Origin: an uncultured Verrucomicrobiota bacterium
GTDB taxonomy: Bacteria; Verrucomicrobiota; Kiritimatiellia; Kiritimatiellales; Tichowtungiaceae
Length of the DNA: 64,000 nt
Direction: 5' to 3'
Assembly (NCBI GenBank): GCA_903826865.1
Contig: CAIKGD010000027.1
Span: forward strand, 1 to 64,000
Positions 1 through 64,000 of the stretch are shown here, one piece after another. Position numbers and translations under genes: made by a program. The notes under the pieces are model-generated. The model worked only from the letters and a program-made list of their open reading frames with translations. It ran no database searches and was not told the origin of the DNA. The number at the start of each line of letters is the position of its first letter. Position 1 is the stretch's first letter.

Positions 1-501
1 AAAAAAGTCGAACAGCTTAAAAAGTCCGTCGATCTCGGCACTATAAATATTTCGGATTACAGAGATAAGCAGGGCCAGAAAATGTCGCTGGTAAAGATAG
101 CCACCGAGCAGGATAAGGATATGGGGTTCGATGGTGTTTTGCGCTTTACTGTTGAACTGACTGGTAAAAACGGCGAGGTCTGGTACGGGCAGATAACAGA
201 ACCGCAGGCCAAAAAGAAGGCGGATTACAGCGGGCAGGACTTTTGGCGGCTCCGATTTTCGCACGGCACACTGAAATCTCCTGAAATAGCCTATGCCATG
301 GAGTATGGATTTCTGGAAAAAGGAGTTTTTGTTGCGGTGGATCACGAGTACCAGAAAGTCGACAGTGCTGATGTAATTATGGCACGTAATAAAGACTCAA
401 AAAACAAACTGACGATTACTTCCAGAACGAGATCTGATCAGGAAGGCGCAGACGGTGGCGGTTCAAACGACGACGGAGGAGCTGAAGCTGCCTCCGAATA
501 G
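1..501 (+). CDS. Hypothetical protein, 5' end cut by window
   Basis: The frame is open from the first base to a stop at 499-501, so the true start probably lies upstream; 166 residues are visible. An ATG at 82 would give a 139-residue product but has no convincing ribosome binding site. The visible protein is hydrophilic, with no signal peptide or membrane segment, and ends in a low-complexity Gly/Asp/Ser/Ala acidic tail. I do not recognise a family. The small membrane protein that follows starts 22 bases after the stop, so the two may be cotranscribed. Confidence 0.6.
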   Translation, partial: KKVEQLKKSVDLGTINISDYRDKQGQKMSLVKIATEQDKDMGFDGVLRFTVELTGKNGEVWYGQITEPQAKKKADYSGQDFWRLRFSHGTLKSPEIAYAMEYGFLEKGVFVAVDHEYQKVDSADVIMARNKDSKNKLTITSRTRSDQEGADGGGSNDDGGAEAASE

Positions 502-523
502 GCTGTTTTCTGAATGGATAATC

Positions 524-847
524 ATGGTATCTGAGCTTAGAACTTTATTGCAGAAACCGGTCATCGGCAGTGTGCTGACGGTGGCGGCCGGGGTCTCTTT
601 TTTTTTCAACTGCATGCTGCTGCCGCTGGTGGGGCGGGCCGGCACAAGCGCTCCTCATGCCGATAAAAACCGTCTGGCTTTTTTGGCGGTGCTGGGGCTG
701 ACGTTCCTGCTGGCGTCTCTGGCATCCTGGTCGAAACTGGTTCGCCGCGCAGGCGACCGGAGTCCGTTGCCTTACTGGTCGCTCAGTCTTTGCAGCGTTT
801 GCGTAATACTCTTCGTTCTTCTCATAACCGGCCGGCTGGCGATTTGA
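524..847 (+). CDS. Small three-helix membrane protein
   Basis: A 107-residue product if translation starts at the ATG at 524, chosen because longer starts run back into the preceding gene. Three hydrophobic stretches (about residues 12-36, 51-70 and 83-103) indicate an inner-membrane protein with very short loops. A basic segment, KLVRRAGDR, lies between helices 2 and 3. No family is recognised. It directly follows another unknown gene and converges on the NUDIX gene. Confidence 0.55.
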   Translation: MVSELRTLLQKPVIGSVLTVAAGVSFFFNCMLLPLVGRAGTSAPHADKNRLAFLAVLGLTFLLASLASWSKLVRRAGDRSPLPYWSLSLCSVCVILFVLLITGRLAI

Positions 848-887
848 CGTGATGCATAAAGCTGCCGCGTAATCCGGTAAATGTTCT

Positions 888-908
888 GTTACGTAGTACG
901 TATTACGT
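888..908. repeat. Heptad word array (3 units)
   Basis: Three consecutive 7-base words, GTTACGT, AGTACGT and ATTACGT. The array overlaps the 3' end of the NUDIX gene and encodes its last residues (VIRTT) and stop, so the repeat has supplied the C-terminus. Confidence 0.7.
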
Positions 909-1422
909 TTTTCCAAAGCGCCCATGCGGCGAGGGTTTTACCGTCCTGCACCTCTCCGGTGCGGATCATAGAATCCATCTCTTTTTCAGTGATCAGAACG
1001 GTCTCAATGTTCTCGTCGTGATCAAAACCGGTTTCACCCGGCTCGTGAACCTCAGCATAGAAAATATCGATTCTCTCTGTGCAGTAGCCGACTGACGGAT
1101 AGACCGACGAAAGAAAACGGATGGAGTCAGGGACGTAGCCGGTTTCCTCTTTCAGCTCACGGATCGCGGCAGCTTTCATCTCTTCACCGGGATCGACGTT
1201 ACCCGCCATCACTTCAAAGCAGATGCGCTCCATGGCCTTGCGGAACTGGCGGATGAAAACAAACCGGTCGTCGCGCCGCCGGGCGATGACTGCCACCGCC
1301 GCGCCGTGCCGGACGATTTCGCGGGTTCCGGTGTGTCCGTCCGGCAGTTCCACCTCCAGCACATCCATGCTCAGAATGCGGCCCGCAAACACCGTTTTTT
1401 TACTGATTGTTCGCTCTCTCAT
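889..1422 (-). CDS. nudF: NUDIX hydrolase, ADP-ribose pyrophosphatase type
   Basis: A 177-residue protein with a complete NUDIX box: G74, then five residues, E80, then R88-E89-L-x-E92-E93-x-G95. This motif binds the divalent metal for hydrolysis of nucleoside diphosphates linked to another group. The sequence before the box (IRQFRKAMERICFEVMAGNV) is typical of the ADP-ribose/ADP-sugar pyrophosphatase branch, which clears ADP-ribose in the cytoplasm. The last five residues are encoded by a heptad repeat array. It diverges from dgt, with a repeat hairpin in the gap. Exact substrate is not provable from sequence. Confidence 0.88.
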   Translation of the reverse strand: MRERTISKKTVFAGRILSMDVLEVELPDGHTGTREIVRHGAAVAVIARRRDDRFVFIRQFRKAMERICFEVMAGNVDPGEEMKAAAIRELKEETGYVPDSIRFLSSVYPSVGYCTERIDIFYAEVHEPGETGFDHDENIETVLITEKEMDSMIRTGEVQDGKTLAAWALWKNVIRTT

Positions 1423-1432
1423 AGCGCGTGAA

Positions 1433-1532
1433 AGGTAATACGTAAGCTGATTGGGGTAAAGAAGCGACTATTGCGTACTGCGTATTTCGTACCGGAAGTT
1501 GCCCAATACGCAGTACGAAATACGCAGTACTG
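1433..1532. repeat. Heptad array forming an inverted repeat
   Basis: Between the divergent NUDIX and dgt genes. Heptads TTGCGTA, CTGCGTA and TTTCGTA (1471-1491) are followed by AATACGC, AGTACGA, AATACGC and AGTACTG (505-532 of the same kb). The 18-mer GTACTGCGTATTTCGTAC (1475-1492) is exactly complementary to 1513-1530, giving a strong hairpin. The same words recur at 11266-11310. Confidence 0.75.
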
Positions 1533-1567
1533 TTTGTCAAACGAACTCAATCCGCTAAACTCCCGCC

Positions 1568-2713
1568 ATGACACACGCCAGACAGGAATGGGAAAAGCTC
1601 GAAGCACGCGACCTCGCGCCGTACGCCGCGCACAGCGCCAGCAGCCTCGGCCGCCGCTATCCGGAAGACGACCATCCGGTACGGCCCTGTTTTCAGCGCG
1701 ACCGCGACCGCGTGCTGCACAGCCGCTGTTTCCGCCGCCTCGAATATAAGACGCAGGTTTTCGTCAACGGCACGGCCGATCACTACCGGACACGACTTAC
1801 CCACACCATCGAAATGGCCGCTGTCGGACGGACGCTGGCCCGCGCTTTTCGCGTCAACGAAGACCTGACCGAAACTATTTGTCTGGCACACGATGTCGGC
1901 CACAGCCCGTTCGGCCATCGCGGCGAATACGTTCTCGACGGGCTCATGAAAGAGCATGGAGGATTTGATCACAATTTGCAGAGCCTGCGCGCCGTCGAAA
2001 AACTTGAATATCAGTACCCGGGCTTTCCCGGTCTCAACCTCACCTGGGAGGTACGAGCCGGACTGCTCAAACATCAGGCAGCCAATTCCGGTGCGGAACT
2101 CGACGGCCACCTGATCGGCCCGTTCCAATATCTGGAAGCGCAGATCGCCGATATCGCCGATGACATCACGTATCATGCCCATGATGTAGACGATGGTCTT
2201 GAAGCGGGCCTTATCACACTCGACCAGCTCGAAAAGCTGGCGTTCTGGCGGATGGCCTCCGGACGTACCCGCGAGCAGTATGCCGCGCTCGACGACGGAC
2301 ACTTTCTGCGTATCACCATCCGCAACCTGCTCGACTTGCAGGCGCAGGATGTTCTGCGCGAAGGGCATTGCCGCCTTGAGAAGCACCGTCCAAAGACGAT
2401 CGCCGCAGTCATGACCGCGCCGGAGCGGCTCATTACCTTTGGCGACGAAATGAGCGGACTGCTCGACGAATTTTCTAAGTTTATGTACCGGCAGCTCTAC
2501 GAACATCCAACCGTTCTGGACGCCAATCATGAAGCGGTCGCCCTGATGCGCGGGCTCTTCCTGCACTATGTCAAACATCCCGAAACTATGGGCCGTAAAG
2601 CATTGGCGCGGATTCCGGAAGAAGGCCTCATGCGCACCGTCTGCGACTACGTCGCCGGCTGCACCGACCGCTATGCCCTCGAAGAATGCCAGAAGTACGG
2701 CATCGGTGCTTGA
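1568..2713 (+). CDS. dgt: Deoxyguanosinetriphosphate triphosphohydrolase-like protein
   Basis: A 381-residue HD-superfamily phosphohydrolase. Metal ligands are visible: H79 in RLTHT, H108-D109 in the LAHDVGHSPFGHRGE motif typical of dGTPases, and a later D in ADDITYHAHDVDD. The family hydrolyses dNTPs to deoxynucleoside and triphosphate, controlling nucleotide pools. Length fits the shorter, non-E. coli dGTPase-like branch. The start at 1568 has no strong Shine-Dalgarno sequence, but the N-terminus matches the family. It is transcribed away from the NUDIX gene and converges on the NYN gene, with three bases between the two stops. Confidence 0.9.
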   Translation: MTHARQEWEKLEARDLAPYAAHSASSLGRRYPEDDHPVRPCFQRDRDRVLHSRCFRRLEYKTQVFVNGTADHYRTRLTHTIEMAAVGRTLARAFRVNEDLTETICLAHDVGHSPFGHRGEYVLDGLMKEHGGFDHNLQSLRAVEKLEYQYPGFPGLNLTWEVRAGLLKHQAANSGAELDGHLIGPFQYLEAQIADIADDITYHAHDVDDGLEAGLITLDQLEKLAFWRMASGRTREQYAALDDGHFLRITIRNLLDLQAQDVLREGHCRLEKHRPKTIAAVMTAPERLITFGDEMSGLLDEFSKFMYRQLYEHPTVLDANHEAVALMRGLFLHYVKHPETMGRKALARIPEEGLMRTVCDYVAGCTDRYALEECQKYGIGA

Positions 2714-2716
2714 TAT

Positions 2717-3322
2717 TTAGAGGGCAGTGGACGGTAAGTTATAAGAAACTTTCGTTTCAGTGACTGTGATATATCCTTTGGTCTGTAATTCTTTTAACAG
2801 CCCGGCCAGTTCCTGCTCAGACAGCTGTTTCAGGAAAATCGCACCAATAGTGCTGGAAAGCGTTTTCACGGTGCGTGGTTTTGATGCCCCTCGATGTTGA
2901 AGGTTGGATACAATGGCAGCAATTTTCTCAGAAGGCAGTTTAATACCAGTCACCTTCACAATTGGAATTTCGCTGATATCGCGGGAGCGGGCTGCAAATA
3001 CCTTTTTGGTTTTGAGGTGCTGGATCAGCGGATCAAAACCAGTGTCTTTCGAGATAATGTGAAAGTAGGCGGTCGGATCTGTTGCAGCGATCTGTCCAAT
3101 GTAGAACGCGATATGAAAATCCAGTGCGTTTGGGCCGTTGCCGGAGATCTTGATGTATTCGGCCTTGTTCCCCATCCGCTGTAATGCTTCCGCTGCTTCA
3201 AAGGTGACTTTTTTCTGATTTGATCCTACAAAGACGATGACCTTGAAATGTTCGGCATAAAGCGCAGTCAGTACTTCGGGCTGAACATTCTCGTAATCAA
3301 TAAGGACATAGTTGGTTCTCAT
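2717..3322 (-). CDS. NYN/PIN-domain putative nuclease
   Basis: A 201-residue protein. The N-terminal ~130 residues have the NYN (LabA-like PIN) pattern: LIDYENVQ with D9 and N12, an internal NALDFHIAFYIG with a conserved Asp, and SKDTGFDPLI with a third Asp. These acidic residues form the metal-dependent RNase site in PIN-like folds. The C-terminal 50 residues (LSEQELAGLLKELQTKGYITVTE region) look like a winged-helix nucleic-acid-binding domain. The substrate is unknown; relatives act in RNA turnover. It stands alone, convergent with dgt. Confidence 0.75.
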   Translation of the reverse strand: MRTNYVLIDYENVQPEVLTALYAEHFKVIVFVGSNQKKVTFEAAEALQRMGNKAEYIKISGNGPNALDFHIAFYIGQIAATDPTAYFHIISKDTGFDPLIQHLKTKKVFAARSRDISEIPIVKVTGIKLPSEKIAAIVSNLQHRGASKPRTVKTLSSTIGAIFLKQLSEQELAGLLKELQTKGYITVTETKVSYNLPSTAL

Positions 3323-3512
3323 AGGTTCTCCCGGTGAAAGTGACGTCTTGCCGTTCTATGGGTTGTTCTCCGATTTTTGCGCATTAACTGTCGTATGCCC
3401 CGACAGTAGGCAACCCATCTGCCGTTGTCAAAACTGATGAAGATACGTTTTTGCGGAAATGATTTAAATTCTCGCCCGAAAGAACTGCGCATCTTACAGT
3501 CTGCGACCGGAA

Positions 3513-4346
3513 ATGAATAATCTGATCAAACAACTTGAAGCGCGGCTGATGGCGGCGGGGAGCGGAAACGCGAAGCGCGCGGTCGAAGAACTTGCCGCGC
3601 ATGTGCTTGGCTGCAAGCCGCTCGAAATCTATTTCAAAACCATCACGCTGGAGCAGCAGGCAGAACTCGAAAAACTGATTGTCCGCGCGGAGCAGGGCGA
3701 GCCGATCCAGCACATTATCGGCCACGTTGATTTCCGCGGTTTGGAAATTCACTGCGACCGCCGTGCGCTGATTCCCAGACCGGAGACGGAGTTGCTTGTT
3801 GATGCTGTTCTTTCTTTAATCGGCAATCGGCAATCATCAATTGTCATTGCGGATGTCGGAACCGGAACTGGCTGCATAGCGCTGGCGCTGCTTGCGGAAC
3901 TTCCGAACGCTGAAGTGATCGGCGTTGATGTTTCGCCGGATGCACTGTCGCTGGCGAAGGAAAATGCTGAGCGGCTGGGATTCGGCGGGCGGTTTAAAAC
4001 GTTACAAAACAACCTGCTCGGTGGCTTCCCGGAAAACTCTCTGGATATCGTGGTTTCTAATCCGCCGTACATTCTTTCCGGTGTCTGTAAAACGCTCGAC
4101 CGGTCAGTACGTGATTATGAGCCGAAGCTGGCGCTCGACGGCGGCGCAGACGGCCTCGATCTCATCCGTCCGCTGGTTTCACAGGCGGTACGGGTTCTGA
4201 AGCCGGGCGGCGGACTGTTCCTGGAAATCGGTTACGACCAAGGGAGAGCCGTTGATCATGTGTTGAAAAATGCTGGTTTTCAACGAGTTGAGATAATAAA
4301 AGACCTTGCCGGACTCGACCGTATAGCGGTTGGGTTCCGTTCCTGA
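3513..4346 (+). CDS. prmC: Peptide chain release factor N5-glutamine methyltransferase
   Basis: A 277-residue PrmC/HemK protein that methylates the GGQ glutamine of release factors using SAM. The N-terminal helical domain is followed by a Rossmann methyltransferase with motif I (ADVGTGTG, about residue 113) and the catalytic NPPY at about residue 183. The start at 3513 follows a GGAA box. Oddly, the DNA just before motif I (3818-3850) is a heptad array encoding part of LIGNRQSSIVIA, so a repeat is embedded in the essential domain without breaking the frame. Confidence 0.93.
   Translation: MNNLIKQLEARLMAAGSGNAKRAVEELAAHVLGCKPLEIYFKTITLEQQAELEKLIVRAEQGEPIQHIIGHVDFRGLEIHCDRRALIPRPETELLVDAVLSLIGNRQSSIVIADVGTGTGCIALALLAELPNAEVIGVDVSPDALSLAKENAERLGFGGRFKTLQNNLLGGFPENSLDIVVSNPPYILSGVCKTLDRSVRDYEPKLALDGGADGLDLIRPLVSQAVRVLKPGGGLFLEIGYDQGRAVDHVLKNAGFQRVEIIKDLAGLDRIAVGFRS
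3818..3852. repeat. Heptad array inside prmC
   Basis: Five consecutive 7-base units: AATCGGC, AATCGGC, AATCATC, AATTGTC, ATTGCGG. They lie in frame in prmC, immediately before the SAM-binding motif. Since 7 is not a multiple of 3, the peptide encoded is not itself a short repeat. Confidence 0.7.
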
Positions 4347-4464
4347 TCCTTGCGTGGAGTCTGGACGGTTTCGTCTAACCAAAAAATAAAAAGCAAAAAA
4401 TTATTGAATAGAAGCGCCTTAAACTGGTAAAAGAAAGCAATTAGATAGTTAATCGAAAGGCTAA

Positions 4465-5232
4465 TTGCAGGTGACTTCAGCTTTTTCAGATCGTAAAAAG
4501 ACCATTCTCGACATGCTTACCGAGGATAGCCGCACGAGTGTCTCGACGTTCGCGCAGACGCTTGGTGTCAGTGTGGTCACGATCCGGACCGATCTTGCGG
4601 CGCTGGAAGAAGAAGGTTTTATTGTGCGCACTCACGGCGGCGCGATGCCCGCATTTCACCCGCACATTCTCGACCGGATGCGCCAGGGCAAAGAGCGCAA
4701 GGCGGCTATTGCCAAGGTCGCGGCCGAAAAGATTCAGGATGGCGATACGGTTATTATTTCTGCGGGAACCACCACGGCGCTGATTGCCAAATATCTGCTG
4801 GGCCGACGCAATGTGCACATTGTCACCAACAACACACTGCTGCTGACCTATGCCCGCACCAACCCGCAGCTGCGCGTCACGCTGGTGGGCGGCGAGTTTC
4901 GTCCTTCAGAAGAAGGACTGGTCGGTCCGCTGGCAATCCAGTCGCTGGATCAGATTTTTGTTTCCAAGGCATTCATCGGTGTTGACGGTGTTTCGGTGAA
5001 GCACGGACTGACGGCCCATCTGGTGGAGAGCGCCGATCTGGTACGCAAAATGGCCGAGCAGGCTCAGCAGGTTTTCGCCATTTGTGATTCCAGCAAGTTC
5101 GGCAGGCCCGGCTTTGCACGGATTCTGCCGTTTGACGGAGTGGACGGACTGATTACAGATGCCGGACTGAGCGCGGACGTTGAAACGGAACTGCGTGAAG
5201 CCGGTGTGAGCATTTATAAAGCGGAATTATAA
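4465..5232 (+). CDS. DeoR/GlpR-family transcriptional regulator
   Basis: A 255-residue regulator with an N-terminal DeoR winged helix-turn-helix (residues ~8-60, including SVSTFAQTLGVSVVTIRTDL and THGGA) and a C-terminal DeoRC sensor domain (VIISAGTTT, LVGGEF, FIGVDGV, CDSSKFG) that usually binds a phosphorylated sugar. The start is TTG at 4465, or GTG at 4471; an AAAGG box lies 5 bases upstream of the TTG. It ends 12 bases before the E2 gene, so it is probably the first gene of the dehydrogenase operon and may regulate it. Ligand unknown. Confidence 0.87.
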   Translation: MQVTSAFSDRKKTILDMLTEDSRTSVSTFAQTLGVSVVTIRTDLAALEEEGFIVRTHGGAMPAFHPHILDRMRQGKERKAAIAKVAAEKIQDGDTVIISAGTTTALIAKYLLGRRNVHIVTNNTLLLTYARTNPQLRVTLVGGEFRPSEEGLVGPLAIQSLDQIFVSKAFIGVDGVSVKHGLTAHLVESADLVRKMAEQAQQVFAICDSSKFGRPGFARILPFDGVDGLITDAGLSADVETELREAGVSIYKAEL

Positions 5233-5244
5233 GGAGCATATTTT

Positions 5245-6591
5245 ATGGCAACGGAAGTTTTAATGCCCCGTCAGGGGCAGTCAGTCGAATCCTGCATCAT
5301 CATCGGCTGGAAAGTGAAAGAGGGCGATACGGTCGCACAGGGTCAGGCGCTGTGCGAAGTCGAAACCGACAAAGCCACCTTTGAAGTCGAAGCGCCCGCC
5401 GCCGGCACCGTCCTTGGCGTTTTTTATCCGGCCGGTTCTGACGTGCCGGTTCTCAAAGTGATCGCCGCAATCGGCAAGCCGGGAGAAGATGTTTCCTTGC
5501 TTCGGCCTGCGGCTGAAGCTGCGGAAACGAAACCTGAAACCGGAAATGTGAAACCGGAAGCAAAAGCGGCGGCTCCGGCAGTGACCGTTTCAAATTTCAA
5601 GGTTCAGGATTCAGGTTTGTCATCCGGGGTTTCTCCCCGCGCCCGCAAGCTGGCGGCATCCAAAGGCATTGATGCTTCAGCGCTCGCCGGCTCCGGGCCG
5701 GACGGCCGTGTAATTGAGCGTGACGTTAAAGCCGCTCTGGAAGGCAAAGCCCCGCTTTCTCCCGCCGCCAAAGCAAAACTGGCTTCGATTCCAAACCTTG
5801 GAAGCGGGATCGGCGGACGCATACTCGCCGCCGATATTCAGACGCTTTCCGCGACTCCTGCACCGGCACCTGCTCCGGCCGTTCCGGCTGTTTCGTACAG
5901 CGTCGAACAGATGGGCGCGCTGAAAGAAATCGCGGTCAAGGGCGTGCGCAAACTTGTCGCCGGCCGGATGCTTTCTTCGATGCAGACGACCGCGCAGCTC
6001 ACGATGCACACCTCCGCCGATGCGCGGACGATTCTGGCCGCCCGCAAAAAATTCAAAGATTCCGCTGACAAAGGCGGCATCACCATCAACGATCTGGTGC
6101 TTTACGCTGTTGCGCAGACCCTTGTGAATTTCCCCGACCTCAACGCGTACTGGCTGGGCGAAAAGATTGTGCAGTTTGAAAACGTCCACCTCGGCTTTGC
6201 AGTTGATACGCCGCGCGGCCTGATGGTGCCGGTCATCCGCTTTGCCAATAAACTTTCGCTCGAAGAGATGGCCGCTGAGTCCAAACGGCTCGGCGCAGCC
6301 TGTATTAAAGGAACGGTTGATCCCGACGCGCTCAAAGGCGGCACGTTCACTGTTACCAACCTCGGTGCGGCGGGCATTGAAATGTTTACGCCCGTGCTCA
6401 ACGCGCCGGAAGTCGGCATTCTCGGCATCTGCGCGATTCTGCCGAAACCGGTGATGAAGAAAGATGGCGGTGTTGAGTTTATTCCGCATATCGGACTCTC
6501 GATTACCTTTAACCACTGCGCAACGGACGGCGCACCTGCCGGACGTTTCCTCGCCGCAATGCGTCAAAAGCTCGCAGATCTCGCTTTTTGA
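5245..6591 (+). CDS. pdhC: Dihydrolipoamide acyltransferase (E2) of a 2-oxoacid dehydrogenase
   Basis: A 448-residue E2. Domains in order: lipoyl domain (1-85, with K43 in [10 protein letters not shown]); an Ala/Pro/Glu linker; an E3/E1-binding domain (about 130-170, SPRARKLAASKGIDA) with a second, partial copy (LSPAAKAKLASIPNLGSGIGG) after it; and a CAT-like catalytic core from ~225 with H424-x3-D428-G429. It transfers the acyl group from lipoamide to CoA. The linker DNA contains two heptad arrays and one TTCCAA-ACC-TTGGAA palindrome. The lipoyl domain is nearly identical to that on the E3 gene downstream. Confidence 0.9.
   Translation: MATEVLMPRQGQSVESCIIIGWKVKEGDTVAQGQALCEVETDKATFEVEAPAAGTVLGVFYPAGSDVPVLKVIAAIGKPGEDVSLLRPAAEAAETKPETGNVKPEAKAAAPAVTVSNFKVQDSGLSSGVSPRARKLAASKGIDASALAGSGPDGRVIERDVKAALEGKAPLSPAAKAKLASIPNLGSGIGGRILAADIQTLSATPAPAPAPAVPAVSYSVEQMGALKEIAVKGVRKLVAGRMLSSMQTTAQLTMHTSADARTILAARKKFKDSADKGGITINDLVLYAVAQTLVNFPDLNAYWLGEKIVQFENVHLGFAVDTPRGLMVPVIRFANKLSLEEMAAESKRLGAACIKGTVDPDALKGGTFTVTNLGAAGIEMFTPVLNAPEVGILGICAILPKPVMKKDGGVEFIPHIGLSITFNHCATDGAPAGRFLAAMRQKLADLAF
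5529..5561. repeat. Heptad array in E2 linker
   Basis: GAA recurs with exact 7-base spacing at 5529, 5536, 5543, 5550 and 5557. It encodes part of the flexible Glu/Lys/Pro/Thr linker after the lipoyl domain. Confidence 0.6.
5589..5623. repeat. Second heptad array in E2 linker
   Basis: TTC recurs at 5589, 5596, 5603 and 5610 with exact 7-base spacing, encoding SNFKVQDSG between the lipoyl and subunit-binding domains. Confidence 0.6.
5789..5803. repeat. TTCCAA-N3-TTGGAA palindrome in E2 gene
   Basis: A perfect 6+3+6 palindrome (spacer ACC) inside the coding sequence, in the partial second subunit-binding repeat. One of five exact copies in the window. Confidence 0.75.
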
Positions 6592-6597
6592 ACCGCA

Positions 6598-6632
6598 GAA
6601 TAACGAACAAGGAATATTGAATGTCGAAGGAA
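6598..6632. repeat. Heptad array spanning the start of the S23-type gene
   Basis: Five GAA-phased heptads: GAATAAC, GAACAAG, GAATATT, GAATGTC, GAAGGAA. The start codon of the following gene (ATG at 6621) and its AAGGAA ribosome binding site lie within the array. Confidence 0.75.
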
Positions 6633-6995
6633 GTTAAATTTGATCTTGAAGAGCGGCTGATTGATTTTGCGGCTCGTTGCATCAAGGTTGCTGAATCTTT
6701 GCCGAATACACGGGCAGGTCAACATTTGTCCGATCAGCTAACGCGTAGCGGGACTTCGCCCGCGCTGAATTATGGAGAGGCGCAAGGGGCGGAATCCCGC
6801 AAAGATTTTGTTCACAAAATGAAGGTTTCTCTGAAAGAGCTTCGGGAGACGCTGATTTGTCTAAAAATTATTATTCGCGCCGAGCTTTTGGCTGAGGAAA
6901 AGCTGAAACCATTGATTAATGGAGCCAATGAGCTGATTTCAATTTTTGTAATCAGTATTAAAACAGCAAAGCAGAATGAGGAGAGGGCTTCGTAA
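6621..6995 (+). CDS. Four-helix bundle protein, S23/IVP family
   Basis: A 124-residue helical protein of the four-helix bundle family first known from intervening sequences in 23S rRNA genes. The hallmarks are LTRSGTSPALNYGEAQGAESRKDFVHKMK and the KELRETLICLKII helix. Molecular function is unknown. It lies between E2 and E3 in the same direction, where it has no obvious metabolic role. It is bracketed by heptad arrays that are inverted with respect to each other (GAA-phased on the left, TTC-phased on the right), which suggests an inserted unit. A paralogous family member is at 51601-51963. Confidence 0.85.
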   Translation: MSKEVKFDLEERLIDFAARCIKVAESLPNTRAGQHLSDQLTRSGTSPALNYGEAQGAESRKDFVHKMKVSLKELRETLICLKIIIRAELLAEEKLKPLINGANELISIFVISIKTAKQNEERAS

Positions 6996-7030
6996 TTCGG
7001 AGTTCTTTGTTCGATATTCGATATTTTTTC
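6989..7030. repeat. Heptad array spanning the stop of the S23-type gene
   Basis: TTC-phased heptads TTCGTAA, TTCGGAG, TTCTTTG, TTCGATA, TTCGATA, TTTTTTC. The TAA stop of the upstream gene (6993-6995) is inside the first unit. Confidence 0.75.
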
Positions 7031-7049
7031 GACTGGAAGGAGAAAACAA

Positions 7050-8780
7050 ATGGCTACAGAAGTTTTAATGCCGCGGCAGGGACAATCGGTCGAGTCCTGC
7101 ATTATCGTCGGCTGGAAAGTGAAAGCGGGCGAACCGGTCACCGAAGGCCAGACGCTTTGCGATGTCGAGACCGATAAAGCCACGTTTGAAGTTCCGGCTC
7201 CCGCTGCGGGCACTGTGCTTGAAATTTTTTATCCGGCCGGTGCTGACGTACCCGTTCTGAAAGTGATCGCCGTGATCGGCAAGCCGGGAGAAGACATATC
7301 GGCGATGCGTCCTTCGGACGCTGCGCCGAAACCGCAGAATATCGAACAGAAAACTCCGAATAATGAAGTGAAGAAAAAAGAGCCGAAAAACGCTCCTTCT
7401 GCTGTTCGGAGTTCAATATTCAATATTCAAGATTCCGCCGATTATGATGTGATCATAATCGGAGCCGGGCCCGGCGGCTATGTTATGGCTGAACGGGCTG
7501 GACACCTCGGTAAAAAAGTTCTGCTGATCGAAAAAGAACATCTCGGCGGCGTCTGCCTGAACTGCGGCTGCATTCCCACCAAAACGCTGCTCAATTCCGC
7601 CAAACACTATGTCCACGCCAAGGAAGCGTCCGAATTCGGCGTGACCACCGGCGAGGTCAACTTTGATCTTTCGAAAGCGATGGCCTGGAAGACCGAAGTA
7701 ATCGAAACACTGCGCGGCGGCATCGGATTTATGATGAAGAAGAACAAGGTGACCGTGGTGAACGGCACCGCGAAACTGCTCGGACCGCGCAAAGTGCAGG
7801 TCGGCGGCAAAATTTATGAAGGCACCAATGTGGTCATTGCCACCGGGTCATCACCGTTTGTTCCTCCGATTCCCGGCGCGAAACAGCCGCATGTGATGAC
7901 CAGCACGGAGATTCTGAATATTGATACGATGCCCAAAACACTGACCGTGATCGGCGGCGGCGTGATCGGCGTGGAGTTCGCCAGCTTCTTCAGCAGTTTC
8001 GGCGTCAAAGTGGATGTGATCGAAATGCTCGACGAAATTATTCCCTTCATGGACCGCGGGCAGGCCAAAGAATTCCGCAAGGCGCTCAAAGGCAAAGTGG
8101 AATTCAATCTCGGTTGCAAAGTCACGGCGATTGACGGCCATCAGGTGAAATACACAACCAAAGCCGGCGAAGAAAAATCCATCCAGGCGGACATCGTGCT
8201 GATGTCGGTCGGCCGCGTTCCGAACCTTGGAAACATGGGTTTCGAAGAAGCCCGTCTCGATTTCGACCGGCGCGGCATCAAGGTGGATGAGCAGATGCGC
8301 ACCAACCTGCCGGATGTCTATGCGATCGGCGACGTCACCGGACTTTCGCAATTGGCGCACTCCGCCACGCGCATGGGCGAAGTGGCGCTCAATACGATTT
8401 GCGGACAGCCCGACCGCTTCCGCCGCAACGCGATTCCGTGGGCGGTTTACTCCATGCCTGAAGTGGCCGGCTGCGGGCTGACCGAAGAGCAGGCGCAGGC
8501 CGCCGGTCATAAAGTCAAAGCGGCTTCGCTGCCGATGACCATGAGCGGACGCTTCCTCGCCGAAAACGGCAAGCGCGGCCCCGGTTCTGTCAAAGTCATC
8601 AAAGATGCCGACACCGACGTACTGCTCGGTGTTCACATGGTCGGCGCGGGCTGCTCCGAAATGATTTACGGCGCCGCCGTGATGATTGAAGCCGAACTGC
8701 GGGTGAAGGACATCCGCGAAATTGTTTTCCCGCATCCGACCGTCGGAGAAGTAATCCGCGACACCATGTTTCAACTTTAA
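7050..8780 (+). CDS. lpdA: Dihydrolipoamide dehydrogenase (E3) with N-terminal lipoyl domain
   Basis: A 576-residue fusion. Residues 1-85 are a lipoyl domain (K43), then a linker with two heptad arrays, then a full E3 from ~131: FAD motif [11 protein letters not shown], redox disulfide C169-x4-C174 in [15 protein letters not shown]-binding [11 protein letters not shown], and a C-terminal His-Glu pair in [10 protein letters not shown]3 reoxidises dihydrolipoamide with NAD+. An extra Cys lies between the two redox cysteines where Val is usual. A good GGAGA box precedes the ATG. It sits between E2 and E1. Confidence 0.94.
7337..7371. repeat. Heptad array in E3 linker (first)
   Basis: GAA-phased words at 7337, 7344, 7358 and 7365, encoding the [13 protein letters not shown] part of the linker between lipoyl and E3 domains. 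Confidence 0.55.
7405..7439. repeat. Heptad array in E3 linker (second)
   Basis: TTC recurs at 7405, 7412, 7419, 7426 and 7433, encoding [12 protein letters not shown] just before the FAD-binding domain. The words resemble, in inverted form, those of the first linker array. Confidence 0.65.
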
Positions 8781-8797
8781 ACAACAGGAGAATCCCC

Positions 8798-11251
<2,454 letters not shown>

Positions 11252-11265
11252 GCGCGTAACGAATA

Positions 11266-11310
11266 TTGCGTACTGCGTATTGATTCTTCTGATACGCAGT
11301 ACGTAATACG
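11266..11310. repeat. Heptad array forming a hairpin
   Basis: TTGCGTA and CTGCGTA on the left; TACGCAG and TACGTAA on the right. The 12-mer CGTACTGCGTAT (11269-11280) pairs with 11292-11303 across an 11-base loop. Same words as 1433-1532. Confidence 0.7.
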
Positions 11311-11321
11311 GAGAACTTGAA

Positions 11322-12626
11322 ATGAACCTTGAACCATTAAACCATCCGTTGGTGGAAGTTCGCCTTAACGCTGTCCGGGCCATTGGCGAGGATTGTAAAA
11401 AAGGTGTGAAGCAAACGGAAGAAGTGAACAACCATGTTCACACGATCTATTCCTTCAGCCCGTATTCGCCCTGCATGGCCGCGGTGAAAGCCGCGCAGGC
11501 CGGGTTGCAGACGGTCGGCATCATGGATCACGATTCCGTTTCCGGCTGTGAGGAAATGATGGAGGCCTGCAAGGCTGTCAACATCGCCTCAACGGCCGGT
11601 TGTGAAATCCGGGTGAACATGGACGGTACGCTGGTTGAAGGCCGCAAGACCAACAACCCGGATGAGCCGAACATCAGCTATATTGCTTTCCACGGCATTC
11701 CGCGCACACAGTTCAAAGCGGTTGCCGAGTTTTTGAAGCCGATCACTAAGGCGCGGATTGCACGCGACCGGAAAGAAGTCGAACGGCTCAACGCGGCGCT
11801 GGTAAAGCTCGGTGCCCCGCAGCTGGATTTCGAAAAAGATGTCATGGCGATTTCCGAAGCCGCCGCCGGCGGTTCAATCACCGAGCGCCATATTCTCTAC
11901 GCGCTGTCGCTGAAACTGATCAAGGCGTTCGGCAAAGGGGCGAAGCTGATCTCCTTCGTTGAAAAGCAGATGCAGATTCCGATTCCCGGCAAGCTGAAAG
12001 AAATTCTGCTGGATTTGAATAACCCGCACTACGCCTACGATCTGCTTGGCGTTTTCAAGTCCGCGCTGGTGCCGGAGTTTTTCATCCTGTCTGGCAAAGA
12101 CGAATGCATCAATGTCCGCGATGCGGTGAAGTTCGCCAACGGCATCGGCGCGATTCCGGCCTACGCCTATCTGGGCGACGTCGGCGAATCGCCGACCGGC
12201 GACAAAAAAGCCGAAAAGTTTGAAGACGACTATCTCGACGCGCTGGTGCCGGAATTGAAGAAGATCGGGTTCAAGGCGATCACCTATATGCCGCCGCGCA
12301 ACACGAAGCCGCAGCTGCTTCGCCTGCAAAAACTCTGCCAGGCCAACGGACTGATGGAAATCAGCGGTGTGGACATCAACAGCTCGCGCCAGGTTTTCAA
12401 CTGCCCGATTCTGCTCGAACCGGAATTCCGCCATCTGACGGATGCCGCATGGGCGCTGATCGCGCACGAAAAACTGGCGGCGGAAAGTCCGAAGCTTGGA
12501 CTTTTCCATCCGCAGAATCCGTTGGCTTCCCGGCCTTTGGAAAAGCGGCTTCAAAAATACGCCGCTATCGGCAGACAGATCGATAACCGCCAGCCCGAAA
12601 AGGCGCTGAAGCTGATCGATTTTTAG
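11322..12626 (+). CDS. PHP-domain protein
   Basis: A 434-residue protein with an N-terminal PHP metallophosphoesterase domain: HVH (about residue 39) and IMDHDSVSG carry metal-binding histidines and aspartates. PHP proteins hydrolyse phosphoesters such as phosphotyrosine, histidinol phosphate or nucleotide ends. The C-terminal half does not suggest a specific subfamily, so the substrate is unknown. It follows E1 after a repeat hairpin, possibly in the same transcript. Its last ~30 codons (EKRLQKYAAIGRQIDNRQPE) recur as a decayed copy at 14667-14757, beyond two inserted genes. Confidence 0.8.
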   Translation: MNLEPLNHPLVEVRLNAVRAIGEDCKKGVKQTEEVNNHVHTIYSFSPYSPCMAAVKAAQAGLQTVGIMDHDSVSGCEEMMEACKAVNIASTAGCEIRVNMDGTLVEGRKTNNPDEPNISYIAFHGIPRTQFKAVAEFLKPITKARIARDRKEVERLNAALVKLGAPQLDFEKDVMAISEAAAGGSITERHILYALSLKLIKAFGKGAKLISFVEKQMQIPIPGKLKEILLDLNNPHYAYDLLGVFKSALVPEFFILSGKDECINVRDAVKFANGIGAIPAYAYLGDVGESPTGDKKAEKFEDDYLDALVPELKKIGFKAITYMPPRNTKPQLLRLQKLCQANGLMEISGVDINSSRQVFNCPILLEPEFRHLTDAAWALIAHEKLAAESPKLGLFHPQNPLASRPLEKRLQKYAAIGRQIDNRQPEKALKLIDF

Positions 12627-12636
12627 GCGGAGCAGT

Positions 12637-13593
12637 TTAAATCGAATCTACGATCTCTTTTACTTTGCGGTCGTAGTTTTCTTTGTCGATCAGACCTTGA
12701 TCTAAAAGTTGTTTGACCTGTTTTAAGCGTTCGTCCGCACCCTGCTTGTTCTGTGCGGCTGGCCTTGCGGGTGTTCTGGCAACTGGCCTTGGATTTCCAA
12801 GCTTCGTCCCGAGCGTTCCGCCTTGCGCTTTGAATAATGCTTGGACTTCGTCGGCAGACAAAGCGCGGTTAAACATCATCACGTCATCCATCATGCCATA
12901 GAAGGAGGCATCATATTTACTCAAAGGATCATCTCCTTGATTGGAACGGTTTCCGCCGATGGTCAAATCGCAGGAGGTGGCACCGATATCTCCCTTCCAG
13001 TAGGCTCTATTGACAAGCCACCCATCCACGTAAAGCCTTGCGTCTGCACCATCAAAAGTGCCGACGATATGACGCCACTGTCCATCTGCTATCAGAATAC
13101 GGGAATATGGAGCCGCTTTGCCCACTTCAATTCCTACTTGACCTCGCCATCTTGGCTTTCCGTTGGTGGTGTCTCCGCCCATGCTTAGAACATATCCCTT
13201 AGCGAAGTCCTTGTCGAAAATACGCCGCCATGCCGCGTCTTTGTATGAGGTCTTAATCCACGCTGATAGGGTTAAAACGGGCGGGTTGATTGAATCGTTG
13301 TTCGGTACGGTAATGTAACTGTTGGTTGGGCCAAAGCTGGCGCAGCCGCCTTGATGCCCGTCTTTTATCCACTCGACACTGACGGGGTGGCCATTGTTAC
13401 CTTGACCGCTTTCGTCGGCGATTTCCGTAGTACCCGGCTCGCTATCAAAACTGTAGTAGAGAACAAGGCCTTTGCGGAGATCCTCCGGTAGCGCGGAAGC
13501 TTTTGCTGAGAGATCAGCCCCAAGCGCGCTAGTGGCGAAGGAAGCGATACCAATGGTTGCGATGACAAGGATGCGTTTTGTTTTCATTTTCAC
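12637..13593 (-). CDS. Secreted LamG-fold protein with C-terminal SHOCT domain (copy 1)
   Basis: A 318-residue product. A signal peptide (residues 1-25, cut near SALGA) is followed by a concanavalin/LamG beta-sandwich (about 45-250; GLVLYYSFD, GPTNSYITVP, LTLSAWIKTS, DGQWRHIVGTFDG, MDDVMMFNRALS) and a SHOCT-like helix pair at the end (RLKQVKQLLDQGLIDKENYD). LamG-like folds usually bind glycans or proteins; SHOCT function is unclear. It is ~75% similar to the adjacent copy upstream and shares its direction. Its GAGG ribosome binding site overlaps the TGA stop of that copy, so the two are translationally coupled. Confidence 0.82.
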   Translation of the reverse strand: MKMKTKRILVIATIGIASFATSALGADLSAKASALPEDLRKGLVLYYSFDSEPGTTEIADESGQGNNGHPVSVEWIKDGHQGGCASFGPTNSYITVPNNDSINPPVLTLSAWIKTSYKDAAWRRIFDKDFAKGYVLSMGGDTTNGKPRWRGQVGIEVGKAAPYSRILIADGQWRHIVGTFDGADARLYVDGWLVNRAYWKGDIGATSCDLTIGGNRSNQGDDPLSKYDASFYGMMDDVMMFNRALSADEVQALFKAQGGTLGTKLGNPRPVARTPARPAAQNKQGADERLKQVKQLLDQGLIDKENYDRKVKEIVDSI

Positions 13594-13594
13594 C

Positions 13595-14545
13595 TCAGAT
13601 TGAATCCACGATCTCTTTTACTTTGCGGTCGTAGTTTTCTTTGTCGATCAGACCTTGATCAAAGAGTTGTTTAACCTGTTTTAAGCGTTCGTCCGCACTC
13701 TGCTTGTTCTGTGCGGATGGCCTTGCCGGTGCTCTGGCGACTGGAACGGGTTTTCCAAGTTTTTCCCCGAGCACCCCGCCTTGCGCTTTGAATAATGCTT
13801 GGACTTCGCCATCAGACAGGGCGCGGTTAAACATCATTACATCGTCCATCCGGCCATTGAAGGAAGCGCCCACCGCGTTCAAATGCGCCACCGATCCGAA
13901 CTTGGAGCGATTTTCTCCGATAGTCAAATCGTAGGTGGTGCGCGGCACCTTTCCGAGCCAGTGACTCGTCGTAACGAGCTTTCCGTCAACATACAATTTT
14001 GCGTCCGCACCATCGCAGGTGCCGATGACATGATGCCATTGTCCATCCGTTACCTGAAAGCCGGAAGACGCCCACATTTTTCCAGCTCTCAAACACACCT
14101 GACCTTGCCATGAGCCCCCGTTTTTGTTGTCTCCGCCCATTGTTAAAGCGTAGCCATCATCATAGCCTTTATCGAAAATGCGCCGCCATGCCCCATCTTT
14201 ATATGAGGTCTTGATCCACACTGACAAGGTCAAGACGTCCGGGTTTAGCTTCGTCCTATCCGGTACGGTAATATAACTGTTGGTCATGCCGAAGTTGGCG
14301 GCTCCGCCCCGATGCCCGTCTTTTATCCACTCGACACTGACGGGGTGGCCATTGTTACCTTGACCGCTTTCGTCGGCGATTTCCATAGTACCCGGCTCGC
14401 TATCAAAACTGTAATAGAGAACAAGGCCTTTGCGGAGTTCTTCCGGCAGCGCGGAAGCTTTTGCTGAGAGCTCGGCTCCAAGCACGCTAATGGCGAAGGA
14501 AACGATTCCAATGGTTGCGATGACAAGGCCGCATTTTGGTTTCAT
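13595..14545 (-). CDS. Secreted LamG-fold protein with C-terminal SHOCT domain (copy 2)
   Basis: A 316-residue paralogue of the neighbouring gene with the same layout: signal peptide, LamG-like beta-sandwich, Pro/Ala linker (PVARAPARPSAQNK), SHOCT-like tail. Start at 14545 preceded by an AGGAA box. The two copies are nearly identical at both ends and differ mainly on the sandwich surface (around residues 130-230), as expected after tandem duplication with divergence of the binding face. The pair is antisense to the flanking PHP gene and lies between that gene and a decayed copy of its 3' end. Confidence 0.82.
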   Translation of the reverse strand: MKPKCGLVIATIGIVSFAISVLGAELSAKASALPEELRKGLVLYYSFDSEPGTMEIADESGQGNNGHPVSVEWIKDGHRGGAANFGMTNSYITVPDRTKLNPDVLTLSVWIKTSYKDGAWRRIFDKGYDDGYALTMGGDNKNGGSWQGQVCLRAGKMWASSGFQVTDGQWHHVIGTCDGADAKLYVDGKLVTTSHWLGKVPRTTYDLTIGENRSKFGSVAHLNAVGASFNGRMDDVMMFNRALSDGEVQALFKAQGGVLGEKLGKPVPVARAPARPSAQNKQSADERLKQVKQLFDQGLIDKENYDRKVKEIVDSI

Positions 14546-14666
14546 TGGTTGTTCCTGACTGTGTTTTCACGGTATTTGAATGCTTAATAAAAATTCGCTT
14601 TCTTGCGGGTGAGGGTAAAGTTAGGGCAGTTCATTGTCAAAATAATGGGTCGGATATTTTCTTAGG

Positions 14667-14757
14667 CTTTGAAAAACGGATTCAGAAATATGCCGCCATC
14701 GGCAGACAGATCGATAACCGCCAGCCCGAAAAGACAATAACCCTAGTCGATTTTTGA
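14667..14757 (+). pseudogene. Decayed duplicate of the 3' end of the PHP gene
   Basis: The reading FEKRIQKYAAIGRQIDNRQ and the closing TITLVDF match the last 30 residues of the PHP protein ending at 12626 (EKRLQKYAAIGRQIDNRQ, ending ALKLIDF). The DNA match runs from about 12536-12630 to 14667-14760 and is close but not identical, with mostly third-position changes. No upstream part of the PHP gene is present. The two LamG genes lie exactly between the full gene and this fragment. Confidence 0.85.
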
Positions 14758-14762
14758 GGTGG

Positions 14763-14880
14763 AACGCGCCGTTCCGGCGCGTTTAGCGTGCGCGGAGCGC
14801 CCGCTCTACCTGAAGTGATTGAAGGTCGCGGTTTCACCCGCGCCATTTTTAATTTACGGCCGGCGTGGAAGCCGTCCCTC
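14763..14880. repeat. Palindromic intergenic repeats
   Basis: Contains an AACGCGCC/GGCGCGTT hairpin (14763-14784) that may act as a terminator, and the segment CCGGCGTGGAAGCCGTCCC, which belongs to the same family as sequences at 37301-37351 and, more loosely, 29689-29737. No gene is seen here. Confidence 0.5.
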
Positions 14881-14882
14881 CA

Positions 14883-15713
14883 TCACAGCCGTTGCAAAGT
14901 CAGCAGCGCGAAGCTGATCGTGACGGTGAGTTCGCTGAGTCGTTGCACGTCAGCCTTTGCTTCCGGACTGGAGCACCAGAAAATCGGTGTCATCTGGATA
15001 AGGTCGGCGAGCTGTACTGCGTTGAGCGTCTGCTGATAGCTCAGCAGTTCACGGTGTGTTTCCGTGAAGTGCGGCGCACATTTGACGGCGGCTTCATCGG
15101 CCTTTTCTTCAAAGTCTCCGGCGTTCGCCGCCAGCCGCGAGCGCAGTTCAATCAGATGGTTTACCCCGGGAACTCCGAGAATCAGCGCGCCGTCCGGTTT
15201 CAGAATGCGGGCGAATTCTTCCGGATTGCGCGGAGCGAGAACGCTTAGAATCGCATCGAGCGAATGATCGGCAAACGGCAGTTTGCGCATACCGTTGGCG
15301 ACAATCCACTTTGCTTTCTTGTACCGCTTGGCCGCGCAGCGCACGGCTTCTTTGGAAACATCGACACCGAAAAACTGTCCGTCGTGCGCTTCGCTCAGCG
15401 CGCCGAGAAAATGACCTTCGCCGCAGCCGCAGTCCAGAAGAGAAAGCGATGAACGCTGAGTGATGAATGATGAGTTAAGAATAAGAGCGGTGAGAGAGTC
15501 GAAAGCGCCGGAGTCGAAAAAGCGCCGCCGGGCCTGAATCATGGCGGCATCGTCGCCGGGATGGCTGGAGCGCCGCTGATGGCTGAGCAGCAGGTTGATA
15601 TAACCTTCTTTCGCCGGATCGAAGGAGTGACCGTTTTCGCATCGGCACTCTTTTCCATTCCATTCCAGAGCGCTTCCACACACCGGACAGATCAGGGTGG
15701 AGTCAGTTTTCAT
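14883..15713 (-). CDS. rlmA: 23S rRNA (guanine-N1)-methyltransferase, RlmA type
   Basis: A 276-residue SAM-dependent methyltransferase. The N-terminus has a zinc-binding CPVCGSAL...CRCENGHSFD pattern followed by AKEGYINLLLSHQRRSSHPGDDAAMIQARR, diagnostic for RlmA, which methylates a guanine of helix 35 in 23S rRNA. The Rossmann motif I is LLDCGCGEGH. Just before it, the DNA (15451-15485) is a heptad array encoding LILNSSFITQRSSL, so this protein carries an insertion at the same relative place as PrmC. The first 11 bases overlap the end of dinB, pointing to cotranscription. Confidence 0.88.
   Translation of the reverse strand: MKTDSTLICPVCGSALEWNGKECRCENGHSFDPAKEGYINLLLSHQRRSSHPGDDAAMIQARRRFFDSGAFDSLTALILNSSFITQRSSLSLLDCGCGEGHFLGALSEAHDGQFFGVDVSKEAVRCAAKRYKKAKWIVANGMRKLPFADHSLDAILSVLAPRNPEEFARILKPDGALILGVPGVNHLIELRSRLAANAGDFEEKADEAAVKCAPHFTETHRELLSYQQTLNAVQLADLIQMTPIFWCSSPEAKADVQRLSELTVTISFALLTLQRL
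15451..15485. repeat. Heptad array inside rlmA
   Basis: Five GA-phased units on the plus strand: GAACGCT, GAGTGAT, GAATGAT, GAGTTAA, GAATAAG. In frame within rlmA, immediately before the SAM-binding motif. Confidence 0.7.
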
Positions 15714-16890
15714 TCAGGTTTGATCCTCGTTGTATGCTTTTGCGTCCGAATTTTGCGCGGATGCGGTCAACGGCGCGGCTGAGCGCTTCCCGTCTGGTGG
15801 AGGTCTTTTTTTCCGGACTTTGGAAAAGGTCGAGCTGCGGGGCATCGGCGGTCAGGCGAAGTCCGCTGACACCGAAGCCGATAAGGCGTACCGGACTGTG
15901 CAATGCCTCTTTCCGGAAAAGTTCGAGCGCGGTTTCGCGCAGGGTGATGTCGTCGCAGCAGGGCGGATCAAGCCGCCGCTGGCGGGTGATGGTGGAAAAA
16001 TCCTTCCAGCGGAGTTTGATCTGTGCAGTAGTGGCATAGAATCCGGCACGGCGCAGGCGCATGCCGACTTTATCGGCGAGGTCGAGCAGGGCGGCTTCAA
16101 CCACTTTGGCGTCGCGCTGATCTTCGTCGAAGGTGATTTCGTTGGAGATGCTTTTTTCTTCACTCGCCGTTGCGAGTTCGCGGTCGTCGATGCCGAAGGC
16201 CAGCCGCCGGAAGCTGGCGGCGGCGCTTTCTCCGACCCACGCGGCGAGCTTTGCCGGCGCGACGGTCTGGAGATCGCCGATGGTACGGATATGGTGCGCT
16301 TCGAGGATCGCCTGTGTTTTTCTGCCCGCGCCCCACATCCGTTTGACCGGCAGCGGCGCGAGGAAAGCGGCTATGCCTTTTTCTGAATCCGGGACGATGG
16401 TGAGTCCGTCGGGCTTGTTGAGGTCGCTGGCGATTTTGGCGAGGAACATATTAGAGGCGACGCCGACTGAACAGGTGAGACCGGTTTTTTCCAGTACGGC
16501 GGCTTTGATTTTCCGGGCGATGGCCGGGCCGTCGCCGAAGAGGTAGCGTGCGCCGGTGACGTCGAGGAAAGCTTCGTCACAGGAGAGCGGTTCGACGAGC
16601 GGGGTAAAGTGCCGGAAAACTTCCATGATCTGTTCCGAAATTTCGTGGTAGCGCTTCATGTTCGGCGGCAGAAAGACGGCGTGCGAACAGAGTTTGAAGG
16701 CGGTGCGGGAAGGCATGGCGGAATGAATACCGAATTTGCGCGCTTCGTAGGAACAGGTTGAAACCACGCCGCGTTTGTCCGGCGGCGAACCGATGACAAC
16801 CGGCAATCCCATCAGTTCGGGGTGGTCATGGACTTCGACCGCCGCGAAAAAGGCGTCCATGTCGATGTGAAGTATGGTTTTTGCGGGCAT
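15703..16890 (-). CDS. dinB: DNA polymerase IV (Y family)
   Basis: A 395-residue translesion polymerase counted from the ATG at 16890; an in-frame GTG at 16908 would add six residues, and neither has a clear ribosome binding site. Catalytic residues are visible: D10/D12 in HIDMDAFFAAVE and D105-E106 in SCDEAFLD. Palm, fingers, thumb (helix-hairpin-helix around TIGDLQTVAPAKLAAWVG) and little-finger domains are all present, so length is normal. It performs error-prone bypass synthesis, usually under SOS control; no obvious LexA box is seen. It overlaps rlmA by 11 bases. Confidence 0.92.
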   Translation of the reverse strand: MPAKTILHIDMDAFFAAVEVHDHPELMGLPVVIGSPPDKRGVVSTCSYEARKFGIHSAMPSRTAFKLCSHAVFLPPNMKRYHEISEQIMEVFRHFTPLVEPLSCDEAFLDVTGARYLFGDGPAIARKIKAAVLEKTGLTCSVGVASNMFLAKIASDLNKPDGLTIVPDSEKGIAAFLAPLPVKRMWGAGRKTQAILEAHHIRTIGDLQTVAPAKLAAWVGESAAASFRRLAFGIDDRELATASEEKSISNEITFDEDQRDAKVVEAALLDLADKVGMRLRRAGFYATTAQIKLRWKDFSTITRQRRLDPPCCDDITLRETALELFRKEALHSPVRLIGFGVSGLRLTADAPQLDLFQSPEKKTSTRREALSRAVDRIRAKFGRKSIQRGSNLNEN

Positions 16891-16908
16891 CTGATCGGTT
16901 TTATACAC

Positions 16909-17150
16909 TTTTCAAAACACCGGGAAAACAATACCGAACGCTTTTATCACCCTCGTTATCGGGGAATCCGCTACAAAACAATCAAGGCAGGTTTTTTATC
17001 GAAACTGTCGCAGAATACCCCTCGACTTGTCGCGGGGATGAAGCGAGGGAGATTTTTTAAGGGAGAGTGGACGTCTCCCTTTCCCGACAAGCCCGTGCGG
17101 AGTACAAGGGCTGCTGTTTCAAAATGCCCCGCGGCTTTCCGCAGGGAGTT
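16909..17150. repeat. Intergenic region with palindromic sequences
   Basis: No gene is seen. Imperfect inverted repeats occur at about 17019-17051 (CCCTCG...CGAGGG) and 17060-17083 (AAGGGAGA...TCTCCCTT), and near the end CCCCGCGG...CCGCAGGG. They may end transcription of the PPC-domain gene on the minus strand or be dispersed palindromic repeats. Confidence 0.4.
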
Positions 17151-19274
17151 TTACTCGGTTTTTTTTTCAGTTGTAAAATTGATGAGGCCTTTGATGGTTT
17201 CCTGATAGAGATCGTCTGTGAGAAGCCATTCTTGGTAAAGGCGGATGGCTTGTTTGACATGATTGGCGACCTGTTTTTGTTCGGGAGTTAAGTCATTGAA
17301 ATTTTTCTGGTAAAGAGAGGTGTCCGGTTCCGGCGGCAGAGGGCGGACAGGCGGTGACATGGAACGGGCGTACCGGTAGATGACGAGTTCCTGTGCGGGA
17401 ACCAGATGTCTCCACAGAAAGGCTTGCATATGATCTTCAGCCGGGACGGCCTCTTGGGTCTTTTGCTTGCCGCTGATCGCTGCAGTTCCGGTGATCACGG
17501 CCGGAATGGATTCTTTCAGATCCTTTCCGGTATAGCGGATATGGAATTGCATTTTTTCGGCTTTGGCCGGCAGCGTGACCGGTTTGGCCTCAAAGCCGGT
17601 TACCGGCTCCTTGAGGCGCAGGGTGATCGGTCCGTTAAAGCCGTCTTTGCGGATGGCGTAGATATTCACGTAAGCATTGGTGCCGTGGATATCAAAGCGG
17701 GAGGGTTCGGTACGCAGGGCGAAGCCGGGTCGCGGCGGACTGAGGCGCAGGCGGTAGGTACTGTCGGAACCGCCTTGGTGTGCGGTATCGGTCAGATGAA
17801 CATAGTAGTTTCCGTCGGCGGGCAGTTTGGCCATGATATACGAATCGGCATGGTGGGTGTTCAATCCGGAGCCCGGATCGCTGTGATCGTCGTTGATGGC
17901 GATCACCTTGCCGTTGCTGCCGGTCAGTGTAAGCAGCGAATCGAGCGGGGAATCGAGCCGCCTGGCGTTGACTTCGGCGATGATCGTATCGCCCTTTTTG
18001 GCGGTGAACCGGAACACATCCTGGTCGCCGGGCGTTTCAATGCGTCCGTTAATGATGACGGGCAGCGTGACCGCCTGAGCGGTCTGCAGGGTATTGTTTG
18101 ATCGGCTTTCAATACATTCGGGCAGGGTGTCGAGAGCGAACGGGATGAGATTGGAACGGGCATCGCCCCGTTCGGCGCCGACCGGATAGAGACCTTCTTC
18201 TGCGTCCGGCCCGGGGAGTATCAGTTTTGCATCGTCCAGATTCCAGCCGCTCATAACGGTGGAAGCCGTTTCTCCGGCACGGGCGCCGGGAGGAAAGAGG
18301 GAGGTGATGAACGGAGTTTTGCCGATGGTAATGCGGTAGACAAAATCCTCACGGCCGCGGTAAATCGCGTCGGTGATAGAGAGAATGTAGTCTCCTTTTT
18401 CGGGGATCTGGCACAGAATGACCGGGTCGGGCTTGAACCGGTAGTCGTCGTTGTAGGCGATCTCATTGCCGGAGGCATCGTGCAGGGAGAGTACCGGCTG
18501 AAACCAGCCGGGAACGGCGTCGGCAATATACGGAACAAGCTGCCGGGCAAGCGTGGAAATAACCAGCCGGTCACCCTTGTCTGCGGAAAAGCGATAGCGG
18601 TTGATTTCGCCGGAGGCGATTTGTCCGTTTACGGTGCAGGGCAGGGTGATCAGTTTTTCGGCTTCTTTTTCGGGCCGTTTGCGCAAAGCCAGCTGTTCTT
18701 TGCCGAGCATCTGAAAAAGAGAGATTTTCATAGGCGGCAGGGAGTCCTCCGGCAGGCCGCCGACGTAGAAAGGCATCGGGTTGGAGATGCCGGTCGGGGT
18801 CATGATGCGGATTTCTCGCGGTCCTTGCGCGGCATCCGCATCAATGGTGATCTCGAGCATGATAACGGTGGCGAGCGATTCGCTGGCCGGCTGGCGGACG
18901 TATTCGGCAATCCGCGATTCGATTCGGTCTTTAATTTTCAGGGTTGTTTCATCCAGATCGGATTTGTCTTTTTTGATGATCTGCAACTGCTCGGTGATCA
19001 GACGGTAATCCTGCGCACTGAGCTTGCGGAAGATGTCGGTCAGCTTGATATGAACGCCTTCGCCGGAGACGGTGGCACCGCAGGCACCGTCGAGCCGCTG
19101 CCCGCCGAGCCGGGCCGGGAAGGTGGTTCCCTGCTGTCCTCCGGCCGGATAGACATAACCGATGTAGGTGCGTTTTGCCGCCTGCGCTGCCGCCTCGTTC
19201 GCTTGAAACATAAGCAGCCCAGAAATCGCCGCGATCAGAAGCTTTTTCTCTATTCGGTTTGTCCGGTATTCCAT
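17151..19274 (-). CDS. Secreted PPC-domain protein, planctomycete type
   Basis: A 707-residue exported protein with a signal peptide (residues 1-30, ending EAAAQA) and an N-terminal module (YVYPAGGQQGTTFPARLGGQRL) typical of large planctomycete exoproteins. Two bacterial pre-peptidase C-terminal (PPC) domains follow at about 215-320 and 400-510; each shows the NRYRFSADKGDRLVI / DVFRFTAKKGDTIIA and GNYYVHLTDTAHQGG patterns. In PVC bacteria this protein is regularly encoded with DUF1501 and DUF1549/DUF1553 proteins, as here, but the joint function is unproven. It is the last gene of the three-gene minus-strand cluster. Confidence 0.8.
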   Translation of the reverse strand: MEYRTNRIEKKLLIAAISGLLMFQANEAAAQAAKRTYIGYVYPAGGQQGTTFPARLGGQRLDGACGATVSGEGVHIKLTDIFRKLSAQDYRLITEQLQIIKKDKSDLDETTLKIKDRIESRIAEYVRQPASESLATVIMLEITIDADAAQGPREIRIMTPTGISNPMPFYVGGLPEDSLPPMKISLFQMLGKEQLALRKRPEKEAEKLITLPCTVNGQIASGEINRYRFSADKGDRLVISTLARQLVPYIADAVPGWFQPVLSLHDASGNEIAYNDDYRFKPDPVILCQIPEKGDYILSITDAIYRGREDFVYRITIGKTPFITSLFPPGARAGETASTVMSGWNLDDAKLILPGPDAEEGLYPVGAERGDARSNLIPFALDTLPECIESRSNNTLQTAQAVTLPVIINGRIETPGDQDVFRFTAKKGDTIIAEVNARRLDSPLDSLLTLTGSNGKVIAINDDHSDPGSGLNTHHADSYIMAKLPADGNYYVHLTDTAHQGGSDSTYRLRLSPPRPGFALRTEPSRFDIHGTNAYVNIYAIRKDGFNGPITLRLKEPVTGFEAKPVTLPAKAEKMQFHIRYTGKDLKESIPAVITGTAAISGKQKTQEAVPAEDHMQAFLWRHLVPAQELVIYRYARSMSPPVRPLPPEPDTSLYQKNFNDLTPEQKQVANHVKQAIRLYQEWLLTDDLYQETIKGLINFTTEKKTE

Positions 19275-19287
19275 CAGTTCATTCTTT

Positions 19288-20607
19288 CTACATGATTTCC
19301 GTCAGCAGACCGCCCGACTTGATGGTGTCTGAAATTTCCGGAAGGACACGAGCCTCCAGCCCGAGCGGATGAGGCAGCAGGGATGCCGGATCGATACCCC
19401 CCAGCCGGTAGATGCTGCCGAGCAGATCCACCGGATAGACCGGCCGTTCAAGGACAGCCTCGGCTTTTTCATCCGAAGAGCCGACCACTGCGCCGCCCCG
19501 GAATCCGCCGCCGGCCACGAGAACCGAGAAAACCGCGCCGTAGTGATTTCTTCCGCCGTTCCAAGGCGGCTGCCAGTCCACTTTCGGGCCGCGGCCGAAT
19601 TCGCCGCAGCACCAGACCAGCGTACTTTCGAGCAGGCCGCGGGCCGCAAGGTCTTCCAGCAGTGCGGCCAGTCCCTTGTCCAGATCCGGGCACTGCTTGC
19701 GCATCCGCGGAAAATGCTCTTTGTGCGTATCCCATCCGCCGGGATAATTAATGACAACATACGGTACACCGGTTTCCACCATCCGGCGGGCGGCAAGACA
19801 TTCCTGCCCGAAGGTGTTGCGTCCGTAGCGGTCGCGCAGTTTGTCATCTTCATTGGAAAGATTGAACACTTCTTTTCCCGGTCCAAGGATCAGTTCATAG
19901 GCCTGATCCTCGGCAATACGTGCGTCTTTCAGCACGGCCGAGTCCATGGCCTGTCCAAGCAGATCCGTCTTTCTGAGCAGGTCACGCCGGGCAGCCTGAC
20001 GATCATCGCTGATTCCTTTGGCGACGACTCCTTCGACTTCAAATCGTGCGGCATTTGGATCACCTCCGGTGGCAAAGGGCTTATACTTCGGTCCCAGAAA
20101 TCCTTCTTCGGAAAAGCGGCCCTGCGGCTGGGTCAGCACCACGTAGGGCGGAACCAGTCCCTTGTAGCCGGGGTTTTTGAAGTAGGAAAAAACGGCACCG
20201 ATACTGGGGTAGGTGATCCGCTCATTGCTCGAGTGGCCGGTTTGCATGTAGTAAGCGGCGGTTTCGTGACCGTTGATGCCGTGAGTCATGCTGCGGATCA
20301 GTGAATATTTGTCGGCCTGTCTGGCCAGTTCCGGAAAAAGCTGTCCAATCTGAATGCCGTTCACATTGGTGGGAATGGCTTTTGAAAACTCGCCCATGTA
20401 GGCGCGCCCGCTGTCCGGCTTGGGATCCCATGTGTCGTTGTGGGACATACCGCCCCATAAAAAAATCTGAATCACTGATTTGGCTTTGACCGGCAGCGAT
20501 GATACAGGGAGTGCTGCTTGCAGTTTACGGGCGAGCAGCACGCTGCCTGCTCCGCAGAGTCCGTATTTCAATGCGTTGCGGCGGGTTATGTTCATCATGG
20601 TATTCAT
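19288..20607 (-). CDS. DUF1501 protein (Tat-exported, sulfatase-like fold)
   Basis: A 439-residue protein with a twin-arginine-type leader (ITRRNALKYGLCGAGSVLL). The body shows DUF1501 motifs: FLWGGMSHNDTWDPKP, RSMTHGINGHETAAYYMQTGH, GGWDTHKEHF and LVWCCGEFGRGPK. The family is distantly related to alkaline phosphatase/sulfatase folds, but no activity is established. Tat export suggests folding with a cofactor before secretion. It lies between the PPC-domain and DUF1549 genes with gaps of 11-13 bases, so the three form one operon. Confidence 0.88.
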   Translation of the reverse strand: MNTMMNITRRNALKYGLCGAGSVLLARKLQAALPVSSLPVKAKSVIQIFLWGGMSHNDTWDPKPDSGRAYMGEFSKAIPTNVNGIQIGQLFPELARQADKYSLIRSMTHGINGHETAAYYMQTGHSSNERITYPSIGAVFSYFKNPGYKGLVPPYVVLTQPQGRFSEEGFLGPKYKPFATGGDPNAARFEVEGVVAKGISDDRQAARRDLLRKTDLLGQAMDSAVLKDARIAEDQAYELILGPGKEVFNLSNEDDKLRDRYGRNTFGQECLAARRMVETGVPYVVINYPGGWDTHKEHFPRMRKQCPDLDKGLAALLEDLAARGLLESTLVWCCGEFGRGPKVDWQPPWNGGRNHYGAVFSVLVAGGGFRGGAVVGSSDEKAEAVLERPVYPVDLLGSIYRLGGIDPASLLPHPLGLEARVLPEISDTIKSGGLLTEIM

Positions 20608-20618
20608 ACTGGATTCTC

Positions 20619-22355
20619 CTAGTGACGGTACAGAAATTCCGGACTGTTGATCAGAGCCCAGACAATGTCGATCCAGTTGTTCTGCCGTTCCTGATCAGCG
20701 GTTTTCCGCTGTTGCTGGATCGCTTGTTTCTGTTTTTCGGTTATCCCGGATTTTATCACCGGGAGCGGTTTTTTAGGGGTTCCGCTGTTTCCGTACGCAA
20801 GAACCGTTTTCTTTTCTTCTTCCGTCGGACGGCGCGACAGGATGGTCAGATACAGGTTCTCAACGATTTTATCCGGGGATAATTTTTCCGAAGTCAGCTC
20901 CTTGATTTTCGGTCCGTTTTCAAGTTTTTTCTGGATATGGCCTGAGTTCAGCATATGGAGACGCTGGGGCGGCGTGGTGTTGTTGTCCCGTTCGTCCAAC
21001 ATGCCGGTGGCGCGCGCGGAACGTCCGAAGAGCGCGAGAAACGGGCTGGTGATGCTGCCGTCGGCAATTGAAACGGCGGACTGACCCTTCGGAATGTAGG
21101 TGAAGGGTTCGGGAATGGCACTGGTGTACAGATCGAAGCTGCCGGTTATGTCGTTGATCGCGTCGATCAGAACCTCTGCTTCCAGCCGGCGGAGCGGGTA
21201 AGAGGCGAATTGCGCGGCGGCGTCCGGATTGCCGCTGCTGGAGACCGAAGAGAGCTGGTAGGTTTTTGAGTTCAGGATCAGGCGGTAGAGGTATTTCAGG
21301 TCATACTGATGCCCGGAGAATTCTTTTTCCAGCCAAGCCAGCAGTTCGGGGTTGGAGGGCGGATTATCTTTGCGGATGTCGTCGGGCTCATGAATGATGC
21401 CGCGACCGAGCAGCCAGGCCCAGACCCGGTTTACGATGCAGCGGCTGAACCAGGGGTTTTCGGGGGCAATCAGCCAGTCGGCAAACACCTCGCGCGGGTC
21501 GCGGTCCGGAGAAAGCAGGATATTTTTGCCGTCGGGAAATGCAGTCGCAACCGGGCCGCCGGACGTTGCGGAAACCTGAGCGACAGCCCCGGTGGTTGAC
21601 GTAGTGATCACATCCTTGCCGGGAGCGCTGTTGGCTTTGTCTGCGGCGGTTCCGAGCGGATCCCAGAAGACCGACTCCTCTTTCCACTCACTGGTTGGTT
21701 TGTAACCCACCTGTGAAAAGAAAAGCGCCATGTTATCCAGCTGATTGGTCGGCCACGACTCGGCGCGGGCACCCATAAAGGTCAGCGCCGTGGTCGCGGC
21801 AATTCCCTTCGGGGTTTTGTTCTGCATGGCACGGTAATAATTCACGGGACCGATCCGGAAGTTGCTGCCGCTGGCAGTGAGCATTTCGCGTACAAACCGG
21901 TCGTACGGTTTGTTATCAGCAATCGATTTGCGCACCCAGTGGTGATACGCCTGTGCCGCATTCGGCCACAGATTGATCGGAAACTCCGCCTTGATACGCA
22001 GCACATCGCCCCACTTCATCGCCCAGTAGTCGGCAAACTCATCCCGCTCCAGCAGTTCGTCAATCAGTTCACTCCGTTTGGTCGGGGACTCGGGCTTGTC
22101 GAGAAACCGCAAGGCCTCCTTGGCAGTGGGCAGTTTACCGATCACATCCAGATAGACCCGTCGGATAAACACCTCGTCGGAACAGAGTACCGGTTGAATT
22201 TTCATCTTCTCCAGCCGCTTAAAAACCAGCTGATCAATCCGGCCGGCGGGCTCCGGTGAAGACGACAGTTCCAGTACCGCTGACGGTTCTTTCGCCGTAA
22301 CAGTACTCAAGACGGTGCAAAGAGTTGCGAAAACAACAACACCATGTTTCATCAT
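20619..22355 (-). CDS. DUF1549 and DUF1553 domain exported protein
   Basis: A 578-residue protein counted from the ATG at 22355, chosen because it is preceded by a GAAGG box and begins a good signal peptide (MMKHGVVVFATLCTVLSTVTA); an upstream in-frame extension exists but looks non-coding. DUF1549 comes first (DEVFIRRVYLDVIGKLPT, ELIDELLERDEFADYWAMKW), then DUF1553 (PRFSRCIVNRVWAWLLGRGI-like segment, LLAWLEKEF, LRRLEAEVLIDAI). No N-terminal cytochrome domain is present, unlike many planctomycete relatives. It is the first gene of the trio. Function is unknown. Confidence 0.88.
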   Translation of the reverse strand: MMKHGVVVFATLCTVLSTVTAKEPSAVLELSSSPEPAGRIDQLVFKRLEKMKIQPVLCSDEVFIRRVYLDVIGKLPTAKEALRFLDKPESPTKRSELIDELLERDEFADYWAMKWGDVLRIKAEFPINLWPNAAQAYHHWVRKSIADNKPYDRFVREMLTASGSNFRIGPVNYYRAMQNKTPKGIAATTALTFMGARAESWPTNQLDNMALFFSQVGYKPTSEWKEESVFWDPLGTAADKANSAPGKDVITTSTTGAVAQVSATSGGPVATAFPDGKNILLSPDRDPREVFADWLIAPENPWFSRCIVNRVWAWLLGRGIIHEPDDIRKDNPPSNPELLAWLEKEFSGHQYDLKYLYRLILNSKTYQLSSVSSSGNPDAAAQFASYPLRRLEAEVLIDAINDITGSFDLYTSAIPEPFTYIPKGQSAVSIADGSITSPFLALFGRSARATGMLDERDNNTTPPQRLHMLNSGHIQKKLENGPKIKELTSEKLSPDKIVENLYLTILSRRPTEEEKKTVLAYGNSGTPKKPLPVIKSGITEKQKQAIQQQRKTADQERQNNWIDIVWALINSPEFLYRH

Positions 22356-22741
22356 TTTGGTTTCGCCTTCCGTAAAAAAGACCAGTCTGCAAGAAACGGG
22401 ATCAGTGTATTCCTGTTCGGACAAAAAGGCGCTCATAAAAAAAGCCGAGTTCCGGTTTTTATTGCACCCGTGTGAATTAATGCAAATCGGACGGTGATAC
22501 AAAAGTTGCATCATCCGGCCCACTTTTGTCTTTTTTATCGGCGAAAGAATACAAGTGTGTAACCACGGGTTGCTCAGTCGGTCTATCTGCCTCCGGCCAT
22601 TCATATCTATAATCCATTCTCCTTTAACGTCTAAGCTTATGGCGGCATGCCGGCCTTTCCTCTCAGGGCATGGAACGTGCTTTTATCCCGCTTTAATTTT
22701 GTACCGGCAAAAACGGCGCTGACAGGCGGGAGAAAACAAAT
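22356..22741. other. Divergent intergenic region before amt
   Basis: A 386-base gap between the divergent DUF1549 gene and amt. It holds the candidate sigma-54 site at 22667-22680, listed separately. No conserved gene or strong repeat is seen in the rest; short open frames here look non-coding. Confidence 0.4.
22666..22682 (+). promoter_or_regulatory. Candidate sigma-54 promoter of amt
   Basis: GG at 22667-22668 and GC at 22679-22680 are separated by exactly 10 bases, with GGCA and TGCTT flanks (GGCATGGAACGTGCTT). This fits the -24/-12 consensus. Predicted start is near 22692, giving a leader of about 50 bases. The same GGCA-N7-TGC pattern precedes the second amt gene and ptsP. Confidence 0.5.
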
Positions 22742-24028
22742 ATGTGGTTTAAAAAAAGGTTCGGTTTGTTCTTCATTACGGTTTTGTCAGCTTTCCTGCT
22801 GGCGGGTACCGCGCAGGCGGCGGAAGGCGCTCCGGATGAGCTGGCGCAGTCTTCCAACACGCTGTTCATTCTGATCGGCGCGATCATGATTCTGGCGATG
22901 CATGGCGGATTCGCTTTTCTGGAAGTCGGCTCGGTCCGCCGCAAAAACCAGGTGAACGCCCTGAATAAGATCATTTGCGAGTGGAGCTTTTCGACGATTG
23001 TTTATTTTCTGATCGGCTACCCGATTGCGCGCGGCATCTCCTTTCTGGTGCCGGTTGAAACTCTGTCGGCCAACCACGGTTTTGAGTATGTTAAATTTTT
23101 CCTGATGCTCGGCTTTGCGGCCTGTGTTCCGGCGATCATTTCCGGCGGCGTGGCCGAGCGCGCGAAATTCTGGACCAACTCGCTGGCGGGCGGAATTTTT
23201 GTCGGGCTGGTCTATCCGCTGGTGGAAGGTTCTCTATGGGGCCGGTTCTCCCATACATTGGCGGGCGCGGGCGGCTGGATGGCCGTGACCTTCGGCGCGC
23301 CGTTCCATGATTTCGCCGGTTCGGTGGTGGTGCACGCAGTCGGCGGCTGGCTGGCGCTGCCGGCGATTATGCTGCTCGGCGCGCGCCTGAAGCGCTACGA
23401 AAGCAACTCCATCAAGGTCAGCAGCATTCCTTTTCTTGCGCTGGGCAGCTGGATTCTGATTGTCGGCTGGTTCGGCTTTAATGTGATGAGCGCGGGCGCG
23501 ATTGAATCCATCTCCGGGCTGGTGGCGATCAACTCGCTGATGGCGATGGTCGGCGGCACGATTGCGGCGATGCTGATTTCAAAAAACGACGCCGGGTTTG
23601 TGCATAACGGAGCGCTGGCCGGGCTGGTGGCCGTCTGCGCCGGTTCGGATTTGTATCATCCCGTGAGCGCGGCGGTGGTCGGCGCAATTGCCGGCGGCAT
23701 CTTTGTTTTTCTCTTCGAGACGGAAACCGTCAAGTGGCAGGTTGACGATGTGCTCGGCGTCTGGCCGCTGCACGGCGTCTGCGGCGCGTGGGGCGGAATC
23801 GCCGCCGGTATTTTCGGGCAGCAGGCGCTCGGCGGTGTCGGCGGCGTCTCGTTCTTCTCGCAACTGATTGTGACGGGCGCGGTGATTCTCTTCTGTCTGG
23901 TCTCCAGCACAGTGGTGTACGGCCTCATGAAAATCACGGTTGGAATCCGGCTGAATCCGCATGAAGAACTGATCGGCTCCGACCTCGCGGTACACCGGAT
24001 TGAGGCTCACCCCGAAGATGCGCTGTAG
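22742..24028 (+). CDS. amt: Ammonium transporter, Amt family
   Basis: A 428-residue Amt/Mep/Rh channel with a cleavable signal peptide (ending AQAAE) and about 11 membrane helices. Pore features are visible: FAFLEVGSVRRKNQ near the start, DFAGSVVVHAVGG (first pore His), WFGFNVMSAG, and DDVLGVWPLHGVCGAWGG (second pore His). It imports ammonium across the inner membrane. The start follows a GGGAGA box. It is followed by glnK, the usual partner that plugs the channel when nitrogen is plentiful, across a 7-base-period repeat array. Confidence 0.95.
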   Translation: MWFKKRFGLFFITVLSAFLLAGTAQAAEGAPDELAQSSNTLFILIGAIMILAMHGGFAFLEVGSVRRKNQVNALNKIICEWSFSTIVYFLIGYPIARGISFLVPVETLSANHGFEYVKFFLMLGFAACVPAIISGGVAERAKFWTNSLAGGIFVGLVYPLVEGSLWGRFSHTLAGAGGWMAVTFGAPFHDFAGSVVVHAVGGWLALPAIMLLGARLKRYESNSIKVSSIPFLALGSWILIVGWFGFNVMSAGAIESISGLVAINSLMAMVGGTIAAMLISKNDAGFVHNGALAGLVAVCAGSDLYHPVSAAVVGAIAGGIFVFLFETETVKWQVDDVLGVWPLHGVCGAWGGIAAGIFGQQALGGVGGVSFFSQLIVTGAVILFCLVSSTVVYGLMKITVGIRLNPHEELIGSDLAVHRIEAHPEDAL

Positions 24029-24033
24029 GAGAA

Positions 24034-24096
24034 GTTATCAGTTAAAAGTTAACAGAAAACAGTTGTCCGATAACAGATAACGGATAACTGAAATCC
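24034..24096. repeat. Longest heptad array (nine units) between amt and glnK
   Basis: G begins each word with exact 7-base spacing at 24034, 24041, 24048, 24055, 24062, 24069, 24076, 24083 and 24090: GTTATCA, GTTAAAA, GTTAACA, GAAAACA, GTTGTCC, GATAACA, GATAACG, GATAACT, GAAATCC. This is the clearest array in the window. Confidence 0.85.
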
Positions 24097-24113
24097 CGAA
24101 AGGTACTTTCGCC

Positions 24114-24455
24114 ATGAAAATGATTATTGCAATTATTCAGCCTGAAAAACTCGAAGACGTTAAAGCAGCGCTGTTCAACGCCGAGGTGCACAAAATGACC
24201 GTCAGCCGCGTGCGCGGATGCGGCCAGCAAAGGGGATTCACCGAGCACTACCGCGGACAGGTCCGCGCCGTCAACCTGATCGAAAAAGTGCGGCTGGAAA
24301 TCGCGGTGAACGATGATTTTGTGGATCTCACCATCAAAGCCATTATCAAAGCAGCCAAGAGCGGCCATATCGGCGACGGTAAAATATTCGTCATGCCGCT
24401 GGAGCAGTGTATCCGCATCCGCACCGATGAAACCGGTTCTGATGCGATTGGGTAA
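24114..24455 (+). CDS. glnK: Nitrogen regulatory PII protein
   Basis: A 113-residue PII protein. The T-loop ([15 protein letters not shown]) keeps the tyrosine that is uridylylated in many bacteria, and the B-loop/C-terminal signatures ([21 protein letters not shown]) bind ATP/ADP and 2-oxoglutarate. Pairing with amt implies a GlnK role: binding and closing the ammonium channel according to nitrogen status. A second amt-glnK pair lies at 41547-43277; the two PII T-loops differ clearly, so they probably serve different channels. Confidence 0.95.
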
Positions 24456-24535
24456 GAGGTGTTGCCTAACGATCAGCATGCGGGCTCGTGTTTAGCGCGT
24501 CCCCCCACCGGCTGGTTCGATGGTCTTCTCATATC

Positions 24536-24940
24536 CTACTTGGTTTGGAAGACAAGGAGATACGGAGCAGACGATTTCTTGTTGGCATCCTTGAATCCGG
24601 TGAACTTCTCCGTGTTCAGCCAGATCACATAGGTCGTCTTCGGCTGAAGCTTGACATCGATCACGCAGGTTTTCTTGTCTTCGAAATACTTCGGTTGTCC
24701 CACCATCTCCGGGAATGTCTCCTTGGACATTTGCCCCCACGACCAACTGCCATCCAGCATTTCCTTGCTGAATGTCACTGTGATCTGCGTTGTCGCTTGT
24801 GCGTCAATATTCGTGGTTCCAGATTCCGGAACAGTCTTGACCACGGACGGAGGCAGACTGCTCACGGATACTTCCTGCGCCCAGACAGACTCCGTTGCCA
24901 CACACATTGCACACGCCAGTACTGCTATCAGCTTCTTCAT
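24536..24940 (-). CDS. Small secreted Ig-like domain protein
   Basis: A 134-residue product from the ATG at 24940, which has a GGAG box and starts a signal peptide (MKKLIAVLACAMCVATESVWAQ). The mature part is one bacterial Ig-like fold of the Big_5/SbsA type: PPSVVKTVPESGTTNIDA, ITVTFSKEM, LQPKTTYVIWL. Such domains are structural modules of cell-surface proteins; a lone copy of this size is of unknown function. It is antisense to amt-glnK and serC and flanked by non-coding DNA with no related genes nearby, so it may be a recent arrival. Confidence 0.75.
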   Translation of the reverse strand: MKKLIAVLACAMCVATESVWAQEVSVSSLPPSVVKTVPESGTTNIDAQATTQITVTFSKEMLDGSWSWGQMSKETFPEMVGQPKYFEDKKTCVIDVKLQPKTTYVIWLNTEKFTGFKDANKKSSAPYLLVFQTK

Positions 24941-25046
24941 TTGTCTTTCTCCTCTCATCGAACAGGTAGGTTGATCGAACAAAAGCATGGGCAGGTAAAT
25001 ACCCTTTATCCTACCAAAAAGTCAATATGGCCGACCCTAAGGGAAA

Positions 25047-25077
25047 AACCGCGGAAAGTGACGGGTGTTCCGCGGTT
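25047..25077. terminator. Strong GC-rich hairpin
   Basis: AACCGCGGAA (25047-25056) pairs perfectly with TTCCGCGGTT (25068-25077) across an 11-base loop. There is no T-run after it, so it may be an mRNA structure or repeat rather than an intrinsic terminator. Confidence 0.4.
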
Positions 25078-25146
25078 ACCTCTTGCCCGTGCGGGGCGCT
25101 TCGTGCTAGATGTTGGCCGCAGTTTTTAAACGAAAGGAAAGTCATT

Positions 25147-26226
25147 ATGGCGCGTGCGTATAATTTCAGTGCGGGGCCGGCGATTCTGCCGACCGAAGTT
25201 CTCCAGGAAGCTCAGCGGGATCTGCTGGATTTTAAAGGAACCGGCATGTCTATTATGGAAATGAGCCACCGCGGCAAGGAATACACCGCCGTGCATGAAG
25301 AGGCCATCGCCAACCTCAAGACCCTGCTGAAGATTCCGGAAAACTACAGCGTTCTTTTCATGACCGGCGGCGCAACCACTCAGTTTTCGCTGATTCCGAT
25401 GAACCTGCTCGGTGCCGGTCAGACCGCTGACTACATCAACGCCGGCTCGTGGGGAAGCGCGGCGGTTAAAGCAGCCAAGAAGCTCGGCAAGATCAACGTG
25501 ATCGCCGACACCTCCAAAGCGATTCCGACCTGCATGCCGGCGAACAGCGCACTCAAGTTCAGCGACGATGCGGCCTATGTGCACATCACCTCCAACGAAA
25601 CCATCGCCGGAACGCAGGTTAAAGAGTTCCCGAAAACCAAAGCGCCGCTGGTGGCCGATATGTCGTCCGATATGCTGTCGCGCCCGATCGACGTTTCGCA
25701 ATTCGGACTCATCTATGCCGGCGCGCAGAAAAACCTCGCTCCGGCGGGCGTGACGCTGGTGATCATCCGCAACGATCTGGCCGCACGTGCGCCCGACACG
25801 CTTCCGGAGCTGTTCCAGTACCGTGCGTTCATTGAAGAAAATTCGCTCAAGAACACGCCGCCGACGTTCCCGATCTACATCCTCATGCTCGTTACCCGCT
25901 GGCTGATCGCCAAAGGCGGACTCGAAGGGATGCAGAAGATCAATGACGCTAAAGCGGCCAAGCTGTATGCCGCGCTCGACGCTTCCAGCTTCTACAAAGG
26001 AACTGCTGTGAAGGAATATCGTTCTCCGATGAACATCACCTTCCGTCTGCCGACGGAAGAGCTGGAAGAAACATTCATCAAAGCGGCTTCCAAGCTGGGC
26101 ATGACCAGCCTCAAGGGCCACCGGTCTGTCGGCGGCGTCCGCGCCTCCATCTATAACGCCTTCCCGACCGAAGGTGTTGATGCACTCGTCGCCTTCATGA
26201 AGGAGTTTGAGCAGAAGAACGGATAA
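25147..26226 (+). CDS. serC: Phosphoserine aminotransferase
   Basis: A 359-residue class V PLP aminotransferase that converts 3-phosphohydroxypyruvate and glutamate to phosphoserine (serine and PLP biosynthesis). The start ATG at 25147 (MARAYNFSAGPAILP) follows an AAAGGAAA box; upstream in-frame codons are non-coding. Family motifs are clear: HRGKEYTAVHEEA, FMTGGATTQFS, VHITSNETIAGTQ, and the PLP lysine in YAGAQKNLAPAGVT. Length is normal. It is a single gene with an intrinsic terminator. Confidence 0.95.
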   Translation: MARAYNFSAGPAILPTEVLQEAQRDLLDFKGTGMSIMEMSHRGKEYTAVHEEAIANLKTLLKIPENYSVLFMTGGATTQFSLIPMNLLGAGQTADYINAGSWGSAAVKAAKKLGKINVIADTSKAIPTCMPANSALKFSDDAAYVHITSNETIAGTQVKEFPKTKAPLVADMSSDMLSRPIDVSQFGLIYAGAQKNLAPAGVTLVIIRNDLAARAPDTLPELFQYRAFIEENSLKNTPPTFPIYILMLVTRWLIAKGGLEGMQKINDAKAAKLYAALDASSFYKGTAVKEYRSPMNITFRLPTEELEETFIKAASKLGMTSLKGHRSVGGVRASIYNAFPTEGVDALVAFMKEFEQKNG

Positions 26227-26246
26227 AGTCCGGTTCCGCACAGATC

Positions 26247-26284
26247 AAAAACCGCAATCACGTTCGCGTGGCTGCGGTTTTTTT
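26247..26284 (+). terminator. Intrinsic terminator after serC
   Basis: AAAACCGCA pairs with TGCGGTTTT, followed by a run of T, about 20 bases after the serC stop. Confidence 0.8.
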
Positions 26285-26393
26285 GCGGCAAATGGTAGGG
26301 ACAGACCGCCGGGCTGTCCGCACTCAGATTGTTGATAAAGTGCCGAGGGGTTTGGCTTTCAGCGAAATAATGAATTTCAGGGCATCGATCATT

Positions 26394-26525
26394 TGGAGTG
26401 CGCTGGCTTGACAGCGCTTTCATTTCCAACGAGTTATAGAAAAAGCGGCGTCACGCGACCGACAGGAGCGAGGCTTGAGCTTGCGAAAGCAATGACCGAA
26501 GGGAATGGCAACCCGCCGCACTCCA
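26394..26525. repeat. MITE-like element with TGGAGTGCG ends
   Basis: A 132-bp unit bounded by the inverted 9-mers TGGAGTGCG (26394-26402) and CGCACTCCA (26517-26525). Internal sequence is GC-rich with partial palindromes and no gene. A related 101-bp element with the same left end is at 54781-54881. The 26285-26684 gap otherwise holds nothing recognisable. Confidence 0.6.
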
Positions 26526-26684
26526 TATAGGCACAGGTTCGGCTCGGTATTCTTGAGTATTATTACACTTGAGGGTTTCTCAACAGCCCGGGTGCGGCCG
26601 GTGGCCGCGCTTTTTCTTCCGCGGTCATCGACCGCGGCTGCAACTTTTCCCGGCCATCGCGCCCTGCCGCTTGAATGCGGAATT

Positions 26685-27869
26685 TTATTTGACGGGAATG
26701 CGGATCCGGAGCGCGGAGACCAGATTGATGCCGGCCACGACGGCTCCGATCAGGAAGACGTATTGATAACCGAAGGTCTGCCAGACACATCCGCACAAAA
26801 CGGCGGTCGCAATAGAGAATACGTGATCCAGACTGGTCGAAGCGGCCAGCGCAGGCATGATGTGATCCGGAGTCAGTGCTATCTTTTTCAGGTAGGTGGC
26901 GCGGGCCATGCCGACGGACATCAGGAGCAGATCTGCTATGTAGCATCCTCCGATGACCAGCAGCGCGATTGGCGCGGAGAACAGGTCGCCGGCAAACCCG
27001 TAGAGCAGACATACGCCGATCAGGAGCAGTGCTTCGCCGGCCAGTACAAACCGTTCTCCTCTGGTGTCTATCAATCGCCCCAGATACGGCTGGAGAATAA
27101 TGCCGAGAATCCCGCCGATGGTCAGCAGAATGGCAATATTCTGTACGGGCTGTGCGAAAACTTTGACCAGCACCCACGGTGCGAAAGTGAGGAATATCTG
27201 TTTGCGGGTGCCGAAGAGAATCGCGAGCCAGTAGAACAGCCGGTACTCTTTGTGAAGCCTGAGGTGCATGGAGGGCGGGTGAGGGCGGCTGATTTTCATC
27301 CGGTAGAGCAGGATCGCGCCGCAGAGAAATCCTGCCGACGCCGTCAGAAAGGAGCCCGAAAAGCTGAGGTGCAGGTACCGGAAACCGATAAAAATAAAAA
27401 AAGCTCCGCCGATCGCGCACAAATTCCGTATGGCGTTGATCTGGCCGAGCCTCCGCCCGTCCTGTCCTTTGCGGGCCAGTTCCATGCCGATGCCGGACTG
27501 AAGCGGGATCATTAAGTGCTGTCCGGTGCTGTAGATAAAAAGCCACACCAGCGTAAGCAGGATCGAAGCGGAACGGGAGGCAAGCAGGGTTAGACCGACC
27601 GAGCACAGCGCCATAGCGAAGGCCGCCAGCCGCCGGTTGCAGAGGAAAAAGAGCAGGGCGGAAAAGAACATGACCAGCAGACCCGGCGTTTCACGGGGGA
27701 TTTCAATCAGCGTCCGGGTCAGGCTGCTGACGGTGAAGTTTTCATTCAGGAAATTATTAAAGACCGCTTCCACGATACTGGCGGAAAAACTGGTGACGGC
27801 AATAGCCGCCAGAAAGCGGCGGACATCGCCGCCGGCATGGGTATAACGCTGCTTCAGACGCTTGATCAT
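26685..27869 (-). CDS. Major facilitator superfamily transporter
   Basis: A 394-residue inner-membrane transporter from the ATG at 27869; a longer in-frame reading runs through the antisense of the tRNA gene and is rejected. About 12 hydrophobic helices are visible, in two halves separated by a cytoplasmic loop (RMKISRPHPPSMHLRLHKEYR). The motif-A-like stretch LGRLIDTRGERFVLAGE after helix 8 supports MFS membership. Substrate cannot be deduced. It stands alone, downstream of tRNA-Arg on the same strand. Confidence 0.8.
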   Translation of the reverse strand: MIKRLKQRYTHAGGDVRRFLAAIAVTSFSASIVEAVFNNFLNENFTVSSLTRTLIEIPRETPGLLVMFFSALLFFLCNRRLAAFAMALCSVGLTLLASRSASILLTLVWLFIYSTGQHLMIPLQSGIGMELARKGQDGRRLGQINAIRNLCAIGGAFFIFIGFRYLHLSFSGSFLTASAGFLCGAILLYRMKISRPHPPSMHLRLHKEYRLFYWLAILFGTRKQIFLTFAPWVLVKVFAQPVQNIAILLTIGGILGIILQPYLGRLIDTRGERFVLAGEALLLIGVCLLYGFAGDLFSAPIALLVIGGCYIADLLLMSVGMARATYLKKIALTPDHIMPALAASTSLDHVFSIATAVLCGCVWQTFGYQYVFLIGAVVAGINLVSALRIRIPVK

Positions 27870-27902
27870 AGTGATGCTCTGCGCTTCGCTTTGAGCGAAG
27901 GC

Positions 27903-27977
27903 TGGTGCACCTGCCGGGAGTCGAACCCAGATCACCGGCTTCGGAGGCCAGTGTTCTATCCATTGAACTACAGGTGC
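27903..27977 (-). tRNA. tRNA-Arg (anticodon CCG)
   Basis: Reading the minus strand, the acceptor stem GCACCTG pairs with CAGGTGC; then come discriminator A and an encoded CCA. The T-arm GGTTCGACTCC and an anticodon loop CTCCGAA give anticodon CCG, which reads CGG arginine codons. Confidence 0.95.
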
Positions 27978-28105
27978 GTTCAAAAAGAGTGTTATCTGTT
28001 AGCGGTTAATGCGCCCCGAGAAAAGCCAAAACATTTTAAATGTTTTGAAATGTGAGCCGGAACCCCCATAATGCGCCCCGTTAAACCTAAAAAGGAGAAC
28101 GATCT

Positions 28106-28681
28106 ATGGAACTTAAAGGAAGTCAGACCGAGAAAAACCTGATGGCCGCATTTGCCGGCGAATCACAGGCCCGCAACCGCTACACCTACTGCGCCAGTGT
28201 TGCCGTCAAAGAAGGTTTCATGCAGATTGCCGACATCTTCACGGAAACCGCCAATCAGGAAAAAGAGCATGCCAAACGCCTGTTCGGACTCATGCAGGGC
28301 GGTGAAATTCAAATTCCTGCCAGCTGTTTCCCCGCCGGGCCCGCCGGAACGACGGTTGACAATCTGCTGGCCGCCGCGGCCGGCGAAGAACATGAATGGA
28401 CCGATATGTATCCCTCCTTTGCCAAAATTGCCAAAGCAGAAGGGTTCACGTTGATTTCGGCGGTTTTCAGCGCCATCGCCGTCGCTGAAAAACAGCACGA
28501 CAAACGCTACAAAGATCTCGCCGCCAACATCAAAGCGGGCACTGTATTTGAGCGCAAAGAAAAAGTCGTCTGGCGCTGCCGCAACTGCGGCTACCTGCAC
28601 ACCGGTACCAAAGCTCCGGCCAAATGCGCGGCCTGCGACCATCCGCAGGCGCACTTTGAACTGCTCGGCGAAAACTGGTAA
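28106..28681 (+). CDS. rbr: Rubrerythrin
   Basis: A 191-residue peroxide-reducing non-haem iron protein. The N-terminal four-helix ferritin-like domain supplies the diiron ligands (FAGESQARNRY, ANQEKEHAKR, AAAGEEHEW, AVAEKQHDKRY). The C-terminal rubredoxin-like domain has the paired cysteines CRNCGYLH and CAACDHPQ. It reduces H2O2 in the cytoplasm and is typical of anaerobes or microaerophiles. A clear AAGGAGAA box precedes the ATG. It is monocistronic, with a strong terminator. Confidence 0.95.
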   Translation: MELKGSQTEKNLMAAFAGESQARNRYTYCASVAVKEGFMQIADIFTETANQEKEHAKRLFGLMQGGEIQIPASCFPAGPAGTTVDNLLAAAAGEEHEWTDMYPSFAKIAKAEGFTLISAVFSAIAVAEKQHDKRYKDLAANIKAGTVFERKEKVVWRCRNCGYLHTGTKAPAKCAACDHPQAHFELLGENW

Positions 28682-28700
28682 GCAGTCCGGTGCTCAACGG

Positions 28701-28742
28701 AAACGCGGTTCTTCCAAACCCTGGAGGAGCCGCGTTTTTTTT
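28701..28742 (+). terminator. Intrinsic terminator after rubrerythrin
   Basis: AAACGCGG and CCGCGTTT close a long stem whose interior also pairs (TTCCA/TGGAGGA region), followed by eight T. Confidence 0.85.
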
Positions 28743-28758
28743 GGATTCCAGACTTCTG

Positions 28759-28909
28759 CTAGAGCAGATAACGATTGAAACGGCGTGATACCAAACCCCA
28801 CCCCGCCCTGCGGGCACCCCTCCGCCGGAGGGGATTATTAAAGTTCCCCTCCCAAGGAGGGGTGGATGGAACGCAGTGACAGCCGGGGTGGGTAAGTGCG
28901 GTTTCTCAA
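28759..28909. repeat. MITE-like palindromic element A
   Basis: Starts with CTAGAGCAGATAACGATTG, as in element C at 37388. The core begins CCCACCCCGCCCTGCGGGC, then has CCCCTCC...GGAGGGG arms and closes with GCCGGGGTGGGT (28881-28892). It abuts the stop codon of the pseudouridine synthase gene. The core matches 35970-36131 (inside ygiQ) and 37430-37520. Confidence 0.75.
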
Positions 28910-29626
28910 TTAAACAGGCCAGTGATCCGGATAGGGCGCTTCGATGATGATCTCTGCTTTGCTCACCGGATGAATTACCGTCAGCCGCGCGTGGTGCAGG
29001 GCGATCGTGCCGCCGGGCAGTTTTATTTTTGAGCCGTACTTTTCATCGCCGACGATCGGACAGCCGATCTCGGCGAGTTGTGCGCGAATCTGGTGGTAGC
29101 GTCCGGTGTGCAGCTGGATTTCCAGCAGGGTCATCTTAGGCAGGGCGAACTCTCCGGGAGCGCCGCCGGATGAAAGGCGGACGGCTCGGCGATCCGTCCC
29201 TACCTGTTGGGAAATTACTTTGTAATCCAATAGACACTCGCGGGCGTCGGGATCGCCTTCTTTCGCCACTTCGGCGCGGTAATCGTCGTGAATCAGAAAA
29301 TGGCGCAGAGAACCTTCCGCTTGCGGCGGTGTTCCGGAAATAACGGCGTGGTAGATTTTGGAGAAGCGGTGCGCCCGCATATCGGCATTGAGCCGCGACA
29401 GCGCTTTATCGGTGCAGGCAAAGAGAACGATGCCGCTGACCACCTGATCGAGCCGGTGAACCGCGTGCAGAAACACATTGCCCGGCTTTCCTTTGACCTC
29501 TTTGATGTACGCTTTTGCGCGGTCTTCCAGATTGTCCTTATCCGTCCCGCTCGGCTGTGTCAAAAGCCCGGCCGGTTTATTCGCCGCCAGCATTTGATTG
29601 TCGTGATACAGCACGTCGGGATTCAT
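28910..29626 (-). CDS. RluA-family pseudouridine synthase
   Basis: A 238-residue RluA-type enzyme that isomerises uridine in rRNA or tRNA. The catalytic Asp is in HRLDQVVSGIVLFA (family motif HRLDxxTSG), preceded by NKPAGLLTQPS and followed by ALLHARLTVIHP-like and GRYHQIRAQLAEIGCPIVGD motifs. It lacks an N-terminal S4 domain, as in the short RluA/TruC-like branch, so the exact target site is open. The 3' end abuts a palindromic repeat, with only the last codons and TAA in non-repeat DNA. Confidence 0.88.
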   Translation of the reverse strand: MNPDVLYHDNQMLAANKPAGLLTQPSGTDKDNLEDRAKAYIKEVKGKPGNVFLHAVHRLDQVVSGIVLFACTDKALSRLNADMRAHRFSKIYHAVISGTPPQAEGSLRHFLIHDDYRAEVAKEGDPDARECLLDYKVISQQVGTDRRAVRLSSGGAPGEFALPKMTLLEIQLHTGRYHQIRAQLAEIGCPIVGDEKYGSKIKLPGGTIALHHARLTVIHPVSKAEIIIEAPYPDHWPV

Positions 29627-29688
29627 GGGACAGGATATTGGGGTAGAAAATGGTGTCTGCCAAGCTTAGGTATCTGTGTTCTGGAAAG

Positions 29689-29737
29689 GTGGAAGAGGCT
29701 TCCAGCCTCTGGCCAGCGGCAGGGATGCCGCTTCCAC
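29689..29737. repeat. Short palindromic repeat
   Basis: Bounded by GTGGAAG and CTTCCAC, with internal AGAGGCTTCCAGCCTCT and AGCGGCAGGGATGCCGCT palindromes. It lies between the pseudouridine synthase and VF530 genes and shares wording with 14860-14878 and 37331-37350. Confidence 0.55.
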
Positions 29738-29743
29738 ATTCGC

Positions 29744-29986
29744 TCACCGGCCTCTTTGTTTCCGGCGGGTGTCGGCGATATACCACTGTTCGACCTTCTC
29801 CCTCGCCCACGGCGTTTTGCGCAGAAACGTCAGACTGGATTTGATCGACGGATCGAGTTGAAAGCACCGGATTCGAATGCGTTGTCCCATCTCCTCCCAG
29901 CCGTGATCTTCGACGAGCTGGATGAGAATTTTCTCCAGCGTAATCCCGTGCAGCGGATCCCATGGATGTTCCGAAGGTGATGGCAT
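29744..29986 (-). CDS. VF530 family (DUF2132) protein
   Basis: An 80-residue protein with the full DUF2132 signature: [28 protein letters not shown], then [29 protein letters not shown] structure from the family shows a small helical fold proposed to bind DNA; the function is unsettled. Length is normal. It is 10 bases downstream of the next gene on the minus strand, so it probably shares its transcript. Confidence 0.88.
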
Positions 29987-29996
29987 ACCGGATTTC

Positions 29997-30431
29997 CTAA
30001 ATGCCGTGGACTACCACATTTAACCCGAGTTTTTTTGCCGCTGCTATTGCTGTTGCTCCCAGCCCTGTGGAAACTTTTGTGGCACTCTCGCTTGGCGTGA
30101 TAAAAACAAGAGAATCAAATGGTCTGTGAGGATTTGCTTCGTTATGAGCAAGAATTTTGAAAATATCGCGGTAAAATTCGAAGTGAGTATTATTTGGAGA
30201 AACCTTCATTTCGTAGGCCTGTCGACTTCCCAAATCTACCGCATCAATTTTTTCTCCAAGACCACCCCCAACGGAGTACTCAATGTGGATGGACGGATCA
30301 CGAAAGGCCGAAATTTGTTTTTGCCACTCCTTGGTTACTGCGATTGCCATCTTCGTGCCCATACTGGTGTCGCCCGTCATTTTCCAAAGCATGCGATGAA
30401 TTGTTTGCGCAGTTTCGATAATCTTGTCCAT
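29997..30431 (-). CDS. Hypothetical protein with a possible PD-(D/E)xK nuclease core
   Basis: A 144-residue protein from the ATG at 30431 ([15 protein letters not shown]), which has a GGAGAAG box. I do not recognise a family. The middle reads [29 protein letters not shown], where E/D followed after ~12 residues by E-x-K resembles the PD-(D/E)xK nuclease active site between two beta strands. Helices precede it and [14 protein letters not shown] follows. No signal peptide. It starts 11 bases after the methyltransferase stop and precedes the VF530 gene, forming a three-gene minus-strand run. Confidence 0.55.
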
Positions 30432-30442
30432 AGCTTCTCCTA

Positions 30443-31297
30443 TTAGTTTGGCGCAACCCACCGTGCAAAAGCGCCGCTGGGCAGGGGCATGACGCCGGGT
30501 TTGCCGGTGAGGAGCATTTCACCGCAGTCGGCGGTACCGCCCAAATCCTTGAGCCATTGGGTGAGTAAATTTTTGAGAATCATCGGCGAGTATTCGGGCG
30601 TATGACAGCTCAGCAAAAGGAACGCCGGGTTTTCGGAGAGCAGGTCGCGGCAGAGGTTGAGCAGTTCAGGAAGCTGATCCTGTATTTTGAAAACCTCACC
30701 TTTTTTGCCGCGTCCGAAGGAGGGCGGGTCGAGGATGATGCCGTCGTAGCGGCGCTCGCGTTTGACTTCGCGGCGGAGAAAGCCGATGGCGTCGTCGACG
30801 ATCCAGCGGATCGGCGCATCCTGCAGTCCGTTAAGCAAGCCGTTTTCGCGCGCCCATTCGACCATCCCTTTGGAGGCGTCGAGGTGGCAGACTTCAGCGC
30901 CGCCCTGCGCGGCGGCGAGTGTCGAGCCGCCGGAGTAGGCGAAAAGGTTCAATACATTTGCGGCACCTGTCTGCGTTTTACGCTGCTGCACGGTTTCGCG
31001 GATCCATTTCCACATGACGCGCTGTTCCGGAAAAATGCCGAGGTGGCCGAAGTCGGTGGAGGAGAGTTTAAAGGTGATTCCGGCGACGGTGACTTTCCAG
31101 TTGTCGGGCAGGTTGTGGCGGTTGTGCCAGCGGTTGCCTTCTTCGCGGTCGAATCCGGCGGAGATATTCTGCCAGACCTCTTCGGTAAGCGACGGCTGCC
31201 ACGCGGCCTGTCCGGCGGGGCGCACCAGCGTTACATCGCCGAAGCGTTCCAGCTTGCGGCCGTCGCCGCTGTCGATCAGTTCATAGTCGTCGTTCAT
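30443..31297 (-). CDS. Class I SAM-dependent methyltransferase, RlmI/RlmK-like
   Basis: A 284-residue methyltransferase. Motif I is VLNLFAYSGGSTLAAAQGGAEVCHLDAS and motif IV is ILDPPSFGRGKKGEVF, the pattern of the RlmI-related family acting on 23S rRNA. The N-terminal 80 residues form a short beta-rich region rather than a full PUA domain. The target base is unknown. It heads a minus-strand run with the putative nuclease and VF530 genes. Confidence 0.82.
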   Translation of the reverse strand: MNDDYELIDSGDGRKLERFGDVTLVRPAGQAAWQPSLTEEVWQNISAGFDREEGNRWHNRHNLPDNWKVTVAGITFKLSSTDFGHLGIFPEQRVMWKWIRETVQQRKTQTGAANVLNLFAYSGGSTLAAAQGGAEVCHLDASKGMVEWARENGLLNGLQDAPIRWIVDDAIGFLRREVKRERRYDGIILDPPSFGRGKKGEVFKIQDQLPELLNLCRDLLSENPAFLLLSCHTPEYSPMILKNLLTQWLKDLGGTADCGEMLLTGKPGVMPLPSGAFARWVAPN

Positions 31298-31304
31298 GAG
31301 CGGG

Positions 31305-31389
31305 AGTCTAAAGACCGCAGTCGAAAGTCGAAAGTCTAAAAGTCGAAAGTCCGGGATTCCTAAAGCCTAAGGCCTAAAGCCTGATTCCT
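31305..31389. repeat. Heptad arrays (AGTC and CCT phases)
   Basis: AGTC recurs at 31305, 31319, 31326, 31333, 31341 and 31348 (one 8-base step), then CCT at 31359, 31366, 31373, 31380 and 31387. The second part (CCTAAAG, CCTAAGG, CCTAAAG) runs into the stop codon of the SET-domain gene. Confidence 0.8.
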
Positions 31390-31972
31390 ATCCCCGGTGC
31401 AGGCAGTTGAGAATCGAATCCATCAGCGTAGGCTTTTCAGCGATCTGACAGGTTTTTTCCCACTGCTCGTCCGAAAGCATGTCGCGCAGCGGCTGTTCGA
31501 CTGAGGTTACCTGTTTGAAAGCGCCTTCGAGTTTTTTGTCCCACTGCTTGTAGTGGCGGGCGAGGTCGTCGGGATAAACAATTTTCCGCTCGGTGCCTTC
31601 GTCGCAGGCCTGAAAGGGCTCCAGAATATTGAGCGAACCGTAATCGTTGGTGAGTTCTTCGCCTTCACGGATGTCGCGCACGGCCAGTTCAAAGTTGTAG
31701 GCGGTGGTGATGCAGTTGGGATTGAAGCTGTGATTCATGAAACGCGTGTTGTCCCAGCAGAAGACATATTCGCCGTGCCGGTTGCGGTAGGAATATTTGT
31801 AGAGCGTTTCGCGGCAGCGGTCAGGGAGCGCGGTAACTTCTTGCAGGCTGAAGAAGCGGTCGAGCGGATCCATCACCCAGGTGACGGTGCCTTTGGGAAT
31901 GTCGCGGGTGGCGACAATGCCGCAACCGATTTCTTCACTGATCCATCTGACTTCTGTATCGGGGTGCAGCAT
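31388..31972 (-). CDS. SET-domain protein
   Basis: A 194-residue protein with a SET lysine-methyltransferase fold: GCGIVATRDIPKGT at the start, the NHSFNPNC motif and the C-terminal GEELTNDYGS with the catalytic-type tyrosine. SAM-dependent methylation of a protein lysine is the expected activity. Bacterial targets are mostly unknown. It starts four bases after the stop of the large E1/KAS III fusion gene and is surely in its transcript, so a protein of that system is a reasonable candidate substrate. Its stop lies in a heptad array. Confidence 0.82.
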   Translation of the reverse strand: MLHPDTEVRWISEEIGCGIVATRDIPKGTVTWVMDPLDRFFSLQEVTALPDRCRETLYKYSYRNRHGEYVFCWDNTRFMNHSFNPNCITTAYNFELAVRDIREGEELTNDYGSLNILEPFQACDEGTERKIVYPDDLARHYKQWDKKLEGAFKQVTSVEQPLRDMLSDEQWEKTCQIAEKPTLMDSILNCLHRG

Positions 31973-31976
31973 ACGG

Positions 31977-34900
31977 TTACCGTTTCTCGATGACGGCTGC
32001 GCCGAAGGTGAAGCCGCCGCCGAATGCGGTGAGCCCGACGAGCGCGCCTGGTTTCATTTCCGGCATCAGCTCGACCAGCGCGAACGGTATCGTGTTTGAC
32101 GAGGTGTTGGCGTATTTACGGATGTGGTTGAACATTTTTTCCGGCGGACAGTGGATGGTTTTGCGGATGGCTTCAATGATCCGCTCGTTGGCCTGGTGCG
32201 GCACGATCATATCCAGCGCGTCCACCGCAATACCGCGCATCGCACAGGCTTCGGCGAGCATGTCGATCATCTTGCGCACGGCGAGTTTGAAGACGGTGAT
32301 GCCTTCCATTTCGATCACCTGACCGCTGCCCATATGGGGAACGTAGAGCACTTTCTGATCTACGCCGGTGGCGGAAAGGACAGGGCGGGTCACCAGCACG
32401 TTAACGTTGCCGCCGCGCGATTCGCAGGAAAGCAGCGAAGCGGTTGCGGCATCGCCGAAGAGCGCGAGCGTCTTCTGGTCGTTATGGTTGATCATCGGCG
32501 ACAGCGTTTCGGCGGTGATGACGATGACTTTCTTGGACGGATCATCGCGCAGAATATCGCAGGCGTTCTGCAGCGCGTACATATAGCCGGAACAGGCGGC
32601 GCTGATGTCGTGCGCCTGCATTTGGACTTCGCCCTTGGCGGGGCTGAGCTCCTTGAGGACGCGGCAGGCGAGCGACGGCGTCATCGCCAGCGGCGTGCCG
32701 GTCGAACAAACGATGGCATCGATATCAGACAACGCCAGCTTTTCCATTTCAAGCAGATCACGCACCGCTTTGACGGCCAGCGTTTCGACGTTTTCGTCGC
32801 CGGTGATCCAGTAGCGGTTTTCGCAGCCGGTACGTGAACGGATGGCTTCGGAATCCCATTCGCCGTGTCCGGAAAGCAGTTCTTCATTCGTGATATGCCG
32901 CGAACCGAGCACTGTGGTGATGGAGGAAATTAAAACCTCCCGATGTTGCTCGGGGCAGACGGTTTTTGCTTTCGGAGCTGCGGCAGCCTGTTTCTCGAGA
33001 ACCGGCGTGCCGGGATCGTCTTTGGTGACCGGTTTTCTGATGAGATTGGTTTCGTCGGTGGCGATGCGTGCAAGCGGCGTGCCGACATCCGCGGAATCAC
33101 CTTCGGCGAGGAAGAGTTCTTCGATAGTGCCGCTGACCGGCGCGGAAATTTCCATCGTGGCTTTATCGGCTTCGACGGAGGCAAGCAGTTCGCCCGCTTC
33201 GACAGCCTGTCCGGCCTTAACGTGCAGTTCGACCACTTTAATGGTTTTGTCGGACGGGCTGGAGCCGATGGCGTTGACGGTGACAAAGCCTTCGGCTTCT
33301 TCAACCGGCTTCCGCCAGGTCAGCGAATAGCCGAGCAGTTCGGCGGCTTTGCCGAGTACGGTGCGGAAGGACGGCAGCACTTCAATTTGTGTTTCAAAAA
33401 GATAGGGAATATAGGTGTCGTGCCGCGTCACGCGCGCCATCTGTACCGGCACGTTCGCTTTTTCGGCGACCGTCGCCAGCACTTCACCGCCGAATCCGCA
33501 GGTATGATTGTCTTCATGGACGACGAGCAGACGGCCGGTTTTCTGTGCGGAAGCGATGACGGCTTCCTGATCCCACGGAACGAGTGAGCGCAGGTCAATG
33601 ACTTCGACGGATGCACCGGCGGTCTGGAGTGCTTCGGCGGTTTTTTCGCAAAGCGGCACCGTACTGCCCCAACTGACAATCGTCAGATCGCGGCCCGGAC
33701 GGGTGACGCGTGCCCGGCCGATCGGCACGAACTGCTTCGCCGCATCCGCCGCAGCGGTGACGGAGCGGTCGTTGATCAGATTTTTCGGGAAAAGAAATAC
33801 GGTCGGCCGTCCGGACTCAAAGGCGGCGTTAAGCAGACCGGCGGCATCCGGCGCGGTGGACGGCATAAAGACGTCGAGGCCGGGAATATGCGCAAAGGTG
33901 GCGTCGAACGTCTGTGCGTGATACGGACCGAGACCGGGGCGGTAGGCTCCGCAAATCGCCATCAGAATGACGGGGCATTCCCACTGTCCGTTGGTGCGCC
34001 ACCACATCGCGCCGAGTTCGGCGGCAATCTGGTTGAAAGCGGGCAGCATGAAGTCGGCGAACTGAATGCAGGCGACCGGTTTTTTTCCGGTGAGCGCCTG
34101 ACCGATGGCCGAGCCGACGATAGTGGCTTCGCTGAGCGGCGCATTGATGACCTGTCCGGGGAAAGCAGTGCTCAGGCCGCGTGTCAGACCGAAAACATCG
34201 CCCTTTGGATCTTCGATATCTTCGCCGTAGAGATAAACGGTTTTGTCTGCACCGAGGCGGGCGCGGAATACTTCACGCATCGCTTCGAGCATGGTGAGCG
34301 CATCGCCGGTAGTGCGCTTTTCGCTTTTCGCGTCGGTGAGTTTTGCCGGCAGCGGTTTTTTTGCGCTGAGTTCTGTTTTGGCGTTGGGCATTTTGCGGGC
34401 GGCATCGAAAGCGGCGGTGAGTTCCTGATTAATCTCGTGCTCGATTGCTTTGAGTTGTGTTTCGGGAATACCGGCGGCAATCAGCTTTTCAGCCAGAATC
34501 AGAATCGGGTCGGCTTTTTCGCGCATTTCGCGGATGTCGTCTGCCGAGCGGTAAAGAGTGTGGTCGTCGGCATTGGTATGGCTCGTCAGCCGCTCGACGT
34601 CCACGACGACGATCTGCGGGCCGCGGGTTTTCCGGATTTTGGAAACCGCCTGACCGAATACGCGATGTGTTTCGACGGCGTTGGTGCCGTCGGCGCGAAG
34701 AATCGGCAGGCCGTAAAATTCTTTGGCGTCACCGTCCGGCAGCGAGAAAAAAGTGCGGCCTTTGGTCGGAGTGGAGAGTGCATAGCGGTTGTTCTGAACA
34801 ACAAAGAGGACGGGAAGCTGTGAGCGGACGGCTTCGGCGACTGCTTCGAGAAATTCATTTTCCTGCGTACCGCCGTCGCCGATGCCGCAGTAGACGATAT

Positions 34901-35300
34901 CGCTGCTGTCCTTGATGGCCTGTGCTACACCGACGGCTTGCAGTGCATTGCTGCCGACACCGGTCGGCGCACCGAGCAGATTCAGTTTACGGTTGCAGGC
35001 GAAGCCGGGCATGTTGCGGCCCTCGGTCGGCGATCCGGTTTTCCCGAGCAGGTCGAGCAGCAAATCCTTTTGAGTGACACCGCGGGCGAACATCAGGGCG
35101 CGGTCGCGGTAGTGGCAGTGGAGCCAGTCGGTTTCTGTCAAATGGGGCGCGAGCGCCGCCATCGCCTCATGGCCGGATGAAGGGATGTAAAAGAAGGCCT
35201 CGCCGCGCTGGGCTGCGTCTTCCTGAACGGTGTCGGCCTTGCGCGACGCAAGCATGTGGCGGTAGAGGCCGAGAAAAAGATTGGTGTCTAATGGTTGCAT
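31977..35300 (-). CDS. Fused 2-oxoacid dehydrogenase E1 alpha-beta, lipoyl domain and KAS III
   Basis: A 1107-residue protein from the ATG at 35300. Residues 1-305 are E1 alpha with a canonical thiamine-diphosphate motif (GDG 141-143, 26 residues, N170-N171). Residues 330-665 are E1 beta (YGEDIEDPKGDVFG, APLSEATIVG, HEDNHTCGFG). Residues 672-748 are a lipoyl domain with K713 in EADKATMEI. Residues 789-1107 are a FabH-like ketoacyl synthase with C903, H1035 and N1065, spaced 132 and 30 apart exactly as in E. coli FabH (C112, H244, N274). There is no E2 acyltransferase domain. The likely role is converting a 2-oxoacid directly into a primed acyl chain. A SET-domain gene follows. Confidence 0.88.
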   Translation of the reverse strand: MQPLDTNLFLGLYRHMLASRKADTVQEDAAQRGEAFFYIPSSGHEAMAALAPHLTETDWLHCHYRDRALMFARGVTQKDLLLDLLGKTGSPTEGRNMPGFACNRKLNLLGAPTGVGSNALQAVGVAQAIKDSSDIVYCGIGDGGTQENEFLEAVAEAVRSQLPVLFVVQNNRYALSTPTKGRTFFSLPDGDAKEFYGLPILRADGTNAVETHRVFGQAVSKIRKTRGPQIVVVDVERLTSHTNADDHTLYRSADDIREMREKADPILILAEKLIAAGIPETQLKAIEHEINQELTAAFDAARKMPNAKTELSAKKPLPAKLTDAKSEKRTTGDALTMLEAMREVFRARLGADKTVYLYGEDIEDPKGDVFGLTRGLSTAFPGQVINAPLSEATIVGSAIGQALTGKKPVACIQFADFMLPAFNQIAAELGAMWWRTNGQWECPVILMAICGAYRPGLGPYHAQTFDATFAHIPGLDVFMPSTAPDAAGLLNAAFESGRPTVFLFPKNLINDRSVTAAADAAKQFVPIGRARVTRPGRDLTIVSWGSTVPLCEKTAEALQTAGASVEVIDLRSLVPWDQEAVIASAQKTGRLLVVHEDNHTCGFGGEVLATVAEKANVPVQMARVTRHDTYIPYLFETQIEVLPSFRTVLGKAAELLGYSLTWRKPVEEAEGFVTVNAIGSSPSDKTIKVVELHVKAGQAVEAGELLASVEADKATMEISAPVSGTIEELFLAEGDSADVGTPLARIATDETNLIRKPVTKDDPGTPVLEKQAAAAPKAKTVCPEQHREVLISSITTVLGSRHITNEELLSGHGEWDSEAIRSRTGCENRYWITGDENVETLAVKAVRDLLEMEKLALSDIDAIVCSTGTPLAMTPSLACRVLKELSPAKGEVQMQAHDISAACSGYMYALQNACDILRDDPSKKVIVITAETLSPMINHNDQKTLALFGDAATASLLSCESRGGNVNVLVTRPVLSATGVDQKVLYVPHMGSGQVIEMEGITVFKLAVRKMIDMLAEACAMRGIAVDALDMIVPHQANERIIEAIRKTIHCPPEKMFNHIRKYANTSSNTIPFALVELMPEMKPGALVGLTAFGGGFTFGAAVIEKR

Positions 35301-35398
35301 GGTTTTTATAGTTAAATCAGGCCGCCATAGTAGGTTGCCGGTCCGGTCAGGTCGAATAAATTTTCCAAGGATTGGAAAATTTGAGACCTTCTTTTCCG
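35301..35398. promoter_or_regulatory. Divergent intergenic region with perfect 19-bp palindrome
   Basis: This 98-base gap must hold the promoters of the E1/KAS III gene and ygiQ. At 35361-35379 it contains TTTTCCAA-GGA-TTGGAAAA, the longest exact copy of the dispersed palindrome. The palindrome could be an operator or a dispersed repeat. Confidence 0.55.
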
Positions 35399-37267
35399 AT
35401 GGCTGAGGCGAAACAATTTTTACCGATGACACGCACAGAGATGACGGCACGCGGCTGGGACGGGCTGGACGTACTGATTATCACCGGCGACGCCTATATT
35501 GATCACCCGGCGTTCGGCGCGGCGGTGATCGGCCGTTTGCTGGAGGCGGACGGCTGGCGGGTCGGCATTATCGCCCAGCCGGACTGGACGAACCCTGAGT
35601 CGCTGACAGTAATGGGACGTCCGCGTCTGTTTTGCGGCATTACGGCGGGCAACCTTGATTCGATGCTTTCGCACTACACCGCTGCGCGGCGTAAACGCAA
35701 GGAAGACGCTTACACGCCGGGCGGAGAAGTCGGAAGACGGCCTAATCTGGCTGCGATGGTTTATGCTCAACTGGCGAAAAAGGCATTTCCGGGCGTGGTG
35801 ACGGTGCTTGGCGGTATTGAAGCCAGCCTGCGTCGCACAGCGCATTACGATTACTGGCAGGACAAGCTGCGCCCGTCCATTTTGCAGGATGCCAAAGCCG
35901 ACATTCTGGTTTACGGCATGGGCGAGCGGGCGATCCGTGAAGTTGCCCGCCGGATTGCTGACGCGAAAAAAAACCCACCCCGCCCTGCGGGCACCCCTCC
36001 CCTAGAGGGGATTGAAGGGACGAACCCACCCCGGCCCTTGGCCACCCCTCCGGCGGAGGGGAATTTAAACGATCCCCTCCATCGGAGGGGTGGCCGGAGC
36101 GAAGCGACGGACGGGGTGGGTAATTTTAACTTGAGCGGAATCCCCGGAACGGCGCGGCTGCTCGGCGGCAAAGAGTCGGCGGAACGCGATTTTTCGAACT
36201 GCATAAAACTGCCGTCGTTCGAAGAGTGTTTGGCCGATAAAAAAGCAGTGCTGGAGCTGACACGCCGGACAGAACGCGAGCAAAATCCGTTTACCGGCAA
36301 ACCGTTAGTCCAGTTCCACGGCGCCCGCGCCGTGCTGATTGAGCCGCCGGCAAAGCCGTTGAGTACGAAGGAAATGGATCGTGTTTATGAACTGCCGTAC
36401 ATGCGGCTTCCGCATCCTTCTTATACGGAACCGGTTCCGGCATTTACGATGATCAAAGAGTCGGTGACGGTGGTGCGCGGTTGCGGCGGCGGTTGCGCTT
36501 TTTGCGGACTCGGACTGCATCAGGGCCGGTTCCTGACGAGCCGTTCAGAGGACTCCGTCGTGCGCGAAGTGAAAACCATGGCGGCGATGCCGTCATTTTC
36601 AGGAACCATCACCGACTTAGGCGGGCCGACCGCCAATCTGTACGGCTGTGCCAACGGTGTCTGTGAAGCATGTAAAGTCTGCCGCCGGGCGAGCTGCCTT
36701 TATCCGAAAATCTGTCCGAACCTTGAACTGGATGCCGAGTCGGCGATTCATCTGATGAAGCGGGTGCGCGAGCTGGCGAAGGTGAAGCATGTGTTCATTC
36801 AGTCCGGCATCCGGATGGATGTGGCTCTGAGGAATCCCAAATATATCCGCGAGCTGGCGAAGCATCATGTTTCCGGTCATTTGAAGGTAGCGCCGGAGCA
36901 CATGCATCCGAATGTGCTGAAAAAAATGCGCAAGCCGGGTCCGGAAACATTCTGCGAATTTCAGAAGTCGTTTGATGAAGAAAACCGCGCGGCGGGCAAA
37001 AAACAGTATCTGGTGCCGTATTTCATTTCCAATTTCCCCGGTTCAACCGAGGGAGAAATGAAAGCGGTCGAAAAATTTGTGCGCGGAGAGGAGTGGAAGC
37101 TCCAGCAGGTGCAGGATTTTATTCCGCTGCCGATGACCCCCGCCGCCGCAGTCTATTACACCGGCCTCGACTACGAAACCGGCGAGCCGGTTCCCGTGAT
37201 CCGCGGCCTCGCCGAACGCCGTACCCAGATGAAACAACTCCGCCCTCATAGCCGGGGAAAACGCTAG
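35399..37267 (+). CDS. ygiQ: YgiQ-family radical SAM protein, with in-frame repeat insertion
   Basis: A 622-residue protein from the ATG at 35399; an upstream TTG is possible but lies in the palindrome. The radical SAM cluster cysteines are C362, C366 and C369 in [13 protein letters not shown]. Family landmarks include the N-terminal [21 protein letters not shown] and the C-terminal [22 protein letters not shown]. YgiQ function is unknown. Residues ~191-244 ([18 protein letters not shown]... to DGVGN) are encoded by a GC-rich palindromic element that also occurs between genes at 28794 and 37430. The frame stays open, so the protein carries a Pro/Gly-rich insert not expected in the family. Confidence 0.88.
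35970..36131. repeat. Palindromic element B inside ygiQ
   Basis: Begins AAACCCACCCCGCCCTGCGG, has a partial first unit with CCCCTCC/AGAGGGG arms, then a second, complete unit starting at ~36023 and closing with GACGGGGTGGGT (36109-36120). It is one and a half copies of the core found at 28794-28895 and 37430-37522, and keeps the reading frame. Confidence 0.82.
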
Positions 37268-37391
37268 AGCAAATTCAGATGAACTGTAGCCGAATTTTTT
37301 GGAGGGTCGGGTTCCACCCCGACCGTGGACCGCGTGGAAGCGGTCCCTCCACAATATGGGAACGGCTACACCTTTTCTAAATCCGCTCTAG
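37263..37391. repeat. MITE-like element with CTAGAGC ends
   Basis: A 129-bp element immediately after the ygiQ stop. The left end CTAGAGCAAATTCAGA...TGTAGCCG and the right end CGGCTACA...TCTAAATCCGCTCTAG are inverted repeats of about 28 bp. The interior has two GGAGGG...CCCTCC-type palindromes. No gene. Confidence 0.7.
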
Positions 37392-37550
37392 AACACTTAA
37401 CGATTGAGATGCCGTTTCGCGGTAAGTCAAGAGACCCACCCCGCCGTCCCGGCACCCCTCCGCTGGAGGGGATTTTAAAAGTTCCCCTCCTTCGGAGGGG
37501 TGGCCGCAGGCCGGGGTGGGTTGCGGCGTTTGAATCGTTAAATGCTCTAA
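37388..37550. repeat. MITE-like palindromic element C
   Basis: Shares CTAG with the preceding element. The left end TTAACGATTGAGATGCCG is inverted at the right as CGGCGTTTGAATCGTTAA (37523-37540), followed by TGCTCTAA. The core CCCACCCCGCC...GGCCGGGGTGGG matches elements A and B. The 37551-37613 remainder holds nothing recognisable. Confidence 0.75.
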
Positions 37551-37613
37551 CGTGTCGCGTCACTTTGAGCGGGTGGAGTCCGGAATAGAGTGAATGCACG
37601 GGTTCGACCCGGT

Positions 37614-37841
37614 TTATGCATGAGCTTTTTGAATATGCTCAGAAACCAGAACTTTGATCAGGGACTGTCTGGGAACACCCAGACGGCTGGCTTCCTTGTC
37701 GAGTGACTGGATCATCCAGACAGGAAAATCCACATTGACCCGTTTTTGTTCCTGCTCGGGACGACGCGCTTTGGAGAGGTTCAGATACTTGGTGATATCC
37801 TCTCCGGTTTCAAATTTTGCATCAAAATCTTTAGCTTTCAT
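37614..37841 (-). CDS. CopG/BrnA-type antitoxin
   Basis: A 75-residue protein from the ATG at 37841, preceded by a strong GAGGAGG box. The C-terminal half is a ribbon-helix-helix: KRVNVDFPVWMIQSLDKEASRLGVPRQSLIKVLVSEHI. The N-terminal MKAKDFDAKFETGEDITKYLNLSKARRP is typical of BrnA-like antitoxins paired with BrnT toxins. It should bind DNA and repress its own promoter. The start overlaps by 11 bases the end of a toxin fragment, the usual coupling in brnTA operons, but the toxin is decayed. Confidence 0.82.
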   Translation of the reverse strand: MKAKDFDAKFETGEDITKYLNLSKARRPEQEQKRVNVDFPVWMIQSLDKEASRLGVPRQSLIKVLVSEHIQKAHA

Positions 37842-37899
37842 ATACCTCAACCTCCTCTTTGCGGGATCTGCGGACTGAAATAATCCGGATGGTTTCGGC
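37831..37899 (-). pseudogene. BrnT toxin, C-terminal remnant
   Basis: The minus strand reads ETIRIISVRRSRKEEVEVYE-S and stops at 37831, matching the conserved end of BrnT RNase toxins (RIISARR...E..YE). Upstream in the same frame the sequence (RYGFAARDLRRYRA and before) does not resemble BrnT, and no start or ribosome binding site is evident, so only the last ~22 codons survive. The antitoxin gene that overlaps it is intact. Confidence 0.65.
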
Positions 37900-37978
37900 C
37901 CGATAACGGCGCAAATCTCGGGCGGCGAAGCCGTACCGAGCATTTGCTGGTTGGGGCCCTTCCGTCTGAGTTGCCCAA

Positions 37979-38674
37979 TCAACCGCTTATTTTTGGTTTC
38001 CCCGGCAAACTCCCGGCAGCACGCTTCTTTGCATCAATTTGGCGATTGCGGGCCTCGAACTCCTCCGCGTACTTAACGAAATGCTCGAAAACCATGTCAT
38101 CTTTTGCAATTTGCCTGTACCTGGCAACCAGGCTTTTGGCGCTTTCGTAGCAAAGCGGCCAAACGGCCCCGAAGTAATCCCAAATAATATCAACGTCAAC
38201 AATGTTGTTTTTTAGGGAGATGCCAAGATTCTCAAAGTAGTAGATCACTCGGAGCATCGCCGCTTGCTGGGCTTTGTCGAGTTGATCGTACGTCACATTA
38301 TCCTCAATTACCGACTTGTGAATGGCCATCCAATCGTCTTGTACTTTCGATTGCAGGAATTCGTAGCACGCCTCCTGCGATGACTTCCGCCTGTTCCAAT
38401 CGTGGGTCTTGGTTATCTCCGCGATGTATTTGCGAAACTGCAACACCACAAAAATGAACCCCAGCACCATCGTGAGAGTCTGAACGATGCAAGTGACAAG
38501 TTGGACGGTCTCCTGATGACTGGCGCTGGCAGTCGCCGCGCCTTGTCCCATTGCACTTGGCGGATTGACTGTGGTGGAAGATGACGGAACATTTGAGGGC
38601 GCGGGAAGTTGTGCGGCCAGCGGGAGTGTGAGAAATCCAAGGATCAGTGCGATCAGGCATACCGTTTTCATCAT
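37979..38674 (-). CDS. Membrane protein with DUF4760-like cytoplasmic domain
   Basis: A 231-residue protein from the first of two ATGs at 38674, with a GGAGG box. A signal-like helix (residues ~1-21), a Ser/Pro/Ala-rich spacer, a transmembrane helix at ~60-82 (VQLVTCIVQTLTMVLGFIFVVLQF) and a helical C-terminal domain follow (ITKTHDWNRRKSSQEACYEFL, YYFENLGISLKNNIVDVDIIWDYF). The latter resembles DUF4760, which is of unknown function. It lies next to the broken toxin-antitoxin pair and has no functional neighbours. Confidence 0.65.
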   Translation of the reverse strand: MMKTVCLIALILGFLTLPLAAQLPAPSNVPSSSTTVNPPSAMGQGAATASASHQETVQLVTCIVQTLTMVLGFIFVVLQFRKYIAEITKTHDWNRRKSSQEACYEFLQSKVQDDWMAIHKSVIEDNVTYDQLDKAQQAAMLRVIYYFENLGISLKNNIVDVDIIWDYFGAVWPLCYESAKSLVARYRQIAKDDMVFEHFVKYAEEFEARNRQIDAKKRAAGSLPGKPKISG

Positions 38675-38969
38675 GTTTCCTCCGTGATAGTTCTTTCGCC
38701 CCAACAGTGTTATTAGCTCTACTTCAGTTTTTAACGGGTTTGATTCACAACGCAGTGAATCTAATGCGGCGTTTCATGGGAGGCAAACAGAAACCTGTTT
38801 ACGCCCGTTGATAAAGGTGGATTTCAGATCGTATTTGAACTGCCGGGCCGTTTGACGAGCAAACGGCTTTACGGTGTTTACGTGGTTCAGGAACAGTAAA
38901 TCCGGTTGCTTGCAACCGGATGCATATGTTTTGGAGTCAGCAATCTGAAACAGAAACCTGTTCCTGTCC

Positions 38970-38986
38970 GGGCAGGGGAAGTGCCG
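38970..38986 (+). promoter_or_regulatory. Candidate sigma-54 promoter of ptsP
   Basis: GG at 38971-38972, ten bases, GC at 38983-38984, with GGCA and TGC flanks. Predicted start near 38996, leaving a leader of about 118 bases that includes the TTCCAA palindrome. Weaker than the amt sites because of local G-richness. Confidence 0.35.
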
Positions 38987-39057
38987 TCATGGGGTTGTAC
39001 AAAAAAGATAGGCTTTTTCGGGCCTTGTAAAAAAATCACTGCGGCGATGCTATCGCC

Positions 39058-39072
39058 TTCCAACCCTTGGAA
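39058..39072. repeat. TTCCAA-N3-TTGGAA palindrome before ptsP
   Basis: Exact 15-bp copy (spacer CCC), 42 bases upstream of the ptsP start codon. It lies in the untranslated leader if the sigma-54 site is used. Confidence 0.75.
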
Positions 39073-39113
39073 AAACAGGGTAAAACCGGATGGTTTTTTA
39101 CAGGGGATTTTTT

Positions 39114-41369
39114 ATGGGCAAAGCCAACGTCAATTTAATCTGCGATATTGCGGAACTATCATCGCTCTTTGAGAAGAGCAGCAGTCTTGATGATTTTCTG
39201 CAGTCTGCCGTCAGCGTGGTGGCCTGGCATATGCAGGCGGCCGTCTGTTCGATTTATATTTATGACGACAAAGAGCGGATGCTTACGCTGCGCGCCACGC
39301 AGGGGCTGAGTCCGTCCGCCGTTGGAAAAGTTCAGCTTCGTCTGGGGCAGGGACTGACCGGTCTGGCACTTAAAGAACTGCGTGCGATCCGCGAAGGCCG
39401 CGGCGGCCTCAGTCCAAAATTCCAGCCGGTTCCCGGCATCAACGAGGAAAAATATCAGGCGTTTCTGGCGGTGCCGATCCGGCGCGGGCTGACACGCGTC
39501 GGCGTGCTGACCGTGCAGGATGTTCAGCCTGATTATTTTGATGAAAAAGACGAGCAGGCGCTTAAAGCGATTGCCGCCCAGCTCGCCACGGTGATTGAAA
39601 ATGCCAATCTGCTGCTGACGCTGCACCGGCAGGAAGAGCCGGCGAAGCCGTCCGGTCTGCCGGCTCCGAAGATGATCAAAGGCCGTCCGGCCAGCGGAGG
39701 CGTGGCGCAGGGGCGGGCGGCTGTTATTATTTCGGGACGCGGCGGGAGTTTTCAGCTTCCGGACGGTATTTCCCGGAATCTGACGGTGCAGGATTTCGAC
39801 CGTGCGCTGCAACAGACGGAGCAACAGCTTAAGGATCTCCAGCGCCGGGCCGATGAAGAGCTTTCCGATGTGGCGCAGCTGATTTTCAGCGCCCATCTGC
39901 TGATTCTGGCGGATGATGAGTTTTCCGGCGAGATCCGGCGGCGTATTGAGGCGGGCACTCCTCCGGCGGAAGCGCTGGTGACGCTGGTAAACCGGTATAT
40001 TGAAATTTTTTCAGCCAGCTCCAATCTGCGGTTGCAGGAGAAGGTGCACGATCTGAAGGATCTCGGCCACCGTCTGCTGGAGAATCTGGCCGGCGGAGAC
40101 CGGAAGCTCGGCGATTACAGCGGACAGATTATTGTGGCCGATATGCTGCTGCCGTCGGATATTCTCAAGCTGGCGACGGAGAATGCCGAAGGGTTTATTG
40201 TGCAGGGCGGGGTGACTTCGCATAATGCGATCATCTGCCGTTCACTGCAGAAGCCGATGGTGATGATTGATCCGCAGCAGCTGGAGCTTCTCTGTACTAC
40301 GTGTGAACTGCTGATAGACGGCGATCAGGGCGCGATTTATATCGAACCGTCGGAAGAGGTGCTTAAGGAGTATGCCGAAAACCGCCGCGCGGCCGCCGAA
40401 CTGGAGAACGCTCCGCCGGTCAAGGCGGAAACGCGCACGGCCGACGGCACGCGCATTCAGCTTTTTGCCAACATCAATCTGCTCAGCGATCTGAAGCTGG
40501 CTCTGAGTTTCCGCACCGAAGGCGTTGGACTTTACCGCAGTGAATTTCCGTTCATCATCCGCAACGCCTTTCCATCGGAAGAGGAGCAGTATCAGGTATA
40601 CAGCCGGATTGTGGAAACAATGGGCGGACGCGAGGTGACCTTCCGCACGCTGGATATTGGCGGGGACAAAGTGCTTTCCTACCAGAACGAAGCCGAGGAG
40701 GCCAACCCGTTTCTCGGTCTGCGTGCCATCCGTTTTTCTCTGCTGCACAAAGATATTTTTTCGGAGCAGCTGCGCGCTTTCCTGCGCGCAGGTTCCGGCG
40801 GCAATACCCGCATCATGTTTCCGCTGATCGCTTCGCTCGACGAGTTTATCGAGGCGCGCGATGTAGTGTACGATTGTATGAAGGAGCTTGATGCGCGCGG
40901 TGTGCCATACAACCGTAACACCAGGATCGGCATTATGGTGGAACTGCCTTCGGCAGTGGAGCTGATTGAAGACCTCGCCCGCGAGGTTGATTTTATGTCT
41001 ATCGGCACCAACGATCTGATCCAGTACATGCTGGCGGTTGACCGGACCAACGAAATGGTTTCGAAACTTTATCTGTCGCACCACCCGGCGATTCTGCGTG
41101 CGATTGAGCGGGTGGTTTCGGCGGCGAACAGTTATCGCAAGGATGTTTCGATCTGCGGTGACATTGCTATGGATCCGAAAATGATTCCTTTTCTGCTGGG
41201 GGTCGGCATTACCAAACTGAGTCTGTCGCCGCGGCGGGTATATGAAATTCAGCGGACGATCGAACAGGTCAGTATGGAGAAAGCGGTCTACACAGCCCGC
41301 CGGATGCTCACCGCCAGTCGTATCAGCGAAGTTGAAGACATAATAAAAACGCACAAAGTTGTGTCGTAA
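39114..41369 (+). CDS. ptsP: PEP-protein phosphotransferase EI-Ntr with GAF domain
   Basis: A 751-residue enzyme I paralogue from the ATG at 39114, preceded by GGGGA. The N-terminal GAF domain (about 20-165; SIYIYDDKERMLTLRATQGL, FLAVPIRRG) is followed by the PtsI core. The phosphorylated His is H370 in GGVTSHNAIICRS, PEP-binding motifs include GLYRSEF and GTNDLIQYMLAVDR, and the catalytic Cys is C681 in VSICGDIAMDP. EI-Ntr starts the nitrogen PTS relay to NPr and EIIA-Ntr in response to glutamine and 2-oxoglutarate. It lies directly upstream of the second amt-glnK pair, consistent with nitrogen control. Confidence 0.92.
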   Translation: MGKANVNLICDIAELSSLFEKSSSLDDFLQSAVSVVAWHMQAAVCSIYIYDDKERMLTLRATQGLSPSAVGKVQLRLGQGLTGLALKELRAIREGRGGLSPKFQPVPGINEEKYQAFLAVPIRRGLTRVGVLTVQDVQPDYFDEKDEQALKAIAAQLATVIENANLLLTLHRQEEPAKPSGLPAPKMIKGRPASGGVAQGRAAVIISGRGGSFQLPDGISRNLTVQDFDRALQQTEQQLKDLQRRADEELSDVAQLIFSAHLLILADDEFSGEIRRRIEAGTPPAEALVTLVNRYIEIFSASSNLRLQEKVHDLKDLGHRLLENLAGGDRKLGDYSGQIIVADMLLPSDILKLATENAEGFIVQGGVTSHNAIICRSLQKPMVMIDPQQLELLCTTCELLIDGDQGAIYIEPSEEVLKEYAENRRAAAELENAPPVKAETRTADGTRIQLFANINLLSDLKLALSFRTEGVGLYRSEFPFIIRNAFPSEEEQYQVYSRIVETMGGREVTFRTLDIGGDKVLSYQNEAEEANPFLGLRAIRFSLLHKDIFSEQLRAFLRAGSGGNTRIMFPLIASLDEFIEARDVVYDCMKELDARGVPYNRNTRIGIMVELPSAVELIEDLAREVDFMSIGTNDLIQYMLAVDRTNEMVSKLYLSHHPAILRAIERVVSAANSYRKDVSICGDIAMDPKMIPFLLGVGITKLSLSPRRVYEIQRTIEQVSMEKAVYTARRMLTASRISEVEDIIKTHKVVS

Positions 41370-41546
41370 TAACATCTATCTACATAATTGTATTAGATTT
41401 TAATCATGTACCATCAATGTATTTATTTCAATAAATACATTACATATTCAAGCACAATTACTTATAAATTATTTTACCTTCAGTTAATTATTCAGGCATA
41501 TAGTGTGCTTATTAACATGCCAAAATACAAACAGGAGGTATGTTGT
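41370..41546. promoter_or_regulatory. AT-rich promoter region of second amt, with candidate sigma-54 site
   Basis: Markedly AT-rich compared with its surroundings. At 41495-41508 it has GG-N10-GC in the context GGCATATAGTGTGCTT, close to the -24/-12 consensus and to the site before the first amt. Predicted start near 41520, 27 bases before the amt start. An imperfect palindrome (TGTATTTATTTCAATAAATACA, 41418-41439) lies upstream and could be an activator site. Confidence 0.55.
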
Positions 41547-42917
41547 ATGAGAAAGAGAAATATGTTTGGCAGAGCCGGTCTGCTCTGCGGTTTGTTCGGC
41601 ATCTTAATGATGCTTGCGGGAAATGGGTACAGTCAGGAAGCGGCGGCTGGAGCGGTTGCTGCTGCTCCGGCAGCAACAATCAGCGCAGGGGATACGGCTT
41701 GGGTGCTGATGAGTTCCGCCCTGGTGCTGCTGATGACTCCGGGATTGGCGTTCTTTTACGGCGGATTGGTCCGCAAAAAGAACATCCTTTCGATCCTGAT
41801 GCAGTGCTTCGCGGTTATCTGTCTTGTCACCCTGCAATGGGTGCTGTTCGGCTACAGTCTGGCCTTCGGCCCGGATGTAAAGGGCTGGATCGGCAACTTG
41901 AGCTGGGCTTTCCTGAACGGGGTCGGTGCGGATCCGTTTACCGGATATGCCGCAACGATTCCTCATTCGGTGTTCATGATCTTTCAGGCCATGTTTGCCG
42001 TTATTACACCGGCGCTGATCCTTGGGGCCTTCGCGGAACGCATGAAGTTTTCAGCTTTTTGCGTATTCATTCTGCTGTGGGCCACGCTGGTGTATGATCC
42101 GGTCGCCCACTGGGTCTGGGGCCTGGGCGGTTTTCTTTCCCGCTTCGATGCGGCCGGCAATGCTGTGCCCGGAGCGCTGGACTTTGCCGGCGGTACGGTT
42201 GTGCATATCAACGCCGGTATAGCCGCACTGGCCGCAGCGCTGGTTATGGGCAAACGTGTCGGATCGGTCTCGCCGCCGCATAATCTTCCGTTCGCCGTTC
42301 TGGGTGCGGGACTGCTGTGGTTCGGCTGGTTCGGTTTCAATGCCGGCAGTGCACTGGCCGCCAACGGACTGGCAGCTAATGCGTTTGTAGCTACTCATAT
42401 AGCGACAGCAGTTGCCGGACTGACCTGGGCAATCTGCGACTGGCTGTATCACAAGAGAGCCACCACCCTTGGAATGATCACAGGCGCGGTTGCAGGTCTT
42501 GTGGCGATTACACCGGCTTGCGGTTTTGTATCGCCGATGAGCGCCATCTGGATCGGTGCGGGTGCCGCCATCATCTGCTTTATCGCGGTGACCTTTATCA
42601 AGGCTGTGTTTAAATATGACGACACGCTGGATGCCTTCGGCGTACACGGCGTGGGCGGCATCTGGGGCGCGCTGGCAACCGGTATCTGGGCCGAGAAATC
42701 GGTCGGCGGATTTGACGGTCTGCTGCACGGCAATCCCGGACAGTTCCTCATCCAGATCAAAGCAGTTCTGGTCACGATAGTTTATTCGTTCGTGGTGTCG
42801 TTTGTACTGCTGAAGCTGGTGGATAAAATCATCGGTCTGCGTGTTTCTGAACACGAAGAACGGGTGGGGCTGGATCTGACTCAGCACAAAGAAGCCGGTT
42901 ACACGACCATCGACTAA
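41547..42917 (+). CDS. amt: Ammonium transporter, Amt family (second copy)
   Basis: A 456-residue Amt channel from the ATG at 41547, 8 bases after AGGAGG. A signal peptide (ending GYSQEAA) and about 11 helices are seen. Pore features are LAFFYGGLVRKKN, DFAGGTVVHINAG (first pore His), WFGFNAGSA, and DAFGVHGVGGIWGAL (second pore His). It is clearly diverged from the Amt at 22742: here the canonical DFAGGTVVHI and long C-terminus resemble classical AmtB. It is followed 18 bases later by its own glnK. Confidence 0.95.
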   Translation: MRKRNMFGRAGLLCGLFGILMMLAGNGYSQEAAAGAVAAAPAATISAGDTAWVLMSSALVLLMTPGLAFFYGGLVRKKNILSILMQCFAVICLVTLQWVLFGYSLAFGPDVKGWIGNLSWAFLNGVGADPFTGYAATIPHSVFMIFQAMFAVITPALILGAFAERMKFSAFCVFILLWATLVYDPVAHWVWGLGGFLSRFDAAGNAVPGALDFAGGTVVHINAGIAALAAALVMGKRVGSVSPPHNLPFAVLGAGLLWFGWFGFNAGSALAANGLAANAFVATHIATAVAGLTWAICDWLYHKRATTLGMITGAVAGLVAITPACGFVSPMSAIWIGAGAAIICFIAVTFIKAVFKYDDTLDAFGVHGVGGIWGALATGIWAEKSVGGFDGLLHGNPGQFLIQIKAVLVTIVYSFVVSFVLLKLVDKIIGLRVSEHEERVGLDLTQHKEAGYTTID

Positions 42918-42935
42918 TCGAAAGGAATATACACC

Positions 42936-43277
42936 ATGAAATACATAGTTGCTGTTATTCAACCCGACCGTCTGGACCCGGTTCTGGATCTGCTCGAAGA
43001 GAAAGAGATTCATCTGGTAACCGTTTCCAACGTAATGGGACGGGGACGTCAGAAAGGCATCGCGGCGGTTTACCGCAGTCACAAGGAGGCGGGCAGCCTT
43101 CTGAAAAAAGTGAAGCTGGAAATCGTCGTCAATGATGACTTTGTGAAGCCGACGGTCGAGGCCATTACGAAAGGCGCACGGACCGGACAGATCGGAGACG
43201 GTAAGATATTCGTCCTGAATCTGGAAGAGTGTCTGCGTATACGAACCGGCGAAACCGGATCGGTTGCCATCGGCTGA
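42936..43277 (+). CDS. glnK: Nitrogen regulatory PII protein (second copy)
   Basis: A 113-residue PII protein with T-loop GRGRQKGIAAVYRSHKE, retaining the tyrosine, and the signatures [12 protein letters not shown] and IRTGETG. The T-loop differs strongly from that of the PII at 24114, which suggests specificity for the neighbouring channel. An AAAGGAA box precedes the ATG. It ends at a terminator shared with the convergent rdgB gene. Confidence 0.95.
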   Translation: MKYIVAVIQPDRLDPVLDLLEEKEIHLVTVSNVMGRGRQKGIAAVYRSHKEAGSLLKKVKLEIVVNDDFVKPTVEAITKGARTGQIGDGKIFVLNLEECLRIRTGETGSVAIG

Positions 43278-43299
43278 TTTTTTTCAGCCCGAGGCAATA

Positions 43300-43336
43300 A
43301 GAGCGTCCCCGTTCCGGCGGGGGCGCTTTTTATTTT
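43300..43336. terminator. Bidirectional terminator between glnK and rdgB
   Basis: GAGCGTCCCCG pairs with CGGGGGCGCTT around a short loop and is followed by T-rich sequence on the plus strand. It overlaps the rdgB stop codon region. Confidence 0.75.
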
Positions 43337-43935
43337 TCCGCCGCCGGAAGTGCCAATAAATGTTTCCAGATATTGGAGGCGGCGTTAAGCGCACGGGCGC
43401 GGTGGGAGATTTTATTTTTCACTTCAGCCGGCAGTTGCGCGAAGGTCTGGTTATAACCGTCCGGAACAAAGAGCGGGTCGTAGCCGAAACCCTGTTCTCC
43501 GCGCAGTTCTCCGATGATCATTCCCTGTACAGAACCTTCAACGGTCAGCGGCTTTTCGCCGGGCAGGGCGAGCGCGATGACGGTGCGGAATTGCGCGCGG
43601 CGGTTTTCTTTACCGGACAGTTCTCGCAGCAGTTTCACATTGTTATCATGGTAGGTGCAGCCTTCGCCGGACCAGCGGGCCGAATAGACGCCCGGTTCGC
43701 CGTTCAGCGCGTCCACTTCGAGTCCGGAGTCGTCGGCCAGCGCAGGCAATCCGGTAGCCTGACAGATTTCAACCGCTTTTTTAACCGCATTGGCCTCCAG
43801 CGTGCTGCCGTCTTCGACGACATCGGGAATTTCCGGAAAATCAAAGGCTGAGCAAACCTCCAACCCTTGAAAATCAAAGATGGCATGAATCTCTTCAAGC
43901 TTATGCGGATTGCGTGTGGCGATGACCAGTTTCAT
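43330..43935 (-). CDS. rdgB: XTP/dITP diphosphatase (Ham1/RdgB)
   Basis: A 201-residue house-cleaning pyrophosphatase from the ATG at 43935; an upstream in-frame extension runs through the tRNA antisense and is rejected. Motifs are complete: VIATRNPHKLEEI, the ENAVKKA-like EANAVKKAVEI, ADDSGLEVDALNGEPGVYSARW, GYDPLFVPDGYNQTFAQL and SHRARAL. It removes non-canonical purine triphosphates from the nucleotide pool. It lies 25 bases from tRNA-Leu on the same strand. Confidence 0.94.
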   Translation of the reverse strand: MKLVIATRNPHKLEEIHAIFDFQGLEVCSAFDFPEIPDVVEDGSTLEANAVKKAVEICQATGLPALADDSGLEVDALNGEPGVYSARWSGEGCTYHDNNVKLLRELSGKENRRAQFRTVIALALPGEKPLTVEGSVQGMIIGELRGEQGFGYDPLFVPDGYNQTFAQLPAEVKNKISHRARALNAASNIWKHLLALPAAEK

Positions 43936-43960
43936 GGCGGCGTTTTTGTTCAGGAAAAGG

Positions 43961-44047
43961 TGGTGCTCGAGCGGGGACTCGAACCCCGAAGGCATTGCTG
44001 CCACTAGCCCCTCAAGCTAGCGTGTCTACCAATTTCACCACCCGAGC
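43961..44047 (-). tRNA. tRNA-Leu (anticodon GAG)
   Basis: An 87-base class II tRNA on the minus strand: acceptor GCTCGGG pairs with CTCGAGC; a long variable arm, T-arm GGTTCGAGTCC and an encoded CCA are present. The anticodon stem CTAGC/GCTAG encloses TTGAGGG, giving anticodon GAG. Confidence 0.95.
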
Positions 44048-44178
44048 CCGGAGAATGAAGGCGGAGAACATAACGGTTCACCCTTTGAGGGGCAAGCGGA
44101 TATTTCCAAACAGTGGAAAATGTTCAGCCGGATTGTGCCGGTGCCTTGGTACCATCCCCGACAGCATAGAAGAGAAGT

Positions 44179-44694
44179 TTACTTCACGTTCGGGATAAAC
44201 AGTTTTTGACCGACCGACAGCCGGCTCGCATCCTGCATTTTATTCGCGTCCATAATCGTTTTGGTGCTGACGTTATAGGCCTTGGCGATGATGTAGAGTG
44301 TTTCACCGGGACGGACGACATGTTCGATGCCATAGGCGCTGGCGGCGGTTGCGGATTTGGACGCCGGAGCGGGAGCCGAAGTCTGTTTAATCAGTTTATC
44401 CAGTTCACCGCTCAGCCGTGCGACCATTTCCCGCTTATCCGCTTCGCTTTTCTGTTCAATGGCCGCGCAGCGGGTGCCGAGCTGGCTCTTTAAGGAATCG
44501 AGATCGCGGCTCATCTGTCCCACTTGCATTTCGAGTGTTTCCAGACGGCCGGCCATTCGCTGCTGGTTTTCCTGCGCAATAAACTGATCTTCAGTCATGG
44601 ATGCGCGGTCGGCGCGGGTCTGCAGTTGAAAAGGCACGGTTTCGCAACCGGCCAGCCCTATCGCCATCAAAACAACAAAAATAATTTTTTTCAT
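44179..44694 (-). CDS. LysM-domain lipoprotein with coiled coil
   Basis: A 171-residue product from the ATG at 44694, preceded by GGGAGG. A lipobox (IGLAGC, Cys at ~17) marks a lipoprotein. A coiled coil (about 40-100; FIAQENQQRMAGRLETLEMQ, MSRDLDSLKSQ) is followed by an Ala/Pro spacer and one C-terminal LysM domain (EHVVRPGETLYIIAKAYNVS to GQKLFIPN) that binds peptidoglycan. It probably tethers the outer membrane to the wall or organises an envelope complex. It is 27 bases downstream of sppA. Confidence 0.85.
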   Translation of the reverse strand: MKKIIFVVLMAIGLAGCETVPFQLQTRADRASMTEDQFIAQENQQRMAGRLETLEMQVGQMSRDLDSLKSQLGTRCAAIEQKSEADKREMVARLSGELDKLIKQTSAPAPASKSATAASAYGIEHVVRPGETLYIIAKAYNVSTKTIMDANKMQDASRLSVGQKLFIPNVK

Positions 44695-44721
44695 GATCTG
44701 TGTCCTCCCATCTTCCATTCC

Positions 44722-45687
44722 CTATGGTTTCCAAAGATACAGAAACTGCGGCGAACGCAGTTTCAGATTCGGCAGTACAACGGGACTCTTTCCCTCGAAA
44801 AGCTGTTCAATAAATGTCCGTTGCGGTTCGTAGCGTATGACGCGCAGCGCGCCGGTGTCGAGCAGTTGTGAGGTGCGGGCGAGCGCATCCTTCCAGTATC
44901 CGATTTCGTCGATCAATCCCTTGTCGAGTGCATCGGAGGCTGAAAAGATGCGGCCGTCGAACAGCCCGGCGGCGGCGACAGGGTCGAGTTTGCGCGAGCC
45001 GGTCACGATGCCGCTGAAGCGGGTCTGCATGTCATCGATCAGTTTCTGCAGCAGGGCGACCTGATTGGTGTTAACGGGCTGGAAGGGATTAAGCATATCT
45101 TTGTTGGCGCCCGATTTGATGGTGACATCCGTGATACCGATTTTTTCAGAAAGACCCTGAAAATTCATGGTTTGCATGATGACGCCGATGGAGCCGACGA
45201 CGGCGGTCGGTTCGGCGATGATGAAGTCGCCGGCCATGGCGGCATAGTAAGCGCCGGAAGCGCCGAGGTCGCGGATGAAGACCACCACGCGGCGGTCGGG
45301 ACGGCTGTTGCGGAAACCGCGCAGCGCGTTATAGATTTCGTCGCTGGGCGTGACGCCGCCGCCGGGCGAGTTGACTTCCAGAATAATGGCGCGCATTTCC
45401 GGATCGCGTTCCGCGGCGCGCACCTGCGTGAGGATGCTTTCAACCATGTCAGACCGGGCGGTGAGAAAACCTTCTTCTTCGGCCCGCATAATGACGCCGT
45501 CGAGCGGAATGCGCGCGACTTTAATGTTGCCGCTGCCGGAAGACCAGGTTTCGTCGAGTTTAGGTGCCTCGTCACGCGGGTAATCTTTTTCAACCTGACG
45601 GCAGTGCGAGAGCAGAATGCCCAGCAGGACGATGGCCAGCAGGGCGGTGATAATCCATGGTTTGCGGCTGTTTCTGTGATGATTCAT
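44722..45687 (-). CDS. sppA: Signal peptide peptidase SppA (S49 family, short form)
   Basis: A 321-residue membrane protease with one N-terminal transmembrane helix (residues ~10-27) and the S49 core: EVNSPGGGVTPSDEIYNAL, the nucleophile Ser in DLGASGAYYAAMAGD, and the catalytic Lys in VTIKSGANKDML. It degrades leftover signal peptides in the membrane and related substrates. Length matches the single-domain Bacillus-type enzyme. It is followed by the LysM lipoprotein gene, suggesting an envelope-maintenance pair. Confidence 0.88.
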   Translation of the reverse strand: MNHHRNSRKPWIITALLAIVLLGILLSHCRQVEKDYPRDEAPKLDETWSSGSGNIKVARIPLDGVIMRAEEEGFLTARSDMVESILTQVRAAERDPEMRAIILEVNSPGGGVTPSDEIYNALRGFRNSRPDRRVVVFIRDLGASGAYYAAMAGDFIIAEPTAVVGSIGVIMQTMNFQGLSEKIGITDVTIKSGANKDMLNPFQPVNTNQVALLQKLIDDMQTRFSGIVTGSRKLDPVAAAGLFDGRIFSASDALDKGLIDEIGYWKDALARTSQLLDTGALRVIRYEPQRTFIEQLFEGKSPVVLPNLKLRSPQFLYLWKP

Positions 45688-45779
45688 GCGCGGTATTCTA
45701 AGTCGCGCACCGGCAAAATCCAGTTTTTAGCAAAAGCAATTGACGGCACCGGTTCCTTCGGTTAAAAGCTCTCCCCACT

Positions 45780-45878
45780 ATGGGACAGCAACTTAAAGAA
45801 CGAACCAAGCAGAAACGCCGTGACCGCCGCAAAAAACGGCTCAAGGTGCGCGCCCGCGAAGCCGCCGCCAAGAAGTAA
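45780..45878 (+). CDS. Tiny, very basic protein
   Basis: A 32-residue ORF, MGQQLKERTKQKRRDR then KKRLKVRAREAAAKK, with 15 Lys/Arg. It begins MGQ and is followed 28 bases later by a clean intrinsic terminator, which argues that it is a real transcript unit rather than chance. No Shine-Dalgarno sequence is visible (ctctccccacta precedes the ATG). The composition suggests nucleic-acid or ribosome binding. I recall similar MGQ-starting basic peptides in PVC genomes but cannot verify that here. It is divergent from sppA and upstream of ruvA. Confidence 0.6.
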   Translation: MGQQLKERTKQKRRDRRKKRLKVRAREAAAKK

Positions 45879-45905
45879 CCGCTTCTTGTCCCCCGGAACC
45901 GAATA

Positions 45906-45938
45906 ACCTCGCAGAAATCACTTCTGCGGGGCTTTTCT
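45906..45938 (+). terminator. Intrinsic terminator after the tiny basic ORF
   Basis: CCTCGCAGAA pairs with TTCTGCGGGG across a short loop, followed by CTTTTCTGTTT. Confidence 0.8.
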
Positions 45939-45976
45939 GTTTCGGCTTAAAGGCTGAGGATAGTTCGATTTGGTAT

Positions 45977-46011
45977 TTCACATTTCATCATTCATCTTTC
46001 ATAGTTCGTCC
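45977..46011. repeat. Heptad array immediately upstream of ruvA
   Basis: TTC recurs at 45977, 45984, 45991, 45998 and 46005 with exact 7-base spacing (TTCACAT, TTCATCA, TTCATCT, TTCATAG, TTCGTCC). It ends two bases before the ruvA start, so the translation initiation region is repeat sequence. Confidence 0.8.
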
Positions 46012-46013
46012 CC

Positions 46014-46607
46014 ATGATTACTTTTCTGGAAGGCACTCTCGAAGAAAAACAGCCCGGACGCGCTGTGGTGAACGTCGGCGGGGTCGGTTATGAAGTGCTC
46101 GTTCCGCTCTGCAGTTTCGACCGCCTGCCGCCCGAGGGCGCAAAAACCCGTATTCTGATCTATCACCACATCACCGAAGTTTCGCAGGCGCTTTTCGGCT
46201 TTGCCACGGCTGAAGAACGCCGGATGTTCACGCTTTTGCTCAGCGTCAGCGGGGTCGGTCCGAAAATTGCCGTCAGCGCACTCTCCGGTCTCTCCGCCCG
46301 CGAACTGAAAACCGCGCTGATTGAAAGCGACGTCAAACGGCTCTCCTCCATCTCCGGCATCGGTAAAAAAACCGCCGAGCGCATCATTGTCGAACTGCGC
46401 GATAAATTTTCGGCCGGCGAGGCGCTTGAAACGCTGGCAGGAGCCGACGATCAGCCGATTGGCGACAGCCGCCTGCGCGACGCCGCGCTCGCCCTCATCT
46501 CTCTCGGCTACAAACAGGACGACGCCCGCAAAATGGTTAAGGCGCTCAAGCTGGAAACTTCGACTTCGGTGGAAGAGCTGATCCGAATGGCGTTAACCGG
46601 GAGATAG
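46014..46607 (+). CDS. ruvA: Holliday junction branch-migration protein RuvA
   Basis: A 197-residue RuvA. Domain I is the OB fold (MITFLEGTLEEKQPGRAVVNVGGVGYEVLVPL), domain II has two helix-hairpin-helix motifs (LLLSVSGVGPKIAVSALSGLS and RLSSISGIGKKTAERIIVEL) and domain III (from ~150, ALISLGYKQDDARKMVKAL) contacts RuvB. RuvA binds four-way junctions and loads RuvB. Its partner ruvB is 5.4 kb away at 52002, whereas the two are usually adjacent. A diverged copy of its domain III lies at 48119-48221, after the sulfatase gene. Confidence 0.95.
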   Translation: MITFLEGTLEEKQPGRAVVNVGGVGYEVLVPLCSFDRLPPEGAKTRILIYHHITEVSQALFGFATAEERRMFTLLLSVSGVGPKIAVSALSGLSARELKTALIESDVKRLSSISGIGKKTAERIIVELRDKFSAGEALETLAGADDQPIGDSRLRDAALALISLGYKQDDARKMVKALKLETSTSVEELIRMALTGR

Positions 46608-46661
46608 GAAATGGGCTTCACAAAATTACTAGATTACGGGCAGATGCAGGAAAGATGAATT

Positions 46662-48089
46662 ATGTCCGTGAAGAGAACAGTTCTTTCATTGCTGGGATTT
46701 ACTGCAGGACTTGTTTCGAATGCAGAAGTCCAGCCGAAAAAGCCGGATGTCTTTCTGATTACCGCCGACGACCTCGGACTTCAGTTAGGGTGTTACGGCG
46801 ATCACACAGTTCCAACACCGCATCTGGATGCCTTTGCAGCCGGTTCGGTTAAATTTACACGCGCATATGTTGCTTCTGCCAGTTGCAGTCCTTCCCGGTC
46901 AGCCATTTTAACGGGATTGTATCCGCATCAAAACGGGCAGCTCGGGCTGGTGAACAACTATTCGATGAAGGCCGGTTTGCCGAATCTTACAGTCTGGATG
47001 AAGCAGAACGGCTACTTTACAGCCATTCTCGGTAAGCTGCATGTTCTGCCGGAGAGCGATTTCCTGTTTGATCAGGCGACTATGACACCTGCCCAAGTGA
47101 CGAGGGATGTACGAAAAATGGCCGAAACTGCGGCAGATCTCTGCAGGCAGTCGGCTGAGCGTCCCGCCTTTCTCTATATCAACTATTTTGATCCGCATGA
47201 AATTGCCGGCGAGCCGACCGGCTTCACCAGCCAGTTCAAAGGGATTCCGGAGCATGTTCTGGCTCCGTCCAATGCCCCGGCATTTCCTTTTACGGGATTC
47301 ACGGCGCCCGAAATTCAGATAAAAACCGCCGGATACTATAACAGCGTTGCCCGTCTGGATGCCGGAATCGGAATGCTGATTGATACGTTGAAAGCGCAGC
47401 ACCGCTGGGATGATGCGCTGGTTATTTTTATCGGAGACAACGGCCCTCCGTTTACCCGCGCGAAAACCACCTGCTATGAAGGCGGGCTTCATGTCCCGAT
47501 GATCGTCAAATTCCCCGGCAACCGGTACGGCGGAACCGTGGAAGAGGCTTTAACCTCCGCTGTGGACATTGTTCCGACGATTCTCCGGACGATCAGAGCC
47601 GATGTACCGGAAAATCTTCCGGGCATTGATCTCGGTGCGCTGCTGGGCGGCGACCGGTCATTGGAGCGCCGGCATGTTTTCGGGGAATTCTCTGCCCATC
47701 TGGCAAAACATTTTTATCCCAGACGCTCTGTTTCCGACGGACGCTATAAACTGGTTTACAACCTTCAGTACACCCGGCCTAATCCGCTTCCGCAGCAGCA
47801 GGACGGTGCGGCTGACATTGCAGAAAAAATGACTGTTCCGGCGATGGCACTTAAAGCACTGGAACGATTGAAAAACTCGCCGGAGTACGAGTTGTACGAC
47901 CTGAAAAAAGATCCATGGGAGTTTGATGATTTATCCGCTCAGCCCGAATACGAGCCGATTCTGAAGACGCTTAAAATGCAAATTCAGCAGTGGCGGAAGC
48001 AGACAGACGATCCGGTTACGGCACAGACGGTATTCGCTGAATTCGAAAAACAGCCGGAAAAACCTAAAGGAGACGGCAAGGTACAGTAG
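46662..48089 (+). CDS. Secreted type I sulfatase
   Basis: A 475-residue family S1 sulfatase with a signal peptide (about 1-21). The FGly-forming signature is C75-S-P-S-R with the following SAILTG. Metal ligands are seen in ITADDLG near the start and IGDNGPPF later. Cys (not Ser) at position 75 means maturation by FGE or anSME; neither is in this window. It hydrolyses sulfate esters, probably on polysaccharide. It lies between ruvA and a decayed copy of the ruvA 3' end, so it was probably inserted here. Confidence 0.92.
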   Translation: MSVKRTVLSLLGFTAGLVSNAEVQPKKPDVFLITADDLGLQLGCYGDHTVPTPHLDAFAAGSVKFTRAYVASASCSPSRSAILTGLYPHQNGQLGLVNNYSMKAGLPNLTVWMKQNGYFTAILGKLHVLPESDFLFDQATMTPAQVTRDVRKMAETAADLCRQSAERPAFLYINYFDPHEIAGEPTGFTSQFKGIPEHVLAPSNAPAFPFTGFTAPEIQIKTAGYYNSVARLDAGIGMLIDTLKAQHRWDDALVIFIGDNGPPFTRAKTTCYEGGLHVPMIVKFPGNRYGGTVEEALTSAVDIVPTILRTIRADVPENLPGIDLGALLGGDRSLERRHVFGEFSAHLAKHFYPRRSVSDGRYKLVYNLQYTRPNPLPQQQDGAADIAEKMTVPAMALKALERLKNSPEYELYDLKKDPWEFDDLSAQPEYEPILKTLKMQIQQWRKQTDDPVTAQTVFAEFEKQPEKPKGDGKVQ

Positions 48090-48118
48090 TCGGCACTGTA
48101 AAAGTCATTTGAACCAAT

Positions 48119-48221
48119 GGGTACAAGCAGGACGACGCCCGCAAAATGGTTAAAGCACTTCAAACAGGAAGCGACAACCTCCGTTGAAGATATTGTTCGC
48201 ATGGCGTTAACGGGAAGATAA
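48119..48221 (+). pseudogene. Decayed duplicate of the 3' end of ruvA
   Basis: Reads GYKQDDARKMVKAL, then after a one-base insertion near 48161 continues as KQEATTSVEDIVRMALTGR and a stop. This matches the last ~33 residues of RuvA (GYKQDDARKMVKALKLETST...). The first ~32 bases are nearly identical to 46506 onward, and the rest is diverged as between species. Nothing of the upstream part of ruvA is present. Confidence 0.88.
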
Positions 48222-48238
48222 CGCGGGAAAAGAAAAAG

Positions 48239-48253
48239 TTCCAACCATTGGAA
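48239..48253. repeat. TTCCAA-N3-TTGGAA palindrome
   Basis: Exact copy (spacer CCA) between the ruvA remnant and the beta-helix gene. Confidence 0.75.
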
Positions 48254-48318
48254 AATCAGGAATCAGCAAATTTTAAAATTCATTGACGGATCCCTGACGC
48301 CCCTTTTGGAGATAAGAT

Positions 48319-50532
48319 ATGAGCGCACTGTTGTTTATGGCGGCGTTTGGTTTCTCTCTGTTGCACGGAGAAATTGACCCGGTGGAAATCCATGTTCCGT
48401 CCGGCGCAGATTTGCACGCAATGCGCGATCAGGTGCGCACCTTGAACACCACAATGACCAACGACATCGTGGTCTATCTCGCGGACGGAACCTATGTACT
48501 CACCAACACGCTGGAGTTTACGTCACAGGATTCGGCGACAGGAGGCCATCGCATCATCTGGCGCAACGAGCCGGGCACGCGTCCATGCATCAGCGGCGGG
48601 CAGGTAATCACCGGATGGATCGAGCAGGGGGGCGATATTGTAACTGCACCTGTTCCGGCGGGTTCGCGGTTCCGGCAACTGTATGTGAATGGCCTGAAAG
48701 CGGAGCGGGCCGAATATTTGAACGGAATCGGAAACTGGGCGCGGGTGCAATACGATGCGGCCAACAAGCGCTGCTACATGACTCAACCTTATGCGACGAG
48801 CAAAGGAATCACCACGGGTTCTTCTTGGGCGACAAACACCAACGTGGAAATCAATCTGGGAGAAACATTTAGGACGCATCAGTTGAAGCTGAAAAGCATC
48901 ACAACCGATTTTACGAACACATACCTGAATATTGCCGAGCCGGCGGCGACATTTCTGGGCAGTGATTTCGGGAACAACGGTTCTGGCGTGTACTACCCGT
49001 ACGACATCTATTTTGAGAACGCGCTGGAATTCGTGACCGATCCCGGCGAGTGGTACCTGAGCGAGGCTGGTAACACGGTGTATTACAAGTTGAACGCAGG
49101 TGAGACGGTAGCCAGTATCAGTGCGGTTGCGCCGGTGCTTCAGCATCTGGTGCGCATTGACGGGGCGAACGACCTGCAGTTTTTCGGCCTTTGCTTTGAG
49201 CACAGCACTTGGCTTGAGCCGAGTGACAACGGACTGGTTTCCTATCAGAATCTCTGTAGCGGAGATGCCAACGTTCCCATTCCGGCAGCAATCGATATCC
49301 GCAACAGCCGGAACATCCAGTTTGAACGCAACATCATCCGCTACACCGGAGGCACGGGCATCATGGCTTGGGATGAGAGTGTTCTGTACCTGTCTCTGCT
49401 CGGCAACTGCTTCTATGAAACCGCTGCGGCAGCCTTGCAGCTCGGAAATGATGACAAACGGAACACAACCGTGATCACGAGCGGATTATACCAGCCCTCC
49501 GTTTGTGAAAACTCATTTGTACGTTGCGGAATGCAATACTCCACGACGGCGGTGTTCGGCACCTACCCGTATCAGCTGGCATTCCGGCACAACACGATCA
49601 GTACCAACAATGGCATGGCCCTCAATATTGGCTGGGGCTCGAACAACACGAAGGACTTGATCTATCGGCCGCTTGTCGAATACAACAAATTTGACAGTTG
49701 CGCGCAGGAAGCCACCGATGCTGCCGTTTACCACACGAGAAATCCTGTTTATGGATCATGCGTATCCAGAAACTGGTTCAACAACTCGGTTAAGGTCGTT
49801 AGCGGACGAATACGGGGTCGGTATTCCAACACGTTCAATGACCCAAAATTCGGAAACATCTATCATGATAACGATGCGCAGCATAATAACTTTGTGGGAA
49901 ACCTGCATACTGGGTTTTCGCTGAATGGTTTTGCAGGACGTCTTGATGGGTTGTTTATCGGTCTGGCGCCAGGAGAACCAAACTACATCGTGGACTGCGA
50001 TTCCGCAGACGATACGAATATGGTGATGGCTCTTGCCGGGTCGACTGCGGCTTATGCAGATATGCGGGGGTATGCGCTATCCGGCAGCCCCGGAGGTTCT
50101 CTAGATCCTTCGCCCCACCGGTATGCGGCTTTTTTGGTGGATGACCGGGATCCCCAGCGTACCGATGAAAGGGGAAATATAACAAAACTTACCTATACCG
50201 GAACATGGATCGAGACCGGTTCCGGCGGCACCGATCAGGCAGGGGGAGGATATTTGGACACCTATACGTCCGCCACGGCCAACGGTGCCAAGGCCGCGCT
50301 GACCTTTACCGGTACCGGGACAGCGATTTTCGGGCCCAAATCGGCGGAGCAGGGGCAAGTCGAAGTGCGCATCGATGGCGTTTTGGTTCAAACGCTCAAT
50401 CTTCAAGGGAGCGGCTTGTTTCAGCAGGTGTGGTACCAGACCTGCGGATTGGTCTGCGGCCAACACCAGGTCGAGCTGACCAAGATCAGCGGAACAAAAT
50501 TGAGCGTGGATGGGTTTATTGTGTTTCAATAA
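48319..50532 (+). CDS. Secreted right-handed beta-helix protein, GH141-like, with C-terminal beta-sandwich
   Basis: A 737-residue exported protein (signal peptide ~1-17). The opening HVPSGADLHAMRDQVRTLNT, LADGTYVLTNTLEF and RIIWRNEPGTRPCISGGQVITGW match the start of the two larger beta-helix proteins at 56940 and 59300. A parallel beta-helix core follows (IDIRNSRNIQFERNIIRYTG, YNKFDSC, RNWFNN). The last ~110 residues are a separate beta-sandwich (GTGTAIFGPK, VEVRIDGVLVQTLNLQG), probably carbohydrate-binding. GH141 is the closest enzyme family I can name, on layout; activity is unproven. It follows a sulfatase within the block that separates ruvA and ruvB. Confidence 0.72.
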   Translation: MSALLFMAAFGFSLLHGEIDPVEIHVPSGADLHAMRDQVRTLNTTMTNDIVVYLADGTYVLTNTLEFTSQDSATGGHRIIWRNEPGTRPCISGGQVITGWIEQGGDIVTAPVPAGSRFRQLYVNGLKAERAEYLNGIGNWARVQYDAANKRCYMTQPYATSKGITTGSSWATNTNVEINLGETFRTHQLKLKSITTDFTNTYLNIAEPAATFLGSDFGNNGSGVYYPYDIYFENALEFVTDPGEWYLSEAGNTVYYKLNAGETVASISAVAPVLQHLVRIDGANDLQFFGLCFEHSTWLEPSDNGLVSYQNLCSGDANVPIPAAIDIRNSRNIQFERNIIRYTGGTGIMAWDESVLYLSLLGNCFYETAAAALQLGNDDKRNTTVITSGLYQPSVCENSFVRCGMQYSTTAVFGTYPYQLAFRHNTISTNNGMALNIGWGSNNTKDLIYRPLVEYNKFDSCAQEATDAAVYHTRNPVYGSCVSRNWFNNSVKVVSGRIRGRYSNTFNDPKFGNIYHDNDAQHNNFVGNLHTGFSLNGFAGRLDGLFIGLAPGEPNYIVDCDSADDTNMVMALAGSTAAYADMRGYALSGSPGGSLDPSPHRYAAFLVDDRDPQRTDERGNITKLTYTGTWIETGSGGTDQAGGGYLDTYTSATANGAKAALTFTGTGTAIFGPKSAEQGQVEVRIDGVLVQTLNLQGSGLFQQVWYQTCGLVCGQHQVELTKISGTKLSVDGFIVFQ

Positions 50533-50709
50533 GAAAAGATCGCCGAAAGATGAAGACAAGGGATTCTATAATTAATAATTTCGCCTCTCTCCTGCGGGGC
50601 GTTTCTTTCGGAGAATACCGATAAGCACTTCAGAATACTTCAGGTACAATGGCTGGAAATGGGGAGGGAGTCCGACTGTTTGGCAGGTGGATTTGAGCGA
50701 ACAGGGTGA
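50533..50709. other. Intergenic region, no gene seen
   Basis: About 177 bases with weak inverted repeats only (for example CGCCGAAAG near 50541 and CTTTCGGAG near 50608). No ribosome binding site other than a weak AGGGTGA before the next gene. Confidence 0.3.
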
Positions 50710-51552
50710 ATGGATATGAAAACCGAACGATCACTGGTGGCTTTTGAGGATCATAAAATCCGGCGGGTTTATGACGAGAAGTCGGAGACCTGGTTTTTTT
50801 CCGTGGTGGATGTGGTTGCCGCTTTAACGGGCAGCGTGAATTCCCGGGATTACTGGTTTAAGATGAAAACCAGAGTCAAAACCGAGGACGGATTTGAGTT
50901 GTCGACAATTTGTCGACAACTGAAGCTTATATCTTCTGACGGAAAGAGATACGCCACGGATTGCGCGGATGTTCAAGGTCTTTTCCGGATCATTCAGTCC
51001 ATTCCTTCGCCCAAAGCGGAACCGATCAAGCTCTGGCTCGCTAAAGTGGGTTACGAACGGATTCAGGATATGAGCGATCCGGCGCGGTCGCTGGATCGCG
51101 CCCGGGAATTCTGGAAGCAGCACGGACGGAGCGAGAAGTGGATTCAGCAGCGGATGACGGGACAGGAAACCCGCAATAAGCTGACGGATTACTGGAAAGA
51201 GCATGAGGTCAAAGGCGAGGACGAATACGCGATTCTGACCAATATCATTCATCAGGAATGGAGCGGAGTTTCGGTTAAAAAGCATAAGCAGCTCAAGGAG
51301 CTCAAAAGCCAGAACCTGCGCGACCATATGAGCGAAGCGGAGCTGATTTTTACCGCCCTTGCTGAGCTTTCCACCCGCCAGATTGCTGAGAGTGTTGAGG
51401 CAACCGGCCTGATCGAAAATTCCGAAGCAGGCAAAAAAGGCGGGAAGATCGCCAAAAATGCGCGTCTTGCGCTGGAGCAGAAAACCGGTCGGAGCGTGGT
51501 GACCGGCGAAAACTTCCTGCCGCCGGCATCTGGAAAGAAGAAGCTGAAATAA
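50710..51552 (+). CDS. BRO-family / DinD-like protein
   Basis: A 280-residue protein with an N-terminal Bro-N domain (KIRRVYDEKSETWFFSVVDVVAAL, RDYWFKMK, CRQLKLISSDGKRYATDCAD) and a C-terminal helical region (GYERIQDMSDPARSLDRAREFW, IQQRMTGQETRNKLTDYW) like that of DNA-damage-inducible protein D and related phage antirepressor-like proteins. The family binds DNA, but its role in chromosomes is unclear. Start may be ATG 50710 or 50716. It is one of the accessory genes between ruvA and ruvB, and of likely phage or mobile origin. Confidence 0.82.
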   Translation: MDMKTERSLVAFEDHKIRRVYDEKSETWFFSVVDVVAALTGSVNSRDYWFKMKTRVKTEDGFELSTICRQLKLISSDGKRYATDCADVQGLFRIIQSIPSPKAEPIKLWLAKVGYERIQDMSDPARSLDRAREFWKQHGRSEKWIQQRMTGQETRNKLTDYWKEHEVKGEDEYAILTNIIHQEWSGVSVKKHKQLKELKSQNLRDHMSEAELIFTALAELSTRQIAESVEATGLIENSEAGKKGGKIAKNARLALEQKTGRSVVTGENFLPPASGKKKLK

Positions 51553-51597
51553 GGGGCAGAGATACAGAGGCACATAGGCACAAAGGGGCAGAGGGAT
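51553..51597. repeat. GGCA-word array before the second S23-type gene
   Basis: Loose tandem words (GGGGCAGAG, GGCACATAG, GGCACAAAG, GGGGCAGAGG) with 8-10 base spacing. The sequence just after the gene (TTTGCCCCTATGTGCC, 51965-51980) is an approximate inverse of these words, so the gene is bracketed. Confidence 0.6.
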
Positions 51598-51600
51598 AAG

Positions 51601-51963
51601 ATGGGGGAGATAAAAACATATCGGGATCTGATAGTTTGGCAAAAGGCGATGGCTCTTGTTACGGCTGTGTATCGTTGCGCCGGGCAGTTTCCAACGTCTG
51701 AAGTGTACGGATTGATTCCTCAGTTGCAGCGTTGTGCAGTCTCTATTCCAAGTAATATTGCGGAAGGATATGGTCGGCGTTCTACCGGTGACTACCGTAG
51801 GTTTCTTCAGATTTCAATGGGCTCGGTGTTTGAATTACAAACGCAGCTTGAGATCGCGCGTAATCTGGACTATCTAACCCAACAGCGATTTGAAGAACTT
51901 TACGGACAAAGCAGGGAAGTCGAACGAATGCTCAGCAGTCTGATTGCCAAACTGAAAGATTAA
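51601..51963 (+). CDS. Four-helix bundle protein, S23/IVP family (second copy)
   Basis: A 120-residue member of the same family as 6621-6995, but a different subgroup: [64 protein letters not shown]. This is the form usually annotated as four-helix bundle protein. Function is unknown. It starts directly after a repeat array and ends just before inverted copies of those words. Together with the first copy this shows a recurring placement of these genes within repeat words. Confidence 0.88.
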
Positions 51964-52001
51964 CTTTGCCCCTATGTGCCAGATCCCTTAGGAACTTCTC
52001 T

Positions 52002-53012
52002 ATGGAACACACAGTCACCACACTGAACCGCCCCGACAAGGACTTCGACATCAAGCTGCGTCCATCGCGGTTTGCCGATTTCACCGGTCAGGATAAAATC
52101 AAAGAGCGGCTCGAACTCTTTGTTCAGGCAGCTAAAGCGCGCAACGACGTACTCGACCACGCCCTGCTTTCCGGTCCGCCTGGCCTCGGCAAAACCACGC
52201 TGGCCTACATCATTGCCGAAGCGATGGGCGCCAATATCAAATGCACTTCCGGGCCGGTCATTGACAAGCCTGGCGATCTGGCCGGACTGCTGACCAGCCT
52301 GGAGCGCGGCGACTTTCTTTTCATCGACGAAATCCATCGTATGCAGAAATCGGTCGAAGAATATCTCTATTCCGCGATGGAAGATTTCGTCATCGATATT
52401 GTCATTGACCAGGGGCCGAACGCCCGCTCCGTACGGCTGAACATCCAGCCTTTCACGCTGATCGGCGCAACGACCCGCAGCGGACTGCTTTCCGCCCCGA
52501 TGCGCTCGCGCTTCGGCCTCGTCAACCGGCTCGACTATTACGACGCCGCGACGCTCAAGAAAATCATCGAGCGCTCTGCACGCATTCTGAATGTCGATAT
52601 TGAACCGGACGGCGCACTCGAAATCGCCCGCCGTTCACGCGGTACGCCGCGCATTGCCAATAACCTGCTGCGGCGCGCCCGTGACTATGCGCAGATCAAG
52701 GCAGGCAACGTCATTACCGCCGAAGTCGCTGCGAAAGCGCTGGCTTTGCTCGAAATTGACGAAAGCGGCCTCGACGAAATGGATAAGCGGATACTGCAAA
52801 CGATCATCGAAAAATTCGGCGGCGGGCCGGTCGGCATCAGTTCGCTGGCCGTTTCGGTCGGTGAAGAGGCCGACACCATTGAAGAGGTTTATGAGCCGTA
52901 CCTGATTCAGGAAGGATTTATCAAACGCACGCCGCAGGGCCGCGTCGTTCTGCCGCGCGGGTTCCAGCTGTTCGGTCTTGCTTCAGGCGGAACTCAGCAG
53001 AATTTCCTATAA
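52002..53012 (+). CDS. ruvB: Holliday junction DNA helicase RuvB
   Basis: A 336-residue AAA+ motor from the ATG at 52002 ([16 protein letters not shown]), preceded by TAGGAA. Walker A is GPPGLGKTT at 58-66, Walker B is FLFIDEIHR, sensor 1 is LIGATTRSG, and the C-terminal winged helix is present. It drives branch migration with RuvA. Normally next to ruvA, it is here separated by four accessory genes. Its TAA stop overlaps the ATG of the DUF1573 gene. Confidence 0.95.
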
Positions 53013-53413
53013 TGAAATTTATTACGCATTACGCATTACTCGTTATGTGCCTGCTTTTTCCAAGCATTGGAAAAGCAGTTGAAGGAGCCCGGCTGGTTTG
53101 CGATGCGCCGGTTTTTCAGTTTGGACGGGTGGATCAATCGGCCGTCATCACCAATGTTTTTGTCATCCGGAATGAGGGCGACACCACGTTTGTCGCCGGA
53201 ATGCCGCGCACCACCTGCAGCTGCACTAAAGTCCGGCTGAGCAAACGGATGATCGGGCCGGGCGAAACCGCCGGACTGACGGCGGTTTTCACGGCGGAGC
53301 GGCGGAGCGGCGAACAGAGAAAGACGATTTATCTGCCGGCATTCGATTCGGAGGCTCCGGCGATTACATTTTATATGCAGGGATTTGTTGAACCGTCCGC
53401 CGAATCCCATTAA
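53012..53413 (+). CDS. Exported DUF1573 protein
   Basis: A 133-residue protein overlapping the ruvB stop by one base. The N-terminus is a signal peptide (about 1-22), and the rest is a single DUF1573 Ig-like domain: FQFGRVDQSAVITNVFVIRNEGD, TTCSCTKVRLSKRMIGPGE. Function is unknown; it is common in Bacteroidetes and PVC. The signal peptide is encoded largely by repeats: codons 4-12 by an ATTACGC heptad array and codons ~15-21 by a perfect TTTTCCAA-GCA-TTGGAAAA palindrome. Confidence 0.82.
   Translation: MKFITHYALLVMCLLFPSIGKAVEGARLVCDAPVFQFGRVDQSAVITNVFVIRNEGDTTFVAGMPRTTCSCTKVRLSKRMIGPGETAGLTAVFTAERRSGEQRKTIYLPAFDSEAPAITFYMQGFVEPSAESH
53021..53048. repeat. Heptad array in a signal-peptide sequence
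   Basis: ATTACGC, ATTACGC, ATTACTC, GTTATGT in exact 7-base phase, within the first codons of the DUF1573 gene. Confidence 0.75.
53056..53074. repeat. TTTTCCAA-N3-TTGGAAAA palindrome in a coding sequence
   Basis: Perfect 19-bp palindrome (spacer GCA), extendable outward with CTGC...GCAG, inside the signal-peptide region of the DUF1573 gene and 8 bases after a heptad array. Confidence 0.8.
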
Positions 53414-53452
53414 AAAGGGCTCTCATTTTTAGAAATCGAAAGGAAAACGAAG

Positions 53453-54778
53453 ATGGCCGGAATTTTTAAAGCATACGACATTCGCGGAATCTACGGAACG
53501 GATCTGACCGACGACATCGCCTTCAAAATCGGCCGCGCCGTCGCGACGTTCCTGAAGCCGAAAACCTTTGTGATCGGTCACGACATGCGTCCGCACTCGA
53601 CTCCGCTGTTCAATGCGATGGCCAAAGGGCTGACTATGCAGGGCGTTGATGTCATCAACATCGGGTTGGCTTCCACGCCGATGTCCTATCACGCCAACGG
53701 AAAGCTCGGCGCGGACGGCTCGGCTATCATCACCGCTTCGCATAATCCCGGCGAATGGAACGGCATGAAAATCTGCCGCGAAAAAGCGATTCCGATCAGC
53801 GGTGCGACCGGCATTGCCGACATTGAACGCATCGTCAACGAAGAATCCTTCGATGCGCCTGCCGCCAAGCCCGGCAACGTGACGGCGTACGACATCAAAC
53901 CGGAATATTTTGCCCACATCCGCACCTTCGCCAAAATCAAAAAGCCGCTCAAAGTGGTCATTGACTACGCCAACGGCATGGGCATTTCCGAAGGCGGTGT
54001 CTTCACCAAAGAAATGTTCAACATCACTCCGATGTATGATGTGCTCGACGGCACCTTCCCGAATCATGAAGCCAATCCGCTCGACCTGCACACGCTCCAC
54101 GATATTTCCGCCAAACTCAAAGAGGGTAAGTACGACTTCGGTATCGCCTTTGACGGCGATGCCGACCGCGCCGGCTTCCTCGACGAAAACGGCGAAGTCG
54201 TCACCATGGACATGATCACCGCGCTGGTCGCGCAGTCCATGCTCGAAGAATTTCCCGGCGCGGCCATCTTCTACGACCTGCGCAGCAGCTGGGCGGTCAA
54301 AGAAGTCATCGAAGAAGCGGGCGGACGCCCCATGATGAGCCGCGTCGGTCACGCTTTCATCAAAGCGCAGATGCGCGAAGCCGACGCCGTTTTCGCGGGC
54401 GAACTTTCCGGCCACTACTACTTTCGTGACAACTACTACACCGAAAGTTCCTCGCTGGCTGCCATCTGCGTCGCCAACCTCATCAGCAAAACCGGCAAAA
54501 CGCTTTCCGAACTGATCAAGCCGATCAAACGCTACTTCGCGGCCGGCGAAATCAACTCCAAGGTGGCCGATGTGCAGTCCGTCTTCAAACGCCTCGATGC
54601 CAAATACGGCGACGCGCGCAAATTCCAGCTCGACGGCAACTCCTACGAATACGCCGACTGGTGGTTTAACGTCCGCTCGTCCAACACCGAGCCGCTCGTC
54701 CGCCTTAACCTCGAAGCCAAAACCAAGGCGCAGATGGAACAAAGGCGCGATGAAGTGCTGGCACTGATTCGGAAATAA
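53453..54778 (+). CDS. manB: Phosphomannomutase/phosphoglucomutase
   Basis: A 441-residue alpha-D-phosphohexomutase. Active-site serine loop is TASHNPGEWNGMKI, the metal loop is FDGDADRAG, the sugar-binding loop is GELSGHYYF, and the phosphate-binding loop is VRSSNTEPLVRLN. It interconverts hexose 1- and 6-phosphates for nucleotide-sugar synthesis. An AAAGGAAAA box precedes the ATG. Substrate preference (mannose or glucose) cannot be fixed from sequence. It follows the DUF1573 gene by 39 bases. Confidence 0.92.
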   Translation: MAGIFKAYDIRGIYGTDLTDDIAFKIGRAVATFLKPKTFVIGHDMRPHSTPLFNAMAKGLTMQGVDVINIGLASTPMSYHANGKLGADGSAIITASHNPGEWNGMKICREKAIPISGATGIADIERIVNEESFDAPAAKPGNVTAYDIKPEYFAHIRTFAKIKKPLKVVIDYANGMGISEGGVFTKEMFNITPMYDVLDGTFPNHEANPLDLHTLHDISAKLKEGKYDFGIAFDGDADRAGFLDENGEVVTMDMITALVAQSMLEEFPGAAIFYDLRSSWAVKEVIEEAGGRPMMSRVGHAFIKAQMREADAVFAGELSGHYYFRDNYYTESSSLAAICVANLISKTGKTLSELIKPIKRYFAAGEINSKVADVQSVFKRLDAKYGDARKFQLDGNSYEYADWWFNVRSSNTEPLVRLNLEAKTKAQMEQRRDEVLALIRK

Positions 54779-54780
54779 TA

Positions 54781-54881
54781 TGGAGTGCGCAGGCTTGCCT
54801 GCGCTTTTTTAAGCGGAGCTTGCTCCGCGATTAACCGCAGCAAGCTGCGTAAACAAAGCGGTGGCAAGCCACCGCAGTCCA
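54781..54881. repeat. Cluster of four tight palindromes with TGGAGTGCG/CGCAGTCCA ends
   Basis: Four consecutive hairpins with a 2-base TT or AA loop: GCGCAGGC-TT, GCGGAGC-TT, CGCAGC-AA and GCGGTGGC-AA, each followed by its exact complement. The outer ends are near-inverted (TGGAGTGCG and CGCAGTCCA). It is related to 26394-26525. The first hairpin with its T-run may also terminate the phosphomutase gene. Confidence 0.8.
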
Positions 54882-54903
54882 AAATATTATTGAAACCTTT
54901 TAA

Positions 54904-55175
54904 ATGTGGAACGGTGACGATCAACTTCCCAGTGGTGCTCACACCGAAGGCATCTGCCGCGACTCGCAGAAGACGTTTCAGTTTCTGGAAGTCTCTGCGC
55001 AGGATCATCCGATTGCGGCGCATATTTTCGGCAAGTCAGTCGAAGCGATGGTCGCAGCCGCGCAGTATATCGAAAAGCTGAACCGCTTTGACTGGATTGA
55101 TCTCAACTGCGGCTGTCCGGTTAAAAAAAGTGGTGCGGCGCGGCGCTGCTGAAAGGATCTGAACAGATCGGCGAG
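54904..55175 (+). pseudogene. tRNA-dihydrouridine synthase fragment, frameshifted
   Basis: Frame 1 reads QDHPIAAHIFGKSVEAMVAA...FDWIDLNCGCPVKK, the core of Dus flavoenzymes with the catalytic-type Cys motif NCGCPVKK. At the run of seven A (55123-55129) the frame is lost, and a shifted frame continues with AALLKGSEQIGE, also Dus-like. The N-terminal FMN-binding start and the whole C-terminal half are missing. The fragment joins directly to AraC-type sequence at ~55174. Confidence 0.8.
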
Positions 55176-55329
55176 CGCTCCCCTCAGCATCAAAGAAATT
55201 GCGGAAACCGTTGGTTATGAAAACCCGCTCTATTTCAGCCGGGTCTTCCGCCCGCAGATGAATCTGACGCCTTCCGAATATCGCACCGCCAGTATGTGGC
55301 CGGCAGCACGGCACCCGATCCAGGCGTAA
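55174..55329 (+). pseudogene. AraC-family regulator, C-terminal HTH fragment
   Basis: 52 codons ending in TAA read SIKEIAETVGYENPLYFSRV, then FRPQMNLTPSEYR, the second helix-turn-helix of AraC/XylS regulators. The rest of the gene is absent; it is fused to the Dus fragment. AraC regulators often accompany glycan-use loci such as the one that follows on the other strand, so this may be the remains of a local regulator. Confidence 0.8.
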
Positions 55330-55384
55330 AAAATCAACAGAACCTGTTACACAAGAGAATATTAAAAACCCGTGTGAAGCAGAT

Positions 55385-55417
55385 AGAAAAGGATCGTGAA
55401 GCCGCCGGCACGATCCA
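55385..55417 (-). terminator. Intrinsic terminator of the sulfatase/GH141 locus
   Basis: Reading the minus strand, GGATCGTG pairs with CACGATCC and is followed by TTTTCT, 24 bases past the sulfatase stop. Confidence 0.8.
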
Positions 55418-55440
55418 GATACATCGCTTGCATACACTAT

Positions 55441-56922
55441 TTATTGCTTAACCGCTTCATTTTCAGACGGCGGCAATCCCGGATATTTCGGTGTACCGCC
55501 CCCGTAAAGATAAGTATCGAACTTCTCCGCGCCGCCGATCACCCGCGGATCGCCGCTCGCCTTCAACTTTTCATGCAACTGATTAGAAAGCTTATTCAAA
55601 ACATCGGCATATTCAGGATTAGCCGCCTGATTTTTCTGCTCATTCGGATCAGCACGCAGATCGAACAGTTCAAACTCAGGCCGCTTCGCGAACGACAGAT
55701 CGAACAGCCGGCGGTGTTCCGCATCCTTGTCCCGGTTTTCAACCATATAAATTTTGGTCGGCCCGTTGTCGCAGTCGGCAAACCATGCGTTGGACATAAA
55801 AGCATGCTTGTAGTCTTCTGTCCCGGCCGGCCAGCGATCCGGATTAAAATTCCGGATCAGCAGAAAATCATCGGTGCGAATGGCCCGGCACGGATAACCG
55901 CCGGAATTCGAACCTTCCTGAGCGGGCGCATGTCGCTCTTTTCCGAACAAGACATGGTCGCGGGACGGATCAATCCTCCCGCTCTTACCGGCAGTCAGCA
56001 GCGGCTTTAAACTGCGCCCGGTCATAACCGCCGGAATCGGCAGTCCGGCCAGTTCCAGAAATGTCGGCGCGAAATCGGTTGAACTGACAAAATCGGTTAT
56101 GCGGTGCCCGCCCGCAAAGTGTCCCGGCCAGCAGATGGCCAGCGGCACGTGCACACCCTCATCATAGATGTTGCTTTTGCAGCGCGGGAAGGGCATGCCG
56201 TGATCGCTCGTCATAACGATGAGGGTGTTTTCAAGCTCACCAGCCTGCCGCAGCATTTCAATAAGCTCACCGGTTTCACGGTCAAAGCGCTGTACGGCGA
56301 AGTAATAATCCGCGATATCACCGCGCACCTCCGGCGCATCCGGAAAACACGCGGGAATGTTAATTTTACCGGACGGGATGCCGTCTTTTGCGCCGGAATC
56401 TTTTACATACGGACGGTGCGGATCATGCGAACCGAACCAGAAGCAGAACGGTTTATCCGCCGGACGTTTCGCTAAGAACTCAGCAAAACTTTTGTATACA
56501 GTGCCTGCCGGATTGCGCGGACGGTCACCGTTTTTTCCCGGCCCCCAACCTTTACGGGTGTATCCGACGAAGTAACCATTCTCTTCCAGCAGGTCAGGAT
56601 AGACCGGATCATTGATCGAGACGGGGCCGAACAAGTTGGCGGCCTCCCCCAGTCGCCAATGCCACTGTCCTGTTAGAATAGCCGCTCGCGACGGCGCGCA
56701 GGAGGGCGATGAAATATAAGCCTGTTCAAAAAGAACTCCTTCCTTCGCCAGCCGGTCAAAGGTCGGCGTCTTCACGACCTGATCTCCATACACCCCGGCA
56801 TGCGTACCCCAGTCGTCCGCAATAGCGAACAGTATATTGGGTTGCGCTTGCGCCGCTTTGGCTGTCAGTGGTGCTACGGCGATCCCCGCCAGCATGATTT
56901 TTTTATAGACCCTCGTTTCCAT
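55441..56922 (-). CDS. Secreted type I sulfatase (heparan N-sulfatase-like layout)
   Basis: A 493-residue S1 sulfatase from the ATG at 56922, with a GGAGGG box; the signal peptide ends near AAQAQ. The FGly signature is C75-A-P-S-R-AAILTG. AIADDWGTHAG and MTSDHGMPFPR carry metal ligands. It ends with VIGGAEKFDTYLYGG. This layout recalls sulfoglucosamine-type sulfatases but the substrate cannot be set. It is the last of four genes in a minus-strand locus, 17 bases after a GH141-like gene. Confidence 0.92.
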   Translation of the reverse strand: METRVYKKIMLAGIAVAPLTAKAAQAQPNILFAIADDWGTHAGVYGDQVVKTPTFDRLAKEGVLFEQAYISSPSCAPSRAAILTGQWHWRLGEAANLFGPVSINDPVYPDLLEENGYFVGYTRKGWGPGKNGDRPRNPAGTVYKSFAEFLAKRPADKPFCFWFGSHDPHRPYVKDSGAKDGIPSGKINIPACFPDAPEVRGDIADYYFAVQRFDRETGELIEMLRQAGELENTLIVMTSDHGMPFPRCKSNIYDEGVHVPLAICWPGHFAGGHRITDFVSSTDFAPTFLELAGLPIPAVMTGRSLKPLLTAGKSGRIDPSRDHVLFGKERHAPAQEGSNSGGYPCRAIRTDDFLLIRNFNPDRWPAGTEDYKHAFMSNAWFADCDNGPTKIYMVENRDKDAEHRRLFDLSFAKRPEFELFDLRADPNEQKNQAANPEYADVLNKLSNQLHEKLKASGDPRVIGGAEKFDTYLYGGGTPKYPGLPPSENEAVKQ

Positions 56923-56939
56923 TTTCCCTCCATACACCG

Positions 56940-59237
56940 TTAGAGTTCAAGATCCTTGTGATTTGAAATTTTCTTTGACCGTGTCAGGCGCGGCGCTATC
57001 CGCTTAAAAACCTGCGCCGGAATTTTTGACGGAGCGCTGATCCATTCCGGATCGCCGTAAAGGCCGGCGGAACTCAAGTCAAACGGCTCAAAACCGATCT
57101 TTTCGGCCGGGGACCCCGGACGAAGTCGGAAATCGTGCCGCTCCTTGTCGAAGAACATGGGGTCGGCGACAATGGAATCACGGTCTTGACCCAGAGCCTG
57201 CCATTCCTGCCACGACCAGTCCCCGAACCGCAACTCCCCGTCGGCGGAATGATAGAGGTTGTGGTTGAACTTGAATTTTCGCTTCGCGTCCCAATAGCGG
57301 GACAACACCTCGCCATTGGAAGTATCAATGATGTTTCGTTCAACGATCATGGAAGCGTCGCTCTTGAATCCGTTGTTGATTTGCCCGGCCACCGTGTTGA
57401 GGGTGAATATGTTGTTGCGGATCACATTGTCCGTAATCGCGCCGTTCTGCATATACCCTCCGTCCATGCAGTTATAGCAGATATTATGATCTATCTGAAT
57501 CTGCGAACTGCCCTGATCGCAGTAAATTCCGAAAGCGGCGTAGTCAAAATAATTTACATCGTGGATCAGATTGTGGTGGAGGCGCGTTCCCGGGGAAACG
57601 CCTTCGGTGTAAATCCCGCCCATGTCGCTCATGGTGCCGGCGCCAATGTGATGAATATGGTTGTAAGCCACCTCATTGTGATGCGCATGGCTGTATTTGA
57701 AATCCAGCCGCCGCCCGACCGTGATGCCGCTGTAAGGCAGGTTGCAGATCTCATTGTGAGTCACGCGGTTGAAAGGCGCATGGGCGATAAAGACACCGCC
57801 AATCACGCCGGGGAAAACACGGCCATTGTCATGAAAGAAACAATTGTCAACGACGTTATGGCGGGAGAGCAGATCGTCAGATGCATCGTCGGGAGGCAAC
57901 GGATTTTTGACAAGATCGACATTCGACCAGCGTGAACCGATCAGGATGCCGCCACCGCCCATGTCATGAATTTCGCATTGTTGCACGCAATTGGAGGCCG
58001 ACCCGTCAATTAAATAGAGTGCGTAGCCTCCGCCGCAGGTGATTTCGCATTGTTCGAAGATGCAAAAACGCAATCCTTTCGCTTCGATCACCGCCGGCAG
58101 GAAATGAACACTGCTGTATCCATCGGTCTCTCCCGCGCGGTCAAGCGGACCCCAGTCCGTGTGCCGGAACGAAAGACCGCGAAAAACAAGTCCATCCACG
58201 AAATGTCCTGCCGCGCAGACACCCTCGATGCGGATCAATGCCGGAAGCGCCGAAACGACGGTCTCGGCCAACTCCATTTCTTCGCCTTCACGGGGCCGGT
58301 ATGTCAGCACGCCGGTTTTGCGATCCAGATACCATTCTCCGGGCGAGTCCAGAAATTCGCGGGCGTTTTCGACAAAATAGTAGGGCATCCGTCCTTTCCA
58401 GCGTAAGGCCGGAAAGCGGCTGGATCCGGTAAACAAAACCGTCCGGCGCGCCTCGTCGATTTCGGCAATCCAGCGCAAAGGACTGGTCCATGAATGCAGC
58501 TGGAACAGATTGACATCCTCAGGATTTTCCCAGTGCTGGATGTCGCCGTCCTTGTACCCCATCGCGACCTTGCCCAAATCGTCCTTGGATTTGAATTTAA
58601 CCCCGGCATAGCCTTGGGTCATCAATTTCACCCTCATCGCTTCAGAAAAACGCGGAGGATCGTCCGCCTTTAAACAGCCCTCGTTGGGATAACGGGCTCG
58701 TTGGCGACGCTCCCCGTTTACAAACAGTTGCGTCGAATAAAACTCTCCGTCGCGGACTTCCGGGACAACCGCTGTCCAAGTATTTCCATCAGCCGACTTC
58801 TGCCAGCCGGTAACGCGCCGACCTCCGCTGAGCACCGGTTTTTCGCCCGGCCAGGCAGTATAGGTAGTGGGTGCAGATACGGGTGCCGAATCTTCCGGTT
58901 TGAAGACCAATGTTTCCGCCAGTGGATAAAACCCGCCCCGGACCACTACCGTATATGCGCGCGGCACCGCGTCTTTGGCGCGCGCGTCTTTTACTGCGTC
59001 ACGCGCCTGCGCCAGAGTTGCAAAAGGGCCGTCGGCACCATCGGCGCGAGACGCGGGCAACGTGCCGGACCAACTGTCTTTTCCGTCAGTCGCGACATAG
59101 AAATCGCCTTGAGCCTTTGCGGGGTTTGTATTGGACAGTGCCGATATTGCACCGGCCGCAGGATGCTGCGCCAGCACCGGAACAACCATGCCCTCCACTA
59201 AAGCTGCAGCCAGCATAATCGGTTTATATAATTTCAT
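56940..59237 (-). CDS. Secreted right-handed beta-helix protein, GH141-like
   Basis: A 765-residue exported protein with signal peptide (1-23, ending VLAQ). The N-terminal part (DFYVATDGKDSWSGTLPASR, PFATLAQARDAVK, YTVVVRGGFYPLAETLVFKPEDS) and the central helix repeats (CEITCGGGYALYLIDGSASN, VQQCEIHDMGGGGILIGSRW, HHNEVAYNHIHHIG) match the architecture of GH141, whose known members include alpha-L-fucosidases. It is about 65% alike to the next gene. No strong ribosome binding site is visible. Sulfatases on both sides of the pair indicate a sulfated glycan substrate. Confidence 0.82.
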   Translation of the reverse strand: MKLYKPIMLAAALVEGMVVPVLAQHPAAGAISALSNTNPAKAQGDFYVATDGKDSWSGTLPASRADGADGPFATLAQARDAVKDARAKDAVPRAYTVVVRGGFYPLAETLVFKPEDSAPVSAPTTYTAWPGEKPVLSGGRRVTGWQKSADGNTWTAVVPEVRDGEFYSTQLFVNGERRQRARYPNEGCLKADDPPRFSEAMRVKLMTQGYAGVKFKSKDDLGKVAMGYKDGDIQHWENPEDVNLFQLHSWTSPLRWIAEIDEARRTVLFTGSSRFPALRWKGRMPYYFVENAREFLDSPGEWYLDRKTGVLTYRPREGEEMELAETVVSALPALIRIEGVCAAGHFVDGLVFRGLSFRHTDWGPLDRAGETDGYSSVHFLPAVIEAKGLRFCIFEQCEITCGGGYALYLIDGSASNCVQQCEIHDMGGGGILIGSRWSNVDLVKNPLPPDDASDDLLSRHNVVDNCFFHDNGRVFPGVIGGVFIAHAPFNRVTHNEICNLPYSGITVGRRLDFKYSHAHHNEVAYNHIHHIGAGTMSDMGGIYTEGVSPGTRLHHNLIHDVNYFDYAAFGIYCDQGSSQIQIDHNICYNCMDGGYMQNGAITDNVIRNNIFTLNTVAGQINNGFKSDASMIVERNIIDTSNGEVLSRYWDAKRKFKFNHNLYHSADGELRFGDWSWQEWQALGQDRDSIVADPMFFDKERHDFRLRPGSPAEKIGFEPFDLSSAGLYGDPEWISAPSKIPAQVFKRIAPRLTRSKKISNHKDLEL

Positions 59238-59299
59238 TTTTATTTTTCAGCTATTATTTGGGAATTTGTTTCTATGGATTGATGATCCGTTTTATTGTA

Positions 59300-62197
59300 C
59301 TATAACTCTTCCTGCCCTAGTGATCCAAATGTCAGGTTGATATTGTCCAGATAGAATGCGGCCGGCTTGACACCGGGGCACATCCAGCCCAGCCAGTTGA
59401 GCGAGTTGAAATCCGCTCCTGATTGATACTCAAGCTCGTTGACCGTCTGCGGATTCTGTCCCGGAACTGTGAGGGTCAATGTGTAGGCATCCGTTCCGGC
59501 ACCCGGTGTACAGCTGATTTCAACGTGGAACCACTGATCCGGCGGGTAGTTTGCCACAGTCTTTCCTCTTACCTTAACCTCTCCGTCGTTTTCAAATCTG
59601 ATCACCGGCCCGGTGGCATAAGGGACTGCTTTGTTACGCCATTCCTGCATCAGAACCGCACCCTTGCCCATACGCAGGTCAAAGGATAAACGAGCCTTGC
59701 CTTTCCCAGCGACGACTGTATAGGACAAAAACGGCCAATGCGCTTTGTCGGCCGGGCCATCAACGAATTTGAGGCTGCGCGCGCCGCCAGCCGCCGTTTC
59801 GCCGGTTACACGAACGGATGTCGTTGAAGTCTCGCCGAATACCGCTGCTTTTTCAGGCTTTGCTCCCAAGGAGGTCTGTTCGAAGTCATCATTCAGCAGG
59901 CCGGATGGCGGGGTAGGGTCAGGATTATTTTTAACTTTACGGGATGGCGGCGGCACCACTTTCTTAAAGACCTGCGCCGGAACTTTTGACGGAGCGCTGA
60001 CCCATTCCGGGTCGCCGTACAAACCAATCTCTCGCTGGTCAATCGGCTCAAAGCCGAGGGTTAGAGCCGGCGAATCCGGTTTGAGCCGGAAATCATGACG
60101 TTCCGCATCCGCAAACAGCGGGTCAGCGATAATCGAATGAATATCCTGACCCATTTCATGCCACTGATCCGGCGACCAGTCTTTGAACTTCAATGCCTTG
60201 CCCTCCGTGCTCCAGTAGAGATTAGAATCAAAGCGCATGGCATCTTCCTTGTTCCAGAAGCGAGCCAGAATTTCACCGCTCGATGTGGCAATGATGTTGC
60301 GTTCAACGGTCATCAAATCCTTATCCGCACCGAGATTCCTTTTTTTACCAGCACTGAATTGGCCGTTCTCTGTTCCGAGAAGAAAGATGTTATTTCTAAC
60401 GATATTGCTGCAGCCGATGTTCTGCATATACCCGCCGTCCATGCAGCCGTGAACAATATTGTAGTCGAGCAGAATGCCGGAGCTGCATTCGTCGCAGTAA
60501 AGGCCCCATCCACCATAGCGATAGCGGTTCACGTCGTGAATGAGATTGTGATGCAGGCGGGTTCCGGGTGAAATCCCCTCAGTATAAATGCCGGCCATAT
60601 CGCTCATCATGTCCCGTCCGATGTGATGAATATGATTCCAGCCCGCTTCATTGTGATGCGCGTGGCTGTAATTATAATCCAGCCGCCGTCCGACGGTGAT
60701 ACCGTTGTAGGGCATGTTGCAGATTTCATTATGAGTGATTTTGTTGTAAGAACTGTGCGCAATAAATACGCCGCCGATGATTCCGGAAAACACCTGTCCG
60801 TTATCGTGCAGGAAACAGTTGTCCACCGTATTATAACGGCAGATCAGATCATCCGGCCCGTCATCCGGCGGAATCTGTTTCGTCACATCATCGTAAGGTG
60901 AAAAGCGCGAGCCGATCAGAATACCGCCGCCGCCCATGTCGTGAATTTCGCACTGCTGGACACGGTTGGAAGTTGAGCCGTTAATCAGATAAAGAGCGTA
61001 TCCGCCGCTATGTGCAATTTCACACTTTTCGAAGGTGCTGTAGCGCAGGCCCGTGGCGCTGACGGCGGCTTCCAGAAAGTGGCAGCCGGAATAGCCGTCG
61101 TTTTCCTGTGTGCGATCCAGCGGGCCCCAGTCGGCGTGCCGGAACGACAGACCGCGGAATGACAGACCGTCAATAAATTTACCTTCTGTCGCCGTGCCGG
61201 CGAAGCGCACCAGCGTCCGGAGCACGGAAACGGTTGTTTCAGCCGACAGCATATTTTCGCCTGCCACAGGCCAATAGGTCAGTTCGCCGGTCTTGCGGTT
61301 TAAATACCACTCTCCCGGCGCATCGAGGCCTTCCCGGACATTCTCAATAACATAGGGCATCTGATATTCCCATTTACACGCCGGGAACCGGCCGGGGCCG
61401 GTGTAAAGAACCGAGTGTTCATCGAGGCGGGCAATCCAATGCATTGCGCTGGTCCAGGCGTGCATCACATGCAGATTCACATCATCGAGGTTTTCCCACC
61501 GTTTGATATCGCCATCTTTATAGCCCATTCCCATTCTGTCGGCCTTGTTGCTGGTAATCGCTGTACTCAACTCCAGTTTATCAATTGCTTGCAAGACTTC
61601 CGGGCTGAACTTCGGAGGGCCGTTGGATCTCAAAAATCCTTCATTCGGAATGCGCGCCCGTGTACGCCGCTGACCGTTTACAAACAATTGCGTCGAATAC
61701 CATTTCCCGTCGCGGACTTCCGGGATAACTGCGATCCATGTATTTCCATCCGCCGACTTCTGCCAGCCGCTGACACGGTGCCCTCCGCTGAGCACCGGTT
61801 TCTCACCCGGCAGGGCGGTATAGATTGTCGGTGCGGATGCCGTTGCCGAATCTTCCGGGGTAAAGACCAGCGGTTCCTTGAGGAAGTAGGTTCCACCCCG
61901 GATAACCACAGTGTAAGCGCGCGGCACCGCGTCTTTGGCGCGCGCGGCTCTCACGGCATCACGCGCCTGCGCCAACGTCGCGAAGGGACCGTCCGTGCCA
62001 TCGGCGCGCGGAGCAGCCAGTGTTCCCGACCAGCCGTCTTTTCCGTCCGTTGCCACGTAGAAGTCACCCCGAATATCAGCAGGCTTTGTATTGGACAGTG
62101 CCGGTACCGAACCGGACGCAGGGCACTGCGCCAGCGCTGGAGCCGCCATGCCCGCCACTAAAGCCGCCGCCAGAAATCCGAGTGTCTGTTTTTTCAT
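59300..62197 (-). CDS. Secreted GH141-like beta-helix protein with extra C-terminal beta-sandwich
   Basis: A 965-residue protein from the ATG at 62197, with an AAGGGAAA box and a signal peptide ending ALAQ. The first ~750 residues parallel the neighbouring GH141-like protein. After a Pro/Lys linker (VKNNPDPTPPSG) comes a ~200-residue jelly-roll-like domain (LLNDDFEQTSLGAKPEKA, RLSFDLRMGKGAVLMQEW, YLDNINLTFG), probably carbohydrate-binding. The pair of paralogues with and without this module suggests surface-bound versus soluble action or different linkage targets. Confidence 0.83.
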   Translation of the reverse strand: MKKQTLGFLAAALVAGMAAPALAQCPASGSVPALSNTKPADIRGDFYVATDGKDGWSGTLAAPRADGTDGPFATLAQARDAVRAARAKDAVPRAYTVVIRGGTYFLKEPLVFTPEDSATASAPTIYTALPGEKPVLSGGHRVSGWQKSADGNTWIAVIPEVRDGKWYSTQLFVNGQRRTRARIPNEGFLRSNGPPKFSPEVLQAIDKLELSTAITSNKADRMGMGYKDGDIKRWENLDDVNLHVMHAWTSAMHWIARLDEHSVLYTGPGRFPACKWEYQMPYVIENVREGLDAPGEWYLNRKTGELTYWPVAGENMLSAETTVSVLRTLVRFAGTATEGKFIDGLSFRGLSFRHADWGPLDRTQENDGYSGCHFLEAAVSATGLRYSTFEKCEIAHSGGYALYLINGSTSNRVQQCEIHDMGGGGILIGSRFSPYDDVTKQIPPDDGPDDLICRYNTVDNCFLHDNGQVFSGIIGGVFIAHSSYNKITHNEICNMPYNGITVGRRLDYNYSHAHHNEAGWNHIHHIGRDMMSDMAGIYTEGISPGTRLHHNLIHDVNRYRYGGWGLYCDECSSGILLDYNIVHGCMDGGYMQNIGCSNIVRNNIFLLGTENGQFSAGKKRNLGADKDLMTVERNIIATSSGEILARFWNKEDAMRFDSNLYWSTEGKALKFKDWSPDQWHEMGQDIHSIIADPLFADAERHDFRLKPDSPALTLGFEPIDQREIGLYGDPEWVSAPSKVPAQVFKKVVPPPSRKVKNNPDPTPPSGLLNDDFEQTSLGAKPEKAAVFGETSTTSVRVTGETAAGGARSLKFVDGPADKAHWPFLSYTVVAGKGKARLSFDLRMGKGAVLMQEWRNKAVPYATGPVIRFENDGEVKVRGKTVANYPPDQWFHVEISCTPGAGTDAYTLTLTVPGQNPQTVNELEYQSGADFNSLNWLGWMCPGVKPAAFYLDNINLTFGSLGQEEL

Positions 62198-62280
62198 AGT
62201 TTCCCTTTTTGTGCTGAGTCCGAACCGTATTTCAGCCGGAAAATTTAAGCGCTTCTGCGTAGTCATACCATCTCCTTTTA

Positions 62281-63996
62281 TTAATGAGCGGACTCGATCC
62301 GCGTACCGTTCTTTGCTGATAAGAGTTCAATATCCATGTACCCGAAGCCCGGATTCATAAATCCGTATCCAAGCTCAGCCGCAGACGGAATGACCTCGAC
62401 TAAAACGTCAAACTTATGGATGCCTTTTTTGAAAACAACCGGCGGAAGCTGAATTTCTTTGGCCGGATCTGTTGGCTGCTCAAAAATCAGCTTGCCGTCC
62501 AGATACATCCGGCACAGTCCGCCCGGTTTCCAGGTCTGCATCTGTTCGCGCAGACTGATCTTGCAGGTGACCTCTTCCGGAGCGGATATACGCCACCCTC
62601 CCGGCGGGCGCCACGAACCGAACAACGCCAGTTTTTCCGATGATATTTCGTAAGGCAGCGGACCAAAACCCCGCTCGCTGCTTACTTCGTCAAACCAGCG
62701 GGAGTACGCCTGACGCATGGCGGCAACCCGCTCGGGATTCTCCGCTGCCAGGTTGTGTTTTTCTTCCCGGTCCGTATCCATGCGGTACAGCTCTTTTCCG
62801 TTAACCAGCTTCCAGTTCCCCTGCCAAAGACAGCCTTTGCGCCAGCGATCCGGCGCGGCTCCCTCGACGCCAGGCTGACGATCATGATGCATGCAGATGG
62901 TTCGTTCACCGATCGAATCTACTTTTCCTTGAAGCAAACTGCGGATATTGACCCCGTCCAGCTTCCGCCCCGCCGGCAGGGCGGCACCTGCATAATCCGC
63001 CAGCGTGGGAAACAAATCAATGACGCACACGGGAGTATCCACCACGGTACCGGCTTTCAGTTCGCGCGGGTAGCTGACAAACAGCGGGGACACAATACCG
63101 CCATTGTAAACGGTGCCCTTTTTACCGCGCAATCCGCAATCATATCGGTCTCCGTATCGAAGTTTCGGATTGCTTCTCATGGCACCGTTGTCGGAAAAGA
63201 AAACTACCAGAGTCTGTTCGCGTTTCCCGGACCGGTCCAGCGCGTCCAGCAGACGTCCGATATTTGAATCCAGCCGATCCACCATACCGTACACCTCTGC
63301 ATCCCCGTCATCGAGACCCGGTGTCGCGCGCACCGCTTCCACATATTTTAACCGGTTCTCTTCCGGTACCATTGGTCGCTCCCAGTCATGCGGCAGCTTG
63401 GATGCCACATACATAAAAAAGGGCTGATCATTCGTACGGTTCAGGTAATCAATCGCCCGGTCAAACGTTGCATCATCCACAAATCCTTTGATCGGAACAT
63501 CGCGTTTCCCGTCCGGACCGGAATAATGAAACACTCCGTCAAACCGCTGGTTGTCATCAACCCAAACTTCCTGAAATCCCTGATCTTCAGGACGGAACGG
63601 ACAGGCATCCCCTAAATGCCATTTCCCGAACAAAGCGGTTTGATAACCGGCTGCCTTCAGCATCTCCGCCACTGTGATTTCATCGGTAGCCATATTTTCA
63701 CGGCCCAGCCAGGTGTCCCAAACACCGGTCCGGTAAGAGAAACGTCCGGTCATTACACTGGCGCGTGTCGGCGAACAAAGCGGTGCGGTAATGAGGGTTT
63801 TTACATATACGCTCTGATCTTTCAGCCGGTCGAGGTTGGGTGTTTTGAGAATCGGATTCCCGAAGCAGCTGAAATCGCCGTAGCCCTGATCGTCCGAGAT
63901 AATCATCAGAATATTCGGACGTACAGCCTCCGCTTCCGTTTCCGTCCGGCACAGCAGTCCCGCGCACAAAAACAACCCTGCTTGGAACCTTTTCAT
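62281..63996 (-). CDS. Secreted arylsulfatase with C-terminal extension
   Basis: A 571-residue S1 sulfatase; signal peptide ends near ETEAEA. The FGly signature is C74-S-P-T-R-ASVMTG. ISDDQGYGDFSCFGNP and FFSDNGAMRSN supply metal ligands, as in arylsulfatase A-like enzymes. Residues from ~440 form an extra beta-rich domain (CKISLREQMQTWKPGGLCRMY, FDVLVEVIPSAAELGYGF) of unknown role. It is the first visible gene of the minus-strand sulfatase/GH141 locus; more of the locus may lie beyond the right edge, four bases from its start. Confidence 0.92.
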   Translation of the reverse strand: MKRFQAGLFLCAGLLCRTETEAEAVRPNILMIISDDQGYGDFSCFGNPILKTPNLDRLKDQSVYVKTLITAPLCSPTRASVMTGRFSYRTGVWDTWLGRENMATDEITVAEMLKAAGYQTALFGKWHLGDACPFRPEDQGFQEVWVDDNQRFDGVFHYSGPDGKRDVPIKGFVDDATFDRAIDYLNRTNDQPFFMYVASKLPHDWERPMVPEENRLKYVEAVRATPGLDDGDAEVYGMVDRLDSNIGRLLDALDRSGKREQTLVVFFSDNGAMRSNPKLRYGDRYDCGLRGKKGTVYNGGIVSPLFVSYPRELKAGTVVDTPVCVIDLFPTLADYAGAALPAGRKLDGVNIRSLLQGKVDSIGERTICMHHDRQPGVEGAAPDRWRKGCLWQGNWKLVNGKELYRMDTDREEKHNLAAENPERVAAMRQAYSRWFDEVSSERGFGPLPYEISSEKLALFGSWRPPGGWRISAPEEVTCKISLREQMQTWKPGGLCRMYLDGKLIFEQPTDPAKEIQLPPVVFKKGIHKFDVLVEVIPSAAELGYGFMNPGFGYMDIELLSAKNGTRIESAH

Positions 63997-64000
63997 AATC

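Follow-up and report, generated by a model that had tools for sequence, protein, structure and literature searches.

Can a single polypeptide carry a 2-oxoacid all the way to the first beta-ketoacyl-ACP of a fatty acid? The general understanding is that a branched-chain fatty acid begins with a three-part dehydrogenase that makes an acyl-CoA, which is then used by FabH. The gene considered here raises the question of whether two of these elements, E2 and CoA, can be skipped. It lies in a window of 64,000 nucleotides (the whole stretch of DNA analysed, positions 1 to 64,000 of contig CAIKGD010000027.1 from an uncultured Verrucomicrobiota bacterium of the order Kiritimatiellales). A sequence-only reading had suggested that its lipoyl arm delivers an acyl group straight to a KAS III cysteine, in the making of a special lipid. 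The gene and its parts lie as follows.

31977..35300, minus strand: whole fusion gene, 1107 amino acids, with ATG at 35300, the stop codon ending at 31977 and the frame intact
34377..35264, minus strand: E1alpha (PF00676), residues 13-308, with GDG141-143..N171 and catalytic His241
33393..34298, minus strand: E1beta (PF02779/PF02780), residues 335-636, with Glu391 and His461
33063..33242, minus strand: lipoyl domain (PF00364), residues 687-746, with the lipoyl Lys713 in VEADKA
32940..33062, minus strand: flexible linker, residues 747-787, with a conserved KPxTxExPGTPxLxRR at about 756-771 (P766 in 72/74)
31980..32939, minus strand: KAS III domain (PF08545/PF08541), residues 788-1107, with Cys903, His1035 and Asn1065

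A Pfam search of the full chain bears out the proposed order of E1alpha, E1beta, lipoyl and KAS III domains within one 1107-residue protein, with matches to E1_dh (residues 13-308, E-value 1.3e-43), Transket_pyr (335-509), Transketolase_C (528-636), Biotin_lipoyl (687-746), ACP_syn_III (898-961) and ACP_syn_III_C (1021-1105). The same search returned no PF00198, in agreement with the claim that the chain lacks an E2 catalytic domain, and no PF02817, the E3-binding or peripheral subunit-binding domain. The residues named beforehand (GDG 141-143, NN 170-171, K713, C903, H1035 and N1065) are numbered correctly, and the KAS triad does have the FabH spacing claimed for it, its intervals of 132 and 30 being those of E. 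coli FabH C112/H244/N274. The KAS III domain scores 264.6 bits with profile NF006829 (cut-off 249) and 225.4 bits with TIGR00747 fabH (cut-off 292.1). An AlphaFold2 model built from an alignment of 74 natural fusions has a mean pLDDT of 89.7, with one low-confidence stretch in the linker between the lipoyl and KAS III domains (pLDDT below 50 at residues 774-784). Foldseek matches this model to E1 beta subunits of the branched-chain and pyruvate types and to FabH; the best PDB match of the E1 part is the branched-chain 2-oxoacid dehydrogenase of Thermus thermophilus (1um9_B, E1beta, TMt 0.93), and FabH 9ka6 matches with a TMt of 0.90.

The fusion is neither a chance join nor an artefact, because a survey of genomes found 87 distinct full-length copies across several phyla, a result that rules out an error of assembly or reading frame. 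Copies occur in Kiritimatiellota, Lentisphaerae, Planctomycetes, Spirochaetes, Sumerlaeota and one cyanobacterial MAG, and those outside Kiritimatiellota belong mostly to uncultured lineages. Among the genomes listed, 41 of the 43 from the host order carry the fusion, as do 60 of 346 from the host class. Beyond the home order its distribution is patchy: it is found in another family of the host phylum, and the 199 genomes sampled from the planctomycete phylum include 2 with the full fusion. The cyanobacterial-labelled contig, from the Xenococcus sp. MO_188.B8 MAG, encodes a fusion of 46% identity and reflects either transfer or a mis-binned contig. A horizontal plasmid element was ruled out, with no plasmid record covering 80% of the query. 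Matches on Streptomyces plasmids were considered as unfused precursors and rejected, as they place E1alpha/beta beside an NRPS with no adjacent KAS III.

Residues expected to act in each domain are conserved throughout this family (residue invariance was counted in a 74-row alignment of fusions, KAS-domain features in 87 sequences). G141, G143, N171 and His241 of E1alpha, Glu391 and His461 of E1beta, and the lipoyl Lys713 are each present in 74/74 fusions; at position 142, in the TPP motif, 67/74 have Asp and 7/74 have Glu. The triad Cys903/His1035/Asn1065 is likewise found in 74/74 aligned fusions and in 87/87 fused domains. Patristic distances of the E1 and KAS domains co-vary (r = 0.85), and the two domains have, judging by these comparisons, evolved together. 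In the domain trees the fused E1 and the fused KAS are each monophyletic, with modest support (0.49 and 0.78, respectively).

The closest relatives of this chassis end differently. Single-chain E1alpha-E1beta-lipoyl-E2 proteins occur in other classes of the host phylum and in some Planctomycetota, where they measure about 1120-1190 amino acids, and they share the domain order of the fusion with about 34-43% identity over the E1-lipoyl part. Their C-terminal domain is an E2 acyltransferase, whereas here it is KAS III, which therefore sits exactly at the place of E2. In the E1 tree, the fusions ending in KAS form a group with the E2 fusions of planctomycetes (support 1.0). The two kinds of protein thus have a common chassis and differ in acyl acceptor, CoA via E2 in the one and, in the reading that we favour, the KAS III cysteine in the other.

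We propose, with a probability of roughly 0.6, that the fusion serves fatty-acid synthesis as a self-contained starter-unit enzyme, taking 2-oxoisovalerate through isobutyryl-lipoyl and KAS III to a beta-ketoacyl-ACP. Its first step is well supported by family membership and conserved residues: the branched-chain-type fused E1alpha/beta would decarboxylate the 2-oxoacid via TPP and reductively acylate the lipoyl group on K713, in the same chain or within a dimer. The lipoyl arm would then swing to the KAS III domain and place the acyl group straight onto Cys903, so that neither E2 nor acyl-CoA would be needed. Condensation of this acyl group with malonyl-ACP would give the first beta-ketoacyl-ACP, as the intact Cys-His-Asn triad and the retained ACP-side residues suggest, and the dihydrolipoyl group would be reoxidised by a free E3 encoded elsewhere. 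Of the earlier suggestion, direct delivery from lipoyl to KAS thus fits a chain that has no E2 and in which Lys713 and the KAS triad are invariant; the transfer itself is our inference.

Residues of the KAS III domain that face the substrate bear on this second step (numbering of FabH). W32 and R151 of FabH sandwich the adenine of CoA (PMC4606726). Both residues are missing from 87/87 fused KAS domains. Stand-alone FabHs encoded in these or related genomes, by contrast, have W32 in 40/40 and R151 in 37/40. The loss of the pair supports delivery of the acyl group from lipoyl rather than from CoA. The ACP-side R249 is present in 87/87 fused domains, and the pantetheine-side R36, G209 and N247 are largely retained. 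We read the loss of W32/R151 as an altered CoA site at which CoA use may persist. Distant thiolase-fold enzymes bind CoA without this pair.

The host genome has a single E2 (one PF00198), which lies within the window about 20 kb from the fusion, in a separate operon.

5245-11251, plus strand: three-gene operon of E2, E3 and E1, the E2 with lipoyl and E3-binding domains

The dihydrolipoyl dehydrogenase of this operon has its own N-terminal lipoyl domain, and its E1 is an 817-amino-acid alpha/beta-fused protein. The genome also encodes an LplA-like lipoate ligase and one separate canonical FabH; 2 kb downstream of the latter lies an ACP gene. A bypass of E2 and CoA, as first suggested, is consistent with the placement of the sole E2 in another operon and with the lost adenine clamp; the direct hand-over that it presupposes is argued from these features. 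The host E2 could still contribute in trans, as could free isobutyryl-CoA. This opens a different account, which we consider unlikely, in which the reaction is channelled but CoA-dependent: a PDH-type E2 or another acyltransferase acting in trans would make acyl-CoA, the KAS III domain would work as a normal FabH and the fusion would merely keep the enzymes together. The score above the NF006829 cut-off for FabH, the retained pantetheine-side residues and the presence of E2 and E3 in the genome favour such an arrangement. Against it stand the loss of the adenine clamp in every fused domain, a chain that has no domain for binding E3 or E2, the position of KAS III at the place of E2 in the sister proteins, and a sole E2 that is encoded in one operon with E1 and E3 partners.

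Gene neighbourhood was set aside as a functional clue, the neighbours being clade-specific and without a link to a pathway. Across the family they include a GAF/PEP-utilising protein, an ammonium transporter, a penicillin-binding protein, RNase E/G, aconitase and a BMC shell protein; 26 loci have the PtsP-like gene close to the fusion, and 15 have the ammonium transporter there. In the window, a GAF and PEP-utilising (PtsP-like) protein at 39090-43277 (plus strand) adjoins an ammonium transporter and a GlnK-like protein. On the other side, a gene for a SET-domain protein (194 amino acids; 31388-31972, minus strand) starts 5 bases past the stop of the fusion and is followed by a SAM methyltransferase gene (30443-31297), so that co-transcription with the fusion is possible; these two neighbours are not conserved beside other fusions. 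Two tandem Laminin_G_3 domain proteins are encoded at 12637-14545 (minus strand).

The starter of even-numbered iso fatty acids is isobutyryl, which derives from 2-oxoisovalerate. Among cultured Kiritimatiellota, with profiles covering Pontiella, Kiritimatiella and Tichowtungia, the major fatty acids are C18:0, i-C12:0, i-C14:0, i-C16:0 and i-C18:0, and odd-iso and anteiso acids are not listed among them (PMC7356697; PMC10880615). Kiritimatiella glycovorans has 42% i-C14:0. We favour the 2-oxoisovalerate route because i-C12/14/16/18:0 together with C18:0 is the signature of an isobutyryl starter, and by inference from the lipids of these relatives the most likely substrate of the Kiritimatiellota fusion is 2-oxoisovalerate, from valine. 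The 'special' or aryl lipid product first envisaged finds no support here: simple even-numbered iso fatty acids occur in the lipids of cultured relatives, so that it is more economical to suppose that isobutyryl serves as a starter of ordinary membrane lipids. F87 of FabH is replaced by Thr in 86/87 fused KAS domains, a change reported to relax the acetyl preference and linked to larger acyl groups (PMC3734052). The separate canonical FabH, which retains F87 and the CoA clamp, would start straight C18:0 chains from acetyl-CoA, and a pair of starters, with FabH beginning C18:0 and the fusion beginning the iso-even acids, accounts for the lipid profile, though it is not proven by it.

The direct route could also serve another 2-oxoacid, whether pyruvate, 2-oxobutyrate, an aryl acid or a longer one, perhaps depending on the lineage; the iso-even acids of Kiritimatiellota would then be made by a different enzyme, for instance a ferredoxin-dependent 2-oxoacid oxidoreductase working with FabH. 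The host genome does encode PFOR-type proteins, and Planctomycetes and Spirochaetes likewise have the fusion. Cultured Pirellulaceae are not known for iso-even acids. We nevertheless think this improbable, as the fusion E1 is nearest to a branched-chain dehydrogenase and the stand-alone FabH has the residues expected for acetyl-CoA. More doubtful still is that the KAS III domain acts as an acyltransferase only, from lipoyl to an acyl carrier protein and with no condensation, a role suggested for the discrete KAS III in tetrahydroisoquinoline clusters: an acyl-loading role has been proposed for the dnacin KAS III (DinQ, a NapE homologue) encoded beside a two-component transketolase (PMC7570522), but the condensing triad is intact in all fused domains and the contig of the window has no PF00550 carrier-protein match, the ACPs of the host lying on contigs C12, C22 and C42. 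On C42 (34245-55010), three small carrier-protein genes perhaps belong to an aryl-polyene or similar cluster.

Returning to the starter-unit enzyme, we hold it about an even chance that the fusion represents a widespread, undescribed initiation route, from 2-oxoacid to beta-ketoacyl-ACP on one polypeptide without E2 or acyl-CoA, that explains the even-iso lipids of Kiritimatiellota. A literature search of incomplete coverage found no earlier description of a single chain joining E1, lipoyl and KAS III, nor of primary fatty-acid synthesis begun in this way. Should E2 and CoA indeed be skipped, primary metabolism would have a second logic for initiating a lipid chain, the chemotaxonomic signature of Kiritimatiellota would have a gene behind it, and engineered hosts could be given a compact part for iso fatty acid production.

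The nearest precedents in logic are discrete proteins of secondary metabolism, from the naphthyridinomycin, pristinamycin, pepteridine and dnacin systems. For the first three it has been proposed that a carrier protein is primed from a lipoyl enzyme instead of from CoA (PMC5384830), and KAS III accompanies a two-component transketolase in the dnacin and naphthyridinomycin clusters (PMC7570522). NapB/NapC/NapD/NapE-type glycolyl loading (naphthyridinomycin, dnacin, scleric acid) and pepteridine priming use a TPP/lipoyl enzyme thought to acylate a carrier and not CoA; some clusters also have a KAS III and some keep an E2-like domain. They differ from the fusion in employing discrete proteins, a sugar-phosphate or other donor and a dedicated carrier protein, toward an NRPS product. 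The dedicated ACP gene of Nap/Qnc-type systems has no counterpart (PF00550) on the contig of the fusion. Branched-chain 2-oxoacid dehydrogenase E1 (T. thermophilus 1um9, Pseudomonas putida 1qs0, human 1dtw) shares with the fusion the E1alpha/E1beta folds, TPP, the catalytic His/Glu residues and a lipoyl acceptor, whereas the fusion holds alpha, beta and lipoyl parts in one chain, dispenses with the E2 catalytic and subunit-binding domains and ends in KAS III. With E. coli FabH (1hn9) the KAS III domain has in common the fold, the spacing of the Cys-His-Asn triad and the ACP-side Arg249; unlike FabH, it has lost W32/R151, has Thr in place of F87 and is joined to its own acyl-generating enzyme.
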